Source: Lysobacter antibioticus HS124 | GTDB taxonomy: Bacteria > Pseudomonadota > Gammaproteobacteria > Xanthomonadales > Xanthomonadaceae | DNA length: 64,000 nucleotides | Assembly (NCBI RefSeq): GCF_000336385.2 | Contig: NZ_HG424449.1 | Location: forward strand, 1 to 64,000 | Reading direction: 5' to 3' | Shown: positions 1 to 64,000 of the stretch, piece by piece | Position numbering within the stretch: position 1 is the stretch's first letter | Layout: each line of letters begins with the position of its first letter | Made by a program: the position numbers and the translations under genes | Notes under the pieces: generated by a model | What the model was told of the DNA's origin: nothing | The model's database searches: none | Seen by the model: only the letters and a program-made list of their open reading frames with translations

Positions 1-75
1 CCGCGACCGGCGGCGCCCGCGCGCGCGCCGCGGCGTGGGTCCGGGCCGCGCCGGCATTGCCGCGGGCGGCATTCG

Positions 76-95
76 TTCCCGGTTTGGCCCGGGAA
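76..95. terminator. GC hairpin, possible terminator of an upstream gene
   Basis: A 7-bp inverted repeat (TTCCCGG at 76-82, CCGGGAA at 89-95) with a 6-nt loop. No T-tract follows. Bases 1-175 hold no gene I can support, so this may be the end of a gene left of the window. It could also be a chance palindrome in GC-rich DNA. Confidence 0.25.
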
Positions 96-175
96 TTCGT
101 TGGACAGTGGGGAGGGGCGAGCCTAGCGTGACCGCGCCCTCGCGTCCGACCGCGTCCCTCGATAAGGAGAGTCCC

Positions 176-616
176 ATGCGTACCCTGCCATTGATCGTGT
201 CGTTCGTTCTCGCCGTCGTCGCCGCTTCGGCGCAGGCCCACGACCCGCGCCCGATCGGCTGGTGCCTGGACCCGGGAACCGCCGAACAGGAGGTCGCCAA
301 GTTCGAACTCAGTCCGGCCTATCTGAAGGCCTACCACCAGCGCCAGCCGCCCAGCGATCCGGATTCCTGTCCGGCCGGCCGCGGCCAGGTCGGCACCAAG
401 ACCTGCGGCATCGTCGACGACCACTGGCACAGCGCGTCCAAAGCCGCGGCCGAGGAATGCGCGCGCCTGGCGCCGCGTTCGATCGTCGAAGTGACCCGGC
501 CGTGGAGCTACAACGATCTCAGCCATCACCAGTTCTATCGCGTCGACGAAGGCCTGTCCGGGCGTTGCCTGCGCTGCGTGCCGGTGCCTGCGCGCAAGGC
601 CCGCAGCGGCAAGTAA
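176..616 (+). CDS. Small exported hypothetical protein
   Basis: 146 residues with a clear Sec signal peptide at residues 1-22 (MRTLPLIVSFVLAVVAASAQA, cleavage before HDP). The mature part contains six cysteines, spaced as three likely disulfide pairs, and several His/Trp residues, for example around DDHWHS. The start at 176 is chosen because an AAGGAG ribosome site lies about 8 bases upstream and the signal peptide begins there. A longer frame opens at 35, but its extra residues look like non-coding GC-rich DNA. I recognise no family. The neighbouring envelope operon starts 435 bases downstream and is probably transcribed separately. A periplasmic or secreted location is inferred from the leader only. 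Confidence 0.75.
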   Translation: MRTLPLIVSFVLAVVAASAQAHDPRPIGWCLDPGTAEQEVAKFELSPAYLKAYHQRQPPSDPDSCPAGRGQVGTKTCGIVDDHWHSASKAAAEECARLAPRSIVEVTRPWSYNDLSHHQFYRVDEGLSGRCLRCVPVPARKARSGK

Positions 617-830
617 GCCGTGGCCGGCCGGCGCCGCTGCGCCGTCCGGGCGGAGCGGGCGCGTAAAGGGTGGCAATTATCGCAACTTGAAAGTGCTGTC
701 TGTCGGTCGGGGCCGTCCGCCGGTAGCGACTGTGCTTCGCCGCGCTCGAGATCAAGGCCCGGATTGGGCCCGCGGGCGCTGTGCGCGGCGACCGAGGGGC
801 CCTGCAAGTGACCGATCTCGGCCTAAAATG

Positions 831-845
831 TGACGCAAGTCGTCA
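831..845. promoter_or_regulatory. Inverted repeat upstream of the sigma-54-like promoter
   Basis: A perfect 5-bp inverted repeat, TGACG-CAAGT-CGTCA, with its centre about 72 bases upstream of the -24 element. Position and symmetry fit a binding site for a sigma-54 activator, but 5-bp arms can arise by chance. A second partial copy of the half-site (TAGTGACATTTAG) follows at 847-859. Confidence 0.35.
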
Positions 846-907
846 TTTAGTGACATTTAGATTGATGTATGAGTAATTTTTAGTCAGTCCCAGCAAAACT
901 CTCGTTC

Positions 908-924
908 TTGGCATGCGCTTTGCG
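908..924 (+). promoter_or_regulatory. Sigma-54 (-24/-12) promoter candidate
   Basis: TGGCATG-CGCT-TTGC at 909-923 matches the sigma-54 consensus TGGCACG-N4-TTGC at all but one base, with the invariant GG and GC exactly 12 bases apart. Transcription would begin near 935, about 115 bases before the beta-barrel gene. It lies in the AT-rich block of the intergenic region and points toward the operon. Confidence 0.6.
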
Positions 925-937
925 TACCCATCAAATT

Positions 938-953
938 CGTGATCTTCATCACG
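938..953. promoter_or_regulatory. CRP/Clp-like operator
   Basis: CGTGA-TCTTCA-TCACG is a perfect 16-bp palindrome matching the CRP-family core GTGA-N6-TCAC. Xanthomonadales use a CRP homologue, Clp, that binds this sequence. It overlaps the predicted start of the sigma-54 transcript, a position that would favour repression. If another promoter is used, the effect could be activation. Confidence 0.5.
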
Positions 954-1050
954 TATTTATGCGCAAGCGAGTGGCCGGGCACCTGAGTCCGTGCCCCTCG
1001 TCCGAACCGCACAGCCCACTTTGGGTTGTGGTAGGAGGCATGGCACGGAT

Positions 1051-4000
1051 ATGCGACAAACGGAACGTTTCCTGCGCCGGAGCGCGCTCAGCACCCTGGC
1101 CTGCGCGATTGCCGCGAGCTGCGGCCAGGCCCAGGCCCAATTCCGATCCGAGGCGCCGTTGCCGGCGCCGTTGCTGGCCAGGCGGCAGTTGCCGCCGGCC
1201 ACGGCGACGATCCGGGTCGAGGTCGATCGGGACCGCTTGCCGGCGGACGGCCAGACCCCGGCCCGCCTGACCCTGCGCGTGTTCGATCGCGACGGCCGGC
1301 CGGTCGCCGGCGAGACGATGCTGACCCTGGAGGCTTCGGCCGGGCGCTGGCAGTTGCCCGGCGCAGTCAGCGACGAAGCCGGGCTGGCGCCGAACGATCC
1401 GGACCCGTTGACGCCGGGCCTGCAACTGCCGGCCCGCGACGGCGTCGCCGACATCTGGCTGCTGGCGCCGGTGGAGCCGCAGACGGTGCAGGTGCGGGTC
1501 GCCGCCGGCGGCGCGGTGGCGCGCGGCGAGATCGGCTTCGTGCCGGCATTGCGCGACATGATCGCAGTCGGCCTGGTCGAAGGCGTGGTGCGCTTCGATC
1601 GCAAGAGCCCGCTGAGCCTGTCGCAGGCGCGCAGCGAGGACGGCTTCGAAGACGAAATCCGCAACTGGTCGCGCCGTTCCGGCGACGGCAAGCGCAACGC
1701 GGCGCTGCGCAGCGCGTTCTTCCTCAAGGGCAAGGTGCGCGGCGACGCGTTGTTGACGATGGCCTACGACAGCGACAAGCCCGATCGCGACCGGCTGTTC
1801 CGCGACATCGATCCGGAGCGCTGGTACCCGGTGTACGGCGACGCGTCGATGGTCGGTTTCGAGGCGCGCAGCAACAGCCGGTTGTACCTGCGCCTGGACC
1901 GGGGCCGCCATTACCTGCTGTATGGCGACATCGTCACCGGCGACGGCTTCAGTCAGCGCAGCGGCCAGGGCGCGGTGGCCTCGACCGCGCTGCGCGACCT
2001 GGGCCAGTACCACCGCGCCCTGACCGGCGTGCGCGGGCATCTGGAAGGCGAACGCGGCGCGCTCGACGTGTTCGCCGCCTACGACAACCTGCGCCAGGTG
2101 GTCGAGGAATTTCCCGGCCGCGGCCTGTCCGGGCCGTACACGGTCAGCAACAGCGCGCATGCGGTGCTCGGCAGCGAGCGGGTGGAACTGATCGTGCGCG
2201 ACCGCCACGCGCCCTCGCGGATCGTCTCGACCGAGCCCCTGCAGCGCTTCGTCGATTACAGCTTCGAACCGTTCAGCGGCCGGGTCCTGCTCGCGCGCGC
2301 GCTGCCGTCGGTGGACGCCGCACTCAACCCGGTGTCGTTGCGGATCAGCTACGAGATCGACCAGGGCGGCGAGCGCTACTGGGTCTACGGCGGCAACGGC
2401 CAGTACCGGATCAACGAACGGTTCGAAATCGGCGCCAGCGCGGTGGAAGACGAAAATCCCCTGGCGCCGTACCGCCTGGCCAGCGCCAACGCGACCTGGC
2501 GCTTCGGCCCCGGCACCTGGCTGACCGGCGAGGTGGCGCGCAGCCGCAGCGCCTACAACCGCGTGCCGGGTCAGTCCTATACCGCCTGGCCGGGCGCGGC
2601 CGATCCGGCGCGCGGCGGCGAAATCGACGGCGATGCCTGGCGGCTGGCCTTCGGTCATCGCGGCGAGCATGCCGAGGTGCAGGCGTTCTACGGCCAGAGC
2701 GAGGCCGGCTTCAACAATCCCTCGGCGTCGTTCCTCGGCGGGCGCAAGCAGGGCGGCGTGGATGCGCTGTGGCGCCTGGACGAACGCTGGAGCGTGTACG
2801 TCCAGGGCAGTCATGTCGAAGACCGCACGAGCGGTGCGCGCCGCGACCAATGGCAGGCCGGCGTGCGTTATCTGCCCAGCGACGCGCTGACGCTGGAGTT
2901 CGGCGCCAACCGCATCGACGAACGCGCCGGCCGCTACGGCGCCGGCAACGGCCTGAGCGTGCCGGCGCCGCTGGCCGCGCCCTACGGCGTCGGCGTGGTC
3001 ACGCCCGGCTTCGGCGGCGGCTTCTACGGCGGTTCGTCGAGCGCGATCGATCCGGGCACGGGCCAGACGCTGTACAACACCGGCAGCGGCTGGAGCGAGC
3101 GCTACGGCAGTTGGGTCGGCAACGGCCTGGCCGGCGTGCCGGTCGAATACACCGCGCTGCGCGCGGCGCTGCAGTGGCGGCTCGGGCCGCGCTTCGACCT
3201 CGCCGCCGAGGCCGAGCAGGATATCGATCATCGCGACCATCGCCGCGCCGCGCTCGGCGCCGGCTGGCGCGTGCGCGAACGCACCCGCCTGTACGGCCGC
3301 TATGAGTGGAATACCGGCCTGTCCAGCGTCGCCACCGCCGACGGCGTCGTCGATGCGACCGGCCGCCGCTCGCCCAGCCCCTACGAAAGCGATGCCTTCG
3401 TCTGGGGCCTGGACAGCGAGTACATGGACGGCGGCAGTGTGTTCAGCGAGTACCGCATTTACGACGCCTACGGTGCGCGCCAACTGCAATGGGCCAACGG
3501 CCTGCGCAACCAGTGGCGGCCGAGCGCGGCATGGAGCCTGCAGACCGCGCTGGAAAAGCTGCAACTGCTCGATGGCCGCGGCCAGCAGGCCACCGCCGCC
3601 AGCGTGGCCGCGCAATGGCGGCCGGACGAGCTGTGGTCGATCGCCGGACGCCTGGAATGGCGGCGCATCGAACAGGTCGGCGATGCCGCGGGCGAGGCGA
3701 CGGTGCCGTGGTTGAATCGCGATTACGACAGCTGGCTGTCGACCCTGAGCGTGGCGCGCAAGTTCAATCGCGACTGGACCGGCCTGCTGCGCAACTACCA
3801 TCTGCGCAACGTCTATCGCGGCGGCGCCGAAGACAGCTACGAAGACCGCTTCCAGCTGGGCGTCGCGTACCGCGATACCGATCGCAACCGTTTCAATCTG
3901 CTCGGCCGCTACGAGTACTGGACCCGCCGCGACGCCGGCCTGGACCGCACCGCCTGGGACGACGCCGACGACGCGCGCTTCGCGCCGGCCGGCGAAGGTT

Positions 4001-4425
4001 TCGACAAGCACGTGCTGTCGCTGCACGCCGATTGGCATCCGGCGCGGCCGTGGTGGCTGGACGGGCGCTTGGCCGGCAAGCGCCAGCGCGACTATTTCGA
4101 CGGACGCAGCGACCGCTACACCGCTTACCTGGTCTCGGGCCGCATCACCTACGACCTGAGCGAACGCTGGGACGTCAGCGCGCTGGCCGCGCAGATGTGG
4201 AGCCCGGGCGGCGCGCGCCAGTCCGCGTTCGGCGTCGAGGCCGGCCATCTGCTGCGCGACAACCTGTGGCTGTCGGCGGGCTACAACGCGCGCGGCTTCC
4301 GCGACGACGACCTGAGCCAGGGCGAGTACACCCAGCAGGGCGCCTATCTGCGCCTGCGCTTCAAGTTCGACGAAACCCTGTTCCGCGGCAACGACCCCGC
4401 GACCAATCCGGCCCTGCCGCGTTAA
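1051..4425 (+). CDS. Outer-membrane beta-barrel protein with N-terminal Ig-like domain
   Basis: 1124 residues. A signal peptide covers about residues 1-29 (ends GQAQAQ). An Ig-like/invasin-type domain follows (about 45-140, with RVEVDRDRLPADGQTPARLT). The rest is rich in alternating aromatic/polar strands and tyrosines typical of a large outer-membrane barrel, ending in a strand with RLRFKFDETL. I chose ATG 1051 because it opens the signal peptide; AGGAGG at 1033-1038 is a little far upstream, and ATG 1040 is out of frame. The gene leads an operon with an OmpA-type gene 12 bases downstream and a DUF11 protein. This three-gene arrangement suggests that the barrel anchors or exports the DUF11 protein. 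That function is inferred and no close characterised homologue is recognised. Confidence 0.8.
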   Translation: MRQTERFLRRSALSTLACAIAASCGQAQAQFRSEAPLPAPLLARRQLPPATATIRVEVDRDRLPADGQTPARLTLRVFDRDGRPVAGETMLTLEASAGRWQLPGAVSDEAGLAPNDPDPLTPGLQLPARDGVADIWLLAPVEPQTVQVRVAAGGAVARGEIGFVPALRDMIAVGLVEGVVRFDRKSPLSLSQARSEDGFEDEIRNWSRRSGDGKRNAALRSAFFLKGKVRGDALLTMAYDSDKPDRDRLFRDIDPERWYPVYGDASMVGFEARSNSRLYLRLDRGRHYLLYGDIVTGDGFSQRSGQGAVASTALRDLGQYHRALTGVRGHLEGERGALDVFAAYDNLRQVVEEFPGRGLSGPYTVSNSAHAVLGSERVELIVRDRHAPSRIVSTEPLQRFVDYSFEPFSGRVLLARALPSVDAALNPVSLRISYEIDQGGERYWVYGGNGQYRINERFEIGASAVEDENPLAPYRLASANATWRFGPGTWLTGEVARSRSAYNRVPGQSYTAWPGAADPARGGEIDGDAWRLAFGHRGEHAEVQAFYGQSEAGFNNPSASFLGGRKQGGVDALWRLDERWSVYVQGSHVEDRTSGARRDQWQAGVRYLPSDALTLEFGANRIDERAGRYGAGNGLSVPAPLAAPYGVGVVTPGFGGGFYGGSSSAIDPGTGQTLYNTGSGWSERYGSWVGNGLAGVPVEYTALRAALQWRLGPRFDLAAEAEQDIDHRDHRRAALGAGWRVRERTRLYGRYEWNTGLSSVATADGVVDATGRRSPSPYESDAFVWGLDSEYMDGGSVFSEYRIYDAYGARQLQWANGLRNQWRPSAAWSLQTALEKLQLLDGRGQQATAASVAAQWRPDELWSIAGRLEWRRIEQVGDAAGEATVPWLNRDYDSWLSTLSVARKFNRDWTGLLRNYHLRNVYRGGAEDSYEDRFQLGVAYRDTDRNRFNLLGRYEYWTRRDAGLDRTAWDDADDARFAPAGEGFDKHVLSLHADWHPARPWWLDGRLAGKRQRDYFDGRSDRYTAYLVSGRITYDLSERWDVSALAAQMWSPGGARQSAFGVEAGHLLRDNLWLSAGYNARGFRDDDLSQGEYTQQGAYLRLRFKFDETLFRGNDPATNPALPR

Positions 4426-4437
4426 GGAGAACCCGAG

Positions 4438-5466
4438 ATGCATTCCTATGCCACGACGGCGCGTCGCCGGAGCCTGCGGCCGCTCGCGCTGACCGCCGCG
4501 CTGCTGCTGAACGGCGCTTCCCAGGCGCAGACGGCGGCGCCGGCGCTGACGCCACCCGCGCAGCGCATCGCCGGCGCGGCGATCCATGCCGACCACCGGG
4601 CCTACGCCGCCGCGCAGGGCCGCATCCGCGCGCTCAACGACGGCGGCCGCCGCGTCGCCGACTATCACTTGGCCAAAGCGCAGTGCTGGCTCGACACCTC
4701 GTTCCACGAATACAGCCGCAACGATCGCGGCGGCTATCCGCAGGCGGCGTTGGCCGAATCGATCGCGCTGATCGAGGCGCTGGAGGCCGGACGCGACCCG
4801 GGTTTCGAAACGCCGCTGGTCAACGGCGCGGAAAAACTGCGCGCCGACCTGTGGGCGCGCTACGACGCCTTGCGCGGACAGTCCGGTTTCCGTTGCGCCG
4901 CCCAGGCCACCGCCTGCGCCGAGGTCGAACTGGTGCACGCCGGCAACGAGATCCACGATGGCGGCTGGCGCCATGCCAAGCCTTATATCCAGATCGCCGA
5001 AGACCTGACCGCGCGTGCCGAGGCGGCCGCGGCGGCCTGCCCGCCGCCGGCCTCGCCGGAGCGTCCCGCGCCGCCGGCCGAGTCGCGCTACGACCTGTCC
5101 GCCGACGCCTTGTTCGCTTTCGATCGCGGCGACCTGGCCGGGCTGTTGCCGCGCGGCCAGGGCCAGCTCGACGCGCTGGCCGCCGAACTGCGCGGACGCA
5201 GCGACGTCGCCGGCCTGCGCATCGTCGGCCACAGCGACCGGCTCGGCTCCGAGGCTTACAACCAGCGCTTGTCGCAGCAGCGCGCGCAGAGCGTGCGCGC
5301 CTATCTGCTGGCGCAGGGCGTGCGCGTGCCGATCGAGGCCGAAGGCCGCGGCGAACGCGAACCGGTCAGCCGCGGCTGCGCCGGCGAGCGCGCGGATGCG
5401 GCGCTGAAGCAGTGCCTGCAACCCGACCGCCGGGTGCAGATCGACGTGCGTCCGGTTCGGCCGTGA
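4438..5466 (+). CDS. OmpA-family peptidoglycan-binding protein
   Basis: 342 residues with a signal peptide (1-30, ends GASQAQ), a unique helical middle section with several cysteines (about 60-200), a Pro/Ala linker, and a C-terminal OmpA/MotB domain (about 218-342). The domain carries the peptidoglycan-binding signature: an Asp in the GHSDRLGS loop, then NQRLSQQRAQSV with its conserved Arg. The start has an AAGGAG site 9 bases upstream. It lies 12 bases after the barrel gene and 8 bases before the DUF11 gene, so the three are surely cotranscribed. It probably tethers the envelope assembly to the cell wall. The central region matches nothing I recognise. Confidence 0.88.
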   Translation: MHSYATTARRRSLRPLALTAALLLNGASQAQTAAPALTPPAQRIAGAAIHADHRAYAAAQGRIRALNDGGRRVADYHLAKAQCWLDTSFHEYSRNDRGGYPQAALAESIALIEALEAGRDPGFETPLVNGAEKLRADLWARYDALRGQSGFRCAAQATACAEVELVHAGNEIHDGGWRHAKPYIQIAEDLTARAEAAAAACPPPASPERPAPPAESRYDLSADALFAFDRGDLAGLLPRGQGQLDALAAELRGRSDVAGLRIVGHSDRLGSEAYNQRLSQQRAQSVRAYLLAQGVRVPIEAEGRGEREPVSRGCAGERADAALKQCLQPDRRVQIDVRPVRP

Positions 5467-5474
5467 GGACGATC

Positions 5475-8400
5475 ATGGCCATCGTCTCCCGCCCGCCTGC
5501 ACGCGGTTGGCGCGCCCGCCTGGCCGCGCTGCTGCTCGCCGCCGCGTTGCCGGCCGCGCCCGTCGCGGCGCAGACCTGCACGCCGCTGTTCAACGAGAGC
5601 TTCGGCTTCGGCTCCGGCGCCAGCCGGATCGGCCCGCCGCTGTCGCCGACGCAGACCACCTACCGCTACGAAGACACCGCACCGCCGTGCATCGGCCCGG
5701 ACTGCCGGGTCAACGACGGCGAATACGCGCTGGTGCAGTCGCCGCGCAGCGACGGCGGCAATAGCGCCTGGCGCGACGGCGCCGACCACACCGGCGACCC
5801 GAACGGCTACATGATGCTGGTCAACGCCGACTTCGCCCCGGGCGTGTTCTATTCGCGCGATTTCAACGGGCTGGCGGTCGGCGTGCGCCACGATTTCACC
5901 GCCTGGCTCAGCAACGTGCAGGAGTATCTGCCCGGCGACGGCGACATCGACCCCAACGTGACCTTCCGCATCGTCGACCCGGCCACCGGTGCCGTGCTCG
6001 GCAGCGTCAGCAGCGGCGACATCCCGGAGCTGCCGGGCACCGTACTGACCTGGAACGAGTACGGGGTGAGTTTCGTGCCGACCCAGTCCAGCCTGCGCCT
6101 GGAGGTGGTCAACAACAGCCCCGGCGGACCCGGCAACGACCTGGCCCTGGACGACATCTCGCTGACCGCGCTCGACGCTTGCGCCAGCGACGTGAGTCTG
6201 AGCAAGCGCGTCAGCGACGCCAACGGCAACGGCATCGCCGAGCCCGGCGAAACGTTGACCTACGCGATCACCCTGCGCAACGCCGGCAACCTGACCGCGA
6301 TCGACTACGACGTGATCGACAACCTCGATCCGAACACGGTCTACGTGTCCTCCGACCAGGGCGGCAGCCACGACGGCGCGGCCAGCGGCGGCCGGATCGA
6401 GTGGCAGAACCTCAGCATCGCGCCCGGCGCGAGCGTGGTGCTCAACGTCGTGGTGCGGGTGGTGGACCCGGTGCCGGCCGGCGTGCAGCGCATCCTCAAC
6501 CGCGCCTACAACCCCGACCGCGGCCCGCCGGATTGCGACAGCGATCCGAGCCTGCCGGGCTGCGCGCAGATCCCGACCGCGCCGGCAGTGAGCGTGCGCA
6601 AGGCCTTGTCGGCCGAGTCGGGCAGCGTCGCCGGCCGCGCCGAAGCCGGCGAGACCCTGAGCTACGTCCTGACCCTGAGCAACACCGGCGGCAGCGCGGC
6701 CAGCAACCACGCCTTCTACGAATTGCTGCCCGCGCATACCGAGCTGGTGTCGGTGAGCGGCGCGGTGGTGTCCGGTTGTGCGATCGGCGACCGCGGCGCC
6801 AAGCCCTGCCTGCTGAGCGTGGCCGGCCCGATCGCCGGCAACGGCGGCACCGCCACGGCCGGCTTCGTGGTGCGCGTGCTCGACCCGATCCCGGCCGGGG
6901 TGAGCGCGATCTACAACCTGGTCACCGACGGCGGCGGCACGCCGCCGCCGGCCTGCGATCCGGCCAGCGACCCCAACGGCTGCGCCGGGCCGCCGCCGGG
7001 CTGTTCGGTCGCGACCGATCCCGATCACTGCGTGGCAACTCCGGTGATCCAGCCGCGGGTGACCGTGTCCAAGCGCCTGAGCGGCGAAAGCGGTTCGCTC
7101 GCCGACGTGGCCGAACCGGGCGAGACGCTGAGCTACACCCTGACCCTGGTCAACGGCGCCGCCATCGCCGCCGCGAACCACCGCTTCTACGAGCGCCTGC
7201 CGGCGCACACCACGCTGGTGTCGGTGAGCGGCGCCAGCCTGTCGGACTGCGCGATCGGCGATGCCGGTGCGCGCGCCTGCACGCTCGCCGTCGCCGGTCC
7301 GATCGCCGGCGACGGCGGACGCGCCGAGGTCGTGGTCGCGGTGCGCGTGGCCGATCCGATTCCGGCCGGGGTGAGCGCGATCTACAACCTGGTCACCGAC
7401 GACACCGGCGCGCCGCCGCCGGCCTGCGACCCGGCCGCCGATCCGGACGGCTGTGCGGGCCCGCCGCCGGGCTGCGACGTCGCCGCCGATCCGCAGCACT
7501 GCGTGGCCGTTCCGGTGGCCTCGGCGCTGAGCGTGCGCAAGCAGGTGCAGGGCGCGCCGCAGCCGGTCGCCGGCAGCGCCGACGAATTCGTGGTGCGCTA
7601 CCGGATCGAGGTGCGCAACCAGGGCGCGGCCGCGGGCCGCTACGACCTGCGCGACGCGCCGCGCTTCGGCGCCGGGGTGAGCCTGCTGTCGGTCCGTGCC
7701 GACCGCAACGGCGAGGCGTTGAACCTCAGCGGCGCGGCGCCGTGGACCTTGGCCAGCGGCCGCGATCTCGCCGCGGGCGCCAGCGACGGCTATTTGTTGG
7801 AAGTGCGCGTGCGCGTCGCGGCCGAAGCCGCCGCCGACTCGGCCGCGCTGGCCTGCCTCGCCGGCGAAGCCGGACGCGGCCTCTACAACGAGGCGTTGCT
7901 GAGCTACGGCGGGCGCGAACAGCGCGACGACGCCTGCGTCGACACGCCCTTGCCGTCGACGGATGCGCAACTGGCGGTGGAGAAGACCGGTTCGGTGCGC
8001 GAGGCCGAAGTCGGCGATCTGATCGTGTACAGCGTCCGCATCCGCAACCGCGGCCCGGGTCTGGCGATCGCGCCGGTGCTGGTCGATCGGCTGCCGGCTG
8101 GTTTCCGCTTGATCGAGAACACCGCCCAAGTGCAGGGCGCGCGCCTGTTGTCGCTGACCGGCGCGCCCGGGCCGGTGCTGCGCATCGCCTTGGACCGGTT
8201 GGCGCCGGGCGCGCAGGCGCTGCTGCGCTACCGGGTGCGGGTCGGCGTCGGCGCGCGCCAGGGCGACGGCATCAACCGCGTGCACGCCGAATGCGGCGAT
8301 GCGGCCGGCGGCGCGGCAACGCGGACTTGTTCGAACCAGGCGCAATGGAAGGTCGATCTGCGCGGCGGCGTGTTCGCCGACGAAGCCTGCGTGGTCGGGC

Positions 8401-8873
8401 AGATCTTCGTCGACTGCGATCGCAATTCGGTCAAGGACCGCGAGGAGCTCGGCATCCCCGGCGTCCGTCTGTACTTCGAGGACGGCACGTATCTGATCAG
8501 CGATGTCGAGGGCAAGTACAGCCATTGCGGGCTGCGCCCGGTGACACACGCGCTCAAGGTCGATCCGAGCACGCTGCCCACAGACAGCCGCTTGACCACC
8601 TCCGGCAGCCGCAATGCCGGCGACGCGCAGAGCCTGTTCGTCGATCTCAAGAACGGCCAGCTGCACCGCGCCGACTTCGTCGAAGGCTCATGCAGCAACG
8701 CCGTGCTGGAGCAGGTCAAGGCGCGTCGCGCCAACGGCGAGGTGCGATCGGTGGAGACCGAGTCCGGCCAGCCGGCGTTGCGTTTCGAGGGCAAAGCGGC
8801 GGATGCGCCGCAGCAGGCGACCGAGTCGGCCGACCAGCCGATCGAACGCAGCCGCCACGGCCGCGACGGCTGA
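5475..8873 (+). CDS. Large exported DUF11-repeat protein with C-terminal SdrD-B-like domain
   Basis: 1132 residues. A signal peptide (about 1-33, ends APVAAQ) is followed by a jelly-roll-like adhesin N-domain (35-235), then at least five DUF11-type Ig-like repeats (LSKRVSDANGNGIAEPGETL opens the first). A C-terminal Cna-B/SdrD-B-like domain (GQIFVDCDRNSVKDREELG) lies around residues 970-1050. Two neighbouring repeats (about 6583-7050 and 7051-7520) are nearly identical, a recent duplication. The frame is open upstream to 3306, but the ATG at 5475 opens the signal peptide and has a GAGGA site. Third gene of the barrel-OmpA operon. It is probably a surface or periplasmic structural protein. No sortase motif or autotransporter barrel is present, so the neighbouring barrel may display it. 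Confidence 0.85.
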   Translation: MAIVSRPPARGWRARLAALLLAAALPAAPVAAQTCTPLFNESFGFGSGASRIGPPLSPTQTTYRYEDTAPPCIGPDCRVNDGEYALVQSPRSDGGNSAWRDGADHTGDPNGYMMLVNADFAPGVFYSRDFNGLAVGVRHDFTAWLSNVQEYLPGDGDIDPNVTFRIVDPATGAVLGSVSSGDIPELPGTVLTWNEYGVSFVPTQSSLRLEVVNNSPGGPGNDLALDDISLTALDACASDVSLSKRVSDANGNGIAEPGETLTYAITLRNAGNLTAIDYDVIDNLDPNTVYVSSDQGGSHDGAASGGRIEWQNLSIAPGASVVLNVVVRVVDPVPAGVQRILNRAYNPDRGPPDCDSDPSLPGCAQIPTAPAVSVRKALSAESGSVAGRAEAGETLSYVLTLSNTGGSAASNHAFYELLPAHTELVSVSGAVVSGCAIGDRGAKPCLLSVAGPIAGNGGTATAGFVVRVLDPIPAGVSAIYNLVTDGGGTPPPACDPASDPNGCAGPPPGCSVATDPDHCVATPVIQPRVTVSKRLSGESGSLADVAEPGETLSYTLTLVNGAAIAAANHRFYERLPAHTTLVSVSGASLSDCAIGDAGARACTLAVAGPIAGDGGRAEVVVAVRVADPIPAGVSAIYNLVTDDTGAPPPACDPAADPDGCAGPPPGCDVAADPQHCVAVPVASALSVRKQVQGAPQPVAGSADEFVVRYRIEVRNQGAAAGRYDLRDAPRFGAGVSLLSVRADRNGEALNLSGAAPWTLASGRDLAAGASDGYLLEVRVRVAAEAAADSAALACLAGEAGRGLYNEALLSYGGREQRDDACVDTPLPSTDAQLAVEKTGSVREAEVGDLIVYSVRIRNRGPGLAIAPVLVDRLPAGFRLIENTAQVQGARLLSLTGAPGPVLRIALDRLAPGAQALLRYRVRVGVGARQGDGINRVHAECGDAAGGAATRTCSNQAQWKVDLRGGVFADEACVVGQIFVDCDRNSVKDREELGIPGVRLYFEDGTYLISDVEGKYSHCGLRPVTHALKVDPSTLPTDSRLTTSGSRNAGDAQSLFVDLKNGQLHRADFVEGSCSNAVLEQVKARRANGEVRSVETESGQPALRFEGKAADAPQQATESADQPIERSRHGRDG
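6583..7520 (+). repeat. Tandem duplication of a ~156-codon DUF11 module
   Basis: Two adjacent copies, about 6583-7050 and 7051-7520. Both run through VRK/VSK-L-SxESGS, AGETLSY/PGETLSY, PAHTxLVSVSGA, CAIGD, VAGPIAG, DPIPAGVSAIYNLVTD, PPPACDPA and PGC. Most differences are conservative, indicating recent in-frame duplication inside the coding region. Confidence 0.75.
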
Positions 8874-8882
8874 GGCCGGGAC

Positions 8883-8906
8883 GCGGCGCCGTTGCGACGG
8901 CGCCGC
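8883..8906. terminator. Bidirectional terminator hairpin
   Basis: A perfect 10-bp stem (GCGGCGCCGT / ACGGCGCCGC) with a TGCG tetraloop lies between the convergent ends of the DUF11 gene and the thiolase gene. There is no T-tract, as is common in very GC-rich genomes. Confidence 0.55.
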
Positions 8907-8979
8907 GCGGAGGCCGCGCACGGCCGCGCGCCGCCTCGACTTTGCGCAAGCGCACCGCCGTGCATCGGCGGACGCCGGG

Positions 8980-10170
8980 TCAGGCCGGCTCGATCTCAAC
9001 CGCCATCGCGGTCGCCTCGCCGCCGCCGATGCACAGCGCGGCGACGCCGCGGCGCCCGCCGCGCCGGCGCAAGGCGTGGATCAGGGTCACCAGCAGGCGC
9101 GCGCCGGTGGCCCCGATCGGATGGCCGAGCGCGCAGGCGCCGCCGTTGACGTTGAGCCGTTCGCGGGCGATGCCGAGGTCGCGCGCGGCGGCCATGGCCA
9201 CCGCCGCGAAGGCTTCGTTGATCTCGAACAGGTCGACATCGCCGACGTTCCAGCCGGCGCGCGCGAGCAGCTTGCGCACGGCCGGAATCGGCGCGGTGGT
9301 GTACCGCGCCGGCGCCTGGCTGTGGCTGGCATGGGCGACGATCCGCGCCAGCGCCGGCCAGCCTTCGCGCATCGCGATCGAGCGCCGGGTCAGCAGCAGG
9401 GCCGCCGCGCCGTCGGCATTGGCCGAGGCGCTGGCGGCGGTGATGCTGCCGTCGGCGGCGAACGCCGGCTTGAGCGCGGCGATCTTGTCCAGCGACACTT
9501 TGCGCGGGTGTTCGTCGTGCTGCACGGTGCGCGCGCCGGCTTTGTCCTCGATCTGGATCGGAGCGATCTCGTCGGCGAAGTCGCCGTGCTCGATCGCGGC
9601 CTGGGCGCGGCGCAGGGTTTCGTGGGCGTACGCGTCCTGCGCGGCGCGGTCGAAACCGTACTCGCGCGCCAGCGCTTCGCCGAATTCGCCCATCGCGCGG
9701 CCCGGTTCGTAGGCGTCTTCCAGGCCGTCCAGCGCCATGTGATCGAAGATCCGGTCGTGGCCGACCCGATAGCCGGCTCGCGCGCGTTGCAGCAGATAGG
9801 GCGCGTTCGACATCGACTCCATGCCGCCGGCGACGGCGACCTCGATCGAACCGGCGATCAGCGCATCGTGCGCCTGCATCGCGGCTTTCATGCCCGAACC
9901 GCAGACCTTGTTGATCGTGACCGCCGGCACCGAATCGGGCAGGCCGGCCGCGCGCGCGGCCTGGCGCGCCGGCGCCTGGCCCTGGCCGGCGCCGAGCACG
10001 CACCCCATCAGCGCTTCGTCGATGCACTCCGGCGCGGCGCCGGCGCGTTGCAGCGCAGCGCCGATCGCGTGCGCGCCGAGACGATGCGCGGGCAGAGGCG
10101 ACAGCTCGCCGAGGTAGCGGCCGAGCGGGGTGCGCACGGCGGCGCAGACGACGATGGGATCCGGCGACAT
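8980..10170 (-). CDS. Acetyl-CoA C-acyltransferase (thiolase)
   Basis: 396 residues, normal thiolase length. It catalyses acetyl-CoA condensation or beta-ketoacyl-CoA cleavage in the cytoplasm. The active-site Cys is in NKVCGSGMKA (about residue 89), the catalytic His in GGACALGHPIGATGAR (about 349), and the second Cys in LCIGGGEATAM (about 380). The start at 10170 (MSPDPIVVCAAVRTP) is the usual thiolase N-terminus; an upstream in-frame Met overlaps the thioesterase gene and is less likely. It follows the thioesterase by 13 bases, in a TetR-thioesterase-thiolase operon. The biosynthetic thiolase subgroup is suggested by length. A role in fatty-acid or polyhydroxyalkanoate metabolism cannot be separated here. 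Confidence 0.93.
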   Translation of the reverse strand: MSPDPIVVCAAVRTPLGRYLGELSPLPAHRLGAHAIGAALQRAGAAPECIDEALMGCVLGAGQGQAPARQAARAAGLPDSVPAVTINKVCGSGMKAAMQAHDALIAGSIEVAVAGGMESMSNAPYLLQRARAGYRVGHDRIFDHMALDGLEDAYEPGRAMGEFGEALAREYGFDRAAQDAYAHETLRRAQAAIEHGDFADEIAPIQIEDKAGARTVQHDEHPRKVSLDKIAALKPAFAADGSITAASASANADGAAALLLTRRSIAMREGWPALARIVAHASHSQAPARYTTAPIPAVRKLLARAGWNVGDVDLFEINEAFAAVAMAAARDLGIARERLNVNGGACALGHPIGATGARLLVTLIHALRRRGGRRGVAALCIGGGEATAMAVEIEPA

Positions 10171-10183
10171 GGGGGGCATCCGT

Positions 10184-10633
10184 TCAGCGCTCGAACACGA
10201 GCAGGGTGGAGGTGGCCGAGGCGTAGAGCTTGTCCTGCGCATCGGTGAGGCGGGCTTCGGCGAAGGCGGCGCGACGGCCGATCGACAGCACCCGGCCGAC
10301 CGCGCGCAGCGGGCCGCGGTCGCGGCTGAGCGGGCGGTGATAGGCGATCTTCAGTTCCAGCGTGGTGTAGGCCTGCGTCGCGCTCAGCCGCGAATGCACC
10401 GCGCAGCCGCAGGCCGAGTCGAGCAGGGTCGCGGCGTATCCGCCATGGACGGTGCCGATCGGGTTGTAGGCATGATCGCCGGGCGTGCCGGCGAACACCG
10501 CCAGACCGTCGCCGACTTCGACGAAGTCGAAATCCAGCGCGCGCAGGATGCCGGGCTTGCGGCCGCTCGCCAGCAGGGTTTGCAGTTGGGCCAGGCCGGG
10601 CAAGCCGGCGGCGACTTCGTCGACCAAGCGCAT
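10184..10633 (-). CDS. PaaI-type hotdog-fold acyl-CoA thioesterase
   Basis: 149 residues with the PaaI/YdiI hotdog signature NPIGTVHGGYAATLLDSACG (about 57-76), in which the His-Gly-Gly loop and following helix bind the acyl-CoA. The downstream strand region LELKIAYHRPL is also typical. It hydrolyses acyl-CoA thioesters in the cytoplasm; the substrate cannot be told from sequence. It sits between the TetR gene (36 bases) and the thiolase gene (13 bases), so the three are probably one transcript. This suggests a regulated acyl-CoA degradation or detoxification unit. Confidence 0.88.
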   Translation of the reverse strand: MRLVDEVAAGLPGLAQLQTLLASGRKPGILRALDFDFVEVGDGLAVFAGTPGDHAYNPIGTVHGGYAATLLDSACGCAVHSRLSATQAYTTLELKIAYHRPLSRDRGPLRAVGRVLSIGRRAAFAEARLTDAQDKLYASATSTLLVFER

Positions 10634-10669
10634 CGCGGAACTCCTTCGGTGGTGGGTGTGCGGCCGGAC

Positions 10670-11257
10670 TCAGTCCAGTCCGAACCGGGCATGCAAGGCC
10701 TCGCGCGAGGCGGCAAGCAGGGCGTCTGAGCGTTCGCGCGCGCTCTGCGCGCGTGCGAGCAACAGCGCACCGACCAATTCGGCGCGCATCGACAGCGCCT
10801 GCTGCTCGGCGTCTTGGCCGGGGCGGTGTGCGGCGATCAGCGCGCGCAAGCCTTCGTGCATGCGCTGCGCGCCGGCCTCGTAGGCCGCACGCGCAGCGTC
10901 GGGCAGATGCGGCAGATCGGCCGACAGCGGCGGCAACGGGCAGCCGCCGAGGCGACCGTCGCGATGCGCCGGCGACAGATAGCGATCGATGCAGATGCGC
11001 AGCGCCTGCGCCGGCGTCTGGCCGGCGAAGGCTTCGCGCCAGTAGCCGCGGGCTTGTTCGAACATGCGTTCGATCGCCGCGGCGAGCAGTTCGTCGCGCG
11101 AGGCGAAATGGGCGTAGAAACCGCCGTGGGTGAGTCCGGCCTCGCGCATGATCGCGGCCACGCCGAGCCGGTGCGGGCCTTCGGCGTGCAGGGCGCGGGC
11201 CGCCTGGTCGAGCACGCGTTGGCGGGTCTGGGGCTTGCGGTCGGCGGTGTAGCGCAT
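10670..11257 (-). CDS. TetR/AcrR-family transcriptional regulator
   Basis: 195 residues. The N-terminal TetR helix-turn-helix covers about residues 10-57 (RQRVLDQAARAL, VAAIMREAGLTHGGFYAHFASRDEL). The C-terminal ligand domain has HRDGRLGGCPLPPLSADLP, the 'GCPL' pattern of the NemR/AcuR-like TetR group. ATG 11257 fits the family N-terminus; an upstream ATG at 11281 lies inside a palindrome and would add eight unlikely residues. First gene of a likely operon with the thioesterase and thiolase. It probably represses its own operon from the palindrome at 11273-11286. Confidence 0.88.
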   Translation of the reverse strand: MRYTADRKPQTRQRVLDQAARALHAEGPHRLGVAAIMREAGLTHGGFYAHFASRDELLAAAIERMFEQARGYWREAFAGQTPAQALRICIDRYLSPAHRDGRLGGCPLPPLSADLPHLPDAARAAYEAGAQRMHEGLRALIAAHRPGQDAEQQALSMRAELVGALLLARAQSARERSDALLAASREALHARFGLD

Positions 11258-11611
11258 CGCGGCGGCCTTTATATGATGCAAATCATCTCACGCCGGTCGG
11301 GCCTCGGTGCAAACTGAGGCGGCCTGTGTTGGCGACGGGTGTTGATGGCGGGGCGGGAGAGGGCCTTGGTGCGAGACGCGACCGGCGTCTGCGGGGTCCG
11401 GATGGCGGCTGTTTGCCGAACTTGGCGAGTGATTTCGAAGTTTAAGTGTGACACATTGACCACTTTCATGAACTGATTCAGGATGCGCGCCGTAGTCGAA
11501 CCCTGACTGGGCCCACCGGCGCCACGCGCGCCGGTCGCCGCCGGGCCAGGCAACCTTCGCTCGCTTTCGCATTCGATGGCGCGCTCCGTCGCGCCGCTCA
11601 GGGGACTGTTC
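11258..11611. other. Divergent promoter region between TetR and GEVED/DUF11 genes
   Basis: About 350 bases without a gene. It contains the ATGAT-N4-ATCAT palindrome at 11273-11286 and an AT-richer block at 11431-11480 (TTTAAGTGTGACACATTGACC) with a possible -35 (TTGACC, 11456-11461) facing the plus-strand gene. No clear -10 was found. Confidence 0.45.
11273..11286. promoter_or_regulatory. Likely TetR operator
   Basis: ATGAT-GCAA-ATCAT, a perfect 5-bp inverted repeat 16-29 bases upstream of the TetR start codon, in a short AT-rich patch. TetR regulators commonly bind such palindromes over their own promoters. Confidence 0.45.
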
Positions 11612-13915
11612 GTGAAAATCCATCATCAGGCCGCGGCTCTGCGCCGACGGTCGGCGCCGGCGCGTGCGCGTCTGGGCAGCGGTGCGCTCGCGTTCGCCTT
11701 GTGCCTGGTCGCGGCCCTGGTCGCACCGATCGCGCCGGTGCGCGCCTATCAGGCGCCGACGTTGATCGCCGCCGGGCTCAACGCGGCCGGCGGCACGTAC
11801 GTACTGCCGAACAATTATCTGGTCGGCCTGGCCGTGGCCGGCGGCAATCTCGCCATCGACACCGCGTCGACCACGTTCAACGGCATCGGCGGGCCGGTGG
11901 CGACTCACTACAGCCCGGGCATCGCACCGGCCACGCCGGCGCTGAAGCTGGACGCCAACGCCGGCGGCTGCGCGATCGCCGCCGCGCGCCAGACCTGCGC
12001 CAACCGCGGCACGGTCACGCTGACCTTCCCGCAGCCGGTGCGCAATCCCTCGCTGCATTTCAGCGGGCTCGGCGGTAACGTCGCCGGGGGCGGCCTGCGC
12101 GCCAATCATGCCGCGCGCTTCACCATCGCCTCGGCCGCCAACGGCGCCACTGCGGTGACAGGCCTGACCTGGACCCGCACCGCCGGCAACGCCAACTTCG
12201 CCGCCACCGCGACCCAGGCCTACAGCAACGTCCTGGCCGGCAACACCAGCTGCACCGTCGCCAACAACCCGGCCGCCTGCGGCAGCTTGCGCATCAACGG
12301 CACGATCACCCGGCTGGTGATCGGCGTCGGCCTGGACACCCAATTGCAGAGCGGCTCGGTCACCCTGGACAGCGGCCACGTCGACGCCCTGAGCCTGGCG
12401 GTGACGGTCGAGGAGGACTTCGGCGACGCGCCGGCGAGTTACGACGCCGGCCAGGCCGCGGTGCATGTGCTCAGCGATCTGAGCATCGGCGGCAACCTCA
12501 GCGCCGACAACGCCAATCTCGCCGCCGCGACCGCCAGCCCGCTGGCCAGCGCCGCGGCCGATGCCGACAGCGACGACTTCGTTTGGCCGGCCCTGGTGCG
12601 CGGACGCAGCGTCAACCTGAGCGTGCCCCTTGCCGGCGCCAGCCGCGCCGGCACCGCCTGCGGCTGGGTCGATGTCGACAACAACGGCAGCTTCGCCGCG
12701 GCCGAAGGCGCATGCGCCGGTTTCGCGGCCGGCGCGACGGTCCTGCCGCTGACGATCGCGATACCGGCCAATGCGGTCGCCGGCCAGCGCGTGGCGCGCG
12801 TGCGGGTGAGCTACGGCAGCGCGCTCAGTGCCGCTACTCCGAGCGGCCGTGCCGACAGCGGCGAAGTCGAGGACGCCTTGGTGCGGGTCGCCGAGCCGGC
12901 ACGGATCGTGCTGCGCAAGACCACGCTCGGCGGTACCGGCAGCTTCGGCTTCGCTCTCGGCAACACCGTGCAGGCCGGCGGCAGCGCGACCACCGTCGCG
13001 ATCGGCACGCCGGTGCAGGTCGATGGCGACACCGCGACGGGCGGCGTTCAGGGCTTCGCCGTGCAAAGCGCCGGCGCGGCGGTTTCGATCGACGAGAACG
13101 CGCTGCCGGCCGGCTGGCGATTGAGCTCGGCGCGCTGCACCGATGCCGGCGGCGCCACGGTCGGCAGTCTGTCGGGCACGGTGTATGCGATACCGGGCAG
13201 CGCTACCGGCCTGGATGCGGTGTTGACCTGCGACTTCGTCAACGCCCGGCAGCCGTTGCTGCGCCTGCGCAAGAGTCTGCCGCTGGGCCGCTTCGTCGCC
13301 GGCGACCAGTTCGTGTTGAGCATCGCGGGCAACGGCGCGCCGGTGTCGGCGACCACGAGCGGCGCCGGCGACGCGCCGCCGGAAATCGCAACGATCGACC
13401 CGGCCGAGATCGGTACGGTTTACACCTTCGGCGAAACCGGCGCCGGCGCCACCGATCTGTCCGGCTACACCACCACGTACGCATGCAGCAACGCGCTGCC
13501 CGGCGGCCAGGCGCCGAGTGGCAACGGCCGCAGCTTCGCGCTGACCCCGGTGGCCGGCGACGACCTGACCTGCACCTTCCGCAATACCCGACAGCCGCTC
13601 GCCGACCTGACCATCCACAAGACCAACACGCCGGCCGCCGGGGCGGACGACCCGTCCGGCGACACGCTGGCGCGCGGCGCGAGCACCACTTACACCATCG
13701 TGGTCGGCAACAACGGCCCGGACGCGGTGACCGGTGCGATCCTGCGCGATCCGATCGCGAGCCGCAGCGGCATCCGCTGCACTGCGCCGCCGAGCTGTAG
13801 CGGCACTGCTTGTCCGGCGGGTCTGAGCCTGGCTCAGCTCGATGCCGGCGTGGCCTTGGGCACCTTGGTCAACGGCGGCTCGGTGACGGTAACGCTGACC
13901 TGCACGGTCGACTGA
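11612..13915 (+). CDS. Exported surface protein with GEVED, prealbumin-like and DUF11 domains
   Basis: 767 residues from GTG 11612, chosen because AGGGGA ends six bases upstream; an in-frame ATG at 11576 has no ribosome site. A signal peptide (hydrophobic core ALAFALCLVAALVAP, cleavage near VRAYQ) is followed by an adhesin-like domain (about 35-265), a GEVED domain (about 270-430: EEDFGDAPASYDAG, WVDVDNNGSF, SGEVEDALV), two prealbumin-like domains (about 435-660, each ending CDFVN or CTFRN), and a terminal DUF11 repeat (ADLTIHKTNTPAAG to CTVD). It ends abruptly after DUF11 with no anchor. Likely a secreted or surface adhesin-like protein, architecturally related to the DUF11 protein at 5475 but in a separate transcription unit. 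Confidence 0.8.
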   Translation: MKIHHQAAALRRRSAPARARLGSGALAFALCLVAALVAPIAPVRAYQAPTLIAAGLNAAGGTYVLPNNYLVGLAVAGGNLAIDTASTTFNGIGGPVATHYSPGIAPATPALKLDANAGGCAIAAARQTCANRGTVTLTFPQPVRNPSLHFSGLGGNVAGGGLRANHAARFTIASAANGATAVTGLTWTRTAGNANFAATATQAYSNVLAGNTSCTVANNPAACGSLRINGTITRLVIGVGLDTQLQSGSVTLDSGHVDALSLAVTVEEDFGDAPASYDAGQAAVHVLSDLSIGGNLSADNANLAAATASPLASAAADADSDDFVWPALVRGRSVNLSVPLAGASRAGTACGWVDVDNNGSFAAAEGACAGFAAGATVLPLTIAIPANAVAGQRVARVRVSYGSALSAATPSGRADSGEVEDALVRVAEPARIVLRKTTLGGTGSFGFALGNTVQAGGSATTVAIGTPVQVDGDTATGGVQGFAVQSAGAAVSIDENALPAGWRLSSARCTDAGGATVGSLSGTVYAIPGSATGLDAVLTCDFVNARQPLLRLRKSLPLGRFVAGDQFVLSIAGNGAPVSATTSGAGDAPPEIATIDPAEIGTVYTFGETGAGATDLSGYTTTYACSNALPGGQAPSGNGRSFALTPVAGDDLTCTFRNTRQPLADLTIHKTNTPAAGADDPSGDTLARGASTTYTIVVGNNGPDAVTGAILRDPIASRSGIRCTAPPSCSGTACPAGLSLAQLDAGVALGTLVNGGSVTVTLTCTVD

Positions 13916-13931
13916 GCCGGCGTCGCCGAGC

Positions 13932-13950
13932 GGGCCCGCCAGGCGGGCCC
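13932..13950. terminator. Bidirectional terminator hairpin
   Basis: GGGCCCGCC-A-GGCGGGCCC, a perfect 9-bp inverted repeat centred 26 bases after the GEVED/DUF11 stop and before the end of the convergent ParB-like gene. No T-tract follows. Confidence 0.5.
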
Positions 13951-14002
13951 ATCGTGCCGGCGGGCCGGCGCCTTGCGCGCCGGCCTGGCGAGCGGCGGCG
14001 GA

Positions 14003-14911
14003 TCAGGCGCCGGCCGCGATCTCGCTGACCGCCAGCTGCGCGCGCAACTCAGCGTTCTCGCGCTTGAGCGCGTCGTTCTCGGCGCTGAGTTCGGCGACCC
14101 GGCGCAACAGGATCCGCTTTTCCTCGTCGCGCCCGGCGTCGGCGGCCTCTTCGGCGTCTTCCTCGGCGTTCTCGCGCGGCTTGCGCTTGGACGCGCGCAC
14201 CCGCTTGGCCGCTTCCTTGAGTTCGCTGTTGCCGGCCAACGCCGCGGCGCGCTGTTCTTCTTCCGGCAAGGTCGCCACCGCAGCGGCGGCGTTGATCGAC
14301 AAGCTGCCGGACTTGACCGCGGCCACCACTTCCGGCGCGGCCTGCTTATGGATGGTCTCGATCAGGCCGACCTGGGCGCTGCTCAAGCGCGCCTCGCGGG
14401 CGATTTCGCTGCGCTGCTTGCGCGCCGCGGCGGCCGGTGCGGCAGGCGCCGCGGCCTGGGCCGGCGCAGCGGAGAGCACGGCTTCGCCTTCGGCCGGCGG
14501 GTCCCACGGCGCCTGATCGTCGTCGGGCGAGGCCGGCGCCGGGATCGGCGCCGGCGCCGCCATCGCCGCGCTGGCCTTGGTGCTGGCGCGTTCGGCCAGG
14601 ATCTCGCGCTTGCGCAGCGCCAGCACGCCGCGCTGGAAGTCGGACACGCTGCGTCGGCCCAGATGCTGGTCGATCATCCACAAGTACACGTCTTCGATCG
14701 ACTGGAAGCGCGGGTTCTGCACGGTCTGGAACGGCAGGCCGTGCTTCTTGCAGATGCCGTAGCGGTTGTGGCCGTCGACCAGCACGTCGCCCCACAGCAC
14801 CAGCGCGTCGCGGCAGCCTTCGGCCAGCAGGCTGCGCTCCAGCGCGGCGTATTCCTCCGCGGTCAGCGGATCGATGTAGGCCTTGAGGTCTTCGTTGACG
14901 ACGATGTTCAT
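14003..14911 (-). CDS. ParB-like nuclease-domain protein with C-terminal coiled coil
   Basis: 302 residues. An N-terminal ParB/Srx-like domain (about 1-100) shows VLWGDVLVDGHNRYGIC, the nucleotide-binding loop of ParB-like folds. A KorB/ParB-like HTH region lies around 155-190 (REARLSSAQVGLIETIHKQA). A charged C-terminal coiled coil (about 255-295: RRVAELSAENDALKRENAELRAQL) should dimerise the protein. No parA lies beside it and the chromosomal parAB context is absent, so plasmid-type partition is unlikely. A DNA-binding regulator is more plausible. The long Ala/Pro linker (about 110-150) is low complexity. It stands alone between convergent and same-strand neighbours. Confidence 0.75.
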   Translation of the reverse strand: MNIVVNEDLKAYIDPLTAEEYAALERSLLAEGCRDALVLWGDVLVDGHNRYGICKKHGLPFQTVQNPRFQSIEDVYLWMIDQHLGRRSVSDFQRGVLALRKREILAERASTKASAAMAAPAPIPAPASPDDDQAPWDPPAEGEAVLSAAPAQAAAPAAPAAAARKQRSEIAREARLSSAQVGLIETIHKQAAPEVVAAVKSGSLSINAAAAVATLPEEEQRAAALAGNSELKEAAKRVRASKRKPRENAEEDAEEAADAGRDEEKRILLRRVAELSAENDALKRENAELRAQLAVSEIAAGA

Positions 14912-15047
14912 GCGGTGCGGCTGCTGAAAACTGCGGGGGCGGCATTGTAGTGAGATGTCGCCCGCCGGTCAGCCGCCGATGCGCCGCGCGCCAGCGGAAG
15001 TTCAGCGGCGGCCAGGCGCGGCGGTGAGCGCCGGTCGCGGCGTCGGC

Positions 15048-16376
15048 TCAGGCCGTGCGGCCCAGCGCGCGCGGCGAGTCGCGGTCCGGCGCGGTTTGCG
15101 CGGCCGTCGCTGCGGCGGCGAACGACTCGTCCAGCGGCGTTCGTGCCGCCTGCGCGGCCGACAACTGGCCGCGACGGTGCGCGGGATCGCGCGGATCGCC
15201 CTCGACCAGGAATAGTGCGTCGCCGCCGTCGCGGGCGCTCAGCACCCGGTCGATGCGTTGCAGCCCCTCGCGCTTGGCCAGGGCGTACAGGCTGGCGGCG
15301 GTGCGTTCGAAGGCGTCGTCGTCGGCCGCGGCGCCGGTGTGCGCCGGCAGTTGCGAGACGCCGTCGCGGATCGACCGGTACAGGGCATGGTCCGGATGGC
15401 TGCGCCGGCGCGGGTCGTGCGATGGAGCTTCGGCGGCCGGCGCTTGCCGCGCCGGCGCTGCGTGCGGGGCGGGATCGGCAAACGGACTGCGCGGCGGCGG
15501 CGCGGGTGCGAGACGACCGAGTTCGCCGGCGATGCCGCCGGCGCCGCGCAATGCCGCGGCGGTCAGGCTCACGCTTTCGCGCAACAGCCAGATGTCGTGG
15601 CGGTAACGTTCGAACATGGGCTGGTGGGCCTGGGCGCGATAGCGCGCCTGCGGGTCGTCGAGCACCGAGCGGCTGCGGCCGTCGGCGCCGCCGTCCAGGA
15701 AATGATGCATGCGGTGCGAGTCCAGCAAGGCCGCTGCCGCCGGCAGCGGATAGCGCAGATCGAGCGCGCCGCCATGGTCCTCGTAACGGCCGATTTCGTG
15801 CAAGCGCCAGACTTCCTGCGCCTGCGCATACATGCGCACCCGGCCGAAGTGCTTGCCGCCGGCGCTGACCACATCGCCGGCCATGACGTGGTTGAGCACC
15901 TGGTTGCCGCCTTCGGCAATGCCATAGGCGAGGCTGGCCGCACCGTAGGCGTTGAACGTTTCGCCGCGCAGGCCGAAGCGGTGCGCGGCGATCTGCGCCA
16001 GGCAGCCGCCGAGCGAGTGGCCGGCGACGCTGACCGGCGCGGGCGGTTCGCTCGCGCGCGCCAGCATCAGCGCCTGGCGGGTCAGGGCGATCGCGTCCTC
16101 GCTCTGCGGATTGATGCGCTGGCCGATCATCGCCAGATCGGCGCCGGCCCCGTCCTTGTCCGGCTCGCGCAGGAATTCGCTGCCGCGGTGGGCGACCACG
16201 TACTCGCCGGTGTCGGCGCGCCGGTAGATCGCGCCCTGGTAGCCGGACGGACGGTCGACCCGCTGCACCACCGCATAGGTGACCCCGTCGATGCGCAGCG
16301 CGTCGTGCCCGTAGGCGGCTGCGGGGCGGTAGACGTGTTCGGAGAGAATGGCGTAGTGGCGGCTGGGCAGGCTCAT
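15048..16376 (-). CDS. Type IV secretion effector: class-3 lipase with C-terminal XVIPCD
   Basis: 442 residues. The N-terminal part is an alpha/beta hydrolase of the lipase class-3 type, with nucleophile Ser121 in VAGHSLGG and an oxyanion region around VAHRGSEF (61-68). The C-terminal part (about 326-430) matches the Xanthomonadales VirD4-interacting conserved domain: DHALYRSIRDGV, ASLYALAKREGLQRID, EGDPRDPAHRR, and a final SAAQAARTPLDESF. That domain addresses antibacterial effectors to the type IV secretion system. A Pro/Ala-rich linker joins the halves. No Sec signal is present, as expected. The start overlaps the stop of the upstream gene by ATGA, which pairs it with a likely immunity gene. 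It probably attacks membrane phospholipids of rival cells. Domain calls come from motif memory. Confidence 0.85.
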   Translation of the reverse strand: MSLPSRHYAILSEHVYRPAAAYGHDALRIDGVTYAVVQRVDRPSGYQGAIYRRADTGEYVVAHRGSEFLREPDKDGAGADLAMIGQRINPQSEDAIALTRQALMLARASEPPAPVSVAGHSLGGCLAQIAAHRFGLRGETFNAYGAASLAYGIAEGGNQVLNHVMAGDVVSAGGKHFGRVRMYAQAQEVWRLHEIGRYEDHGGALDLRYPLPAAAALLDSHRMHHFLDGGADGRSRSVLDDPQARYRAQAHQPMFERYRHDIWLLRESVSLTAAALRGAGGIAGELGRLAPAPPPRSPFADPAPHAAPARQAPAAEAPSHDPRRRSHPDHALYRSIRDGVSQLPAHTGAAADDDAFERTAASLYALAKREGLQRIDRVLSARDGGDALFLVEGDPRDPAHRRGQLSAAQAARTPLDESFAAAATAAQTAPDRDSPRALGRTA

Positions 16377-17065
16377 GGCGTCAGTTCCTTCGACTGGAGG
16401 ACGATCGCGAACAGCTCGGCGCGCTGCTCGACGGGAGTGCGGTCGGCTTGCGGCAGGCCGAGGTCGGGGTAGGCGTCGATCGCTTCGATCAGCGGGTAGT
16501 GGCTGCGCAGAAACACCGCGCGTTCCTGACCGGACGCGCGCAGCGTCTGCGCCGGCATGAACAGCCGGAAATGGGTGCTGCGCGGGTCCGGACTGGCGCG
16601 CAGGCGCACCGACACGCCGGCCAGACGCAGCCGGCAAACCCCGCGTCCGTACACATCGCTGTCGAGGAACCCGTCGGCGGCGACCACGGCGCGGTGGCCG
16701 CCGCGACCGTCGCGCTCGAAATGGACCAGCGCGAACGCAGTGTCCTGGGCCTGTCGCGCACCCGAGAAGAAACCGCGCGGCGGCATGCAGTGCGGGCTGT
16801 CGATGCCGTACAGCGCTGCGCCGTCGACCAGGGCGAAGCCGCCGGGCGCCCGCTCCAGGCTCAGCTGCAGGCGGTAGCGCTCGCGCGGCTGCGGGTTGAC
16901 CAGGAAGCGCGGCTCGGGCGGCGGGAACAGCGCCGGCAGCGCCCAGCGCGCTAGCTTGATCGCGATCAGGCCGGCCACGGCCAGGCGCAGCCACGGCGGC
17001 AACGTGCGCCAGCGCCGGCTCAGCCCGGCCGCCGCCGCCTGCCAACGCCTGCGCGCGGTCCGCAT
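16373..17065 (-). CDS. Membrane-anchored probable immunity protein of the lipase effector
   Basis: 230 residues. A single N-terminal transmembrane segment (about 25-45: LRLAVAGLIAIKLARWALPALF) follows a positively charged start (MRTARRRW), so the rest should face the periplasm. That domain (about 50-230) has cysteines near SPHCMPPRGF and GRGVCRLRL and no catalytic motif I recognise. The gene ends in an ATGA overlap with the effector gene, the tight coupling usual for effector-immunity pairs. The periplasmic location fits a lipase acting from outside the inner membrane. Start 17065 is the ATG five bases after the regulator stop. Known family members are often lipoproteins; this one uses a TM anchor. 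The immunity role is inferred from context only. Confidence 0.6.
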   Translation of the reverse strand: MRTARRRWQAAAAGLSRRWRTLPPWLRLAVAGLIAIKLARWALPALFPPPEPRFLVNPQPRERYRLQLSLERAPGGFALVDGAALYGIDSPHCMPPRGFFSGARQAQDTAFALVHFERDGRGGHRAVVAADGFLDSDVYGRGVCRLRLAGVSVRLRASPDPRSTHFRLFMPAQTLRASGQERAVFLRSHYPLIEAIDAYPDLGLPQADRTPVEQRAELFAIVLQSKELTP

Positions 17066-17070
17066 CGCGC

Positions 17071-17676
17071 TCACGGCAGCAACCCGTGTTCCAGCGCGAG
17101 CCGGGTGAGTGCGGCGTCGCTGCGCACGCCGAGCTTGTCGAACAGACGCGAGCGATGCGTGCGTACGGTCGAATCGGCCATGCCCAGCGCGACGGCGATG
17201 CGCTGGATGCCGTCGCCGCGCGCGGTCAGGCGGGCGACCTCCAACTCGCGTGTGCTGAGCCGGTCGAACGGCGAGTCGCCGAACAGCACCCGGCTGGCCA
17301 GGCCATCGTCGAGGTAGCGCCGGCCCGCGGCGACTTCGCGCACCGCCCGCACGACCGCCGCCGGCGTACAGCCGTAGGACAGATAGCCGCGCGCGCCGGC
17401 AGCGAACAGGTGCTTGGGCAGGATGCCGTCGTGGCCCGCGGCCAAGGCCAACACCCAAGGGCGTGCCGGCAGCCGGCGCAGGAAGTCGACGCCGTCGAGG
17501 TCAGGCAACTGGGTCGAGCACAGGACCAGGTCGATCTCCAGCGCGATCAATGCGCGCAGCGCCGTCTCGGCGCGATCGGCTTCGCCGACGACCACGATGT
17601 CGCCGGCCTGGTGTGCGATCCAGCGCAATCCGGCGCGGATCAAAGGCTGGGCGTCGACAGCGAATACCCGAATCAC
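17071..17676 (-). CDS. LuxR/NarL-type regulator with degenerate receiver domain
   Basis: 201 residues. The N-terminal receiver fold (1-118) starts MIRVFAVDAQPLIRAG; the C-terminal LuxR HTH (138-201) has LSTRELEVARLTARGDGIQRIAVALG and TVRTHRSRLFDKLGV. The start is GTG 17676, supported by AAGGA at a good distance; the longer ATG frame adds a basic tail and no ribosome site. Receiver chemistry is missing: the acid pair is Asp8-Ala9, the phospho-acceptor aspartate is Ser54 (DLVLCSTQLPD), the switch Thr/Ser is Ala, and the conserved Lys is Tyr101. It should therefore work without phosphorylation. It is five bases upstream of the immunity gene and divergent from virB6, so it may control both arms of the island. 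Confidence 0.85.
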   Translation of the reverse strand: MIRVFAVDAQPLIRAGLRWIAHQAGDIVVVGEADRAETALRALIALEIDLVLCSTQLPDLDGVDFLRRLPARPWVLALAAGHDGILPKHLFAAGARGYLSYGCTPAAVVRAVREVAAGRRYLDDGLASRVLFGDSPFDRLSTRELEVARLTARGDGIQRIAVALGMADSTVRTHRSRLFDKLGVRSDAALTRLALEHGLLP

Positions 17677-17729
17677 GATGCGTCCTTGCGGTTTGTCTCG
17701 GTGGCGACTACGCCGGCAAAACCGTAAGT

Positions 17730-17797
17730 TGGCAATGTGTGCCAGCTGAAATTGCTTCGTGTCCACATTGTTGTGGACGTTCGTCTACACGGTGTAG
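17730..17797. promoter_or_regulatory. Triple palindrome in the divergent regulator/virB6 promoter
   Basis: Three inverted repeats lie in 68 bases: TGGCA-N5-TGCCA (17730-17744), GTCCACA-TTGT-TGTGGAC (17761-17778) and CTACAC-G-GTGTAG (17785-17797). The last two have centres about 21.5 bp apart, two helical turns. They sit between the LuxR-type gene (start 17676) and virB6 (start 17930). Likely operators for that regulator or another dimeric protein. Confidence 0.55.
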
Positions 17798-17929
17798 TCA
17801 AACGCGTCGTCGGAATCAGATTTGTCCTACGCGGCGCGGCGTTCCGGCGCTGCTAGCGTGTGGCTTCGCGATCGCAGCGATCGCCGCCAACGGCCGCACG
17901 GCCGATCACGTCGACCAGGGACGCAAGGC

Positions 17930-19027
17930 ATGGATTGGATGCAATGGGATGCGGCGGCGCGCGCCGCCGACGCTTGGGCGGCGACCGCCGGCATCGGCGA
18001 TTTCGTGTTCTTCCGTCTGATCGACGAGTACTTCCGCGGCGAGATCGACCGCTTCGGCCTGCAACTGATGGCGCGCGCCATGGCCTGGGCCAGCGCGGTC
18101 GCGTTGAGCCTGGTCACCCTGTGGATCCTGATCGCGGGCTACCGCGTCGTCACCGGCCGCTCGCGCGACTCGATGCCCGCCCTGGTCGCGGACCTGACCC
18201 GGATCGCGGTCATCGTGGCGGTCGCCACCGGCATGTCGCTGGCGGGTACGCGCCTGCACGAGTTCTTTACCCACGACCTGGACCGCGAGATCCACGAGTT
18301 GTTCACCGGCATCGAGGGGCGCACCGCAGCGCAGAGCATCGACGAGAACCTGGCGTATGCCCAGGTCGCGCTGGACGCGATCGATGCGGTGCAGGTAGTC
18401 GAAGGCGAGCAAGCGCTGCGCGAGGAAAAGGCGCGGGCGCTGCTGTTCGCCGGCTTCGGCGCGGCCGGTCCGGCGATGACCGCGGCGGCCATGCTGCTGC
18501 TGTACAAATTCGGCATCGCCGTGTTCATCGGCCTGGGGCCGTTGTTCGTGCTGTGCCTGATCTTCGACCAGACCCGCGAGCTGTTCCGGCGCTGGCTGCT
18601 GTACGGCATCGGCACCTTGTTCTCGATGGCGACGCTGAGCGTGGTCACGGCGATGTGCACCAAGTTGCTGAGCAAGATCGCGATCGCGTTCTGGGCGAGC
18701 AAGCTCGCCGCCGGCCTGCCGGGCCTGGATGCCGAGGGCATGAGCACCCTGGCCCTGCAGCAAGGCGGCATCGGCCTGATCCTGACCATCTTCATCGTGG
18801 TCGCGCCGCCGGTGTCGGCGCTGTTCTTCAACGGCACGCTGGGCCAGTTCCAGGCGCATTCGGCATTCGCCGGCAATGCGGCCGCCGCCGCCCGCGGCGG
18901 CGTCGCCCCGGTGCCGGCCTTGCCGCCGTCGGCGAGCGCGAGCGAACAACCGATCGCCGCGCCGGCCTGGACGCCGCCGCGCGTCGCCACGCAGCCCGCG
19001 CCCCGTGCCGGCGGGCCGACGCCGTGA
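17930..19027 (+). CDS. virB6: VirB6/TrbL-family type IV secretion inner-membrane protein
   Basis: 365 residues, a polytopic inner-membrane protein of the VirB6 family. About six hydrophobic segments are visible: near 50-72 (WASAVALSLVTLWILIAGY), 85-105, 175-195 (GPAMTAAAMLLLYKFGIAVF), 198-215, 225-250 and 285-305 (IGLILTIFIVVAPPVSALF). The conserved VirB6 core with GLGPLFVLCLIF and a nearby Trp is present. A low-complexity Pro/Ala tail of about 55 residues follows, as in Xanthomonadales homologues. ATG 17930 is preceded by CAGGGA; the longer frame upstream is arginine-rich and unlikely. The stop overlaps the next start by one base. No other virB genes are in the window, so this is a detached or extra copy. 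Confidence 0.85.
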   Translation: MDWMQWDAAARAADAWAATAGIGDFVFFRLIDEYFRGEIDRFGLQLMARAMAWASAVALSLVTLWILIAGYRVVTGRSRDSMPALVADLTRIAVIVAVATGMSLAGTRLHEFFTHDLDREIHELFTGIEGRTAAQSIDENLAYAQVALDAIDAVQVVEGEQALREEKARALLFAGFGAAGPAMTAAAMLLLYKFGIAVFIGLGPLFVLCLIFDQTRELFRRWLLYGIGTLFSMATLSVVTAMCTKLLSKIAIAFWASKLAAGLPGLDAEGMSTLALQQGGIGLILTIFIVVAPPVSALFFNGTLGQFQAHSAFAGNAAAAARGGVAPVPALPPSASASEQPIAAPAWTPPRVATQPAPRAGGPTP

Positions 19028-19530
19028 TGCGTGTCGTCGCATGGCGGTGGCCGCTCGCGCTGGCGCTGGCGGGCGCCTGCGTGCCAGCACCGGCGCGCGC
19101 GGAAGGCGTGTGTCCGCCCGGCATGCTGCCCTACCGCACCGGCAACGAGCAGGCCTGCGCGCCCGCGCCGCCGAACTACTACCCCGAACCGGCGCCGCCG
19201 CGCGAAGTGTGGGGGTCGCGTTGGGGCGCGGTCGCGCTCGACGGTCCGCGCGGTGCGATCGGCACCGCGCACGGGGCGGCCAGCAAACGCCAGGCGCGGC
19301 GCGAGGCGGTCGAAGACTGCCGCACGCAGGGCGGACGGGACTGCCGAGTGCAGATCGACTACCGCAATCAATGCGTGGCGATTGCGGTCAGCGACAGCCA
19401 CGTTCATGTACGGCCGTCGGAGCTCAAGGAGGATGCGGTCGAGCACGCCTTGCGCGAATGCGGCGAGCGCGGGGAAGCGCATTGCCGCTCCTATTACGCC
19501 GCCTGCAGCTTGCCGGTGCGGGTGCGCTGA
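19027..19530 (+). CDS. DUF4189-domain exported protein
   Basis: 167 residues with a signal peptide (1-24, ends APARAEG). Next comes a Pro-rich stretch with NYYPEP, then a DUF4189 domain (about 60-160: WGSRWGAVALD, GTAHGAASKRQARREAVEDC, DCRVQIDYRNQCVAIAV). The paired cysteines of that family are present. The ATG overlaps the virB6 stop by one base, so translation is coupled. DUF4189 proteins often sit beside virB6-like genes in Xanthomonadales, as I recall; a role as periplasmic partner or protective protein is inferred. The last codons (RVR, stop) lie within the 30-bp palindrome at 19519-19548. Confidence 0.85.
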   Translation: MRVVAWRWPLALALAGACVPAPARAEGVCPPGMLPYRTGNEQACAPAPPNYYPEPAPPREVWGSRWGAVALDGPRGAIGTAHGAASKRQARREAVEDCRTQGGRDCRVQIDYRNQCVAIAVSDSHVHVRPSELKEDAVEHALRECGERGEAHCRSYYAACSLPVRVR

Positions 19531-19548
19531 GCCGGCTCAGCGCACCCG
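19519..19548. terminator. 30-bp perfect palindrome spanning two convergent stop codons
   Basis: Bases 19519-19548 are a perfect 15+15 palindrome (arm CGGGTGCGCTGAGCC). The plus-strand stop TGA (19528-19530) and the minus-strand stop (19537-19539) occupy symmetrical positions, so both genes end in Val-Arg-stop from the same sequence. It is probably a bidirectional terminator embedded in both coding ends. Confidence 0.65.
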
Positions 19549-19767
19549 TGCCCCGCGCTGACACTGGCGGTGGTGCGCCTCGGCGCAGGCCGGCCCGCAG
19601 TACAGACGCGCCGGCTCGCCGTCGAACGGCTCCAGGCAGGCGCGATTGAGGCAGTAGCCCGCTGCGGCGGTCGGCGGCAGCGTTTGCGCGGACAGGCGTT
19701 GCGCCTGCAGCGATTGGGCCAGGTCGATCTGCTCGAACAATTGCGCCTGGTCGATGATGTCGCTCAT
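19537..19767 (-). CDS. Small C4 zinc-finger protein, TraR/DksA-like
   Basis: 76 residues. An N-terminal helix (MSDIIDQAQLFEQIDLAQSL) resembles phage and plasmid TraR-like proteins. A C-terminal four-cysteine zinc ribbon follows (CLNRAC, then 14 residues, CGPAC, then HHRQC). AGGGAA lies seven bases before ATG 19767; longer upstream frames have no support. TraR-like proteins can bind RNA polymerase through the secondary channel, but this spacing may instead mark a phage-type zinc-ribbon protein. It converges on the DUF4189 gene with six bases between stops. It may be a remnant of a mobile element brought with the type IV secretion genes. Confidence 0.65.
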   Translation of the reverse strand: MSDIIDQAQLFEQIDLAQSLQAQRLSAQTLPPTAAAGYCLNRACLEPFDGEPARLYCGPACAEAHHRQCQRGARVR

Positions 19768-20079
19768 GTTTGCATTCCCTGCGTCAAGGGCGCCGGCGAT
19801 GCGCGGCGCGTGAAGGGCGCGTCGAGGCCGACGCATGCCGCGCAGGGTTCCATGGCCCGGTCCCACACATTGAAACGCACTCACCGAAACGCGACCGGGT
19901 CTGAACGAATCGGATCGAATCGTCGTTGCGGGTTGCGGCGGCGCGCACAAAAGCGCGTTCGGGCCCCGGCAACGGGGTTGCGGTTCAGGCGAAATCCGCC
20001 AACGTGTCGGTGTATGAGACTGCCGCGGACTAGTGTGTCTTCACCGAAGGCCGACCGCTGTGGAGCGAAGGAGGACGCC
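19768..20079. other. 312-bp divergent intergenic region
   Basis: No gene is supported. The only structure seen is a short direct repeat of GAATCG/GATCGAATCG around 19909-19925 and a low-GC patch near 20010-20040 before the small plus-strand gene. Both neighbouring promoters must lie here; none could be assigned. Confidence 0.4.
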
Positions 20080-20340
20080 GTGAGCGTCGACACGACCGAG
20101 CGCGATTCCAGCCGTGCCCTGCAGGCCTTGCATGCCGCGACCTGGTTCGCATTGTGCGAAGGCGACCGCTACTCGGCGCTGGGGCGTCGGGCGGTGGCCA
20201 ATTCGTTCTACAACCTGCTGCCTTTGTTGGCCGAAGTGCGCAAGGCGATGGGGGCGACGCTGCCGGCGGCGGCGGATGTGTTGCAGTTGCAAGTGCTGGA
20301 GGCGTCCGGCAGCGCCAACGACGAACCGCGGGACGGCTAG
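20080..20340 (+). CDS. Small hypothetical protein
   Basis: 86 residues from GTG 20080, chosen because AAGGAGG lies just upstream (20068-20074). The protein is mostly helical, with LQALHAATWFALCEGDRYSALGRR and FYNLLPLLAEVRKAMG forming two likely amphipathic helices. It has no signal peptide and one Cys. I recognise no family. It stands alone, followed by a REP-like element and the convergent RND operon. The good ribosome site and plausible composition support a real gene. A relation to the secretion island is possible but not shown. Confidence 0.6.
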   Translation: MSVDTTERDSSRALQALHAATWFALCEGDRYSALGRRAVANSFYNLLPLLAEVRKAMGATLPAAADVLQLQVLEASGSANDEPRDG

Positions 20341-20387
20341 GGCCGGCCTGCTGCCGTCGCCGTCCAGGCCGGAACTCGTCGCGAGGA

Positions 20388-20410
20388 TAGGAGCGGCGCG
20401 AGCCGCGACC
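20388..20410 (+). repeat. REP-like element, copy 1
   Basis: TAGGAGCGGCGCGAGCCGCG followed by ACC, an imperfect palindrome between two convergent genes. A close relative occurs in reverse at 62766-62786 and a variant at 51661-51680. The sequence resembles the GTAGGAGCG... REP sequences of pseudomonads and xanthomonads. Confidence 0.5.
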
Positions 20411-20490
20411 ACGGGACGCGCAGAGCCCCGGCGGCTTGCCTCACCCATCGAAGCTCGAAACCTGCGCCTGTAGAAGCGGCATCCCGATAG

Positions 20491-21636
20491 TCAGGACTTC
20501 TTCGGCGCGGGCAGGGGCTTGGCCTGCACCTTGTGGCCGTCGGCGAGCAGGGCGTTCGGGGCCAGGATTACGGTGTCGCCGGGCGCGATGCCGGTCAGTA
20601 CTTCGATTTCGTTGCCGAGGTTGCGGCCGAGGGTGACGCTGCGGAAGGACAAGGTCGAGTCGGATCGGAGCGTGGCGACCTGCGCGCCGGTGGCGCGTTG
20701 GACCACGGTCGAGACCGGCAGGATCACCGCAGGGGCCGGGCGCGGCAGTTGCAGGCGCGCGGTGCCGACCATGCCGGCGGGGATGCGGCCGTCCGGGTTG
20801 GGCAGCAGCAGTTCGGTGCGCATCGCTCCGGCTTCGCGCGAGAGCATGCGTGCGCTGCGGACGACCTGGGCCTTGAAGCGTCGGCCCGGCAGCTCGGGGA
20901 AACCGACCTCGGCCTGCAGGCCGTTCTCGATCTGCAGGGCGATGTTCTGCGGCACATCGACCACCACCCGCAGCGGGTCGAGCACGGCGATCTCGAACAT
21001 CGGCGCTGCCGCGGCGGCCGAATCGCCGACCACGCGGTCGCCGCGCTCGATGTTGCGCGCCACCACCACACCGGCGAACGGCGCGCGCACGACCTGGAAC
21101 GACTGCCGCTCCAAAGCCGAGGTCAAGCGCGCCTGGGCGGCGCTGCGCGCGGCGACGGCGACATCGTAGTGGCCCTTGCGATCGCTGAAGTATTCCCTCG
21201 ACACTGCACCGGAGCCGACCAGGGCCTGGGCGCGGTCGTAATTGACCTTGGCCAGTTCCTGGTCGGCGCTGGCCTGGGCCAGGACCGCGCGCGCCTCGCG
21301 CACGGCCTGATCGATCTCCGGCGCCGAGACCGTCGCCAGCACTTGGCCGGCGGCGACCCGGTCGCCGAGCTCGACCTTGCGCTCGCTGACGAAACCGGTG
21401 GCACGGGCGTAGATCTGCGCCGATTCGCCGGCGTGGGCGCGGGCCGGCAGAGCCATTTCGTAAGCCGGCTCGGCGGGCTTGGCGGCGACCGTGAGCACCT
21501 GCGGCAGGGACGCCGCCGGCGCGGTCGCCGCGGTGCTGCGGTTGCAGCCGGCCAGCGCGCCGGCCAAGGCCGCCGCGACGGCGACGGCGAGGCTCAGGCG
21601 CAACACGGGACCGGGAGAGGAGGCAGAGCGGTTCAT
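20491..21636 (-). CDS. RND efflux periplasmic adaptor lipoprotein
   Basis: 381 residues, a membrane-fusion protein linking an RND pump to an outer-membrane channel. Lipoprotein signal peptide with lipobox LAGC (Cys31). The biotinyl-lipoyl/barrel-sandwich halves lie around residues 60-105 (GFVSERKVELGDRVAAGQVLATV) and 175-210 (VRAPFAGVVVARNIERGDRV), with a helical hairpin between them (about 107-165). A beta-barrel domain (215-290) and membrane-proximal domain follow. The start overlaps the pump stop by ATGA. No outer-membrane TolC-type gene is nearby, so a channel from elsewhere must complete the system. Confidence 0.92.
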   Translation of the reverse strand: MNRSASSPGPVLRLSLAVAVAAALAGALAGCNRSTAATAPAASLPQVLTVAAKPAEPAYEMALPARAHAGESAQIYARATGFVSERKVELGDRVAAGQVLATVSAPEIDQAVREARAVLAQASADQELAKVNYDRAQALVGSGAVSREYFSDRKGHYDVAVAARSAAQARLTSALERQSFQVVRAPFAGVVVARNIERGDRVVGDSAAAAAPMFEIAVLDPLRVVVDVPQNIALQIENGLQAEVGFPELPGRRFKAQVVRSARMLSREAGAMRTELLLPNPDGRIPAGMVGTARLQLPRPAPAVILPVSTVVQRATGAQVATLRSDSTLSFRSVTLGRNLGNEIEVLTGIAPGDTVILAPNALLADGHKVQAKPLPAPKKS

Positions 21637-24600
21637 GGGGCGACTCCTGCGGGGGCGGCGGCCGGCGCGGTCGTGTCGTCGGTCGCGACCGGCGCGGCGG
21701 GTTTTTGGCGGCGGCCGATCACGGCCAGGATGGAAGGGACCAGGACCAGGGTGGCCGGCGTGCCGAACAGCAGGCCGCCGATCACCGCGCGACCCAGCGG
21801 CGCGTTCTGTTCGCCGCCGTCGCCCAGGCCGATCGCCATCGGCACGATGCCGAGCACCATCGCGCTGGCGGTCATCAACACCGGGCGCAGGCGCACCGCG
21901 GCGGATTCGTAGGCGGCCTGTTCGGGATCGTGGCCGTCGGCGATCAGGCTGCGGGCGAAACTGGTCACCAGCACCGAGTTCGCGGTCGATACGCCGATCA
22001 CCATCATCACGCCCATCAGCGCCGGCACGCTCAGCGGCGTGCCGGTGACGAACAGGCCGATGGCGGCGCCGGCGATCGCGATCGGCAGGCCGGACATGGC
22101 CACCGCCGGCTGGACCCAGGACTGGAAATTCACCACCAGCACCAGGAACACCAGCACCGCCGACATCAGCAAGCCGGCGGCGAGTTCGCTGTAGGCGTTC
22201 TGCATCTCGCCGGCCTGGCCGACGATTTCGATCCGGTTGCCCGGCTTGAGCTTGGCCTCGAGCTCGCCGGTGATCGTCGACAGCCGGTCGTAGACCGAAC
22301 CCAGGTCGGTGCCTTCGACGTTGGCGATCACGCTGATGGTCGGCGCCAGGGTGGTGCGGGCGATGCTCGCCGGCACCTGGCGCGGCGTCACCGTGGCGAT
22401 GTTGCGCAACAGCACCGCCTCGCCGCCCGCGCCGATGCGCAACGGCGAGTTCAACAGCGCGTTGATGTCGCGCAGGTCGTTGATCGGCGCCTGCACCTGC
22501 ACGGTGTAGGCGATGGCGTTGACGGTGTCGGTCCAGTACACCGGCGACACCGTGCCGGCCGAGCCGAGCACCGCCAGCACCGCGCGCGCGGCCTGCTGCG
22601 GGTCCAGGCCGAGCTGGGCGGCGCGGGTGCGGTCGATCCGCACCTGGTACTCGGGAAGGTCCAGCACCTGGCGCAGCGAGATGTCGACCGCGCCGGGCAC
22701 CCGGTGCAGGCGTTGCTCGATCTCGCGCGCCAGCGCCATGTTGCCGGGCACGTCGCGGCCGATCAGGCGCACTTCGAACGCGGCCGCGGCCGAACCGGCG
22801 AGGGTGCGGCTGGTCGCGTCGGGCGGGCGCTCGAACAGCTTGACCTCGGGAAAGCGCTCGGCGATGCGCTGGCGGATCTTGACCAGGTAATCGTGGCTGT
22901 TGGCGTGCGGCGAGCGCAGCTGGAGCATGATCTCCGCTTCGAACGAGCCGACCACCGTGCTGTCGACCAGCGACAGGTTGATCGCATCGGGCACGCCGAT
23001 CTGCTCGTACACGGTTTGCAGTTCGGCGGGCGGGACGATCGCGCGGATCTCGCGCTGGATCTCGCTGAGCTTGGCCGCGGTTTCCTCCAGCCGGGTGCCG
23101 GTGGGCAGGCGCACCTGCAACCGCAACTGACCGGCATCGACCTGGGGGAAGTACTCGCGGCCCAGCGACATCGCCGCGGCCGCGCCCAGGCCCAGCACCA
23201 GCAAGGCGCTGAGCGCGAGCGCACCGCCGTGGTGGCCGAGCCGCACCAGCAGCGCGTGATGCCGGTCGCGCAGGGCGTCGAGGGTGTGCTCGACCCGATG
23301 ATTGATCTTCAGCAGCAGCTTCTCCGCCGCCCAGCGCGGCCGGGCGCGGCTTTGGATGTCGGCCGGCAGCAGCAGATAGCACAGCACCGGGATCAGGGTG
23401 CGCGAGAGCAGGAACGAGGCCAGCATGGCGAAGATCACCGCCAGGGCCAGCGGGGCGAATACCCAGGCCGACAGGCCGGTCATCAGCAGGATGGGGGTCA
23501 GCACGATGCAGATCGAAATGGTCGAGACCATTTCCGGGAACACCACTTCCTTGGCGCTGTCCAGGATCGCGGTGCGCACGTCCTTGCCCAGGGCGATGTT
23601 GCGGTTGGTGTTCTCCACGTCGACCACCGCGTTGTCGACCAGGATGCCGATCGCCAGCGCGAGCCCGCCCAGGGTCATCACGTTGAAGGTGTAGCCCAGC
23701 AGATGCAGCATCGCCACCGACGCCAGCAGCGCCAGCGGGATCGCCGACAGCACGATCAGGCTCGAGCGCCAGGAGCCGATGAACACCAGCACCACCAATG
23801 CGACCAGCAGGCCGACCAGGATCGCCTCGTGCTCGATCGAGCCGATCGCGTTGTCGACGAACACCGACTGGTCGAAGATCGCGTGGATGCGCGTGCCCGG
23901 CGGCGCCGAGGCCTCGATTTCGGGCAGGCGCTCGCGCACCGCGCGCACGATCTCCACCGCCGAGGCGCCGCCGAGCTTGATCAGCGCCACCGACACCGCG
24001 CTGGAACCGTCCATGCGCGCGACGTTGGTCTGCAGCGCGCCGCCGTCGCGCACCGAGGCGACATCGCGCACGTAGACCACGGTGCCGCCGCGCATGGCGA
24101 CCGGGATGTCGAGGAATTCGGCCGCGGTCGCCGGGCTGGTGTCGATCGAGATCTGCATCTCGCGCCGGCCTTCGCGGATCGCGCCGGAGGGCAGGGTGGG
24201 GCTGCCGCGCTCCAGTGCGCCGGTGACGTCGGCCGGCGTCAGGCCGTAGGTCTGCAGCTTGGCCGGGTCCAGGTCGACCATGATCTGCCGCGGCGCGCCG
24301 CCGTAGGGCAGGGTCATGCGGATGCCGGGGATGGTCTGGATCTGCGAGCGAAGTTGCAGGCGCGCGTAGTCGTACAGCTGCGCTTCGGTCAGCGAGTCGG
24401 AGGACAGCACCAACTGCAGCACCGGCGTGGAAGAGACGTTGTTGCGCACCACCAGCGGCGGCGAGGTGCCCGGCGGCATGCGCCGCAGGATGGTCTGCGA
24501 CACCGCGGTGATCTGCACCAGCGCGCGATCGAGGCTGACCGTGGGCTGGAAATCGATGCGCACGATGCTGGCGCCGTTGATCGTCTCCGAGCGCACTTCC

Positions 24601-24836
24601 TTGAGGTCGTCGACGGTGTTGAGGATCGCCGCCTCGGAGAACGAGGTCATCTTGGCGGCGACGTCTGCGGCGGGCAGGCCGCTATAGGTCCAGACCAGAT
24701 TGACCGAAGGAATCCCGACTTCCGGCAGGATGTCGGTCGGCATCTTGCGCGCCGACAGCACGCCGAACAGCAGGATCAGGATCGCCAGCACGCCGATGGT
24801 GTAACGGCGGCTCAGGGCGTATTGCACTATCCACAT
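21633..24836 (-). CDS. RND efflux transporter permease
   Basis: 1067 residues, usual RND pump length, inner membrane. TM1 is VLAILILLFGVLSARKMPTDILPEV; the large periplasmic loops, TM2-6 block (about 335-500), second loop and TM7-12 block (about 870-1040) are all recognisable. In TM4 the proton-relay motif reads GILVDNAVVDVEN, with Asp-Asn in place of the classic Asp-Asp of AcrB; this variant is common in other RND subgroups. Start 24836 (MWIVQYALSRR) is the standard N-terminus. It is the first gene of the pump operon, with an AraC-type regulator divergent 541 bases away. Substrate unknown. Confidence 0.93.
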   Translation of the reverse strand: MWIVQYALSRRYTIGVLAILILLFGVLSARKMPTDILPEVGIPSVNLVWTYSGLPAADVAAKMTSFSEAAILNTVDDLKEVRSETINGASIVRIDFQPTVSLDRALVQITAVSQTILRRMPPGTSPPLVVRNNVSSTPVLQLVLSSDSLTEAQLYDYARLQLRSQIQTIPGIRMTLPYGGAPRQIMVDLDPAKLQTYGLTPADVTGALERGSPTLPSGAIREGRREMQISIDTSPATAAEFLDIPVAMRGGTVVYVRDVASVRDGGALQTNVARMDGSSAVSVALIKLGGASAVEIVRAVRERLPEIEASAPPGTRIHAIFDQSVFVDNAIGSIEHEAILVGLLVALVVLVFIGSWRSSLIVLSAIPLALLASVAMLHLLGYTFNVMTLGGLALAIGILVDNAVVDVENTNRNIALGKDVRTAILDSAKEVVFPEMVSTISICIVLTPILLMTGLSAWVFAPLALAVIFAMLASFLLSRTLIPVLCYLLLPADIQSRARPRWAAEKLLLKINHRVEHTLDALRDRHHALLVRLGHHGGALALSALLVLGLGAAAAMSLGREYFPQVDAGQLRLQVRLPTGTRLEETAAKLSEIQREIRAIVPPAELQTVYEQIGVPDAINLSLVDSTVVGSFEAEIMLQLRSPHANSHDYLVKIRQRIAERFPEVKLFERPPDATSRTLAGSAAAAFEVRLIGRDVPGNMALAREIEQRLHRVPGAVDISLRQVLDLPEYQVRIDRTRAAQLGLDPQQAARAVLAVLGSAGTVSPVYWTDTVNAIAYTVQVQAPINDLRDINALLNSPLRIGAGGEAVLLRNIATVTPRQVPASIARTTLAPTISVIANVEGTDLGSVYDRLSTITGELEAKLKPGNRIEIVGQAGEMQNAYSELAAGLLMSAVLVFLVLVVNFQSWVQPAVAMSGLPIAIAGAAIGLFVTGTPLSVPALMGVMMVIGVSTANSVLVTSFARSLIADGHDPEQAAYESAAVRLRPVLMTASAMVLGIVPMAIGLGDGGEQNAPLGRAVIGGLLFGTPATLVLVPSILAVIGRRQKPAAPVATDDTTAPAAAPAGVAP

Positions 24837-25377
24837 CGCGTAGGCGTTCCGACGGCTGGGGGTGGGGGCGCAGTGTCCGCGCGCCGCGCCGATCGCGCAG
24901 CGCTGCGGCGTGGAACGGTTCGTCTGCGTGAGGCAACGCTGCGGCGCGTCGCGCGGGCGACCGCGCAGGCAACGCAGCGGACCCTGCGGCCAGGGTAGAG
25001 GCGGCATGCGGACGCGGAACTGACGCGTACCTGACAAAAGCGTCAGGCGGGCGCGCCGGCGCGAACGCGTGGCGGCAGGGTCCGGGCGGTTCTGCGCGGC
25101 GGGAGGGAGGCCCCGCCGGCGACGCGGGTGCAGCGCTCCGCCGGCGGAAAACGCGCGGGCGCCGGCACGACGGCCGCCGCCGGGCGGCAGCCCGATGCCG
25201 GTCGTCGCCCGCCGGCCGGACCGACGCGGGTCCGCAGGGGGAGTGGGGGTAAATTAGTTCCCTGAATCGCGGAGGCGTTAGTTCATTACTGTCGCATCGT
25301 TGCCTATTTCTGCAATTTGGCCGAACCGGCACAGTCACAGGACAAATTCCTCCCGATAATCGCCGTACCCGGAACCA
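24837..25377. other. 541-bp divergent region between RND operon and AraC gene
   Basis: No gene is supported. It contains the palindrome at 25030-25047 and an AT-richer block at 25250-25330 likely to hold the promoter of the AraC-type gene. The stretch 25060-25240 is extremely GC-rich with no recognisable signal. Confidence 0.45.
25030..25047. promoter_or_regulatory. Palindrome upstream of the RND operon
   Basis: CCTGAC-AAAAGC-GTCAGG, a perfect 6-bp inverted repeat, about 195 bases upstream of the pump start. An overlapping TGACGC...GCGTCA pair (25021-25046) widens the symmetry. It may be an operator or a hairpin; the T-rich loop on the minus strand gives no clear terminator. Confidence 0.35.
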
Positions 25378-26337
25378 ATGCGGGAAGCCATGAACGCCAA
25401 TACTTCCGCCGAAACCATCGCCCAGCGCGGCAGTTGCGCAGCGCAGGCCGAACTGGTCGACCGGATTGCCCGATTGACGCACGGCGACGGATTGCACCCG
25501 ACGGCGGTCAAGGCGCTGCAGCTGATCCGCATCAGCGGCCCCACCGAATGCTCCCCCAGCGTGTACGAACCGCGGCTGTGCGTCGTCGCGCAGGGCCGCA
25601 AGATCGTCACCCTGTCCGACCGCACCTATCACTACGACCCGCTGAACTATCTGGTGGTGTCGGTGACCCTGCCGATGATCGGCCAGGTGGTCGAGGCGAC
25701 GCCCGACAAGCCTTATCTGTGCCTGCGCATCGACGTCGACCCGGAGGAGATCGCGCGTCTGCTGGTCGACGCCGGCCAGGCGCCGGCGCCGGAACGCGGC
25801 GCCGATCGTTCGGCCGATCTGGGGTTGTACGCGGCGCGGGTCAATCCGACCCTGATGGACGCGGTGCTGCGGCTGATGCGCCTGCTCGACACGCCGCAGG
25901 ACTTGCCGGTGCTGGCGCCGCTGGCGTTGCGCGAGATCTTCTACCGCGTGCTGATGGGCGACCTCGGCCATCGCCTGCGCGCGATCGCGGTCAACGACAG
26001 CCGTTCCAGCCGCATCGCCAAGGCGGTGGCGGTGCTGCGCCGCTGCTATCTGCAGCCGTTGAGCATCGAGGAGCTGGCCGAGCAAGTGCACATGAGCACG
26101 TCCTCGCTGCACCACCAGTTCAAGGCGGTGACCACGATGTCGCCGCTGCAGTTCCAGAAGCAGCTGCGCCTGCACGAGGCGCGCCGACTGATGATGGTCA
26201 ACGGCATGGAAGCGGTGACCGCCGCGCATCGGGTCGGCTACGAAAGCCCTTCGCAGTTCTCGCGCGAGTACAAGCGCCTGTTCGGCGCGCCGCCGCGGGC
26301 GGAAGTGGTGCAGGCCCGCAGCGCGCCGCAGAGCTGA
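25378..26337 (+). CDS. AraC-family regulator with AraC_N domain
   Basis: 319 residues. The N-terminal cupin-like AraC_N domain (about 25-195) has TECSPSVYEPRLCVVAQGRK and YDPLNYLVVSVTLPMIGQV. The C-terminal double HTH (about 220-310) has LSIEELAEQVHMSTSSLHHQFKAV, MSPLQFQKQLRLHEARRLM and VGYESPSQFSREYKRLFG. ATG 25378 is used; ATG 25390, four codons later, is equally possible. It is divergent from the RND pump operon and is its most likely regulator. Members of this group often respond to aromatic or redox-active compounds, but no ligand can be read from the sequence. Confidence 0.9.
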   Translation: MREAMNANTSAETIAQRGSCAAQAELVDRIARLTHGDGLHPTAVKALQLIRISGPTECSPSVYEPRLCVVAQGRKIVTLSDRTYHYDPLNYLVVSVTLPMIGQVVEATPDKPYLCLRIDVDPEEIARLLVDAGQAPAPERGADRSADLGLYAARVNPTLMDAVLRLMRLLDTPQDLPVLAPLALREIFYRVLMGDLGHRLRAIAVNDSRSSRIAKAVAVLRRCYLQPLSIEELAEQVHMSTSSLHHQFKAVTTMSPLQFQKQLRLHEARRLMMVNGMEAVTAAHRVGYESPSQFSREYKRLFGAPPRAEVVQARSAPQS

Positions 26338-26813
26338 GTCCGACGCGGCGCGGCCGGCTTCGGCGGCGTGAAGCCTGCATCGTCGTAAGGTCGCGAGCAT
26401 CGCTGCGGCGATCGCGATCCGGCGAGGTCGCAGGCGTCCGTTTCGCCAGGGGCGTGCCACACCAGCGCCGGCGGCGCACTCACCTTCCATCACGCCTGCG
26501 CCACGTTCGCTAGCGTGCGGCGTGTGCGCTGCATACGGCTACGTAAACGGACCGGGTTGCAGGACACCCGCGATGCGCGTTCTGCGCATCGATCGGGGAT
26601 ATTTTTCTTTTGCCGCGTCCGTCGCGTTTTTGCCCCACCCGCATCGGTAGCGTCCTCGCTCGACGCGAGTGGAGCCAGCGATAGCGATCGCCAGCCAAGC
26701 CGAGTACGACGCACGGCCGCGCGATAGGGCCGCATCGCAATGGCATGGAACGCTGCCTGCACCGCGACGAAGCGAACGCCTTCGCTTCACTCGACCGAGG
26801 AGCAGGGAGTCCC
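26338..26813. other. 476-bp intergenic region before the dehydrogenase operon
   Basis: No gene is supported. A T-rich patch at 26588-26610 (GGATATTTTTCTTTTGCC) stands out and may be part of a promoter or the terminator of the AraC gene. The rest is featureless GC-rich spacer. Confidence 0.4.
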
Positions 26814-28178
26814 ATGAGCCATCGATCCCGTCGCAGGCTGTTGCTGTGGAGATCCGTCGCATTCGTACCGCTGTCGCTGGCCTTGAGCGCCTGTACCGAC
26901 GGCGGCGTCAGACCCGAGCCGCACGACCGATTGAGCGGCGCCGATATCCGCGCTCACACCGCCGGCCGACTGGGCAGCTTGCCGCCGCTGAGCTCGCAGA
27001 TTCCGCTCGACGTCAACGTGCCGCAGTCCAATCCCAGCCTGCAGGAGTTGCAGGACGATTTCGACCTGCTGTCGTGGCAGACCTTCGTCGCGGTCAACTG
27101 GCCGGCCGACGGCAACGGCAATCCCGACACCGGCAAGACCATCGGCGCCAACCTGCCGACGGTATGGGAGAACTGGAAGGAAAGCCGCGAGGTGTTCCTG
27201 CCCGGCGGCGCCGTGCCGTTGCCGTGGGGGCAGGATCCTGCGCCGCCGGCGGTCTGCGCCGGTCTGGGCAAGGCGGCGCTCAACCTGACCCAGGTCGGCA
27301 AGACCCCGGACGTGCTCGACGAAAGCGCCGAGCCGTTCGATACCGGTCCGCTGATCGACCAGAACGGCCAGTACGTGCGCTTCGCGATCATGATGAACCA
27401 GGACATGTTCGACCGCATCGTCCGCGACCGGCTGTACAGCAAGGCGGGCCAGGAGGCCTTCAACAAGGCCGCCGACTTCGCCCAGACGCAGAGCAACGCC
27501 CACGTCGGCGCGATCATGATCAAGTCCTCGTGGAAAGTGATGGGCGCCAACGACGACGCCAGCCGCTTCCACACCATCAAGGCGCTGGTCTACACCAACC
27601 CGAACGAACACGAAGGTGTGACCGCCTCGTGTAAGCTGCAGACGGTGGGCCTGGTCGGCCTGCACATCGTGCACAAGACCCACGACGCGCCGCAGTGGGT
27701 GTGGTCGACCTTCGAGCACGTCGACAACGCGCCGAGCCAGGGCGATACGCCGTCCAAGCCGCATTACAACTTCTACGACAAGACCTGCACGACTTGCCGG
27801 GCCAACGAGCCGCCGCCGCGGCCGTGGAACCCGAACGCGACCCGCACCCAGCCGACCCAGGTGGTGCGCGAGATCCCGCTGACCGATTCGACCAAGCAAC
27901 TCAATGCCCAGTACCAGGCCTTGCTGCGCAGCGCCAACGCCAATTCGGTCTGGGCCAACTACGAGCTGATCAGCACGCAGTGGCCGACCGAGCGGAACAA
28001 CCCGATCGACCCAACCGGCAACCCGGCGCCGAATTTCCTGGCCAACGCCACCCTGGAAACCTACATCCAGGGCCAAACGCCGCGGGTCTCGTCGAGCTGC
28101 ATGGACTGCCACAACGACGCCACCATGACCAACGGCCTGGCCTCGGACTTCACTTACCTGCTGCAGCGCGCGCAATAA
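26814..28178 (+). CDS. Cytochrome-c-like lipoprotein with one CxxCH heme site
   Basis: 454 residues. The lipoprotein leader has lipobox LSAC (Cys27), so the protein is anchored in the periplasm or outer membrane. The main domain (about 60-400) is unlike classical cytochrome c: DDFDLLSWQTFVAVNWP near its start and TCTTCRAN around 330. A single heme-binding CMDCH (Cys429, Cys432, His433) lies close to the C-terminus. The start is ATG 26814 with a GGGAG site. It is followed after 11 bases by the small-subunit gene and then the GMC flavoprotein, so it is probably the electron acceptor of that dehydrogenase. I recognise the cluster type but not the substrate. Confidence 0.75.
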   Translation: MSHRSRRRLLLWRSVAFVPLSLALSACTDGGVRPEPHDRLSGADIRAHTAGRLGSLPPLSSQIPLDVNVPQSNPSLQELQDDFDLLSWQTFVAVNWPADGNGNPDTGKTIGANLPTVWENWKESREVFLPGGAVPLPWGQDPAPPAVCAGLGKAALNLTQVGKTPDVLDESAEPFDTGPLIDQNGQYVRFAIMMNQDMFDRIVRDRLYSKAGQEAFNKAADFAQTQSNAHVGAIMIKSSWKVMGANDDASRFHTIKALVYTNPNEHEGVTASCKLQTVGLVGLHIVHKTHDAPQWVWSTFEHVDNAPSQGDTPSKPHYNFYDKTCTTCRANEPPPRPWNPNATRTQPTQVVREIPLTDSTKQLNAQYQALLRSANANSVWANYELISTQWPTERNNPIDPTGNPAPNFLANATLETYIQGQTPRVSSSCMDCHNDATMTNGLASDFTYLLQRAQ

Positions 28179-28189
28179 GGAGCCTTTCC

Positions 28190-28681
28190 ATGGACCCGAT
28201 GGACACTTTCGTCAGCCTCAGCATCGGCCTGACCGGATTCAAGCGCGGCGCGCTGGCGCCCGACAACGACACCCACGACATCAAGTCCTTGTATCTGAAG
28301 ACCTTCATCGACCGAGTGAGTCAGGCGACGGTCAACGACATCCTGCTCTGGTACAAACTCACCGACAGGCATGTGTCGGGCAATCCGCCCGATCGCGAGG
28401 AGCGCGTGGTGGCGCTGCTGTTCGCCGACAAGCCCGAGTACGAGTTCCCCTGCCGGCAGCTGCTGTTCCTGTGGTATGCCGGCGCTTGGCCGACGGTGAC
28501 CGACACTCCTGCGGCCACTCATGGACAGACCTTCAGCGAGGTGATCTCGGCCGACAGCTACACGCAGGGCCTGGTCTGGCGGGTAATGCAGTCGCATCCG
28601 ATGGGCAGATCGACCTACCACTACGGCTACTGGGCGCAGCCGCCCGCGCCGCTGAGCGCCTACCTGGAGAATCCGGTATGA
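28190..28681 (+). CDS. Sugar/alcohol dehydrogenase small-subunit-like protein
   Basis: 163 residues, resembling the small (gamma) subunits of membrane-bound FAD sugar dehydrogenases such as gluconate and fructose dehydrogenase. The helical body is about the usual size, with DDRV-like helices and FPCRQLLFLWYAGAWP near residue 90. Those subunits normally start with a Tat signal; this one starts MDPMDTFVSLSIGLTGFKRG with no twin arginine or hydrophobic leader. AAGGAG lies nine bases upstream of ATG 28190. The stop overlaps the GMC start by ATGA. Family assignment rests on operon position and weak similarity. Confidence 0.65.
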   Translation: MDPMDTFVSLSIGLTGFKRGALAPDNDTHDIKSLYLKTFIDRVSQATVNDILLWYKLTDRHVSGNPPDREERVVALLFADKPEYEFPCRQLLFLWYAGAWPTVTDTPAATHGQTFSEVISADSYTQGLVWRVMQSHPMGRSTYHYGYWAQPPAPLSAYLENPV

Positions 28682-30729
28682 GCATCGTCACGCCTCCCGG
28701 CGGTTTCGACGTGGTGATCGTCGGTTCCGGCATCGCCGGTTCGATCGTCGCCTATCAGCTCGGCAAGCAAGGCAAGAAGGTGTTGATCCTCGAAGGCGGG
28801 CCGCCCGTGCCCAAGAGCCGCGAGGACTACATGCAGACCTTCTTCATGGCCAACGCCAAGACCCCCGAGTCGCCGTACCCGCCGACCACCCAGGGCGCGG
28901 CCGGCGCCAACAACGCGCTCGGCCAGCCCGATCCGTCCAGCCTGAACACGCCGCGCTACACGGTGCTGCAGATCAACTCCTGGCAGGACCCGAGCATCAG
29001 CTATTTCACCTACTTCAGCCAGCCCAACAACATCACGCCCGACAGTCCGGAACTGACTTTCGCTTTCGGCAGTTCCTACGAGCGCGTCGCCGGCGGCACC
29101 ACCTGGCATTGGCTGGGCACTTCGCTGATAAACCTGCCCAACGACTTCCGGCTCAAGAGCCAGTACGGCCACGGCGTGGACTGGCCGGGCGGCTCGCAGT
29201 TCTTCCGCCGGTTGCTGCCGTACTACCGGAAAGCGACCGACGTGATCGGGGTCTCCGCCGACAAGCAGGCGATGGTCGATCTCTACAAGACGTTTGGCGT
29301 CGAATCCAACGGCGTCTACGGCGACAACTACGATTACCCGATGCCGGGCATCGTCGAGTCGATGAACGATGCGCTGTACGCGCAAAAGGTCGGCGCGCTG
29401 AAGGTCGACAACATCCCGTTGTTCGTCACCCCGACGCCGCAGGGGCGCAATTCGCGTCCGGGCAACCGGCGCCAGTGCGCCGGCAACACCAACTGCATCC
29501 CGATCTGCCCGATCCAGGCCAAGTACGACGGCACCGTGACCCTGGCCCAGGCCCTGCAGACCGGCAACGTGCAGATCCAGTACCGGTCCGTGGCCAGCAA
29601 CATCCGCCTCGACGGCGACCAGGTCAGCGGCATCGACTACATCACCTACGACACCCAGACCGGGCCGGCGACCGGCACCGGCACCGCGACCGCCAAGCGC
29701 TACGTGCTGGCCGCGCACGCGATCGAGACGCCCAAGCTGCTGTTGATGTCCAACCATAATCCGGGTTGGAACCGCGGCGTCGCCAACAGCTCCGACCAGG
29801 TCGGCCGCAACCTGATGGACCATGTGATGTACCTGGCCTGGGGCCTGTCCAAGGACCCGATCTATGCCTTCCGCGGCCCGCTGTCGACCGCAGGCATCGA
29901 GACGCTGCGCGACGGCGCGTTCCGCAGCCAGCGCGCGGCCTACCGGATCGAGATCGGCAACGAGGGCTGGAACTGGGCGACCAGCGATCCCAACACCACC
30001 TTGGCCGATTTCGTGTTCGGCCAGAACAACTCCCAGTTGAACGGCGATTCGGTCAATCAGCAGAACCAGCCGCTGCGCTTCAATCCGGCCCTGCCGGCGT
30101 TCAGCAAGCTGTTCGGTACCCCCCTGGTGCAGGCCCTCAACGCGATCTATGTGCGCCAGCTTCGCCTGGGCTATCTGATCGAACAACTGCCGGACCCGGA
30201 CAACCGCGTGCAGTTGTCGAACCTGCGCGACCACCTCGGTTTGCCGCGGCCGTCGGTGACCTACCGCATCCGCGACAACTACGTGCGCGAGGCCTTCGTC
30301 TCGGCCAAGAAGGTGTCGACCCAGATCTTCGCCGCGCTCGGCGCCAAGGAGTACACCCAACTGCCGGGGCCGGTGAAGATGCACGGCTTCAACGTCACTT
30401 CCAGCACCTTCGAGTACAAGGGCGACCGCTTCACCTTCTACGGTGCAGGCCACATCATCGGCACCTATCGCATGGGCACCACGCCGCGCGACTCGGTGCT
30501 CAACCCGCGCCAGCAATCCTGGGACCACTCCAACCTGTACATGGTCGGCAGCGGCGTGTTTCCGACCACCGCCACCGCCAACCCGACCCTGACCATCGCC
30601 GCGCTGGCGCTGCAGGCGGCCGACAACATCCTGCAAGACCTCGCGTCCGCCGAAAGCGAGGACGTCTCGTATCATCCCGGCATCGCCGACGCGACGGCCT
30701 CGGCCCTTGCGCGGGATCGGCCGACGTAG
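28678..30729 (+). CDS. GMC-family FAD dehydrogenase large subunit with Fe-S cysteines
   Basis: 683 residues. The FAD dinucleotide fold is at 10-40 (VVIVGSGIAGSIVAYQLG, LILEGG). The C-terminal GMC region has GAGHIIGTYRMGT with the catalytic-site His, then NLYMVGSGVFPTTATANPTLTIAALAL. A cysteine triad Cys267/Cys273/Cys277 (CAGNTNCIPICP) matches the 3Fe-4S ligand pattern of fructose and FAD-glucose dehydrogenases. It would oxidise a sugar, sugar acid or polyol and pass electrons through the Fe-S cluster to the cytochrome-like lipoprotein. It has no signal peptide and would have to be exported with its partner, yet that partner also lacks a leader. Substrate unknown. Confidence 0.88.
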   Translation: MSIVTPPGGFDVVIVGSGIAGSIVAYQLGKQGKKVLILEGGPPVPKSREDYMQTFFMANAKTPESPYPPTTQGAAGANNALGQPDPSSLNTPRYTVLQINSWQDPSISYFTYFSQPNNITPDSPELTFAFGSSYERVAGGTTWHWLGTSLINLPNDFRLKSQYGHGVDWPGGSQFFRRLLPYYRKATDVIGVSADKQAMVDLYKTFGVESNGVYGDNYDYPMPGIVESMNDALYAQKVGALKVDNIPLFVTPTPQGRNSRPGNRRQCAGNTNCIPICPIQAKYDGTVTLAQALQTGNVQIQYRSVASNIRLDGDQVSGIDYITYDTQTGPATGTGTATAKRYVLAAHAIETPKLLLMSNHNPGWNRGVANSSDQVGRNLMDHVMYLAWGLSKDPIYAFRGPLSTAGIETLRDGAFRSQRAAYRIEIGNEGWNWATSDPNTTLADFVFGQNNSQLNGDSVNQQNQPLRFNPALPAFSKLFGTPLVQALNAIYVRQLRLGYLIEQLPDPDNRVQLSNLRDHLGLPRPSVTYRIRDNYVREAFVSAKKVSTQIFAALGAKEYTQLPGPVKMHGFNVTSSTFEYKGDRFTFYGAGHIIGTYRMGTTPRDSVLNPRQQSWDHSNLYMVGSGVFPTTATANPTLTIAALALQAADNILQDLASAESEDVSYHPGIADATASALARDRPT

Positions 30730-31330
30730 TCGATGAGGCGCGTCGCCGGCGCGGCCGGCGACGCGCACCGCGCCGATCGCGCGGTCGCATGCGCCCGCAG
30801 GGGCTTTTCGCCGCGTCCCACGGACTGTCCGACGGGCGCGATGCGCTGCGTCAGCGTCGGCGCCGGCCGGGCGGCGCCGACCGGCAGAGAGACCGGCGGC
30901 GAGACCGACAGCGAGACCGACAGCGAGATTGACAGCGAAACCGGGCCGGCTTCGCCCGGCGCTTGCGCGCGCAGATCCCCGCCGGCAGCGCGGGCAGCCG
31001 CGACTTCGCACTACAGCCCAATCGCGATGCCGCCCGACGGCGTCGCCAAGGCCGTCGATTGGTAGGGCCGATCCAGATCGTTCGTTCACGGCCAACGCAA
31101 GTTCGCCGCATCTCCCCATGCGCGACGTCATTGCGATTGGTTCTATGCAAGATCCGAAGTCGCGGTAGGGGAGTGGATCGCGGCGCACGTTTGATTCCCT
31201 GAGCCGGTTCGAAACGCCTCGCGTCGGACCGCTTCCTTCGAAGTTCCCACCGCCGGAACAGACCTGTCGCGCGAGTCCGCCGGCGGCGTCGCTTCGTGCC
31301 GGCAGTCAACTGCATAGGACATCCACAGCA
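30730..31330. other. 601-bp intergenic region before the S8 protease
   Basis: No gene is supported. A short open frame (30733-31065) has no ribosome site and reads as arginine/alanine-rich filler. It contains the 12-bp tandem repeat at 30889-30948. The promoter of the protease should lie in the lower-GC part, 31040-31330, but no convincing -35/-10 pair was found. Confidence 0.45.
30889..30948 (+). repeat. Degenerate 12-bp tandem repeat, five units
   Basis: Units of GAGACCGACAGC: 30889-30900 (GAGACCGGCGGC), 30901-30912 and 30913-30924 (identical), 30925-30936 (GAGATTGACAGC), 30937-30948 (GAAACCGGGCCG). It lies in non-coding DNA between the GMC and protease genes. Confidence 0.7.
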
Positions 31331-33739
31331 ATGAAGCAGATCTCTTCCAAAAAGACGTTCGTCGTGCTCGGGCTCGCGGCGGCTTGCGCGACCGTGCTGA
31401 TGTGGTCGCACCGCGATGCGGGGACGCCTTCGCAAGGCGCGCCTGGCGACGCTTTCGCTGCCTCCCAGGCGTCCGGCGCCTGGCCGGGCGCCGGCCTGCA
31501 CGGCGTGGCCTACGCCGCGCCGACGCCGCGCAACGATGCGCAGGCCAAGCTGGGCAGTGGCCAGTTGCTGGAAGCCGTGCAATGGTTGGCGCAGACCCAG
31601 GCCGGCGGCGGCGCCAACAGCGCAGCGCACGCGAACGGCGCGCCGGCCGCCACCGGCGCCGGCAATGCCGGTCGTTCCGCCCGCCACGCGATCAGTGCCG
31701 CGGCGCAGATCGCCGCGCTCGACCGCGCCGGCATTCCGCAGCGCTTCCGCGACGGCGAGAAGGTCAAGGTCAGCCTCGATCTGGCCCTGAGCTACGAGGA
31801 TGTGCAGAACCCCGGCCTGCTCGACCGCGCCACCTCGGCGTTGCGCGACACCCTGCTGGCCGCCGGCCTGCAGGCGACCCCGGTCAACGGTTCGCCCACG
31901 CTCGAAGCGTTGGTGCCGCTGGCGAAGCTAGAATGGGTCGCCGGCCTGCAATCGGTGGCCCAGGTGTCGCTGATGAAGATGTCGCAGACCGCGGTGTTCA
32001 GCGACGGCGCCACCGCCAGCAATATCGACCGTTTGCGTGCGCTCGGCCAGTACGGCGGACTCGCCGAGAACCTGCGCAGGGACCTGCGCGGCGAAGGCCT
32101 GGGCATCGCCATCATCGATCACTTCGGCAATCTCGGCGGCGAGGTGGCGGCATTGCAGGCCGCCGGCGAGTGGCCGAGCAACACCGCCGCGGAGCCCAAC
32201 AAGATCACCCTGCGCGCGCTGCCGGGACAGGCGTTCGGCCACCGCGGCGCCGCCCACGGCAATGCGGTGACCGAGATCGTCTACGACATCGCGCCGGCGG
32301 CGTCGTATCGCGTCTACGACAGTTCCGGTGCGGCCGACTGGGTCAGCGCGGTCCAGGACGCGGCCAACCTCAACGCCCAGAACGTCATCCAGGGCGAGCC
32401 GCGCGCGCAGGTCATCACCGCGTCGCTGGGCTTCGATCTGTACGGGCCCGGTGACGGCACCGGTAACGGCAGCGCCCTCAAGGGCCTGTACGACGCGATC
32501 GAGGCGGCCACGCGCAACGGCGTGCTGGTCCTCAACGCCGCCGGCAACGAGGCCCAGGTGCACTGGGACGGCAACAGCACCGCCGGCGCGGTCGCCAACG
32601 TGCGCCAGGACTTCGATCTCAGCGCCGCGGGCGTGGACAACGTCAATCGCCTGAACTTGGGCGCCGACTTCGACGGCTGCATTCCGGTCGGCGCCTTCAG
32701 CGCGGCGGATCAGGAGAACTTCGAGATCAGCGCGACCCTGGGTTGGAACGATTGGACCAACGCCAACAACCTCACCGACGCCGACTACCGGCTGGAGCTG
32801 GTGCGCTGGGCCGATGCGGTGCGGCGCAACGGCCGCGTGGTCACCCCGGCCGGCTGGGTGGTGGCGACGCAATCGGACGCCGCACAGAATGGCGGTGCCG
32901 GTCAGACGCCGCTGGAAGGCATCTCCTTCGTCCCGTCGGCCGCGACCCGCACCGCCGAATGCGACAATGTGTTCAACGCCAATCGTTTCGCCGGCGGCGG
33001 CAAGTTCGGCCTGCGCATCGTCCGCAAGACCGCCGCCGCGAACAACTTCCTGCGCCTGATGATCGGCGGCTATTACACCCCGCAGTACGCTCAGGCCGAG
33101 CGTTCGCTGATCCATCCGGCCGACTCGGCCAGCGTGATCACGGTGGCGGCGCTGGATGCGGCGACCTCCAACCTGGAGGCCTACAGCTCGCGCGGCCCGG
33201 TGCTGGCCGCCGGCGGTGCGCGTCCGAACGGGCAGGCGGCCGGCAACGCCAAGCCCGACATGGCCAACTTCGCCAACGTCGATACGGTGTCCTACGGCGA
33301 TAACGAGTTCAACGGCACTTCCTCGGCGACCCCGCACGTGGCCGCGCTGGCCCTGCTCGGCCTGCAGCACCAGCGCCAGCTGACCAACGCCACCGTGCCG
33401 GTGCTGCCGGCCAACCCGACCGCCCAGCAGCGCGCCACTTACGCTGCGGCGCTGCGGCAGCGCAACGTCACGCTGACCGGATCGGTGTACGACTCGCTGG
33501 CCTATGTGGCCGGCACCGGCGGCAACGACCTGGGCATTGCCGGTTTCGACAGCAGCTACGGCACCGGCCGTTTGAAGTTCCATGCCCAGTCGCAGGCCTG
33601 CTTCCTGACCGCGCTGTACGACCCGGCCTATCGCGGGCTGCTGCCGGCCCAAGCCAATCCGCTGCCGGCGGGACAGAAGAGCTACGACGTGCTGCACGAC
33701 GAAAACGACGCGGCCTGCGCCAACGCCGTCGCGCAGTAA
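31331..33739 (+). CDS. Secreted S8-family (subtilisin-like) serine protease
   Basis: 802 residues. The signal sequence (MKQISSKKTFVVLGLAAACATVLM) is followed by a long Ala-rich propeptide (about 30-255). Catalytic triad: Asp263 in IAIIDHFG, His309 in HRGAAHGNAV, Ser664 in FNGTSSATPHVAALALL; oxyanion Asn406 in LNAAGNEA. A large insertion (about 410-620) between Asn and Ser suggests a domain like that of large S8 peptidases. The C-terminus (about 720-802) has Cys residues (QSQACFL, DAACANAV) likely in a disulfide. Its gene stands alone with a strong terminator. Degradation of external protein fits the hydroxyproline and peptidase genes elsewhere in the window. Confidence 0.92.
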   Translation: MKQISSKKTFVVLGLAAACATVLMWSHRDAGTPSQGAPGDAFAASQASGAWPGAGLHGVAYAAPTPRNDAQAKLGSGQLLEAVQWLAQTQAGGGANSAAHANGAPAATGAGNAGRSARHAISAAAQIAALDRAGIPQRFRDGEKVKVSLDLALSYEDVQNPGLLDRATSALRDTLLAAGLQATPVNGSPTLEALVPLAKLEWVAGLQSVAQVSLMKMSQTAVFSDGATASNIDRLRALGQYGGLAENLRRDLRGEGLGIAIIDHFGNLGGEVAALQAAGEWPSNTAAEPNKITLRALPGQAFGHRGAAHGNAVTEIVYDIAPAASYRVYDSSGAADWVSAVQDAANLNAQNVIQGEPRAQVITASLGFDLYGPGDGTGNGSALKGLYDAIEAATRNGVLVLNAAGNEAQVHWDGNSTAGAVANVRQDFDLSAAGVDNVNRLNLGADFDGCIPVGAFSAADQENFEISATLGWNDWTNANNLTDADYRLELVRWADAVRRNGRVVTPAGWVVATQSDAAQNGGAGQTPLEGISFVPSAATRTAECDNVFNANRFAGGGKFGLRIVRKTAAANNFLRLMIGGYYTPQYAQAERSLIHPADSASVITVAALDAATSNLEAYSSRGPVLAAGGARPNGQAAGNAKPDMANFANVDTVSYGDNEFNGTSSATPHVAALALLGLQHQRQLTNATVPVLPANPTAQQRATYAAALRQRNVTLTGSVYDSLAYVAGTGGNDLGIAGFDSSYGTGRLKFHAQSQACFLTALYDPAYRGLLPAQANPLPAGQKSYDVLHDENDAACANAVAQ

Positions 33740-33805
33740 GCCGGCGCCGGCGGCCCGCGTCGCGCCTGCGGCGCGGGTCCACCCTGCGCGTTCGGTTCTG
33801 CCACC

Positions 33806-33829
33806 GATGCCCGCCCGCCGGCGGGCATC
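33806..33829. terminator. Bidirectional terminator hairpin
   Basis: A perfect 10-bp stem (GATGCCCGCC / GGCGGGCATC) with a CGCC loop lies between the convergent S8 protease and WYL regulator genes. It is one of the strongest hairpins in the window. Confidence 0.6.
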
Positions 33830-33869
33830 GCCTTGTGCGGACCGCAGAGGCGGCCGGTGCCGCCGGGCG

Positions 33870-34814
33870 TCAGGCCAAGGCGCGCGCCAAGCGCTCGGCC
33901 ACGGCCCGCAATTGCGGCAGGCGGTCGTGTGCGCCGATCAGCTCGAATTCGACTCCGGTCAGGGCCAGCAGGGCGATGAAATCCTCCGGCGTTTCGCCGC
34001 GCACGTGCAGCAGGCAACTGTGCTCGTCGATGTGTTCGAGCACGCCGCACCACGGCGGCAGGCCCGGGGCCAACGCTTCGGCCGAGCCGTGCAGGCGCGC
34101 GCGCAGCACGTCGCCGGTCATGCCCTGGCTGAGGCTGCGCTGGACGTAGCCGGCGACGTCCTCGGGGAACTCGCGCGGGGCGAAGCCGGCGCCGCAGCGC
34201 AGGCTTTGGATGCGGTCGGCGCGGAAGAGGCGCCAGTCTTCGCGGCCGCGGTCCCAGGCCAGCAAGTACCAGCGCCGGCCGCTGCTGACCAGGCGCAAGG
34301 GTTCGATCGTGCGCCGGGTGGCGCGGCCGCCGCGGTCGCGGTATTCGAGTTCGATCAGCTGGCGGTCTCGACAGGCGCCGGCCAGTTCGGTCAGGGTGTC
34401 GACGTCGGGGCCGTCCTCGTCCTGCGCCAACGATACGGTGACCGAATACAACGCGCTGATCCGCCGTCGCAACCGTGCCGGCATCAGTTGATCGAGCTTG
34501 CCGAGCAGGCCCAGCGCGGTCTGTTCGATCCGCGCTACGCTCGCGGTGGCGCTGCGCAGGGCCACTGCCATCGCCACCGCTTCGTCGTCGTCGAGCAACA
34601 GCGGCGGCATCGAGGCGCCGGCGCCGAGCTGGTAGCCGCCGCCGACCCCGGCCGAGGCCTGGATCGGGTAGCCCAGTTCGCGCAGACGGTCGACATCGCG
34701 GCGCACGGTGCGGGCGTCGACTTCGAGCCGGTCGCACAATTCGTGGCCGGTCCAGTGGCGGCGCTGCTGCAACAGGGACAGCAGGCGCAGCAGGCGGGCG
34801 GAGGTCTTGAGCAT
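33870..34814 (-). CDS. YafY-type HTH/WYL-domain transcriptional regulator
   Basis: 314 residues. The N-terminal winged HTH (about 1-60) has LLQQRRHWTGHELCDRLEVDARTVRRDVDRLRELGYPI. The WYL domain (about 140-225) contains GRRWYLLAWDRGREDWRLFRADRI. The C-terminal WCX extension reaches about 314. WYL domains are ligand-sensing and often autoregulatory. The start ATG 34814 is 139 bases from the divergent GFA gene, and a perfect palindrome lies between them at 34836-34854, which is its probable operator. The regulated function is therefore most likely the GFA protein. Confidence 0.9.
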   Translation of the reverse strand: MLKTSARLLRLLSLLQQRRHWTGHELCDRLEVDARTVRRDVDRLRELGYPIQASAGVGGGYQLGAGASMPPLLLDDDEAVAMAVALRSATASVARIEQTALGLLGKLDQLMPARLRRRISALYSVTVSLAQDEDGPDVDTLTELAGACRDRQLIELEYRDRGGRATRRTIEPLRLVSSGRRWYLLAWDRGREDWRLFRADRIQSLRCGAGFAPREFPEDVAGYVQRSLSQGMTGDVLRARLHGSAEALAPGLPPWCGVLEHIDEHSCLLHVRGETPEDFIALLALTGVEFELIGAHDRLPQLRAVAERLARALA

Positions 34815-34835
34815 GGGGCCAGTCTAGCGACGATT

Positions 34836-34854
34836 GAGGACATATCCTGTCCTC
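34836..34854. promoter_or_regulatory. Operator palindrome between WYL regulator and GFA gene
   Basis: GAGGACA-TATCC-TGTCCTC is a perfect 7-bp inverted repeat starting 22 bases upstream of the regulator start and about 100 bases upstream of the GFA gene. AGGACA-N5-TGTCCT is the motif I associate with YafY/WYL autoregulators in gamma-proteobacteria, from memory. Confidence 0.65.
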
Positions 34855-34910
34855 GATAGGCGCTATTCTGATCTCGCCCCGGATACGGGGGCCCGCAGCC
34901 CCGCCTCCCG

Positions 34911-34945
34911 ACCACGAATCCCCAATCCCCAATCTCTAATCCCGG
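34911..34945 (+). repeat. CCCCAATC/GGGATT dispersed repeat, copy 1
   Basis: The run CGAATCCCCAATCCCCAATC then TCTAATCCCGG. Similar heptamer-like runs occur at 37230-37263 (opposite orientation) and 37307-37331. All are intergenic or just upstream of a start codon. Confidence 0.6.
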
Positions 34946-34953
34946 AGTCAGCC

Positions 34954-35361
34954 ATGACCGTCCAGACCTACCAAGGCAGCTGCCACTGCGGCGCGATCCG
35001 CTACGAGGTCGACCTCGACCTCGACGCCGGCACCTCGCGCTGCAATTGCTCGATCTGCACCAAGCTGCGCAAGTGGACGGCGCTGGCCAAGCCCGATGCC
35101 TTCCGCCTGCTCGCGGGCAAGCCGGAGGACATGGGCGACTACCAGTTCGGTACCTTCAGCGGCCATCATCAGTTCTGCAAGCACTGCGGCATCCACGCCT
35201 TCGGCAGCGGCGAACTCGACGTGCTCGGCGGCAAGTACTACGCCGTGAATGTGGCCTGCCTGGATGTCGACCACGCCGTACTGGCGGCGGCGCCGGTGCG
35301 TTTCATGGACGGGCTGCACAACAACTGGTTCGAAACGCCCGCGATCACCGCGCATATGTGA
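34954..35361 (+). CDS. GFA-family zinc protein (glutathione-dependent formaldehyde-activating-like)
   Basis: 135 residues, normal for the family. The zinc cysteines are visible: GSCHCGAIRYEV (about 9-20), CNCSICTK (about 30-37) and HQFCKHCGIHAF (about 72-83). The family is named after a glutathione-formaldehyde enzyme, but most members, including this one, have no proven reaction; S-hydroxymethylglutathione or a related thiol adduct is a guess. ATG 34954 has a CGGAG site. It is divergent from the WYL regulator across a palindromic operator, so its expression is probably induced by that regulator's ligand. Confidence 0.9.
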   Translation: MTVQTYQGSCHCGAIRYEVDLDLDAGTSRCNCSICTKLRKWTALAKPDAFRLLAGKPEDMGDYQFGTFSGHHQFCKHCGIHAFGSGELDVLGGKYYAVNVACLDVDHAVLAAAPVRFMDGLHNNWFETPAITAHM

Positions 35362-35428
35362 CCGCCGGGCTCGCCGCGCGCCGTCGCGCGTGCGAGTCTG
35401 GCGCGCTCCCGCCGCTGCGTTGCCGCCG

Positions 35429-35893
35429 ATGGATACCGAAGCCCTCAAACGCTGGTGCCGCGCCTATCCCGGCGCGGTCGAAACGCTGCATGCGGCGCCG
35501 TCCAACATCCTGGTCTACAGCGCCGGCGGTAAGTTCTTCGCCTATTTCAAGACCAGCGAGCCCGAGCGCTGGCGTTTCAGCATCAAGGTCACGCCCGAGC
35601 GCTTCGTCGAGCTGACCGACATGCCGGGCGCCAAACCCGCGCGGTTCATGGGCCGCCACCATTGGGTCACCATCGTCGATGTGCGCCGGCTGCCGGACGA
35701 TTACCTGGCCGAACTGGTCGACTGGTCGTACCGGCGCGCGCTGGGCAATCTCAGCCGCAAGCGTCAGGCCGAGGTGTTGGCCGATGCCGACGAAGCGCAG
35801 CGCGCGCGGCTCAGCCCGATCGCGCCGCCGAAAGCTCGCCCAAGACTCGTAAGCCCGCGTCCACCCGGTCGTCGAGCGGGTGGCCGTAGTTGA
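35429..35893 (+). CDS. MmcQ/YjbR-family protein
   Basis: 154 residues. The YjbR fold (about 1-115) has MDTEALKRWCRAYPGAVE at the start, KFFAYFKTSEPERWRFSIKV and the HHWVTIVD region near 75-85, with WSYRRALGNL closing the domain. Members bind DNA in solved structures, but cell function is unclear. The last 35 or so residues are an Arg/Pro-rich tail that lies antisense to the C-terminus of the MocR gene (83 bases of overlap), so the tail may simply be read-through to the first stop. ATG 35429 starts at the family's usual point; its ribosome site is weak. Confidence 0.75.
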   Translation: MDTEALKRWCRAYPGAVETLHAAPSNILVYSAGGKFFAYFKTSEPERWRFSIKVTPERFVELTDMPGAKPARFMGRHHWVTIVDVRRLPDDYLAELVDWSYRRALGNLSRKRQAEVLADADEAQRARLSPIAPPKARPRLVSPRPPGRRAGGRS

Positions 35894-37229
35894 GCCGCAA
35901 GCAATGACGGTAACCGCGATGCGCGGAGAAGATCGGTCCCGGCGCGACGCTGATGCCGCGCTGAGCGGCCTGGCGCTGGATCCATAGCGCGTCGCGGTCC
36001 GGCGGCAGTTCGATCCACAGGAAGTAGCCGCCGTCCGGGCGGGTGACCCGGGTGCCGGCGGGAAAGTGTTGCGCCACCGCCCGCAGATACGCGGCCTGTT
36101 GCTGGGCCAGGGTTTTGCGCAACCCGCGCAGGTGCCGCTCGTAGCTGCCGCGTTGCAGATAGCGCGCGATCGCCAACTGCGCCGGCACGCAGGTGGCCAG
36201 GGTGTGGGTCAGCTTGAGTCGCGCCACTTGCTGCGCGTAGCGTCCCGGCGCGGCCCAGCCGATCCGGTAGCCGGGCGCCAGGGTCTTGGAGAACGACGAG
36301 CAGTGCAGCACCAGGCCGCGGGTGTCGAAGGCCTTGGCCGGGCGCGGACGCTGCGCGCCGAAATGCAGTTCGCCGTAGACGTCGTCCTCGATCAAGGGCA
36401 GTTCGTGCCGCGCCAGCAGTTCGACCAGCTCGCGGGTCTTCGCTTCGGGCAGGCTGGCGCCGAGCGGATTCTGGAAACGGGTCATCAGCCAGCAGGCCTT
36501 GGGCGCGTGGCGGCGGATCGCCGCGTCGAGCGCGCCCAGGTCGATGCCTTCGCGCGGATGGGTCGGCACCTCGACCGCGCGCAGACCGTACCGTTCCAGG
36601 GTCTGCAATGCGACGTAGAAACAGGGCGACTCCACCAGCACCGCATCGCCCGGACGGGTGGTCGCGGCGATGCACAGGTTCAGCGCTTCGATCGCGCCGT
36701 TGCAGATCACCAGGTCGCCGGCGCCCAGGTCGACGCCTTCGACCCGGTAGCGCAGGGCGATGTGGCGGCGCAGTTCGGACTTGCCCGGGGTCAGATCGTC
36801 GACGGTACTGCGCGGGTCCAAGTGCACCGCCTCGTGCGCCATCGCCCGGCCGAGCCGGGCCAGCGGGAACAGGCCCGGACTGAGGAACGCCGACCCCAGC
36901 GGCACCACCTCGCGCGCCATCGCCGATTCCAGCACCTCGAACACCAGCGCACTGATGTCGACCGGGCGGGACTCGCCGTCCGGCGCCGAGGCCGCATCCG
37001 GCTCCGGCGGCAAGGGCTCAGGCGCGGCGCGCACGTAATAGCCCGAGCGCGGCCGCGGTTGCACGAGTCCTTGCGCCTCCAGCAGGTAGTAGGCCTGAAA
37101 CACGGTCGCGGCACTGACCCCGCGCGCCGCCCGGGTCTCGCGCACCGAGGGCAAACGCTGCCCCGGCCGCAGCAACCCCTGCCGGATCGAGCGCGCGATG
37201 TCGTCGGCGAGGGCTTGGTAGCGTTTCAC
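35811..37229 (-). CDS. MocR/PdxR-type GntR regulator with aminotransferase domain
   Basis: 472 residues. The N-terminal GntR winged HTH (about 1-70) has RSIRQGLLRPGQRLPSVRETRAARGVSAATVFQAYYLLEAQGL. The rest is a class-I aminotransferase fold (about 115-465), with the PLP lysine in SSFSKTLAPGYRIGW. MocR regulators bind PLP and often an amino compound. The gene faces the small membrane-protein pair at 37443-38008 across a region with direct repeats (37345 and 37384), the usual type of MocR binding site. It could control those genes or itself; no PLP synthase gene is nearby, so a PdxR role is not supported. Confidence 0.9.
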   Translation of the reverse strand: MKRYQALADDIARSIRQGLLRPGQRLPSVRETRAARGVSAATVFQAYYLLEAQGLVQPRPRSGYYVRAAPEPLPPEPDAASAPDGESRPVDISALVFEVLESAMAREVVPLGSAFLSPGLFPLARLGRAMAHEAVHLDPRSTVDDLTPGKSELRRHIALRYRVEGVDLGAGDLVICNGAIEALNLCIAATTRPGDAVLVESPCFYVALQTLERYGLRAVEVPTHPREGIDLGALDAAIRRHAPKACWLMTRFQNPLGASLPEAKTRELVELLARHELPLIEDDVYGELHFGAQRPRPAKAFDTRGLVLHCSSFSKTLAPGYRIGWAAPGRYAQQVARLKLTHTLATCVPAQLAIARYLQRGSYERHLRGLRKTLAQQQAAYLRAVAQHFPAGTRVTRPDGGYFLWIELPPDRDALWIQRQAAQRGISVAPGPIFSAHRGYRHCLRLNYGHPLDDRVDAGLRVLGELSAARSG

Positions 37230-37263
37230 GGGATTCGGGATTCGGGATTGGGGATTGGGGGTT
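37230..37263 (-). repeat. CCCCAATC/GGGATT dispersed repeat, copy 2
   Basis: GGGATTCGGGATTCGGGATT then GGGGATTGGGGGTT directly upstream of the MocR start codon. Same family as 34911-34945 and 37307-37331. Confidence 0.6.
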
Positions 37264-37306
37264 GGCGAAGGTCTGCCGCCGGTGCGGCCGCGTTTGCTCT
37301 AGCTAA

Positions 37307-37331
37307 TGCCCAATCCCGAATCCCCAATCTC
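37307..37331 (+). repeat. CCCCAATC/GGGATT dispersed repeat, copy 3
   Basis: GCCCAATCCCGAATCCCCAA followed by TCTC. It lies in the MocR/membrane-protein intergenic region, inverted relative to copy 2, so the two could form a stem. Confidence 0.55.
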
Positions 37332-37344
37332 AGCCATCCAACAG

Positions 37345-37397
37345 ACTGATCCGGTTTTTTGAGCAAAATCTGAGTCTACGCCAACTGATCCGATTGG
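37345..37397. promoter_or_regulatory. Direct repeats, probable MocR operator
   Basis: ACTGATCCG occurs at 37345-37353 and again at 37384-37392, 39 bases apart, between the divergent MocR and membrane-protein genes. The second copy sits inside CCAA-N9-TTGG (37382-37398). MocR-type regulators typically bind spaced direct repeats. Confidence 0.45.
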
Positions 37398-37442
37398 CGG
37401 ACAGTGGCTCCCGCAGCCAAAGCTGCGCGAATGCCCGCGCTC

Positions 37443-37805
37443 ATGAACCCGCAAGTCGAACTCAATCTGGCGCTGATCCTGTTCATCCCCTGGTTCTCGA
37501 TCCTGGCCTGGCTGTTCTGGGCCTATCCGCGCCAGCCGCGCGGCGGGGCCCGCAGCGCCTTCGATGCCGCCAGTCTGATCCTCGCCACCTTGGCCGCGGG
37601 CTGGGGCATGCATTGGGGGTTCTACAACGCCGATCCGCAGGCCGGTGCGATCTGGAAACAGGTGTTGGCGACCTCGGTCGCCTACGGCCTGTTCCTCGCG
37701 GTCATGACCGCGGCGCTGATCCTGCGCTGGCGCTGGTTGCGTCGCCGCGCGGCGACCGCCGCCTCTTTCTCCTCGCGCCCGCTCGCGGGCAAGGCCGAAC
37801 CATGA
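37443..37805 (+). CDS. Small inner-membrane protein, three predicted TM segments
   Basis: 120 residues. Hydrophobic segments near 8-28 (LALILFIPWFSILAWLFWAYP), 42-60 and 74-95 (VLATSVAYGLFLAVMTAALIL). A basic cluster RWRWLRRR follows TM3. It has no family I recognise. The start is ATG 37443; ATG 37431 is an alternative and neither has a strong ribosome site. The stop overlaps the start of the DUF2909-like gene by ATGA, so the two are translated together. They are divergent from the MocR regulator. Function unknown. Confidence 0.65.
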   Translation: MNPQVELNLALILFIPWFSILAWLFWAYPRQPRGGARSAFDAASLILATLAAGWGMHWGFYNADPQAGAIWKQVLATSVAYGLFLAVMTAALILRWRWLRRRAATAASFSSRPLAGKAEP

Positions 37806-38008
37806 AAATCCTGTTCGTCGCCGCGTTCATGGCGGTGATCCTCTACAACCTCGGCGCCGGCCTGTACTACATGCTGGTCGACAAAGGCAGCAGCAAGCGC
37901 ACGGTCGATGCGCTGACCCGGCGCATCGGGTTTTCGATCGCGCTGATCGCCCTGGTCGTGGTCGGCATCCTCACCGGCGTGGTCCAGCCGCACGGCGTCG
38001 GCGCCTGA
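37802..38008 (+). CDS. DUF2909-like twin-transmembrane protein
   Basis: 68 residues with two TM helices (about 3-24 and 45-62) joined by the conserved basic loop DKGSSKRTVDALTRRIG. This matches the 'twin transmembrane' DUF2909 proteins, which are often found near cytochrome c oxidase genes. Here the only partner is the 120-residue membrane protein, with which it shares an ATGA overlap. Function is unknown; an accessory role in respiratory membrane complexes is only suggested by family context elsewhere. Confidence 0.8.
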   Translation: MKILFVAAFMAVILYNLGAGLYYMLVDKGSSKRTVDALTRRIGFSIALIALVVVGILTGVVQPHGVGA

Positions 38009-38057
38009 GCCGCCGGTGCGGGCTAAGCTGTCGGCCCGCCCGCGCCGAAGCCTCGCG

Positions 38058-38438
38058 ATGACCTCTGCCCGCATCGTCCGCCAGGACGAACATGCCGAGT
38101 ACTACTTCCAGGAACGCTGCCACATCCTGGAATGGTGGAACCATCCCGACGACCCGCAGGCCTCGATCGCGCGCGCCCGGGTCGAGCCGGGCACGACCAC
38201 CCGCCTGCACCGCTTGCTCGGCACCACCGAGCGCTATCTGATCCTGGCCGGCCGCGGCCGGGTCGAGGTCGGCGATCTGGCCCCGATCGAGGTCGGGGCC
38301 GGCGACGTAGCGGTGATCCCGCCCGGCGTGGCGCAACGCATCGTCAACATCGGCGACGAGGATCTGCTGTTCGCGGCGATCTGCACCCCGCGCTTCGTGC
38401 CCGAGTGCTACGAAGACCTCGATGCGGAGGGCGAATGA
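38058..38438 (+). CDS. Single-domain cupin protein
   Basis: 126 residues, a small cupin. Motif 1 region is PGTTTRLHRLLGTTERYLILAGRGRVEVG (about 47-75), motif 2 is GDVAVIPPGVAQRIVNIG (about 87-104). Possible metal ligands are His54 and Glu60; the motif-2 histidine seems replaced by Gln, so the metal site may be incomplete. The start has a weak ribosome site. The stop overlaps the ADP-ribosylglycohydrolase start by ATGA, so the two are coupled. A sensor or small-molecule isomerase role is possible; nothing more specific can be said. Confidence 0.8.
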   Translation: MTSARIVRQDEHAEYYFQERCHILEWWNHPDDPQASIARARVEPGTTTRLHRLLGTTERYLILAGRGRVEVGDLAPIEVGAGDVAVIPPGVAQRIVNIGDEDLLFAAICTPRFVPECYEDLDAEGE

Positions 38439-39382
38439 GCGCGACCCGGCCGGATTTGCGCGCGCGCTACCTGGGCAGCCTGCTGGGACTGGCCTGCGGC
38501 GACGCGGTCGGCACCACGGTCGAGTTCAGCGCGCGCGGCAGTTTCGCGCCGCTGCGCGACATGACCGGCGGCGGACCGTTTCGGCTGCAGGCCGGGCAGT
38601 GGACCGACGACACCTCGATGGCGCTGTGCCTGGGGGCGAGCCTGATCCACTGTCGCGGTTTCGACGCGCGCGACCAGATGAACCGCTATTGCAACTGGCG
38701 CGCGCACGGCTATCTCAGCAGCACCGGCGAGTGCTTCGACATCGGCGCGACCGTGAGCGCGGCCTTGGATCGCTATCTGCGCGAAGGCGATCCCTATGCC
38801 GGCGACCCGGGCCCGCGCGCCGCCGGCAACGGCGCGCTGATGCGGCTGGCGCCGGTGCCGATGCGGTATCGCGCCGATGCCGAGGCCTGCCGGCACTACG
38901 CGGCCGAATCCACCCGCACCACTCACGGCGCAGCCGAAGCGCTGGACGCTTCGCGCCTGTTCGCGATGCAGTTGCGCGCCGCATTGCTCGGCGCCGGCAA
39001 GGAGGCGGTGCTGACCCCGGCGATGCCGGCGCCGCAGAGCCCGTCGATCGCCGCGCTGCACGCGCGCGACTATGCCGGCAAGCGCGAGGACGAGATCGCC
39101 GGTACCGGCTACAGCGTGCGGTCGCTGGAAGCGGCGCTGTGGTGTTTCCTGCACACCGACGACTACGCTTCGGCAGTGCTGCGCGCGGCCAACCTGGGCG
39201 AGGACGCCGACACCACCGCGGCGATCTGCGGCCAGTTGGCCGGCGCTTACTACGGCGTGGAAGCGATCCCTGCGGCCTGGCGCGAGCGCTTGGCGATGCG
39301 GGCGGAGATCGAGGCGATGGCCTTGGAATTGCTGGCGCTGGCGGAAAGCGGCATCGCCGGCGGGGCCACGCCCACGCACTGA
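38435..39382 (+). CDS. ADP-ribosylglycohydrolase-family protein
   Basis: 315 residues, all-helical DraG/ARH fold. The magnesium-binding motifs are present: GDAVGTTVEF (about 20-29), WTDDTSMALCLG (about 52-63), THGAAEALDASR (about 169-180) and GEDADTTAAICGQLAGAYYG (about 262-281). Such enzymes remove ADP-ribose from proteins or nucleic acids, or hydrolyse related N-glycosides. GGAGGG lies just before the start. It is coupled to the preceding cupin gene by an ATGA overlap. No matching ADP-ribosyltransferase or NAD-depleting toxin is visible nearby, so the substrate is open. Confidence 0.9.
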   Translation: MSATRPDLRARYLGSLLGLACGDAVGTTVEFSARGSFAPLRDMTGGGPFRLQAGQWTDDTSMALCLGASLIHCRGFDARDQMNRYCNWRAHGYLSSTGECFDIGATVSAALDRYLREGDPYAGDPGPRAAGNGALMRLAPVPMRYRADAEACRHYAAESTRTTHGAAEALDASRLFAMQLRAALLGAGKEAVLTPAMPAPQSPSIAALHARDYAGKREDEIAGTGYSVRSLEAALWCFLHTDDYASAVLRAANLGEDADTTAAICGQLAGAYYGVEAIPAAWRERLAMRAEIEAMALELLALAESGIAGGATPTH

Positions 39383-39573
39383 GTTCCGCGGCGGTCGCCG
39401 CCGGCGCGGCTCGGGCCGGGGCCGCGCTTGGCCCGGTATCGGGGCGAAGAACGTTAGCTTCCAAGACGCGGAGCGCAGACCGTCGATAGCCCCGCACAGC
39501 GCGGAACGATTCGTTCGAGCCGATGCCATGCGGCATCGTAAAACTCAAACCACAGACGCCGTCGAGGACTGCC

Positions 39574-40089
39574 ATGCGCGCACCCGTCACGCTCGGACAC
39601 TCCGGGGCCTGCGCCGCCCGCCGGCACGCCCGGGCCCTTGCGGCGCTCCTGATCGGATACGCATCGCTCGGCTCGGCTCAGGACACGACCCGGTCGGGCC
39701 CGCTGTTCGATGAGCTTGCAGGCATGGACAAGCAACTGTTCGACGCCGCTTTCGTCAGCTGCGACGCGGACAGGTTCCGGGCGATCTTCACCGCCGACGC
39801 GGAGTTCTATCACGACCGCACGGGTGCGGCGGTCGGCGAAGACGTCCGAACGCTGAAGTCGTGTCCGCGCGACAACGGCGTCACCCGCACCCTGATGCCC
39901 GGAAGTCTGGAGGTCTACCCGATGAAGGGCTACGGCGCTGTCCAGATCGGGCGCCATGTCTTCGCCCGCAAAGGCGAGCCGGGCTCGGAAGTCGCCAAAT
40001 TCGTGCACCTGTGGAAGCAGGAGAACGGGGTCTGGCGCTTGGCGAGGGTGCTGAGCTTCGATCATCGGCCTTCGACGCCGCCGCCTTAG
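39574..40089 (+). CDS. Exported NTF2-like (DUF4440) protein
   Basis: 171 residues. The start at 39574 is chosen because GAGGA precedes it and it opens a basic leader and hydrophobic stretch (ALAALLIGYASLGSAQ) that looks like a signal peptide. The mature domain (about 50-165) is NTF2-like: LAGMDKQLFDAAFVSCDADRFRAIFTADAEFYHD, then KFVHLWKQENGVWRLARVLSFDHRP. Such folds bind small molecules or act as enzymes or scaffolds; no catalytic residues can be assigned. It stands alone, followed by convergent-gene hairpins at 40123 and 40251. Confidence 0.8.
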   Translation: MRAPVTLGHSGACAARRHARALAALLIGYASLGSAQDTTRSGPLFDELAGMDKQLFDAAFVSCDADRFRAIFTADAEFYHDRTGAAVGEDVRTLKSCPRDNGVTRTLMPGSLEVYPMKGYGAVQIGRHVFARKGEPGSEVAKFVHLWKQENGVWRLARVLSFDHRPSTPPP

Positions 40090-40122
40090 GTTCGGGCGTG
40101 ACGGCAACGGCAAATTCCCCTG

Positions 40123-40141
40123 CCCCCTTTTTCAACGGGGG
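40123..40141. repeat. CCCCCTTTTT/GGGGG hairpin element, copy A
   Basis: CCCCCTTTTTCAACGGGGG, imperfect hairpin downstream of the NTF2-like gene. It lies 110 bases from an almost perfect copy (B). A similar sequence is found at 62551-62579. All are between convergent genes, so they may act as terminators, and they form a dispersed family. Confidence 0.55.
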
Positions 40142-40250
40142 AACGGCAAAGGCAGGCGGCTTCAGCGGGAAAGTACGCCGGCGACGATGGACCATTCAAG
40201 CACTATGCCCGCGCTCGGCGTCGTCGCATATTCGCGTCGTAACCGCTGTT

Positions 40251-40270
40251 CCCCCTTTTGAAAAGGGGGG
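40251..40270. repeat. CCCCCTTTTGAAAAGGGGG hairpin element, copy B
   Basis: A near-perfect palindrome (CCCCCTTTT / AAAAGGGGG around a central G), 80 bases from the stop of the GH35 gene. On the minus strand it would form a GC stem with T-rich content and could end the eight-gene operon. Confidence 0.6.
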
Positions 40271-40350
40271 GGTTGTTCTTCGCCCCGCAGGCGCGACGAA
40301 ACCCGCAGCGGACATCGCGCAAGCCCGCCGAGGCGGCCTGCGTCGCCGCC

Positions 40351-42237
40351 TCAGCGCTTGGCCGGCTTCAAGCCGTCCGGATCGGTCGCGTACACCGGGT
40401 CGGCCAGCCCCTGCAGGCTGCGCGCGCCGGCGTCGCCCTCGACTTCGAACACCACCACCTCGTTGCGGCCCCGGCGCAGCCAGGGCGCCGGCACGAACAG
40501 GGTCTGTTGCGGGCCGATCTTCCAGTAGCGGCCGAGGTGATGGCCGTTGACCCAGACGTGGCCCTTGCCCCAGCCGCGGGTGTCGAGGAAGGTGCTGCCG
40601 ACGCGTTCGAGCTGGAAGCCGCCGCGCCAGAAACGCGAGCCGGCCGGCGCGCCGGCTGCGGTCTTGGCGTAGCGCAGGCCGGACAGGTCGCTCAGCGGCA
40701 GCGGGTAGTGGGTCCAGTCGTACAGCGCGCGGCCGCCGACCGAGACCGAGCGGGTGATGCCTTTGCGCTCCTCGTCCAGGCGCGTGCCGAAGTTGATCCG
40801 GCCCATGTTCTCGACCAACAGATCGAGCCGCTGGCCCGGCTTCAACCCGGCATCGAGTTCGCGCTCGCCGAAGCGGCGGTCCAGCGTGCCCGCAGGCGCG
40901 CCGTCGGCGAACACGCTGGCGTAGTCGCGCACCTCGTCGACGCTGAGCTTGCCCTGCGCGCCGGCCGGCACGGTGTTGCGGTAGAGCACGAAGCCGTAGT
41001 TCTGCTGCAGGTCTTCCATCGTCCGCGGCAGCTGCGCCGATACCGGCCGGCTCAACGCCGGCAACGCATCCCACAGCGATGCCGATTCGCTCAGGACGAA
41101 GCGCGGCACCGCGATGGTCGCCGCGGCCGGCGCAGGCAGCGGCGGCAAGGTCTCGCCGGCCGGCAGATGGCGGCCGATGACCTCGCGCAAGGCATGGAAT
41201 TTCGGCGTGAGCCGACCGGCCTCGTCGACCGGCGCGTCGTAGTCGTAGCTGGTGGTATCGGGCTGGTAGGGCTGGTCGCGGCTGTAGTTCGCGCCGGCCA
41301 TCCAGCCGAAGCTGGTGCCGCCGTGGAACATGTACAGGTTGAACGAGATGCCGCGATCGAGGAACCAGTCGACGGTGCGCGCGGCGCGCTCCAGCGGCGT
41401 GGTGTGGTGCTGCTCGCCCCAGTGGTCGAACCAGCCGGCCCAGTACTCGCCGACCATGCGCGGGCCGCCGGGACGGAAGGCCTTGAGGTGGGCGAACGCG
41501 GCTTCGGCGTCGGCGACGTCGCCGTCGAAGTTGATCACCGCGGCGACCTCGGGCAACGGGCCGCCTTCGAAGTAGTGCGGGCCGGCGCCGTCGGAGGTGA
41601 ACAGCGGCAGGTCGAAGCCGGCCTCGATCATCTGTCGCTTGGCGGTGGCCATGTAGTCGCGGTCGCGGCCGTAGGAGCCGTATTCGTTCTCGACCTGCAT
41701 CATCAGGATCGGGCCGCCGCGCGTGCTCAGCAGCGGGCCGAGTTCCTGGTGCACGCGGCGCAGATAGCGTTCGCCGGCGGCCAGGTAGCGCGGGTCCATG
41801 CTGCGCACGCGCAGTCCGGGCGTGCGCAGCAGCCAGGCCGGATAGCCGCCGAAGTCGAGCTCGGTGCAGATGTAAGGACCGGGGCGGACGATCACGTCCA
41901 GGCCTTCCTCGGCGGCGGTGCGCACGAACGCGGCGATGTCCAGATTGCCGCTGAAGTCGAAGCGGCCGGGTTCGGGTTCGTGCAGGTTCCAGAACACGTA
42001 GGTGGTGACCGTGTTGAGGCCCATGGCTTTCGCCTGGCGCAGACGTTCGCGCCAGAACTCGCGCGGTATGCGCGGATAATGCATTTCGCCGGAGCGGATC
42101 AGGTGCGGCCTGCCGTCGAGCAGGAAGCGGTCGCCGTCGATGGCGAAGCGCGGCGCGGCCGCGGCCTGCGTCGGCAGGGCGAGGGCCAGCCCGAGCAGGG
42201 CTGCGGCGAGAGAACGCGAAACGGACATCGACGACAT
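40351..42237 (-). CDS. GH35 beta-galactosidase, exported
   Basis: 628 residues. Signal peptide (about 1-28, ALLGLALALPTQAAAA). The GH35 barrel (about 30-340) has HYPRIPREFWRERLRQAKAMGLN, the acid/base Glu185 in QVENEYGSYG and the nucleophile Glu264 in RMVGEYWAGWFDHWG. C-terminal beta-sandwich domains (about 400-620) are typical. It removes terminal beta-galactose from glycans in the periplasm or outside. It is the last gene of the minus-strand operon, 36 bases after dgoA. With the GH109-type enzyme it could take apart Gal-beta-GalNAc-alpha (core-1) glycans; that pairing is inferred. Confidence 0.93.
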   Translation of the reverse strand: MSSMSVSRSLAAALLGLALALPTQAAAAPRFAIDGDRFLLDGRPHLIRSGEMHYPRIPREFWRERLRQAKAMGLNTVTTYVFWNLHEPEPGRFDFSGNLDIAAFVRTAAEEGLDVIVRPGPYICTELDFGGYPAWLLRTPGLRVRSMDPRYLAAGERYLRRVHQELGPLLSTRGGPILMMQVENEYGSYGRDRDYMATAKRQMIEAGFDLPLFTSDGAGPHYFEGGPLPEVAAVINFDGDVADAEAAFAHLKAFRPGGPRMVGEYWAGWFDHWGEQHHTTPLERAARTVDWFLDRGISFNLYMFHGGTSFGWMAGANYSRDQPYQPDTTSYDYDAPVDEAGRLTPKFHALREVIGRHLPAGETLPPLPAPAAATIAVPRFVLSESASLWDALPALSRPVSAQLPRTMEDLQQNYGFVLYRNTVPAGAQGKLSVDEVRDYASVFADGAPAGTLDRRFGERELDAGLKPGQRLDLLVENMGRINFGTRLDEERKGITRSVSVGGRALYDWTHYPLPLSDLSGLRYAKTAAGAPAGSRFWRGGFQLERVGSTFLDTRGWGKGHVWVNGHHLGRYWKIGPQQTLFVPAPWLRRGRNEVVVFEVEGDAGARSLQGLADPVYATDPDGLKPAKR

Positions 42238-42273
42238 GCGCGGAGGCTCCGGCCTAGCGGTTGGGGGATGACG

Positions 42274-42948
42274 TCAGCGCGGCGCGCGCCGTGCGGCCTC
42301 GGTCTCGCGCCAGGCCTGGTTGAAGCCGTGCGCGATCTGAGCGACCTGCGCGGCGCTGCGGCCGGGACGGTACAAACTGCCGCCGATGCCGAAGCCGGTC
42401 GCGCCGGCTTTGCGCCAAACTGCGAGGAGGTCGGTATGGATGCCGCCGACCGGCAGTACCGCGGCGTCGGCCGGCAACACCGCACGCGATGCGGCGAGCA
42501 TGGCCGGACCCAGCGCGTCGGCCGGGAACAGCTTGAGTGCATCGGCGCCGGCGTCGAGCGCCGCCAGGCATTCGCTGGGCGTGGCGGCGCCGGGCAGGGC
42601 GAGCAGCCCCAGCGTTTTGGCGTAGCGGATCAGCGCCGGGTCGGTGTGCGGGCACACCATCAACCGTGCGCCGACCCGCGCCAACTCGTCGACTTCGGCC
42701 GCCCGGCGCACGGTGCCCGCGCCGAGCAGGATGTCGTCGCCGTAGCGACGCTGCAGGCGGGCGATGCTGTCGAAGGCGCCGGGCGAATTCAGGGGGACCT
42801 CGATCACCCGCCAGCCGGCGTCGACCAGCGCGTCGCCGACGCCGATCGCTTCGTCGGGGGTGATGCCGCGCAGGATCGCCACGAACGGCGAGTGCGCCAG
42901 CCATGTGCGCAGAGGAGGCTGGACAGGGGGGCGGATGTCGGCGTTCAT
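42274..42948 (-). CDS. dgoA: 2-dehydro-3-deoxy-6-phosphogalactonate aldolase
   Basis: 224 residues, a class-I KDPG/KDPGal aldolase. Glu50 in RVIEVPLNSP and the Schiff-base Lys139 in DALKLFPAD are in place, with Arg27 in VAILRGIT binding the carboxylate. The VPLNSP motif points to the DgoA (galacto) branch; Eda-type enzymes usually read VTLRT there. It cleaves 2-keto-3-deoxy-6-phosphogalactonate to pyruvate and glyceraldehyde 3-phosphate in the cytoplasm. ATG 42948 overlaps the dgoK stop by ATGA. It is the last step of the proposed galactosaminate route. Confidence 0.9.
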   Translation of the reverse strand: MNADIRPPVQPPLRTWLAHSPFVAILRGITPDEAIGVGDALVDAGWRVIEVPLNSPGAFDSIARLQRRYGDDILLGAGTVRRAAEVDELARVGARLMVCPHTDPALIRYAKTLGLLALPGAATPSECLAALDAGADALKLFPADALGPAMLAASRAVLPADAAVLPVGGIHTDLLAVWRKAGATGFGIGGSLYRPGRSAAQVAQIAHGFNQAWRETEAARRAPR

Positions 42949-43874
42949 ACCAGTCCTGCCGCCTTCGCGATGCGCCACAGGCCATGGCAAAAGGCGGTGT
43001 CGCCTTCGATGATGTAGTGCGCGCAGCCGTAACGGCGCAGCGCCAGGGCGTAGGTGGCGGCGAGGCGTGCGCCGCCGATCACCGCGATTTCGCCGTCGGC
43101 GGCGGGGTCGCGGCCGACGCTCGCGGCCAGGCATTCGTAGCCGATCAGCAGGCCGGACAGGAAGGCCGGCAATTCCTCCGCCGGGGTCGCGTCGCGAACG
43201 TGGCGCGCGCGCACGCCGAACAATTGATGCAGCCAATCCGGACGCTCGCGCGCGGTGTCCAGGCCTCTGAGAAAACCGCGTTCCGACCAGGCTTGCGCGG
43301 GCAGGCCGCGGCCGATCAGGCTCTGATTCAACAGCAGCGCGTAAAGCTCGCCGGTGGGGTAGGTGGCGAAATCCACGACGGCGCCCCGGTCGAGTCCGAT
43401 CCACTTGCTGTGGGTGCCCGGCGCGACCACGCGATGGGTTCCGGGCGGCACGCCGAGCGCCTGCGTCTCTTCGCCGCGCATCACGTCGGCGAAGCCGTCG
43501 CTGTCGCCGCTGACTCCGGGCACGATCGCGGCGCGCCGGCCGCGGAACGCCAGCGGCTGCAAGGCCGCGGCCAGGGCCGAGGCGTCGGCCGGCAGGGCCG
43601 CGTAGGGCGCCTCCTGCCAGCCGCTGCGCGCACCGACCATGCCGGCCAACAGGATCGGCGCGGTGCCGTCGTCGAGATCGGCGCCGAGCAATTCTTCCAG
43701 CGCCGCGGCGAACGCGTCCGGCGAGGCGAGACCGGCCATGCCGCTGGCGCTGGAGCGGGTGGCGATGATGCCGCCGAGTTCGTCGAAGGCATGCACGCGC
43801 AGGTGGGTCGAACCCCAGTCGACGCCGATCAGGGCGACCGCGCCGGGCGAGATTGCGGTGGGATCAGCGGCCAT
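42945..43874 (-). CDS. dgoK: 2-dehydro-3-deoxygalactonokinase
   Basis: 309 residues of the DgoK kinase family, which is distinct from the PfkB-type KdgK. The N-terminal ATP/sugar motif is IGVDWGSTHLRVHAFDELG (about 17-35). VAPGTHSKWIGLDRG (about 149-163) and SGLLIGYECLAAS with VIGGARLAATYALAL near the C-terminus are family hallmarks. It phosphorylates 2-keto-3-deoxygalactonate at C6. The start at 43874 has an excellent GAGGAGGAAA site and overlaps the deacylase gene by 11 bases; the stop overlaps dgoA. The galacto-specific family is strong evidence that the route handles a galactose-configured acid. Confidence 0.92.
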   Translation of the reverse strand: MAADPTAISPGAVALIGVDWGSTHLRVHAFDELGGIIATRSSASGMAGLASPDAFAAALEELLGADLDDGTAPILLAGMVGARSGWQEAPYAALPADASALAAALQPLAFRGRRAAIVPGVSGDSDGFADVMRGEETQALGVPPGTHRVVAPGTHSKWIGLDRGAVVDFATYPTGELYALLLNQSLIGRGLPAQAWSERGFLRGLDTARERPDWLHQLFGVRARHVRDATPAEELPAFLSGLLIGYECLAASVGRDPAADGEIAVIGGARLAATYALALRRYGCAHYIIEGDTAFCHGLWRIAKAAGLV

Positions 43875-45327
43875 GTCTTTCCTCCTCGCGACGCAGAGCG
43901 CGGCCGCGTCGTTCGCCGGTGGCGCGGGCGTCGCGCAGCGCGCAAGCGCCGTCGACCCAGACCGCACGAATGCCGGCGGCCGCCTGCCGGGGTTCGGCAT
44001 AGCTGGCTCGGTCGGCGATGGTGGCCGGATCGAACAGCACCAGATCGGCGGCCAGCCCCGGCGCGATGCGGCCGCGGCGTTTGAGGCCGAAGCAGTCGGC
44101 CGATAACGAAGTCATGCGCCGCACCGCCTCGGCGAGGTGGAACAGCCCCTCGTCGCGGCAGTAGTGGCCGAGCACGCGCGGGAACGCGCCCCACAGGCGC
44201 GGATGCGGGTGCGCGTCGTGCGGCAGGCCGTCGGAGCCGATCATGGTGCGGTCGTGGGCGAGCACCCGGCGCACGTCGTCTTCGCGCATCTGGAAATACA
44301 CCGCGCCGGCCGGGTGCAGGCGGCGCGCGGCCTCCTTCTGATCAACGCCCCAATCGGCGGCGATCTCGGCCAGATCGCGTCCGGCCTGCTGCGGATGCGG
44401 CTGCGACCAGCTGACCAGGACGCGGATGACGCCGTCGACGTAATCCGGATCGAGTACGGTCGAGCCGGCCGTGTACGGATAGGCGTCGAGCCCGACCCAG
44501 TGCGAGCGCCGGCGCTGATCGATCCGCGCCAGGGTTTCGGCGCTGCGGCCCCAGTTGGCCGGTCCGGCGCACTTGTGGTGCGACAGCACCACCGGCGTGC
44601 GCGCCGCGACGCCGGCGTCGATGGCTTCGTCGAGCGCATCGAGCACGCCGTCGTACTCGTCGCGGATGTGCGAGGCGTAGACGCCGCCGCGCGCGCCGCT
44701 TTCCGCGGCGAGCGCGATCACCTCGCTGTTCGGCGCGGCCTGGCTGGGCCTGTAGAACAAGCCGCTGGACAAACCTATCGCGCCGGCGTCCAGCGCCTCG
44801 CGCAGGCGCGCGCGCATGCGTCCGAGTTCGGCTTCGTCGGCCGGCCGCGACAAGTCGGCGACCTCGGCGATGCGCAGGGTGGAATGGCCGACCAGTGCGG
44901 CGACGTTGACCGCCGGCCGTGCCGCATCGACCGCATCGAGGTAGTCGGCGAACCGGTCGAAGCGGAAATGCTCGCGGCCGCCGATCAGCGACAGCGGCGC
45001 GGGCGGCTCGCGGTCGGCCCGCCACGGCGCCAGGCTGATGCCGCAGTTGCCGGCGATCACCGTGGTCACGCCCTGGCTGAGCTTGTTGAACAGCCCGGGA
45101 TCGTCGAGTACGGCACGGTCGTCGTGGGTATGCACGTCGATGAAGCCCGGCGCCAGGGCCAGGCCGTGCGCGTCCTCGCGCAAGCGTCCGCGCAGCGTGT
45201 GCGACGCGCCGATGGCGGCGATGCGCCCGCCGTCGACCGCGACGTCGCCGCGATAGGCCGGGCCGCCGCTGCCGTCGTAGATCCGGGCGTCGGCGACGAC
45301 CAGCTCGTATTCGCGCGTCGGGTTCAT
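43864..45327 (-). CDS. N-acyl-D-amino-acid deacylase (amidohydrolase); proposed N-acetylgalactosaminate deacetylase
   Basis: 487 residues, D-aminoacylase group of the amidohydrolase superfamily. Metal ligands: His66/His68 in GFIDVHTHDD, Cys95 in AGNCGISLAP, then ASHIRDEYDG, VVLSHHKCAG and the general-base Asp in MIGSDGLPH (about 370). It removes an acyl group from an N-acyl-D-amino acid in the cytoplasm. N-acetylhexosaminate is itself an N-acyl-2-amino acid, and enzymes of this family deacetylate it in the chitin-oxidation pathway of marine Pseudoalteromonas, as I recall. The operon supports that role here. It overlaps dgoK by 11 bases and the regulator stop by ATGA. Confidence 0.88.
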   Translation of the reverse strand: MNPTREYELVVADARIYDGSGGPAYRGDVAVDGGRIAAIGASHTLRGRLREDAHGLALAPGFIDVHTHDDRAVLDDPGLFNKLSQGVTTVIAGNCGISLAPWRADREPPAPLSLIGGREHFRFDRFADYLDAVDAARPAVNVAALVGHSTLRIAEVADLSRPADEAELGRMRARLREALDAGAIGLSSGLFYRPSQAAPNSEVIALAAESGARGGVYASHIRDEYDGVLDALDEAIDAGVAARTPVVLSHHKCAGPANWGRSAETLARIDQRRRSHWVGLDAYPYTAGSTVLDPDYVDGVIRVLVSWSQPHPQQAGRDLAEIAADWGVDQKEAARRLHPAGAVYFQMREDDVRRVLAHDRTMIGSDGLPHDAHPHPRLWGAFPRVLGHYCRDEGLFHLAEAVRRMTSLSADCFGLKRRGRIAPGLAADLVLFDPATIADRASYAEPRQAAAGIRAVWVDGACALRDARATGERRGRALRREEERHGR

Positions 45328-46181
45328 GTCCGGCTCTGCGCCTGCAGGCGCTCCAACTCGGCCTTGGCGCGCCGCGCCTTCTCCAGCACGGCCGGCTGCT
45401 GGCGCAGGGCGACCGCGATCGCGAGCATGTCGATCACGGCCAGCTGCATCAGCCGCGATACGCCCGGCGAGTACTGGGTCGCCGCGCTGGACGGCGGCAG
45501 CAGCAGCGGTACGTGCGCGTCCCAGCCCAGCGGCGTGCCGGCCTGGGTCAGGGCGATGACCTGCGCGCCATGGTCCTTGGCGATGCGCACGCTGTCGTTG
45601 ATCTCGGCGCTGCGCCCGGACAGCGAGATCGCGAACAACACATCGCCCGGATCGAGCATGCCCGCGGCCAGCCGCTGCAGATGCCCGTCGCTGTGCGCGG
45701 TGGCGGCGATGTCCAGGCGCAAGAAGCGCAGGAACGCGTCCTGCGCGACCACGCCGGAGCCCGATCCCACGCCGATGCAGCACACCCGGCGCGCGCCGGC
45801 GATCAGCGCCGCTGCGGCGTCGAGCGCGGCCGGATCGGTGCGTTCGCGCACGTCCTGCAAGGCCACGGAAATGCTGTCGCAGACCTTGTGCACCAAGGTC
45901 GCGGCGTCGTCGTCCTTGTCGATGGTCACCGCCTGGTAGGGCACGCCGACGGCCAGGCTGTGGGCGAGGCGGACCTTGAACTGGCGCAGCCCGTCGCAGC
46001 CGACGGCGCGGCAGAAGCGGGTCACGCTGGGCTCCGAGACCCCGGCGCGCGCGGCCAGCGCGCCGATGCTGGCGTGGATGGCGAAGTCCAGGTCGGCCAG
46101 CACGACCTCGCCGACCTTGCGCTCGGCCGGACGCAGTCGTCCGAGGGCGTCGCGGATCGCCGGAATCAGATTGTCGGACAA
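45324..46181 (-). CDS. MurR/RpiR-family sugar-responsive regulator
   Basis: 285 residues. The N-terminal RpiR HTH (about 1-77) has IGALAARAGVSEPSVTRFCRAVGCDGLRQFK. The SIS sugar-binding domain (about 125-265) has CCIGVGSGSGVVAQDAF and VLFAISLSGRSAEINDSVRIAK. The start is TTG 46181, supported by GAGGAG seven bases upstream and by the family N-terminus (LSDNLIPAIRDAL); no in-frame ATG exists before residue 170 or so. SIS domains bind phosphosugars or sugar acids, so it probably senses 2-keto-3-deoxygalactonate or its phosphate and controls this operon and the divergent genes. Confidence 0.9.
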   Translation of the reverse strand: MSDNLIPAIRDALGRLRPAERKVGEVVLADLDFAIHASIGALAARAGVSEPSVTRFCRAVGCDGLRQFKVRLAHSLAVGVPYQAVTIDKDDDAATLVHKVCDSISVALQDVRERTDPAALDAAAALIAGARRVCCIGVGSGSGVVAQDAFLRFLRLDIAATAHSDGHLQRLAAGMLDPGDVLFAISLSGRSAEINDSVRIAKDHGAQVIALTQAGTPLGWDAHVPLLLPPSSAATQYSPGVSRLMQLAVIDMLAIAVALRQQPAVLEKARRAKAELERLQAQSRT

Positions 46182-46192
46182 GGGCGCGCTCC

Positions 46193-47500
46193 TCAGAAGA
46201 AAGTGTTGATCGCGCCGGTGACGCGATAGCCGTCGTCGACCGTCAGCAGGACCGGCCATTTGTCGAAGGTGGTGCAGGGGTGCGAGATGCCGGTCGCTAC
46301 CAGGTCGCCGATTTGCAGCGGGTGTTCCGGCGGCAGTTCCAGGTAGGCGTGCTGATCGTTCATCTTGGCGATGCGCGCCTCGCGCAACGGCCGCGGCGCG
46401 CCGTCGCCGGGGCGATGCCAGCACAGCGGCCTGGGCAGGTCGATGTCGTAGGAGGCGTCGCGCTTGCCCAGGGTCAGCAGGGCCAGGCCCGGCTCCGGGC
46501 GCGACTGCACCATGGCCCACACTTCCAGCGCCGGCTGCAGGCCATGGCGGAAGCTGGCGTCGTGGCGGGTGCGCATCTCTTGCTGGAGGCCGTGATAGAA
46601 GCCGTGGTCGGAGGTCAGATAGCAGCCCGAGCGCAGCACCCGCCGCAGCGGCCGGGAGCTGTGCCGCAGGCTGGCGAACGCGGCGGCGACGCGGTCGAAA
46701 TAGGCCGAGCCGCCGGCGCTGAGCAGGATCTCTTCGCCGTCGAACAGCCGCTCCTCGTCGCAGTGGCGGGTCAGTTCGAGCAACTGCGCGAGCAGAGCGT
46801 CGACGCGTTGCAGATCGGCCTCGCGATCGGCGCCGACCCACAGCCCCTCGTAGCCCTCGATGCCGGCCAGGCGCAGTCGCGGCGCGGCGGCGACCTCGCG
46901 CGCCAGCGCGCGGGCGGCGTCCACGCCGCGCACGCCGGTGCGCCCCTGCGGCGCGCCGAGCTCCACCAGCACGGGCAGGCGGCGTTGCGGCGCGATCCGC
47001 TGCATCGTCTGCTGCAGGCGCTGCACGCCGGCGGACGAATCGACCAGCACCCAGGCTTCGAAAGCGGGATCGTCGCGCAGCAGCGCGGCCAGGCTTTCGA
47101 TATCGGCCAGGGCGACCGGCTGGTTGGCCAGCAGCACGCGGCGCACCCCAAAACGGTACGCGATCTGCAGTTGCGGCACGGTGGCCAGGGTGATCGCCCA
47201 GGCACCGGCCTCGATCTGGGCCTGGAACAGTTGCGGGCTCATCGTGGTCTTGCCGTGCGGCGCCAGCAGTGCGCCGGCACGGGCGACGAAGTCGCGCATC
47301 CAGGCGATGTTGTGGGCGACGGTCGAATCGCGCAGTACGGCAACCGGATAGGACAGGCGGCCGTCGAGCACGTTGAGGCCGTGTCCGGCCAAGGCGCTCT
47401 GCTGTACCGGCGTCTGCAGCGCCAGTCCCTTGGTGCCGGGCAGCAACCATTGTTCGTGCAGGGCGCGCAATGCGTCGTTCATCGGTGCGGCGGCGCTCAT
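46193..47500 (-). CDS. D-threonine aldolase/D-serine dehydratase-like PLP enzyme; proposed galactosaminate dehydratase
   Basis: 435 residues, fold-type III (alanine-racemase-like) PLP enzyme. The PLP lysine is Lys84 in APHGKTTMSPQ. The metal pair His407/Cys409 in SHPCTTFDKWP matches the zinc site of D-serine dehydratases. Enzymes of this group include D-threonine aldolase and the D-glucosaminate dehydratase of Pseudomonas fluorescens, which gives 2-keto-3-deoxygluconate and ammonia (recalled). Between an N-acyl deacylase and DgoK/DgoA, a galactosaminate dehydratase making 2-keto-3-deoxygalactonate is the best reading. The start overlaps the SDR stop by one base. A plain D-amino-acid deaminase remains possible. 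Confidence 0.8.
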   Translation of the reverse strand: MSAAAPMNDALRALHEQWLLPGTKGLALQTPVQQSALAGHGLNVLDGRLSYPVAVLRDSTVAHNIAWMRDFVARAGALLAPHGKTTMSPQLFQAQIEAGAWAITLATVPQLQIAYRFGVRRVLLANQPVALADIESLAALLRDDPAFEAWVLVDSSAGVQRLQQTMQRIAPQRRLPVLVELGAPQGRTGVRGVDAARALAREVAAAPRLRLAGIEGYEGLWVGADREADLQRVDALLAQLLELTRHCDEERLFDGEEILLSAGGSAYFDRVAAAFASLRHSSRPLRRVLRSGCYLTSDHGFYHGLQQEMRTRHDASFRHGLQPALEVWAMVQSRPEPGLALLTLGKRDASYDIDLPRPLCWHRPGDGAPRPLREARIAKMNDQHAYLELPPEHPLQIGDLVATGISHPCTTFDKWPVLLTVDDGYRVTGAINTFF

Positions 47501-48288
47501 CAGTAGGGCTCGAGGGTCAGTTCCGCCGCCATCAACCGATTGCCGGCCATCAGCCCGCCGTCCACCGGTAACACCGCGCCGCTGATCATCCGCGCCTGCT
47601 CCGACGCCAGGAACCAGGCCGCCTCGGCGACGTCCTGCGGAGCGGCGAAGTCGCCCAGCGGGTACCACTTGCGCAGGTCTTCGAACACCTGCGGGTGCTT
47701 GTCGGCGCGCGCCTGCCAGGCCGGCGTCTTGACCGTGCCGGGGCAGACCACGTTGGCGCGCACGCCGAAGCGGCCATACTCGATCGCGATCGAGCGGGCG
47801 TAGCTGATCAACGCCGCCTTGGCCGCGCTGTAGGCGGGATGGCCGAGCGCGGCCAGGCCGTTGACCGAGCCGATGAAGACCGCGTTGCCGCGGCTGGCCT
47901 TGAGCCCGTCGATGGCGGCCGTGATCGTGCAATAGCCGGCGTGCAAGTTGAATTCGACGTCGCGCCGCCACGAGTCGGCGCTGGTGTCGGCCAGGCTCAG
48001 GCTTTCGGCGCTGCCGGCGTTGGCGATCACTGCGCCGATCGGGCCGTGAGTCTGCAGGGTGGGCGCCAGCGATGCGCGCAAGGCGTCCAGGTCGGACAGC
48101 TCCGATGTGCCTGTCAGCACACTATCCGGATCGTAGCCTGCGGCCAGCTCAGCCAGCGCCGCGCCGTCGCGATCGTGAGCGAGCACGCGGTCGCCGCCGG
48201 CGACGAAGCGTGCGACCAGGGCCTGGCCGATGCCGCCGGCGGCGCCGGTGATCAGGGTCAGGCGGCGAGGGCGAGGGGACGTACTCAT
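47500..48288 (-). CDS. SDR-family dehydrogenase; proposed GalNAc 1-dehydrogenase
   Basis: 262 residues, classical short-chain dehydrogenase. Cofactor motif TGAAGGIGQAL (about 14-24); an Asp at about 39 (LAHDRDG) suggests NAD over NADP. NAG motif is VIANAGSAES; the catalytic Ser-Tyr-Lys lies in GSVNGLAALGHPAYSAAKAAL (about 141-161). SDRs of this size oxidise aldoses at C1 (glucose dehydrogenase type) or many other alcohols. In this operon it would turn N-acetylgalactosamine into its lactone/acid and feed the deacylase. That substrate is inferred. The stop overlaps the next start by one base, and its own start is 21 bases after the TIM-barrel-like gene. Confidence 0.88.
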   Translation of the reverse strand: MSTSPRPRRLTLITGAAGGIGQALVARFVAGGDRVLAHDRDGAALAELAAGYDPDSVLTGTSELSDLDALRASLAPTLQTHGPIGAVIANAGSAESLSLADTSADSWRRDVEFNLHAGYCTITAAIDGLKASRGNAVFIGSVNGLAALGHPAYSAAKAALISYARSIAIEYGRFGVRANVVCPGTVKTPAWQARADKHPQVFEDLRKWYPLGDFAAPQDVAEAAWFLASEQARMISGAVLPVDGGLMAGNRLMAAELTLEPY

Positions 48289-48309
48289 GCGCGTTCGGTT
48301 CCTGTGTTC

Positions 48310-49500
48310 TCAGTCGCACCGCCGCAACGTTCGGCCGAGCGCACGCAGGCGGTCGGGGCGAAGCAGGCCGTAGTTGTAGAAGGATATATCGGCGATGCCG
48401 GCCGCTTTGACCGCGTGCAGCGCCGCCTCCAGTTCGTGGCCATCGTCGAGATCGGGCGGGCCGGGACGCAGTATCGCGCGCACCCGGCCGGCTGCGCCGA
48501 CCCGCTGCACGGTGTCGAACGCGTCGGCGGCCACGCGCGCGGCATTGGGTTCGTACAGCGGCACTTCGATCGCATCGGCCGCCTGGGCCAGCGCCGCCAG
48601 TTGGCTGCCCTCCAGCCAGGAGGAAGCGGTCGGCCGTTGTGCGGTCGGAATCACCACCACTTCGCGATCGCGCGGAACCGCGGCGCGTATCGCCGCAACC
48701 AGCTCGGCCACCCGGCGCTGGCGCAGCTTGAGATACGCCGACAGTTGCGGCATATCCAGCAGGTCGGCCATCAGCCAGCTCGCGGCCTGGTCGGCGCCGG
48801 CGTCGATGGGCGCGCCGAGATAGGCATCGACGCGACTGCGCACGCGCGCGGACAGGGCGTCGGCGTCGAGGTCGGCGGTGATCGCCAGGCGCCGGCAATC
48901 GGCACAGAAGCACAGTCCCAGCAGAGTTTCCAGCCACAGATTGCCGCGCACCTGGATGAACTCGCAACGGTGTCCATGCGCGTACGGCAACCAGTTCGGC
49001 GTTTCCAGCACCAGCCCCTGCACCGGTTGCCGGGCGACATCGGTCGACAGCGCGACGGCATAGTCGAACACCGCCGGCGAGGACGGGCACAGGCTGTGGA
49101 CGTAGGGGTCGCCCCAGGCATTGCGCACGACATGGCGGGGGTGGCGTTCGCCGAGGCGGCTGTTGTGCAGCAGCACGGTCCATGCGCGCACGGCGATGCG
49201 GCCGTCGTCGGCGAGATCGGCGGCGATGCGCAACAAGGCGGCATCGGAGTGCGCGAACGGAGCGATCTCGCCGTAGCGGTCCGGATCGGGTGCGAAGTAG
49301 GTGGCGCCGTCTTCGGGGAAGACCACGCGCCGGCCGGGGTGGTGCGGGCTGACGAACTTGCCGGCGTGGTAGCTCAACGCCAGGGTCACGCTGTCCAGGC
49401 CGAGCTCGCGCACCTGGGAAGCGAACTCGCGAGCGCCGCGTGCGGCCACGTCCCAGGGATAGGCGTACAGGGACCGGACCGGCGACCGCACCGTGCTCAT
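48310..49500 (-). CDS. Unknown cytoplasmic TIM-barrel-like (glycosidase-like) protein, first gene of the operon
   Basis: 396 residues, no signal peptide. Secondary structure reads as a TIM barrel: DSVTLALSYHAGKFVSPHHPG early, VLETPNWLPYAHGH near 175-188 with a possible catalytic Glu at a strand end, and EVPLYEPNAARVAADAF and ISFYNYGLLRPDRL near the C-terminus. A CFCADC pair around 200-205 may bind metal or structure a loop, as in some putative glycosidases. I recognise no named family. As first gene of the operon it probably has a catabolic role, perhaps hydrolysing an imported disaccharide or opening a lactone. Both ideas are guesses. Confidence 0.7.
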   Translation of the reverse strand: MSTVRSPVRSLYAYPWDVAARGAREFASQVRELGLDSVTLALSYHAGKFVSPHHPGRRVVFPEDGATYFAPDPDRYGEIAPFAHSDAALLRIAADLADDGRIAVRAWTVLLHNSRLGERHPRHVVRNAWGDPYVHSLCPSSPAVFDYAVALSTDVARQPVQGLVLETPNWLPYAHGHRCEFIQVRGNLWLETLLGLCFCADCRRLAITADLDADALSARVRSRVDAYLGAPIDAGADQAASWLMADLLDMPQLSAYLKLRQRRVAELVAAIRAAVPRDREVVVIPTAQRPTASSWLEGSQLAALAQAADAIEVPLYEPNAARVAADAFDTVQRVGAAGRVRAILRPGPPDLDDGHELEAALHAVKAAGIADISFYNYGLLRPDRLRALGRTLRRCD

Positions 49501-49756
49501 CTGCGTTCCTTGTAAATTAGAAACAACTTGGCGACTGATCTTTCGATGATGGTATCAACCAAAAGAAAATAAAGGCATTGTGCGGTGCAAAATGCAAGAA
49601 GTGGTCGTGTAGGATACTTTCACATGACGGTGCTGGCGGTCCCGGTTCAATGGTCTGCGAAGCACATCAGTCGAAGCCTTCGTTGCGGCTTCCCGAGCTC
49701 GGGACCGCGGACGGCGGCGCGGCTGCTTCGTTCCATGCCCGCTGCCGGAGGCTTTC
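49501..49756. promoter_or_regulatory. Divergent control region of the galactosaminate-type cluster
   Basis: 256 bases between the minus-strand operon and the plus-strand Rid/GH109 genes. Bases 49508-49620 are strikingly AT-rich for this genome. A short palindrome, TGGT-ATCA-ACCA, lies at 49550-49561, and a TTTC-centred stretch at 49540-49545. The RpiR regulator probably binds here. No -35/-10 pair could be fixed with confidence. Confidence 0.5.
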
Positions 49757-50161
49757 ATGAGCGACACCGACGCCATCGTCCGTTACGGCCTGGAGCCCAG
49801 CGGCGCCGGGGGCCAGTCTCTGCCGTTCTCGCCGGCGGTGCGCGCCGGCGACTTCGTCTACATCTCCGGACAGGTGGCGATGAACGAGCGCGGCGAGATC
49901 GAGCCCGGCGGCATCGAGGCGCAGACCCGGCGCACGATGGAGAACGTCGGAAAAGCGCTGGCGCTGGCCGGCTGCGATCTGACGCAGGTGGTCAAGGTCA
50001 CCGTCTGGCTCGACGATACCCGCGATTTCTGGAGCTTCAACCGCGTCTACCGCGAATACTTCGGCGACCGGCCGCCGGCGCGTTCGTGCGTGCGCGCGCA
50101 GATGATGGTCGACTGCAAGATCGAGATCGAAGCCGTCGCTTACGCCCCGCTTCCGCGCTGA
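49757..50161 (+). CDS. Rid-family (YjgF/YER057c/UK114) protein, non-archetypal
   Basis: 134 residues, cytoplasmic trimeric chorismate-mutase-like fold. Motifs: FVYISGQVAMNERGEIEPGG (about 34-53), VVKVTVWLDDTRDFWSFNRVYREYFG and the final IEIEAVAYAP. Archetypal RidA deaminates reactive imines from PLP enzymes using an Arg in a VARLPKD-like segment. Here that stretch reads VRAQMMVDCK, so the catalytic Arg seems absent. GGAGG lies close before ATG 49757. It is divergent from a PLP dehydratase operon, where enamine/imine clean-up would make sense, but the missing Arg argues for another task. Confidence 0.88.
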   Translation: MSDTDAIVRYGLEPSGAGGQSLPFSPAVRAGDFVYISGQVAMNERGEIEPGGIEAQTRRTMENVGKALALAGCDLTQVVKVTVWLDDTRDFWSFNRVYREYFGDRPPARSCVRAQMMVDCKIEIEAVAYAPLPR

Positions 50162-50289
50162 GCCGCGAAACGGTTCCGCCGGCGCGCGACGCGCCGGATC
50201 GTTTCTCTCGCCGCCACGCATTTCCCGCCGCCCGGCGCTGCCCGCGCTTACGCCTTCCACCCCACCGCACCCGATCGAGGCTTCCTGCA

Positions 50290-51642
50290 ATGAACCGACG
50301 CGACTTCCTCGCCACCTCCGCCACCGCGGGCACGTTGCTGGCCAGCAACGCGTTCACTCCGGCGTTCGCGCGTACCCGTTCGAAACTTCGCCTGGGCATG
50401 ATCGGCACGGGCATGCGCGGCCAGGTGCTGCTGCGCGAGCTGGTGCGCCGCGACGACGTCGAAGTGGTGGCGCTTTGCGACATCGAACCGATCATGCTCG
50501 GGCGCGCGATGAAGATGATCGAGAAGGCCGGCCGACCCAAGCCCGCCACGTACGGCGAGCAGGGCCAGGACGCCTACCGCAAGATGCTCGACAAGGGCGG
50601 GCTGGACGGGGTGATCATCGCCACGCCCTGGGAGTTCCATGCGCCGATGGCGATCGCCGCCATGCAGGCGCGGATCGCGGTCGCCTGCGAGGTCGTGGCC
50701 GGCATCACCCTGGACGATCATTGGCAGGTCTTGCGCGTGCAGCAGAAGACCGGGACGCCCTACATGCTGCTGGAGAACGTCTGCTACCGCCGCGACGTGC
50801 TGGCGGTCCTGAACATGGTCCGCCAAGGCCTGTTCGGCGAGATCGTGCACCTGCAGGGCGGCTACCAGCACGATCTGCGCGCGGTCAAGTTCAACAGCGG
50901 CGACCCGGACAAGCTGATCAACGACGGCGTGGAGTTCGGTCCCAAGGCCTGGTCCGAGGCCCGCTGGCGCACCGAGCATTCGGTCGAGCGCAACGGCGAG
51001 CTGTACCCGAGCCACGGCATCGGCCCTTGCGCGATGGTCGCCAATATCCATCGCGGCAACCGCTTCACCTACCTCAGCTCGTTCGCCAGCAAGGCGCGCG
51101 GCCTGCACGACTACATCGTCAAGAAGGGCGGCGCGGACCATCCCAACGCCAAGATCAAGTTCAAGCTCGGCGACCTGGTCACGACCCAGATCGAATGCGA
51201 GAACGGCGAGACCATCCTGCTGCAGCACGACACCTCGTTGCCGCGCCCGTACTCGCTGGGCTTCCGCGTACAAGGCACCGACGGGCTGTGGATGGACGTC
51301 AACGATTCGATCCATATCGAAGGCAAGAGCAAGCCGCACGAGTGGGACCCGGCCGAAGCCTGGTTGCAGAAGTACGACCACCCGCTGTGGAAGCGCTATG
51401 CCCAGGCCGCTGCCGGCGCCGGCCACGGCGGCATGGACTATTTCGTGATCCATGCCTTCGTCGAGGCGCTCAAGGCCGGCGAGGCCATGCCGATCGATAT
51501 CTACGACGCAGTCGCCTGGAGCGCGATCACGCCGCTGTCGGAGCAATCGATCGCCGAGCACAAGACGTTGGCGTTTCCCGACTTCACCGAGGGCAAGTGG
51601 AAGGACCGCAAGCCGATCTTCGCCTTCGACGACCGCTACTGA
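50290..51642 (+). CDS. Tat-exported GH109-type NAD-dependent glycosidase (Gfo/Idh/MocA fold)
   Basis: 450 residues. A twin-arginine leader (MNRRDFLATSATAGTLL, cleavage near AFA) exports a folded, NAD-bound protein. The Rossmann motif is LGMIGTGMRGQVLLREL (about 36-52); VIIATPWEFH and VACEVVAG follow. GH109 features are NGELYPSHGIGPCA (about 237-250) with a catalytic-site His, and YDHPLWKRYAQAAAGAGHGGMDYF near the end. GH109 enzymes remove alpha-GalNAc with a bound NAD. This fits release of GalNAc for the neighbouring operon. Other exported MocA-like oxidoreductases look similar, so the activity needs testing. Confidence 0.82.
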   Translation: MNRRDFLATSATAGTLLASNAFTPAFARTRSKLRLGMIGTGMRGQVLLRELVRRDDVEVVALCDIEPIMLGRAMKMIEKAGRPKPATYGEQGQDAYRKMLDKGGLDGVIIATPWEFHAPMAIAAMQARIAVACEVVAGITLDDHWQVLRVQQKTGTPYMLLENVCYRRDVLAVLNMVRQGLFGEIVHLQGGYQHDLRAVKFNSGDPDKLINDGVEFGPKAWSEARWRTEHSVERNGELYPSHGIGPCAMVANIHRGNRFTYLSSFASKARGLHDYIVKKGGADHPNAKIKFKLGDLVTTQIECENGETILLQHDTSLPRPYSLGFRVQGTDGLWMDVNDSIHIEGKSKPHEWDPAEAWLQKYDHPLWKRYAQAAAGAGHGGMDYFVIHAFVEALKAGEAMPIDIYDAVAWSAITPLSEQSIAEHKTLAFPDFTEGKWKDRKPIFAFDDRY

Positions 51643-51660
51643 GGCTGCGTTTTCGCCGGG

Positions 51661-51680
51661 GCGGCGTATGCCGCTCCTGC
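51661..51680 (-). repeat. REP-like element, variant copy
   Basis: On the minus strand GCAGGAGCGGCATACGCCGC, sharing AGGAGCGGC with copies at 20388-20410 and 62766-62786. It forms a GCGGC-GTAT-GCCGC hairpin just after the GH109-type gene. Confidence 0.4.
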
Positions 51681-51714
51681 GTGAAGCCTTCGGTCGGAAA
51701 CCCTTGAAGCGCCG

Positions 51715-51767
51715 TTGACAGGTTCAAGTTCCCCGCCATAACCTTCAATAACCCTGTTGGAGGTTAT
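51715..51767 (+). promoter_or_regulatory. Sigma-70-like promoter and leader hairpin of the exported Rid gene
   Basis: TTGACA (51715-51720), 16 bases, CATAAC (51737-51742) is a fair -35/-10 pair, rare to see so clearly in this GC-rich DNA. An inverted repeat, ATAACCT (51738-51744) / AGGTTAT (51761-51767), overlaps the -10 and leader. It could be an operator or a hairpin hiding a TTGGAGG ribosome site. Confidence 0.45.
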
Positions 51768-51845
51768 CGGCGTGCGTCGTTCGGCCCGAACCGGCCTATC
51801 CAGACCCGACCGGCGTCCGCGCCCCGCGCCGGAGGCGGGCTGAGC

Positions 51846-52265
51846 TTGCGCCGTCGCGGCTTCCTGCTGGCGGGACTGGGCGCCACGACGCTGGCGCTCT
51901 CGCCCGCGCCTGCCGATGCGGTGTCGGACGGACCGCCCGCGCACCGCCTGCATGCCGGCAGCCGCCTGCTGTTCGTCAGCGGGCAGGTGCCGACCGATGC
52001 CGATGGCGCGGCGCCGGAGGATTTCGATGCGCAGTGCGCGCTGGCCTGGGACGGCGTGGAGCGGCAATTGGCCGCGGCCGGGATGGGGTTGCGGCATCTG
52101 GTCCGGGTCAACGTGTTCCTGGCCCGGGCCGGGGACCGCGGCCGCGAACGCGCGCTACGCCGGGCGCGTTTCGGCGACTGCGTGCGGCCGTCGGTCGGGG
52201 TGATCGTCACCGGCATTTACGACGAGGACTGGCGGATCGAGATCGAGGCCATCGCGCTGGCATAG
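51846..52265 (+). CDS. Tat-exported Rid-fold protein
   Basis: 139 residues from TTG 51846, with GGAGG at 51831-51835. The start LRRRGFLLAGLGATTLAL is a twin-arginine signal, cleaved near ADA. The mature part is Rid-like: RLLFVSGQVPTDADGAAPEDF (about 39-59), HLVRVNVFLARAGDRGRERALRRARFG and WRIEIEAIALA at the C-terminus. The archetypal catalytic Arg segment is replaced (GVIVTGIYDED). Rid proteins are normally cytoplasmic, so an exported one is unusual. It follows the GH109-type gene by 203 bases, with its own promoter candidate. Function unknown. Confidence 0.7.
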   Translation: MRRRGFLLAGLGATTLALSPAPADAVSDGPPAHRLHAGSRLLFVSGQVPTDADGAAPEDFDAQCALAWDGVERQLAAAGMGLRHLVRVNVFLARAGDRGRERALRRARFGDCVRPSVGVIVTGIYDEDWRIEIEAIALA

Positions 52266-52278
52266 GAATTCCGCCGGA

Positions 52279-53025
52279 TCAGCGCGCGCCGCCGGGCCAG
52301 CCCTCATCGCGGTGCAGGGCGCGGTAGTCGCGCGGCGTCATCCCGACCGTGGCCTTGAACTGGCGCGCGAATGCGCTCTGGTCGGTGAAGCCGCAGGCCA
52401 GGCCGACCTCGGCGATGCGCGCCTCGCCGCACAGTTCGCGCATCGCCGCTTCGATGCGCAGTTTGATCAGGCTCTGTTGCGGGCTGAGCTGGAACACGCG
52501 CTGGAAGTGCCGCTCCAACTGCGCCACCGACAGGCCGGCCAACTGCGCCAGCGCGGCCACGCGCAGCGGCTCGGCGTAGTGCGCCTGCATGTGCGCGACG
52601 ACCCGGCCGAGGCGTTCGAAGGTCGGGTCGCGGCCGTCCGGGGCGCCGAGGTCGCGCGACAAGCCGATCAGGCCGCGCCGGCCGCCGGCCAGCGGCAGCG
52701 GCCGCTTGCCGGTCAGGCACCAGCCCGGGCGGCGGTTGGGATACAGGTGCACTTCGAGCTGGTCTTCGATCGTGCCGCCTTCGAGCACACGCCGGTCCTG
52801 CTGGGCATAGCGCGCGGCGAGACGGGCCGGGAACACGTCCTCGACGCCGCGGCCGATCACGTCCTCGCGCCGCTTCAGGCCGAGCCGGCGTACCAGGGTC
52901 AGATTGGCGTGCGTGTAGCGGCCGGCCTCGTCCTTGACGAAGAACACCACGTCGGCGAGCGCGTCGCACAGGGTCTGCATCAGGTCGGCGTCGATCCGGA
53001 CCGGTGGGGCGGGCAAGGCGGGCAT
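52279..53025 (-). CDS. PAS-AraC transcriptional regulator of the hydroxyproline operon
   Basis: 248 residues. A PAS domain (about 12-115: [37 protein letters not shown]) is joined to an AraC double HTH (about 145-240: [57 protein letters not shown]). The start is taken at 53025 (MPALPAPP); a longer frame to 53085 would run over the operator-like repeats. It is divergent from the hydroxyproline genes and is their likely activator. Sensing through PAS rather than an AraC ligand cupin is notable; the signal may be hydroxyproline or a pathway intermediate. Confidence 0.9.
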
Positions 53026-53048
53026 CGTCGGCGGGCTTCGGAGGGCGT

Positions 53049-53071
53049 TGCGAATTATGCCGAATTCCGCA
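53049..53071. promoter_or_regulatory. Probable operator of the PAS-AraC regulator
   Basis: CGAATT occurs twice exactly 10 bp apart (53051-53056 and 53061-53066), one helical turn, as AraC proteins prefer. The whole site also has outer symmetry (TGCG at 53049, CGCA at 53068). It lies between the regulator (start 53025) and the epimerase gene (53130). Confidence 0.5.
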
Positions 53072-53129
53072 TCCGTGGGCGGCAAGCCGCGCTAGACCGC
53101 CGACGGCCCCCGCCGCGAGCATGTGCGGC

Positions 53130-54068
53130 ATGCATACCGTCCACGTCATCGACTCCCATACCGGCGGCGAACCGACCCGGGTCGTGGTCTCCGGCCTGCC
53201 CGATCTCGGCCCCGGCCCGCTGACCGCGCAACGCGACCGCTTCCGTGCCGAATTCGACCCTTGGCGGCGGGCGATCGCCTGCGAGCCGCGCGGCTCCGAC
53301 ACGGTGGTCGGCGCGTTGTTGCTGCCGCCGCAGTCGGCGCACGCCTGCGCGGCGACGATCTTCTTCAACAACGTCGGCACGCTGGGCATGTGCGGCCACG
53401 GCACCATCGGCCTGGTGCGCACGTTGCAGTACCTGGGCCGGATCGAACCCGGGCAGCATTACATCGACACCCCGGTCGGCACGGTCGGCGCACGGCTGCA
53501 CGAGGACGGACGGGTGTCGATCGACAACGTCGAAAGCTGGCGCCATGCCGCCGACGTGCGCCTGGACGTGCCCGGCTACGGCGAGGTGCGCGGCGACATC
53601 GCCTGGGGCGGCAATTGGTTCTTCATCGTCCGCATCGACCGCCCCATCGCGCTGACGCACGAGCCCGAACTGCGTGCTTACGCCGAGGCGATCCGGCGCG
53701 CGCTGGGCGCGCAGGGCGTGACCGGCGCCGACGGCGCCGAGATCGATCACATCGAGTTGGAGACGGCTTCGCCGACGCCGGGGCTGGACGGGCGAAACTA
53801 CGTGCTGTGTCCGGGCCTGGCTTATGACCGCTCGCCCTGCGGCACCGGCACCAGCGCCAAGCTGGCCTGCCTGGCGGCCGACGGCAAGCTCGCGCCGGAG
53901 CAGGTGTGGCGCCAGGAAAGCCTCATCGGCAGCGTGTTCGAAGGCCGCTATCGCTCCGGCGAGCGCGGCGTATTGCCGACCATCACCGGCAGCGCTCACG
54001 TCACCGCGCTCGCGCAATTGCTGATCGACCCGAACGACCCCTTCGCCTGGGGCGTGGTGGCGCGCTGA
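53130..54068 (+). CDS. lhpA: 4-hydroxyproline 2-epimerase
   Basis: 312 residues, proline-racemase superfamily. Both catalytic cysteines are present: Cys88 in [13 protein letters not shown] and Cys237 in [12 protein letters not shown]. The two-Cys pattern means epimerase/racemase; the Thr-containing dehydratase subgroup is excluded. It converts trans-4-hydroxy-L-proline to cis-4-hydroxy-D-proline in the cytoplasm, the first step of the pathway. ATG 53130 gives the standard [19 protein letters not shown] start; ATG 53121 three codons upstream is possible. The next gene begins three bases after the stop. Confidence 0.93.
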
Positions 54069-54071
54069 ACG

Positions 54072-55172
54072 ATGGCCGCATACGACCTCATCGTCATCGG
54101 CGCCGGCATCGTCGGCACCGCTTGCGCCGAACGTGCGGCGGCCGAAGGCCTGCGGGTGGCGGTGGTCGAGCCGGGCCCGGTCGGCGGCGGCGCGACCGCG
54201 GCGGCGATGGGGCATCTGGTGGCGATGGACGACGACCCCGCCGAGCTGGCGTTGTCGCGCTATTCGCTGCAGCTGTGGCAGCGCTATGCCGGCTTGGCCG
54301 ACGCCGAGTTCAGCCGTTGCGGCACGTTGTGGGTGGCGCGCACGGCGCGCGAGTACGACGGCATCGCCGCCAAGATCGCGCGCCTGGCTGCGGCCGGGGT
54401 GCAGGCCAGGCAGATCGATGCCGAAGAGCTGTATCGCCTGGAGCCTGCCCTGGCGCCGGGGTTGCGCGGCGGCATGCTGGTCGCCGACGAGGCGGTGGTC
54501 TACCCGCCGCGGGTCGCGCTGCACTTGCTCGAACGTGCCCGCGCCGGCGGCGCCGACTGTCGGCTCGGCCGGCGCGCATCGGCGCTCAGCGCGCGAGGCG
54601 TGCGCCTGGACGACGGCAGCGAGCTGACCGGGCCGGTGCTGGTCGCGACCGGCTGCGCCCTGCCGGAACTGCTGCCGCAGCTGCCGATGCGCGCGCGTAA
54701 GGGGCATCTGGTCATCACCGAGCGCTATCCCGGACGGGTGCGGCATCAGCTGCTGGAACTGGGCTATGCCGACAGCGCCCACGGCGACGCCGACAGCAGT
54801 GTCGCTTTCAACGTACAGCCGCGCCCGACCGGGCAATTGCTGATCGGTTCCTCGCGCGAGTTCGGCGTCGAAGGGCGCGAGGTGTCGTGGCCGATGTTGC
54901 AGCGCATGCTCGAGCGCGCCTTCGAGTACCTGCCGATGTTGCGCGAGCTGCAGGCCTTGCGGGTCTGGACCGGTTTTCGACCGACCACGCCCGACGGGCG
55001 GCCTTACATCGGCGCCGTCGCCGACCGCGCGCACACCTGGGTCGCGGCCGGGCACGAAGGGCTGGGCGTGACCACGGCGCTGGGCACCGCGCAGCTGCTG
55101 ATCGATCAGATGCTCGGCCGCGCGCCGCAGATCGACATGGCGCCGTTTTCGCCCGCGAGGAGTCTGCGATGA
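54072..55172 (+). CDS. lhpB: cis-4-hydroxy-D-proline dehydrogenase, FAD (DadA-like) subunit
   Basis: 366 residues, D-amino-acid oxidase/DadA-type flavoprotein. FAD motif YDLIVIGAGIVGTACAERAA (4-23), VVEPGPVGGGATAAAMG (about 32-48), and C-terminal VWTGFRPTTPDGRPYIGAV and AAGHEGLGVTTALGTAQLL. It oxidises the D-hydroxyproline ring C-N bond to 1-pyrroline-4-hydroxy-2-carboxylate. With the next two genes it should form the hetero-oligomeric enzyme described for Pseudomonas aeruginosa. The stop overlaps the small Fe-S gene by ATGA. The gene letter follows Pseudomonas naming from memory. Confidence 0.9.
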   Translation: MAAYDLIVIGAGIVGTACAERAAAEGLRVAVVEPGPVGGGATAAAMGHLVAMDDDPAELALSRYSLQLWQRYAGLADAEFSRCGTLWVARTAREYDGIAAKIARLAAAGVQARQIDAEELYRLEPALAPGLRGGMLVADEAVVYPPRVALHLLERARAGGADCRLGRRASALSARGVRLDDGSELTGPVLVATGCALPELLPQLPMRARKGHLVITERYPGRVRHQLLELGYADSAHGDADSSVAFNVQPRPTGQLLIGSSREFGVEGREVSWPMLQRMLERAFEYLPMLRELQALRVWTGFRPTTPDGRPYIGAVADRAHTWVAAGHEGLGVTTALGTAQLLIDQMLGRAPQIDMAPFSPARSLR

Positions 55173-55414
55173 GCGCCAAGCTATGGCTGTGGGTCAACCA
55201 GGTCGCGGTCGACGTACCGGCCGGAGCCAACGTCGCTGCGGCGGTGGCGCGCGCCGGCGCGCATTTCCGCCGCTCCTGCGGCGGCGAGCCGCGCGCGCCC
55301 TTGTGCGGGATGGGCGTCTGCTTCGAATGCCGGGTCGAAATCGACGGCGTCGCGCATCGGCGCGCCTGTCTGGTGCCGGCGCGCGAGGGCATGCGGGTGC
55401 GCTGCGATGACTGA
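55169..55414 (+). CDS. D-hydroxyproline dehydrogenase, small [2Fe-2S] subunit
   Basis: 81 residues, a minimal ferredoxin-like subunit. The cysteine ligands are in RRSCGGEPRAPLCGMGVCFECRVEI (about 35-57: Cys37, Cys46, Cys51, Cys54), with a further Cys in RRACLVPAR. It transfers electrons between the two flavoproteins of the complex. It overlaps the upstream gene by ATGA and the downstream gene by eight bases, so stoichiometric translation of the three subunits is likely. Corresponds to one of the small lhp subunit genes of pseudomonads. Confidence 0.9.
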   Translation: MSAKLWLWVNQVAVDVPAGANVAAAVARAGAHFRRSCGGEPRAPLCGMGVCFECRVEIDGVAHRRACLVPAREGMRVRCDD

Positions 55415-56771
55415 CGCGCACGACGTCCTCATCGACGTGCTGGTGGTCGGCGCCGGCCCGGCCGGACTGGCCGCGGCGCGCGCGGCCGCTTCGCACGGCG
55501 CCCAGGTCGCGCTGGTGGATCTGCAGGCGCGCGCCGGCGGCCAGGTATGGCGGCCGGACGTACAGCGCGGCATCGCGCCGGGGCTGCATCGCGCCTTGGC
55601 CGAACTGGAACGGGGCGTACCGGTGCAATGGCATCTGGCGACGCAGGCCTTCGCGTCCGCCCCGGGACGTTTGTTGATCGAGCAGGAACAGGGCCTGCAC
55701 GAACTGCGGTATCGCAGCCTCGTCCTGGCCACCGGCGCGCGCGAGCTGCTGCTGCCGTTTCCGGGTTGGACGCTGCCCGGCGCGAGCGGCGCCGGCGCTC
55801 TGCAGGCGCTGGTCAAGCAAGGCTGGCCGATCGCCGGTCGGCGCGTACTGGTGGCCGGCAGCGGCCCGTTGTTGCTGGCGGCGGCGGCCACCTTGCGTGC
55901 GCACGGCGCGCAGGTGCTGGCGATCTGCGAACAGGCGCCGGCTGCGTCGGTGCGCGGTTTCGCCGCACGGCTGTGGCGCTGGCCGGCCAAGCTGGCGCAG
56001 GCTGCGGCGCTGCGCGCGCGCCTGGCCGGCGTCCCGTACCGCTGCGGCGCCTGGGTGCGCGCGGCCTATGGCGAGCGCAAGGTGAGCGAGGTCGAGATCG
56101 AAACGGCGCGCGGCGTGGAACGGATCGCTTGCGACCAGCTCGCGGTCGGATACGGTTTGGTGCCGAACCTGGAACTCGCGCGCCAGCTCGGCTGCGCGAC
56201 GGTGCCGCACGGCCGCCACGCGGCCGTGCGAGTCGACGCGCGCCAGGCGACCAGCGTGGCCGGCGTGTACGCGGCCGGCGAGGCCTGCGGCATCGGCGGC
56301 ATCGACTGCGCGCGCATCGAAGGCGCGATCGCCGGACATCACGCCGCCGGCTTCGACGATGCGGCCCGCGCCCTGTACCCGCGCCGGCAACGCGCTCGCG
56401 GCTTCGCGGCGTTGCTGCCGGCGCACTTCACGGTCCGCGACGAAGTGCGCGCCTGCGCCACCGCCGACACCCTGGTGTGCCGCTGCGAGGACGTACCGCT
56501 GGCGCGCCTGCAAGGCTGGGCCGACGCGCGCGCGGCCAAACTCGCCACGCGGTGCGGCATGGGCAGCTGCCAGGGCCGAATCTGCGGGGCGGCTTTGGCC
56601 GAATTGAACGCATATCCCGTCTCTTCGGACTCGGCTGCGGGCGCATCCCTCATGCGACCGCCGCTGTTTCCGACCCGGCTGGCCGAATTGGCCCAGGCCG
56701 GATTTTCTCCCGCCGACGCGTCGGCATCCGTTGCTTCCACTTCCATCGCATCGCAAGGATCGACTTCATGA
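55407..56771 (+). CDS. D-hydroxyproline dehydrogenase, large FAD/NAD-fold subunit with BFD-like Fe-S domain
   Basis: 454 residues. FAD fold VLVVGAGPAGLAAARAAASHGAQVALVD (about 11-38), a second dinucleotide fold VLVAGSGPLLLAAAATLRAHG (about 148-168), and a C-terminal BFD-like [2Fe-2S] segment with four Cys (LVCRCEDV at 353-360, then CGMGSCQGRICG at 386-397). This is the HcnB/SoxA-like alpha subunit of heteromeric amino-acid dehydrogenases. The last 50 residues after the Fe-S segment are poorly conserved. It overlaps both neighbours by a few bases, placing it firmly in the operon. Confidence 0.9.
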   Translation: MTDAHDVLIDVLVVGAGPAGLAAARAAASHGAQVALVDLQARAGGQVWRPDVQRGIAPGLHRALAELERGVPVQWHLATQAFASAPGRLLIEQEQGLHELRYRSLVLATGARELLLPFPGWTLPGASGAGALQALVKQGWPIAGRRVLVAGSGPLLLAAAATLRAHGAQVLAICEQAPAASVRGFAARLWRWPAKLAQAAALRARLAGVPYRCGAWVRAAYGERKVSEVEIETARGVERIACDQLAVGYGLVPNLELARQLGCATVPHGRHAAVRVDARQATSVAGVYAAGEACGIGGIDCARIEGAIAGHHAAGFDDAARALYPRRQRARGFAALLPAHFTVRDEVRACATADTLVCRCEDVPLARLQGWADARAAKLATRCGMGSCQGRICGAALAELNAYPVSSDSAAGASLMRPPLFPTRLAELAQAGFSPADASASVASTSIASQGSTS

Positions 56772-57673
56772 GCAATGCCCCGTTCTGGCGCGGCGTCATC
56801 CCCGCCATCACCACGCCCTTCGCCGCCGACGGCACGATCGACCACGCCTTCCTCGCCCACCATGCGCGGACCATGATCCAGGCCGGTTGCATCGGCATCG
56901 TGCCGCTGGGCTCGCTAGGCGAAGCGGCGACGCTGAGCTTCGAAGACAAGTGCGCGATCCTGCGCACCCTGGTCGAGGCGCTCGAAGGCAAGGCGCCGGT
57001 GATCCCGGGCATCGCCGCGCTGTCCACCGACGAGGCGGTGCGGCTGGCGCGCGAAGCCGAGAAGATCGGTTGCGCCGGCCTGATGGTGCTGCCGCCGTAC
57101 GTGTACTCGACCGACTGGCGCGAAATGAAAGCGCACGTGGAGGCGGTGATCCGCGCCACTTCGCTGCCGTGCATGCTCTACAACAACCCGATCGCCTACA
57201 GGACCGATTTCGTGCCTGAGCAGATCGCCGAACTCGCCGCCGAGCTGCCCAACCTGCAAGCGGTCAAGGAATCCTCGGCCGACGTTCGCCGCTTCGCCGC
57301 GATCCGCGCCCTGCTCGGCGAGCGCCTGGAGCTGCTGGTCGGCATGGACGACGCGATCGTCGAAGGCGTGGCGATGGGCGCGACCGGCTGGATCGCCGGC
57401 CTGGTCAACGCCTATCCGCACGAATCGGTACGCCTGTTCGAACTGGCCCGCGACGGCGGCGCGCGCGCGGCGCAGGAGCTGTACGCCTGGTTCCTGCCGC
57501 TGTTGCGTCTGGACACCGTGCCCAAGTTCGTACAACTGATCAAGCTGGTGCAGGAACAGGTCGGCTTGGGCAGCGAACGCGTGCGCGCGCCGCGCATGGC
57601 CCTGGAGGGCGCCGAGCGCGCCGCCGCGCTGGTGGTGATCGAGCGCGCTGCCGCCACCCGGCCGGTCCGCTGA
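56768..57673 (+). CDS. lhpC: 1-pyrroline-4-hydroxy-2-carboxylate deaminase (DapA family)
   Basis: 301 residues, DHDPS/NAL superfamily. Schiff-base Lys167 in LQAVKESSAD, catalytic Tyr138 in CMLYNNPIAY, and the carboxylate-binding loop GSLGEAATLS (48-57). In hydroxyproline clusters such a protein deaminates and opens the pyrroline ring to 2-oxoglutarate semialdehyde, releasing ammonia. Sequence alone would also allow another DapA-type aldolase, but its position between the dehydrogenase and the semialdehyde dehydrogenase settles the role. Starts by ATGA overlap; its stop shares one base with the next start. Confidence 0.9.
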   Translation: MSNAPFWRGVIPAITTPFAADGTIDHAFLAHHARTMIQAGCIGIVPLGSLGEAATLSFEDKCAILRTLVEALEGKAPVIPGIAALSTDEAVRLAREAEKIGCAGLMVLPPYVYSTDWREMKAHVEAVIRATSLPCMLYNNPIAYRTDFVPEQIAELAAELPNLQAVKESSADVRRFAAIRALLGERLELLVGMDDAIVEGVAMGATGWIAGLVNAYPHESVRLFELARDGGARAAQELYAWFLPLLRLDTVPKFVQLIKLVQEQVGLGSERVRAPRMALEGAERAAALVVIERAAATRPVR

Positions 57674-59259
57674 TGGACGCGCGCGCAGACGTCCTGCTGG
57701 AAGGCCGCTGGCAGCCTTCGCGCGACGGTGTCGGCGAGTTCCGTCCCACCGATCCCGCCACGGGCGAAGCGCTGGCGCCGACGTTCCCGGTGTCCGGCGC
57801 CGGCGACGCGCAGGCGGCGCTGGCCGCGGCCTGCGCGGTCGCCGACGAGTTGGCCGCGGCCGATCCGCAGCGCATCGCCGCCTTCCTCGACGGCTATGCC
57901 CAGGCGATCGAGGACGATGCGGCGGAGTTGGTCGCGCTGGCCCATCGCGAGACCGCCTTGCCGGTCGAGCCGCGTCTGGCCCAGGTCGAGCTGCCGCGCA
58001 CCACCGGCCAGTTGCGACAGGCCGCACGCGCGGCGCGCGAGTACGCCTGGACCGAGCCGACCATCGATACCGTCGCCGGCTTGCGCTCGCATCTGGCGCC
58101 GTTGAACAAGCCGGTGCTGGTGTTCGGGCCGAACAATTTTCCGTTCGCCTTCAATGCGGTGGCCGGCAGCGATTTCGCTTCGGCGATCGCCGCGCGCAAC
58201 CCGGTGATCGCCAAGCTGCATCCTTCGCATGCGGCGACCGGACGGCGCCTGGCGCAGCTAGCGCATCGCGCCTTGCTCGACGCCGGCCTGCCGGCGGCGT
58301 CGGTGCAGGCGCTGTACCAGCTTCGCCACACGGAAGGCCTGCGCCTGGCCGGCGACCCGCGGATGGGCGCGATCGCCTTCACCGGCGGCCGCGGTACCGG
58401 GCTGGCGCTGAAGGCGGCGGCGGACGCGGCCGGCGTGCCGTCCTATTTGGAGCTGTCCAGCCTCAACCCGGTGTTCCTGTTCGAAGGGGCGTTGCGGGCC
58501 CGCGGCGCGGCACTGGCGCAGGAGTTCGTGGGTTCGTGCACGCTCGGCGTCGGCCAGTTCTGCACCAACCCCGGCTTGCTGGTGGTGCCGCGGGGCGCGG
58601 CCGGCGACGCCTTCGTCGCGGCCGCGGCCGAGCGCATGGCCGCCGCGCCGGGAGGGGCGGTGTTCTCGCAGGGAGTGCGCGATCACTACCTGAGCGCCTT
58701 GGCGCAGTGGCGCAGTCTGGGCGCATCCGCGCTGGCGGGAGACGCGCCTGCCGATGGTCCCGGTTATCGAGTGCGTCCGGCGCTGTTCTGCATCGACGCA
58801 GCGCAATTCCTGACGAAGCCTGGACTACAGACCGAGGCATTCGGCCCGGCGAGCCTGATCGTGCGCACGGCCGATGTCGCCGAAGCGGTCGCGGTGATCG
58901 GCGCGCTCGACGGCCAGCTCACCGGCACCCTCTACGCGGACGCCGAAGATCGCGCCGCGCGCGACGCGGTCGCGGCGGCGCTGCGGCCGAAGGTGGGGCG
59001 CCTGATCGGCGGCCGCATGCCGACCGGAGTCGCAGTGAGCGCGGCGATGAACCACGGCGGACCGTACCCGAGCACCGGTCACCCCGGTTTCACCGCGGTC
59101 GGTCTGCCGGCGGCGATCCGGCGTTTCGCTGCGCTGCATTGCTACGACCACATCGACGACGGACATCTGCCGGTCGAACTTCGCGATCGCGGCCCGGCTG
59201 GAATGATGCGCAAGATCGACGGACACTGGACCGCCTCGGCGGTGGGAGAATCGGCATGA
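57673..59259 (+). CDS. 2-oxoglutarate semialdehyde (2,5-dioxovalerate) dehydrogenase
   Basis: 528 residues, matching the longer alpha-ketoglutaric semialdehyde dehydrogenase subgroup. Features: FGPNNFPFAFNAVAGSDFASAI (about 151-172), the general-base Glu260 in PSYLELSSLNP, and the catalytic Cys297 in LGVGQFCTNPG. It oxidises 2-oxoglutarate semialdehyde to 2-oxoglutarate with NAD(P), the last step of hydroxyproline breakdown. ATG 57673 overlaps the deaminase stop by one base; its own stop overlaps the aminopeptidase start by ATGA. Confidence 0.92.
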   Translation: MDARADVLLEGRWQPSRDGVGEFRPTDPATGEALAPTFPVSGAGDAQAALAAACAVADELAAADPQRIAAFLDGYAQAIEDDAAELVALAHRETALPVEPRLAQVELPRTTGQLRQAARAAREYAWTEPTIDTVAGLRSHLAPLNKPVLVFGPNNFPFAFNAVAGSDFASAIAARNPVIAKLHPSHAATGRRLAQLAHRALLDAGLPAASVQALYQLRHTEGLRLAGDPRMGAIAFTGGRGTGLALKAAADAAGVPSYLELSSLNPVFLFEGALRARGAALAQEFVGSCTLGVGQFCTNPGLLVVPRGAAGDAFVAAAAERMAAAPGGAVFSQGVRDHYLSALAQWRSLGASALAGDAPADGPGYRVRPALFCIDAAQFLTKPGLQTEAFGPASLIVRTADVAEAVAVIGALDGQLTGTLYADAEDRAARDAVAAALRPKVGRLIGGRMPTGVAVSAAMNHGGPYPSTGHPGFTAVGLPAAIRRFAALHCYDHIDDGHLPVELRDRGPAGMMRKIDGHWTASAVGESA

Positions 59260-60458
59260 GCCAGATCGGCGGTTTGACCCTGGAGCAGGCGCGGGCGCAA
59301 CTGGCGCCGTGGAGCGAACGTGCGCCGGCGATCGGCGCCGCCGAATACCAGCAGCGCATCGAGCGCGCCCGCGCGCTGATGCGCGCACAAGGGCGCGATG
59401 CGCTGCTGATCGGCGCAGGCACCTCGCTGCGCTACTTCGCCGGTGTGCCCTGGGGCGCGAGCGAGCGCCTGGTGGCGCTGCTGCTGACGCTGGACGGCGA
59501 TCCGGTGCTGATCGCGCCGGGGTTCGAAGCCGGTTCGCTGTCGCACGTGCTGCACATCCCGGCGCAGCCGCGGTTGTGGGAGGAACACGAAGACCCTCAT
59601 GCGCTGGTCGCGACGACCTTGCGCGAGCGCGGCGCGAGCCGGCTGGCGCTGGACCCCGGCGCGGCGTTCGCGATCTACGCCGGCCTGCGCGCGGCGGCGC
59701 CGAACCTGGACATCGCCGACGCGACGGCGATCGTCGACGGGTGCCGCGCGCGCAAATCGCCGGCCGAGTTGGCGCTGATGTACCAGGCGACGGCGATGAC
59801 CCTGCAGGTACAGCGGCTCGCCGCCGGCCTGGCCGAGGAAGGCGTGACCACCACGGTGCTGCGCCGCTTCATCGACGAGGCCCATCGCGCGCTCGGCGCC
59901 GACAACGGCTCGACCTTCTGCATCGTCCAGTTCGGCGAGGCCACCGCGTACCCGCACGGCATCCCCGGCGAGCAAAGCCTGCGCGAGGGCGAATTGGTGC
60001 TGATCGACACCGGCTGCGCGGTGCAGGGCTATCAGTCCGACATCACCCGCACCTACATCTGCGGCCGCGCCGACGCCGAGCAGACCCGGATCTGGGAACT
60101 GGAACGCGAAGCGCAGGCGGCGGCCTTCGCCGCGGTCCGCCCCGGGGTCAGCGGCGAAGCGGTCGACCGCGCCGCCCGCCAGGTGCTGGAGCGCGCCGGC
60201 CTGGGCCCGGACTACCGCCTGCCGGGCCTGCCGCACCGCACCGGCCACGGCTGCGGCATGAGCGTGCACGAGGCGCCCTACCTGGTGCGCGGCAATACGC
60301 TGGGCCTGGAAAGCGGCAATTGCTGCTCCAACGAGCCGATGATCGTGGTGCCGAACCGCTTCGGGGTCCGGCTGGAGGACCATTTCCATGTCACCGAGGA
60401 CGGCGCGCGCTGGTTCACCCAGCCTTCGCCGGCGATCGACCGGCCGTTCGCGGACTGA
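59256..60458 (+). CDS. M24-family Xaa-Pro aminopeptidase
   Basis: 400 residues. The N-terminal creatinase-like domain (about 25-160) precedes a pita-bread metallopeptidase domain with all five metal ligands in the usual order: IDTGCAVQGYQSDITRTYI (two Asp), HRTGHGCGMSVHEAPYL (His), SNEPMIV (Glu) and VRLEDHFHV (Glu). It cleaves the first residue from X-Pro or X-Hyp peptides in the cytoplasm. As the last gene of the hydroxyproline operon, joined by an ATGA overlap, it links peptide breakdown to hydroxyproline use. No signal peptide. Confidence 0.92.
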   Translation: MSQIGGLTLEQARAQLAPWSERAPAIGAAEYQQRIERARALMRAQGRDALLIGAGTSLRYFAGVPWGASERLVALLLTLDGDPVLIAPGFEAGSLSHVLHIPAQPRLWEEHEDPHALVATTLRERGASRLALDPGAAFAIYAGLRAAAPNLDIADATAIVDGCRARKSPAELALMYQATAMTLQVQRLAAGLAEEGVTTTVLRRFIDEAHRALGADNGSTFCIVQFGEATAYPHGIPGEQSLREGELVLIDTGCAVQGYQSDITRTYICGRADAEQTRIWELEREAQAAAFAAVRPGVSGEAVDRAARQVLERAGLGPDYRLPGLPHRTGHGCGMSVHEAPYLVRGNTLGLESGNCCSNEPMIVVPNRFGVRLEDHFHVTEDGARWFTQPSPAIDRPFAD

Positions 60459-60518
60459 GCCGGAGCGCCGCGGCTGCGGCGGGCGTTTCCGGCCCGCGCG
60501 CGCCGCGCGCTGCGTAGG

Positions 60519-60623
60519 GACACTGCAGGCCCACCCGCGCTGCCTACGGGGCGGACACTTCAGGCACACTCGCGCTGCGCGCGGGGCAGACACTTCAGGC
60601 ACATCCGCGCTGCGCGCGGATGA
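60519..60623 (+). repeat. Three 35-bp direct tandem repeats
   Basis: Units at 60519-60553, 60554-60588 and 60589-60623. Core: GACACTTCAGGCACA then C/TCGCGCTGCGCGCGG. Units 2 and 3 differ at only a few positions; unit 1 is more diverged. They fill the space between the M24 gene and the DUF885 gene. There are no spacers, so this is not a CRISPR array. Confidence 0.8.
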
Positions 60624-60664
60624 AGCATGATCCACGCTTCCGTGTCCCGCTATCGAGTCCCGCG

Positions 60665-62536
60665 ATGACCCCGAGCCGCCCCCGCTACCTGCGCGCCTCC
60701 CGCGCTGCGTTTACCGTCGCCCTGTCGCTCGCGCTGGGCGCGTTGCCGGCGTTCGCCGCCGAGCCCGCTGCCGAGTCCGTCGCCGCGCAGCGCAGCGAAG
60801 ACGCGGTCGGCGCACGCTTCAAGGCGCTGTACACCCGCGAATGGAAATGGCGCCAGGCCCAGTTCGCCGGCGGCGACGACGAAGACGTGCAGGGCCAGCC
60901 CTCGGACAAGCTGCCCAAGGTCGACCCGGCCAGCCAGGCCGCGCGCGAGCGCTACTGGGCGCAGGTGATGGAGGAACTGGACGCGATCGACAAGTCGCAG
61001 CTGCGCGGCGAGGACCCGGTCAACTACGAGGTGTTCCGCCAGCAGATCCAGAGCCTGCTCGCCAACCAGCGCCTGCGCAGCTGGGAAATGCCGTTCAACA
61101 GCGACAGCGCGTTTTGGACCAACCTGGGCTTCACCGCGCGCCGGCCGATCCGCGACGCCGAAGGCTATCGCCGCTACCTCGGCCAGTTGCGCGACATCCC
61201 GCGCTACTTCGACGAACAGATCGCCAACATGCGCGCCGGGCTCGACCGCGGCTACAGCGTGCCGCGCGCGACCCTGGGCGGGCGCGACGTCTCGATCAAG
61301 GAAGTGCTGGACGCCAAGCTTGAGGACAACCTGTTCTACACCCCGTTCAAGCAGATGCCGGCCAACCTGCCGGCGGCGGAACAGGCGCGGCTGCGCGCCG
61401 AGGCCGCGCGCGCGATCGACGAGGCGGTCTTGCCGGCGTATCGCAAGCTGCTCGCGTTCATGCGCGAGGAATACATGACCCGCGCACGCACCACCCTGGC
61501 CGCCGAGGCCCTGCCCGACGGCGAGGCGCTGTACCGGGCGAAGATCCGCGAATACACCACGCTCGACCTGGCGCCGGCGCAGATCCACGAGATCGGCCTG
61601 GCCGAAGTGGCCAAGATCCGCGCGCAGATGGACCAGACCATCGCCAAGACCGGCTTCAAGGGCAGTTTCGCCGAATTCCTGCACTACCTGCGCACCGACC
61701 CCAAGTTCTATCCCAAGACCGGCGACGAGCTGCTGATGCGCGCGTCGTGGCTGGCCAAGCGCGTCGACGGACAGATCGGCGAGCTCATCGGTCTGTTGCC
61801 GCGCCAGCGTTTCGCGATCAAGCCGGTGCCGCCGGACCTGGCGCCGTTCTACACCGCCGGCCGCGGCGGCCGCGATGTGTACTTGCTCAATACCTACGAC
61901 CTGCCGTCGCGGCCCTTGTTCAACCTGGCCGCGTTGACCCTGCACGAATCGGCGCCGGGGCATTCGCTGCAGACCTCGCTGGCCGCCGAACACGAGGGCC
62001 TGCCGGACTTCCGCCGCTACACCTATATCTCCGCCTATGGCGAGGGCTGGGCGCTGTATTCGGAGAAGCTCGGCATCGAGATGAACCTGTACGACACGCC
62101 GTACGATTACTTCGGCTATCTGACCTACCAGATGTGGCGGGCCAGCCGGCTGGTGGTCGATACCGGCGTGCACCACCTGGGCTGGAGCCGCGAGCGCGCC
62201 CAGGCCTTCCTGCGCGACAACACCGCGCTCAGCGAGCACGAGATCCAGACCGAAGTCGACCGTTACATCGGCTGGCCGGGACAGGCCTTGTCGTACTACC
62301 TCGGGCAGATGAGCATCGAGCGCTCGCGGGCCAAGGCCGAGCAGGCGCTGGGCCGGGATTTCGACATCCGCGCCTTCCACGACGCGATCCTGGCCCTGGG
62401 CTCGGTACCGTTGCCGGTGCTGGAGCAGCGGGTGGACCGGTTCATCGTCGAGAGCCGCGAGAAGGCGGCGGCGAAGCAGGCCAAGGCGGCCGGTGCGGAC
62501 AGCGGCAAGGCGGGAGCCGGCGGCGGCAGGCGCTGA
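60665..62536 (+). CDS. Exported DUF885-family putative metallopeptidase
   Basis: 623 residues. Signal peptide (about 1-35, ends PAFAAEP). The DUF885 domain fills the rest, with the zinc-type motif LTLHESAPGHSLQ (about 438-450) and a downstream SAYGEGWALYSEKLG (about 466-480) supplying the third ligand, as in M32-like peptidases. Related proteins are often annotated as X-Pro or dipeptidyl peptidases. ATG 60665 opens the leader; the earlier ATG 60620 lies in the tandem repeat. It ends in an Ala/Lys-rich tail. Position next to the Xaa-Pro aminopeptidase suggests a role in peptide use. Confidence 0.9.
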   Translation: MTPSRPRYLRASRAAFTVALSLALGALPAFAAEPAAESVAAQRSEDAVGARFKALYTREWKWRQAQFAGGDDEDVQGQPSDKLPKVDPASQAARERYWAQVMEELDAIDKSQLRGEDPVNYEVFRQQIQSLLANQRLRSWEMPFNSDSAFWTNLGFTARRPIRDAEGYRRYLGQLRDIPRYFDEQIANMRAGLDRGYSVPRATLGGRDVSIKEVLDAKLEDNLFYTPFKQMPANLPAAEQARLRAEAARAIDEAVLPAYRKLLAFMREEYMTRARTTLAAEALPDGEALYRAKIREYTTLDLAPAQIHEIGLAEVAKIRAQMDQTIAKTGFKGSFAEFLHYLRTDPKFYPKTGDELLMRASWLAKRVDGQIGELIGLLPRQRFAIKPVPPDLAPFYTAGRGGRDVYLLNTYDLPSRPLFNLAALTLHESAPGHSLQTSLAAEHEGLPDFRRYTYISAYGEGWALYSEKLGIEMNLYDTPYDYFGYLTYQMWRASRLVVDTGVHHLGWSRERAQAFLRDNTALSEHEIQTEVDRYIGWPGQALSYYLGQMSIERSRAKAEQALGRDFDIRAFHDAILALGSVPLPVLEQRVDRFIVESREKAAAKQAKAAGADSGKAGAGGGRR

Positions 62537-62550
62537 TCGTCGGCGGCGTT

Positions 62551-62579
62551 CCCCCTCCCTTTGAAAAAGGGCGCGGGGG
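62551..62579. repeat. CCCCC-CCCTTT/AAGGG-GGGGG hairpin element, copy C
   Basis: An imperfect hairpin directly after the DUF885 stop, of the same type as 40123-40141 and 40251-40270 and again between convergent genes. Likely terminator and member of a dispersed family. Confidence 0.5.
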
Positions 62580-62765
62580 ACGGGCTTCTGGTGCCATCGG
62601 GCCGCGCGCCCGCTCGACGCGCGCGGGCCGCGGAACAGCATGTGTCGCACTCTCCTGGCCGCGGCTTGCGGGCGCAGACATCCCCGCGCCGCGCCGTTCC
62701 TGCACGCGCTCTTGGCCGGCATTCGGCGAATGCCGTAGGCGATGTTTGCTGCGCGCGTCCCGGGG

Positions 62766-62786
62766 GCGCGACTCACGCCGCTCCTA
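62766..62786 (-). repeat. REP-like element, copy 2
   Basis: On the minus strand GTAGGAGCGGCGTGAGTCGC then G, nearly the same as 20388-20410 (TAGGAGCGGCGCGAGCCGCG). It lies between the convergent DUF885 and L,D-transpeptidase-like genes. Confidence 0.55.
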
Positions 62787-62801
62787 CCCCCGCAAGCGTG
62801 C

Positions 62802-63602
62802 TCAGCGCGCGTCGTCCGGCGCCGGCAAGCCCCAGTTGCGCCACAGCGCCCGGTACTGCGCTTGCGGCAACAGCGCGAACACCGGGCGCGACTGCGGTCG
62901 CAGCCAGGCCAGCAGTTCGCTCATGCGGTCGGGGTCCATTGCGGTGCAGCCGGCGGTGGCCTCGCCGGGGGCCTTCCACAGATGGGCGAAGATGCAGCTG
63001 CCGGCGCCGCGCGCGCCGTCGGCGTTGTGTTCGATCACGAAGCCCTGGCGATAGCGTTGGTCGCCGTCGGCGTGCAGGTCGCGGCGCATCGGTTCGGTCG
63101 AACCGGCGACCGCGGCGGCGCCGACCTCGCGTGCGTCGACGATGCGGTTGTACAGCGGCGAATCGGCGACATCGATGCAGTAGTCCGACACCGTCATCGC
63201 GCTGTAGGGCAGGGCGGTGGCGGCGTGTTCGGCGTAGCCGAAGGCGGTGCCGATGCGGAACAGGCCGGCCGGGGCGCGGCCGTCGCCCTCGCGCTTGACC
63301 GGGCCCGGTTCGCCGGCCGGCACTTGGTGCAGGCCGCGGCCCCAGGCCGAGCCGGCGCGGCCGACGGTGACCGCGGTGGCATCGCCGACCGCGCGCCAGC
63401 CGGCGCCGTCGCGTTCATAGCGTTGCAGGCGGCCGCCGCTGGCGTTCCAGTCGGCGGTCACCACCAGCACCAACTGCTGCGCCTGCTCCGGACCCGGGCC
63501 GGCGCGGTCGCCGCGGGTGGCGCAGGCGGCGGCCATCAGCGCCGAGGCGACGACAACGAGTGCGCGCAGACGGGCGCGGGAACGGGGCGGCAGGTCGGGC
63601 AT
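62802..63602 (-). CDS. L,D-transpeptidase-like (YkuD-type) lipoprotein
   Basis: 266 residues. A lipoprotein leader with Ala-rich core and lipobox AAAC (Cys27) anchors it in the envelope. The catalytic domain (about 40-260) has APAGLFRIGTAFGY (typical 'PxGxFxI' entry), the His of CIFAHLWKAPG (about 207-215) and the putative nucleophile Cys in TAGCTAM (about 219-225). These match YkuD-type cross-linking or hydrolysing enzymes of peptidoglycan, in the variant with few sequence neighbours to ErfK. It is monocistronic, with its terminator shared with the convergent DUF885 gene. Confidence 0.82.
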   Translation of the reverse strand: MPDLPPRSRARLRALVVVASALMAAACATRGDRAGPGPEQAQQLVLVVTADWNASGGRLQRYERDGAGWRAVGDATAVTVGRAGSAWGRGLHQVPAGEPGPVKREGDGRAPAGLFRIGTAFGYAEHAATALPYSAMTVSDYCIDVADSPLYNRIVDAREVGAAAVAGSTEPMRRDLHADGDQRYRQGFVIEHNADGARGAGSCIFAHLWKAPGEATAGCTAMDPDRMSELLAWLRPQSRPVFALLPQAQYRALWRNWGLPAPDDAR

Positions 63603-63886
63603 GGCGGGTCCTCGCGGAACATCGGGGCAGTCGTCGCTCGGGGTGGGGCGGCCCGGATCGGGCGCATCGGATCGGGCGTACTCAATCGAGCATCACGTAT
63701 CGAGCGTACCCGAACCGGGCGAGGCGGGACCGGCAGCGTCCGAACCGGCCGGCGAAGCCTGGCGCGTCGGCGCCGAACGGCGGCGTCCGTCGAGGCGGAT
63801 GCCCTTCGCCCCGGACGCGCCGGTGCCAGTCGCCTCCGCTTCCCGGCCGGCCGCGCCGTCGCGCGCTCCGCGACCCGCCCCGGGGC
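63603..63886. other. 284-bp intergenic region
   Basis: No gene is supported. A direct repeat GGATCGGGCG occurs at 63655-63664 and 63669-63678, and GTAC boxes near 63679 and 63706 flank paired ATCGAG motifs. These may be regulatory or chance in repetitive GC-rich DNA. Confidence 0.35.
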
Positions 63887-64000
63887 TCAGGTGTCGAGCA
63901 TGTCCTGGATCCGCTCGGCGCTGCTGTCGAGCTGACTGAGCCGGCCCTGCCCGTGCTCGCACAGCAGGATGAAGATCAGGTCGAGCAACTGCTGCAGCGC
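63887..64000 (-). CDS. C-terminal fragment of a gene cut by the window edge
   Basis: 37 codons are open from the right edge to a stop at 63887. The peptide begins ALQQLLDLIFILLCEHGQGR and ends AERIQDMLDT. A hydrophobic helix followed by a charged helix resembles the C-terminus of RpiR/SIS-type regulators, but 37 residues are too few to be sure. Its start lies outside the window. Confidence 0.45.
   Translation of the reverse strand, partial: ALQQLLDLIFILLCEHGQGRLSQLDSSAERIQDMLDT

Follow-up and report, generated by a model that had tools for sequence, protein, structure and literature searches.

Clp, the CRP-type regulator of Xanthomonas and Lysobacter, is known chiefly as an activator. The direct targets described in Lysobacter, for example the HSAF operon, are activated from upstream sites, and c-di-GMP inhibits the DNA binding of L. 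enzymogenes Clp (PMC7577485). An L. enzymogenes clp mutant forms more biofilm, in a study that could not name the receptor through which c-di-GMP affects biofilm; deletion of lchP raises c-di-GMP, yet biofilm is not increased (PMC9758175). In Xanthomonas, clp mutation raises the xag polysaccharide genes (PMC8042644) and pgaABCD is raised in an rpfG mutant of X. oryzae pv. oryzicola (PMC3609779); for xagABCD and pgaABCD, our literature search turned up neither a sigma-54 promoter nor a Clp operator over +1. Matrix-related genes under sigma-54 are known elsewhere, from berA of Burkholderia cenocepacia, controlled by BerB and RpoN (PMC5552954), and from the RpoN-dependent fap genes of Pseudomonas fluorescens (PMC9207406), but these are other genes in other hosts, and no Clp/CRP operator is described for them. 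Finally, a CRP-family protein can hold back a sigma-54 promoter, since CRP-cAMP inhibits Pu (PMC3900584); that case involves a heterologous host and AR1-dependent poising of the polymerase, with no conserved operator over +1.

The locus studied here lies in a stretch of 64,000 nt, hereafter the window, from a Lysobacter genome (G000) available as a draft of 183 contigs. Ahead of an operon for a barrel, an OmpA-family and a DUF11 protein, an earlier note on this DNA had placed a sigma-54 promoter with exact -24/-12 spacing, an upstream TGACG-N5-CGTCA palindrome and a perfect GTGA-N6-TCAC site at the start of transcription, and all three are present (Table 1). Direct reading of the window gives TGACGCAAGTCGTCA as the core of the upstream palindrome, exactly where the note had placed it (831-845); TGGCATGCGCTTTGC at 909-923, with the exact GG-N10-GC and the letters of TGGCAYR-N4-TTGC; and GTGATCTTCATCAC at 939-952, within an inverted repeat, CGTGAT-CTTC-ATCACG, spanning 938-953. 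The position of the last can be refined: if A935 is +1, this CRP-like palindrome covers about +4 to +19, just past the start. Compared with the TGTGA-N6-TCACA type, its outer pair is C-G, not T-A.

Table 1. Features of the leader and of the downstream operon (window coordinates)
Feature	Position	Strand	Remarks
Upstream palindrome GTGACG-N5-CGTCA	829..847	.	centre about -97; proposed enhancer-binding-protein site
GTGACA half-site adjoining upstream palindrome	850..855	+	possible second contact; weak basis
Sigma-54 -24/-12 promoter TTGGCATGCGCTTTGCG	908..924	+	GG 910-911, GC 922-923
Predicted transcription start A935	935..935	+	12 nt 3' of GC; from sigma-54 geometry
Clp/CRP-type putative operator CGTGATCTTCATCACG	938..953	.	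centre +11.5
Ribosome-binding site AGGAGG	1033..1038	+	from sequence; downstream start codon conserved in L. antibioticus 13-6
Predicted outer-membrane beta-barrel protein, large, 1124 aa	1051..4425	+	weak Big_1/invasin-like N-terminus
OmpA-family protein, 342 aa	4438..5466	+	PF00691 E 9e-16
DUF11 repeat protein, SdrD_B-like end, about 1132 aa	5475..8873	+	PF01345 E 9e-39; TIGR01451

The leader resembles known sigma-54 promoters with enhancer sites in its exact GG-N10-GC, its TGGCAYR-N4-TTGC letters and, as a candidate enhancer site, its palindrome at about -97, and differs from the usual ones in carrying a CRP/Clp-type putative operator over the start point. Each of the three elements is the sole match to its own (for the sigma-54 site, strict) pattern in the window, with dinucleotide shuffling giving expectations of 0.15 for the sigma-54 site, 0.53 for the CRP-like palindrome and 0.03 for the upstream palindrome. 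The CRP-like palindrome is unremarkable by itself; the occurrence of all three elements inside 125 bp is remarkable. A possible second copy of the upstream palindrome, on contig C124 (TGTGACGTAAGTCGTC), is near-identical but has no promoter features and was set aside.

The closest relative of the operon with real divergence is that of L. antibioticus 13-6 (79% protein identity), and the two leaders were aligned. Core letters of the three elements, preset by the motifs of the earlier note save for an added G830 and for A913 of the sigma-54 site, are kept at 28 of 28 positions, as against 85 of 177 other leader positions (48%; Fisher p about 1e-8). In L. antibioticus 13-6 the upstream palindrome is perfect (GTGACGCATGACGTCAC, GTGACG-N5-CGTCAC), the sigma-54 site is kept as TTGGCACGTGGCTTGCG and the Clp-type palindrome stands at the same place as a perfect consensus, TGTGATTCACGTCACA; the half-site adjoining the upstream palindrome is partly kept, as GTGTCA. 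Since a 2-nt indel falls between the sigma-54 site and the CRP-like palindrome, these two elements are kept as separate units. For the upstream palindrome, conservation refers to this one species comparison. Footprinting, together with the reversed-pattern controls given below, ruled out a chance origin of the elements.

We refer to a sigma-54 -24/-12 site followed by a GTGA-N6-TCAC palindrome over the start point as the composite. At the barrel/OmpA/DUF11 operon it occurs in only two species and three genomes (the window's, the same-species G007 and L. antibioticus), which counts against the explanation developed below. No composite precedes the relatives of the operon found in other members of the family, at 60-65% and about 48% identity, and the upstream stretches examined at distant barrel paralogues in other Lysobacter held no sigma-54 site. 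Four of the operon relatives without the composite (L033, L034, L035 and L037; 64-65% identical, from one genus with small genomes) have in common a (C)ATCACACTTT or GTCACACTTT box about 200 nt 5' of the aligned first residue.

The same architecture recurs before pgaA, the PNAG export gene. Strict patterns were used in the motif searches, and the counts are lower bounds. Nineteen of 20 Lysobacter genomes hold the composite, with 24 matches in all and none for the reversed pattern; it precedes pgaA in 18 genomes, three of the remaining matches belong to the barrel/OmpA/DUF11 operon and three look like chance. The window's own genome has a second composite, a strict sigma-54 site with a Clp-type palindrome just 3' of it, before a PgaA homologue (TIGR03939, full-length, 407 bits, above cut-off). 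Alignment of 17 pgaA leaders as far as the start codon leaves nothing invariant but the -24/-12 and GTGA/TCAC letters, with a spacer of 11 to 22 nt. A stricter scan of 247 genomes of the family returned 15 composite matches (control, 0), 14 of them at PgaA homologues, of which four belong to two genera other than Lysobacter; the remaining match is at the L. antibioticus barrel/OmpA/DUF11 operon. Because PgaA homologues occur in 74 of the 247 genomes, the composite is a minority arrangement. The upstream TGACG-N5-CGTCA palindrome was not seen at pgaA. Most of the 17 Lysobacter pgaA leaders (e.g., L102 and L121) carry a further common block, GATTTRAATCGATCTAAA ... TGTCAAACCGCG, some 100-140 nt 5' of the -24 element, which is unlike the window's palindrome and may be a pgaA activator site. 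No report of a sigma-54/Clp promoter at pga was found in our literature search.

These comparisons support, at the level of sequence, the earlier suggestion that sigma-54 and Clp would jointly control the operon, through the L. antibioticus footprint and through the same architecture at pgaA in Lysobacter and two other genera. The suggestion had also been tied to surface lifestyle or motility. The surface part stands, given a design in common with a PNAG matrix gene; the motility part does not, as none of the composite matches found lies at flagellar or pilus genes.

The palindrome might act in the RNA instead of binding a protein. The 938-953 inverted repeat would fall within nucleotides 1-20 of the transcript, where a hairpin could have a role in stability or attenuation; a terminator-like scan flags a 6-pair stem followed by TATTTAT. 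We regard this as highly improbable, since conservation among the pgaA leaders and in L. antibioticus follows a CRP/Clp site, (T/C)GTGA-N6-TCACA, and leaves the inner positions unconstrained, and since a perfect TGTGA-N6-TCACA lies near pgaA, with no sigma-54 site, in several other genera (L198-L203, L206, L208, L210, L213). The latter arrangement suggests in addition that Clp control of pgaA may predate or outrange the sigma-54 part.

The genome encodes one RpoN (a single Sigma54_DBD match, E 7e-63) and one Clp (L150; NF008732 above cut-off). This Clp shares 79% identity and an identical recognition helix with the solved X. campestris protein (3IWZ). In its Clp and its CRP-type palindrome the system resembles the Clp regulon of Xanthomonas and Lysobacter; the difference lies in the site, which at this sigma-54 promoter spans +4 to +19 instead of lying upstream. 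Three proteins of the CRP/FNR family with full-length cNMP-binding and HTH architecture are encoded in the genome, so the palindrome could be used by another of them, for example the FNR-like L148. The CRP recognition helix CSREMAGR is present in Clp only, L148 matches FNR, which prefers TTGAT half-sites, and L149 is divergent; we therefore hold use by another family member to be very unlikely.

The explanation that we consider probable is a sigma-54 promoter served by an enhancer-binding protein, with Clp as a repressor over +1 and c-di-GMP relieving repression jointly here and at pga. Sigma-54 RNA polymerase would bind the -24/-12 site at 909-923 and wait for the enhancer-binding protein, whose most likely site is GTGACG-N5-CGTCA, some 97 bp upstream. 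GTGAT-N4-ATCAC, at about +4 to +19, would be occupied by a Clp dimer that blocks polymerase loading, melting or escape; at high c-di-GMP this block would be lifted, and the barrel/OmpA/DUF11 operon would be made together with PNAG. Given that c-di-GMP weakens the DNA binding of Lysobacter Clp, high c-di-GMP should derepress both the operon and pga, while the lack of a biofilm increase in the lchP deletion suggests that c-di-GMP may act on Clp only locally.

Repression is favored over activation because the Clp site lies across DNA that polymerase has to occupy and clear, because its distance to the -12 element varies and because no -10 element follows it at class I or class II spacing. The drift of the spacer from 11 to 22 nt likewise fits a steric block and not phased activation. 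The published effects of clp mutation on biofilm and on xag, of rpfG mutation on pgaABCD and of CRP-cAMP on Pu are in keeping with this reading. Clp is nonetheless best known as an activator, as at the HSAF operon (PMC7577485), and from 938-953 it might activate a downstream sigma-70 promoter in class I or II fashion, with the sigma-54 site forming a separate second promoter. A -10-like hexamer at either distance is found in 0 of 19 leaders, a search of 600-1100 of the window turned up no sigma-70-like promoter, and the palindrome stays with the sigma-54 site in all composite-bearing genomes aligned, all of which make Clp-activated sigma-70 transcription unlikely.

Seven strongly matching sigma-54 activators are encoded in the genome: NtrC, the PilR-like L157, the VpsR-domain protein L158, the response regulators L159 and L160, the receiverless L161 and RtcR. 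Known targets exist for NtrC and for RtcR, which leaves five candidates (L157-L161). The TGACG-N5-CGTCA palindrome, being conserved at this operon but not seen at pgaA, is probably an operon-specific activator site. The palindrome was also considered as a VpsR site through the pattern TGNC-N7-GNCA. The VpsR site quoted for V. cholerae craA, TTTCACAATTGAGA (PMC6890996), is different, and the assignment was rejected.

L158 may still be the activator, in which case c-di-GMP would act twice, by releasing Clp and by firing the promoter, a refinement of the repressor model that we find possible but doubtful. In its favor, L158 contains a VpsR domain (PF20161, E 3e-20) and adjoins a fap-like operon, and there is a c-di-GMP-binding enhancer-binding protein, BerB, whose sigma-54 promoter controls exopolysaccharide (PMC5552954). 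On the other side, TTTCACAATTGAGA is unlike GTGACG-N5-CGTCA (GTGACGCAAGTCGTCA), a comparison with one quoted site for a specificity that may differ between species, and L157 (PilR-like), L159, L160 and L161 are equally free candidates. The neighboring operon, on contig C65, resembles Fap functional-amyloid clusters (L175; peptidase C39 and a barrel), and what is probably its first gene is preceded by a near-consensus GG-N10-GC stretch, GGCACGACTTTCGC.

On the repressor model, the same sigma-54/Clp design before pgaA implies that the barrel/OmpA/DUF11 operon is probably switched on, and so co-expressed, with the biofilm matrix. The model yields a testable rule, a sigma-54/Clp switch common to Lysobacter pgaA and this operon, and makes the pgaA switch a candidate direct target behind the biofilm increase reported for clp mutants (PMC9758175). 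It also marks an uncharacterised operon, for which our literature search found no paper, as a likely member of a matrix or attachment program. More tentatively, Lysobacter and some relatives may possess a dedicated class of biofilm-matrix promoters, sigma-54 start sites with a Clp operator over +1, which c-di-GMP both frees (from Clp) and fires (through a c-di-GMP-binding enhancer protein). The operon would in that case encode a so far unrecognised export system for matrix or adhesins that has been drawn into this class.

The predicted structure of the barrel protein is of low confidence (mean pLDDT, 57.9); its best structural matches, LptD, SlpA and TonB-type barrels, have low TM-scores and were uninformative as to identity. 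A second gene for a large surface protein (SpaA_3, SpaA_4, GEVED, DUF11) lies at 11576-13915 of the window, and the 380 nt checked upstream of it contain neither a sigma-54 nor a Clp-type site.

Genome-wide, the strict sigma-54 pattern has 19 matches in the window's genome, as against 2 for the reversed pattern, with glnA and rtcB, both expected, and several secreted-protein genes among the genes concerned. In L. antibioticus the corresponding counts are 14 and 8 for the control, and single sigma-54 sites need careful reading for that reason. Some of the sites hint that sigma-54 controls surface genes more widely in Lysobacter. Strict sites precede genes for secreted or surface proteins in the window's genome (L068, L069, L070, L071 and L076) and in L. 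antibioticus (L138 and L142). The families behind them are StcE-type beta-sandwich, beta-helix, GEVED and SpaA_2, with one protein of no known family, and the SpaA_2 and no-known-family cases are found again in L. antibioticus.
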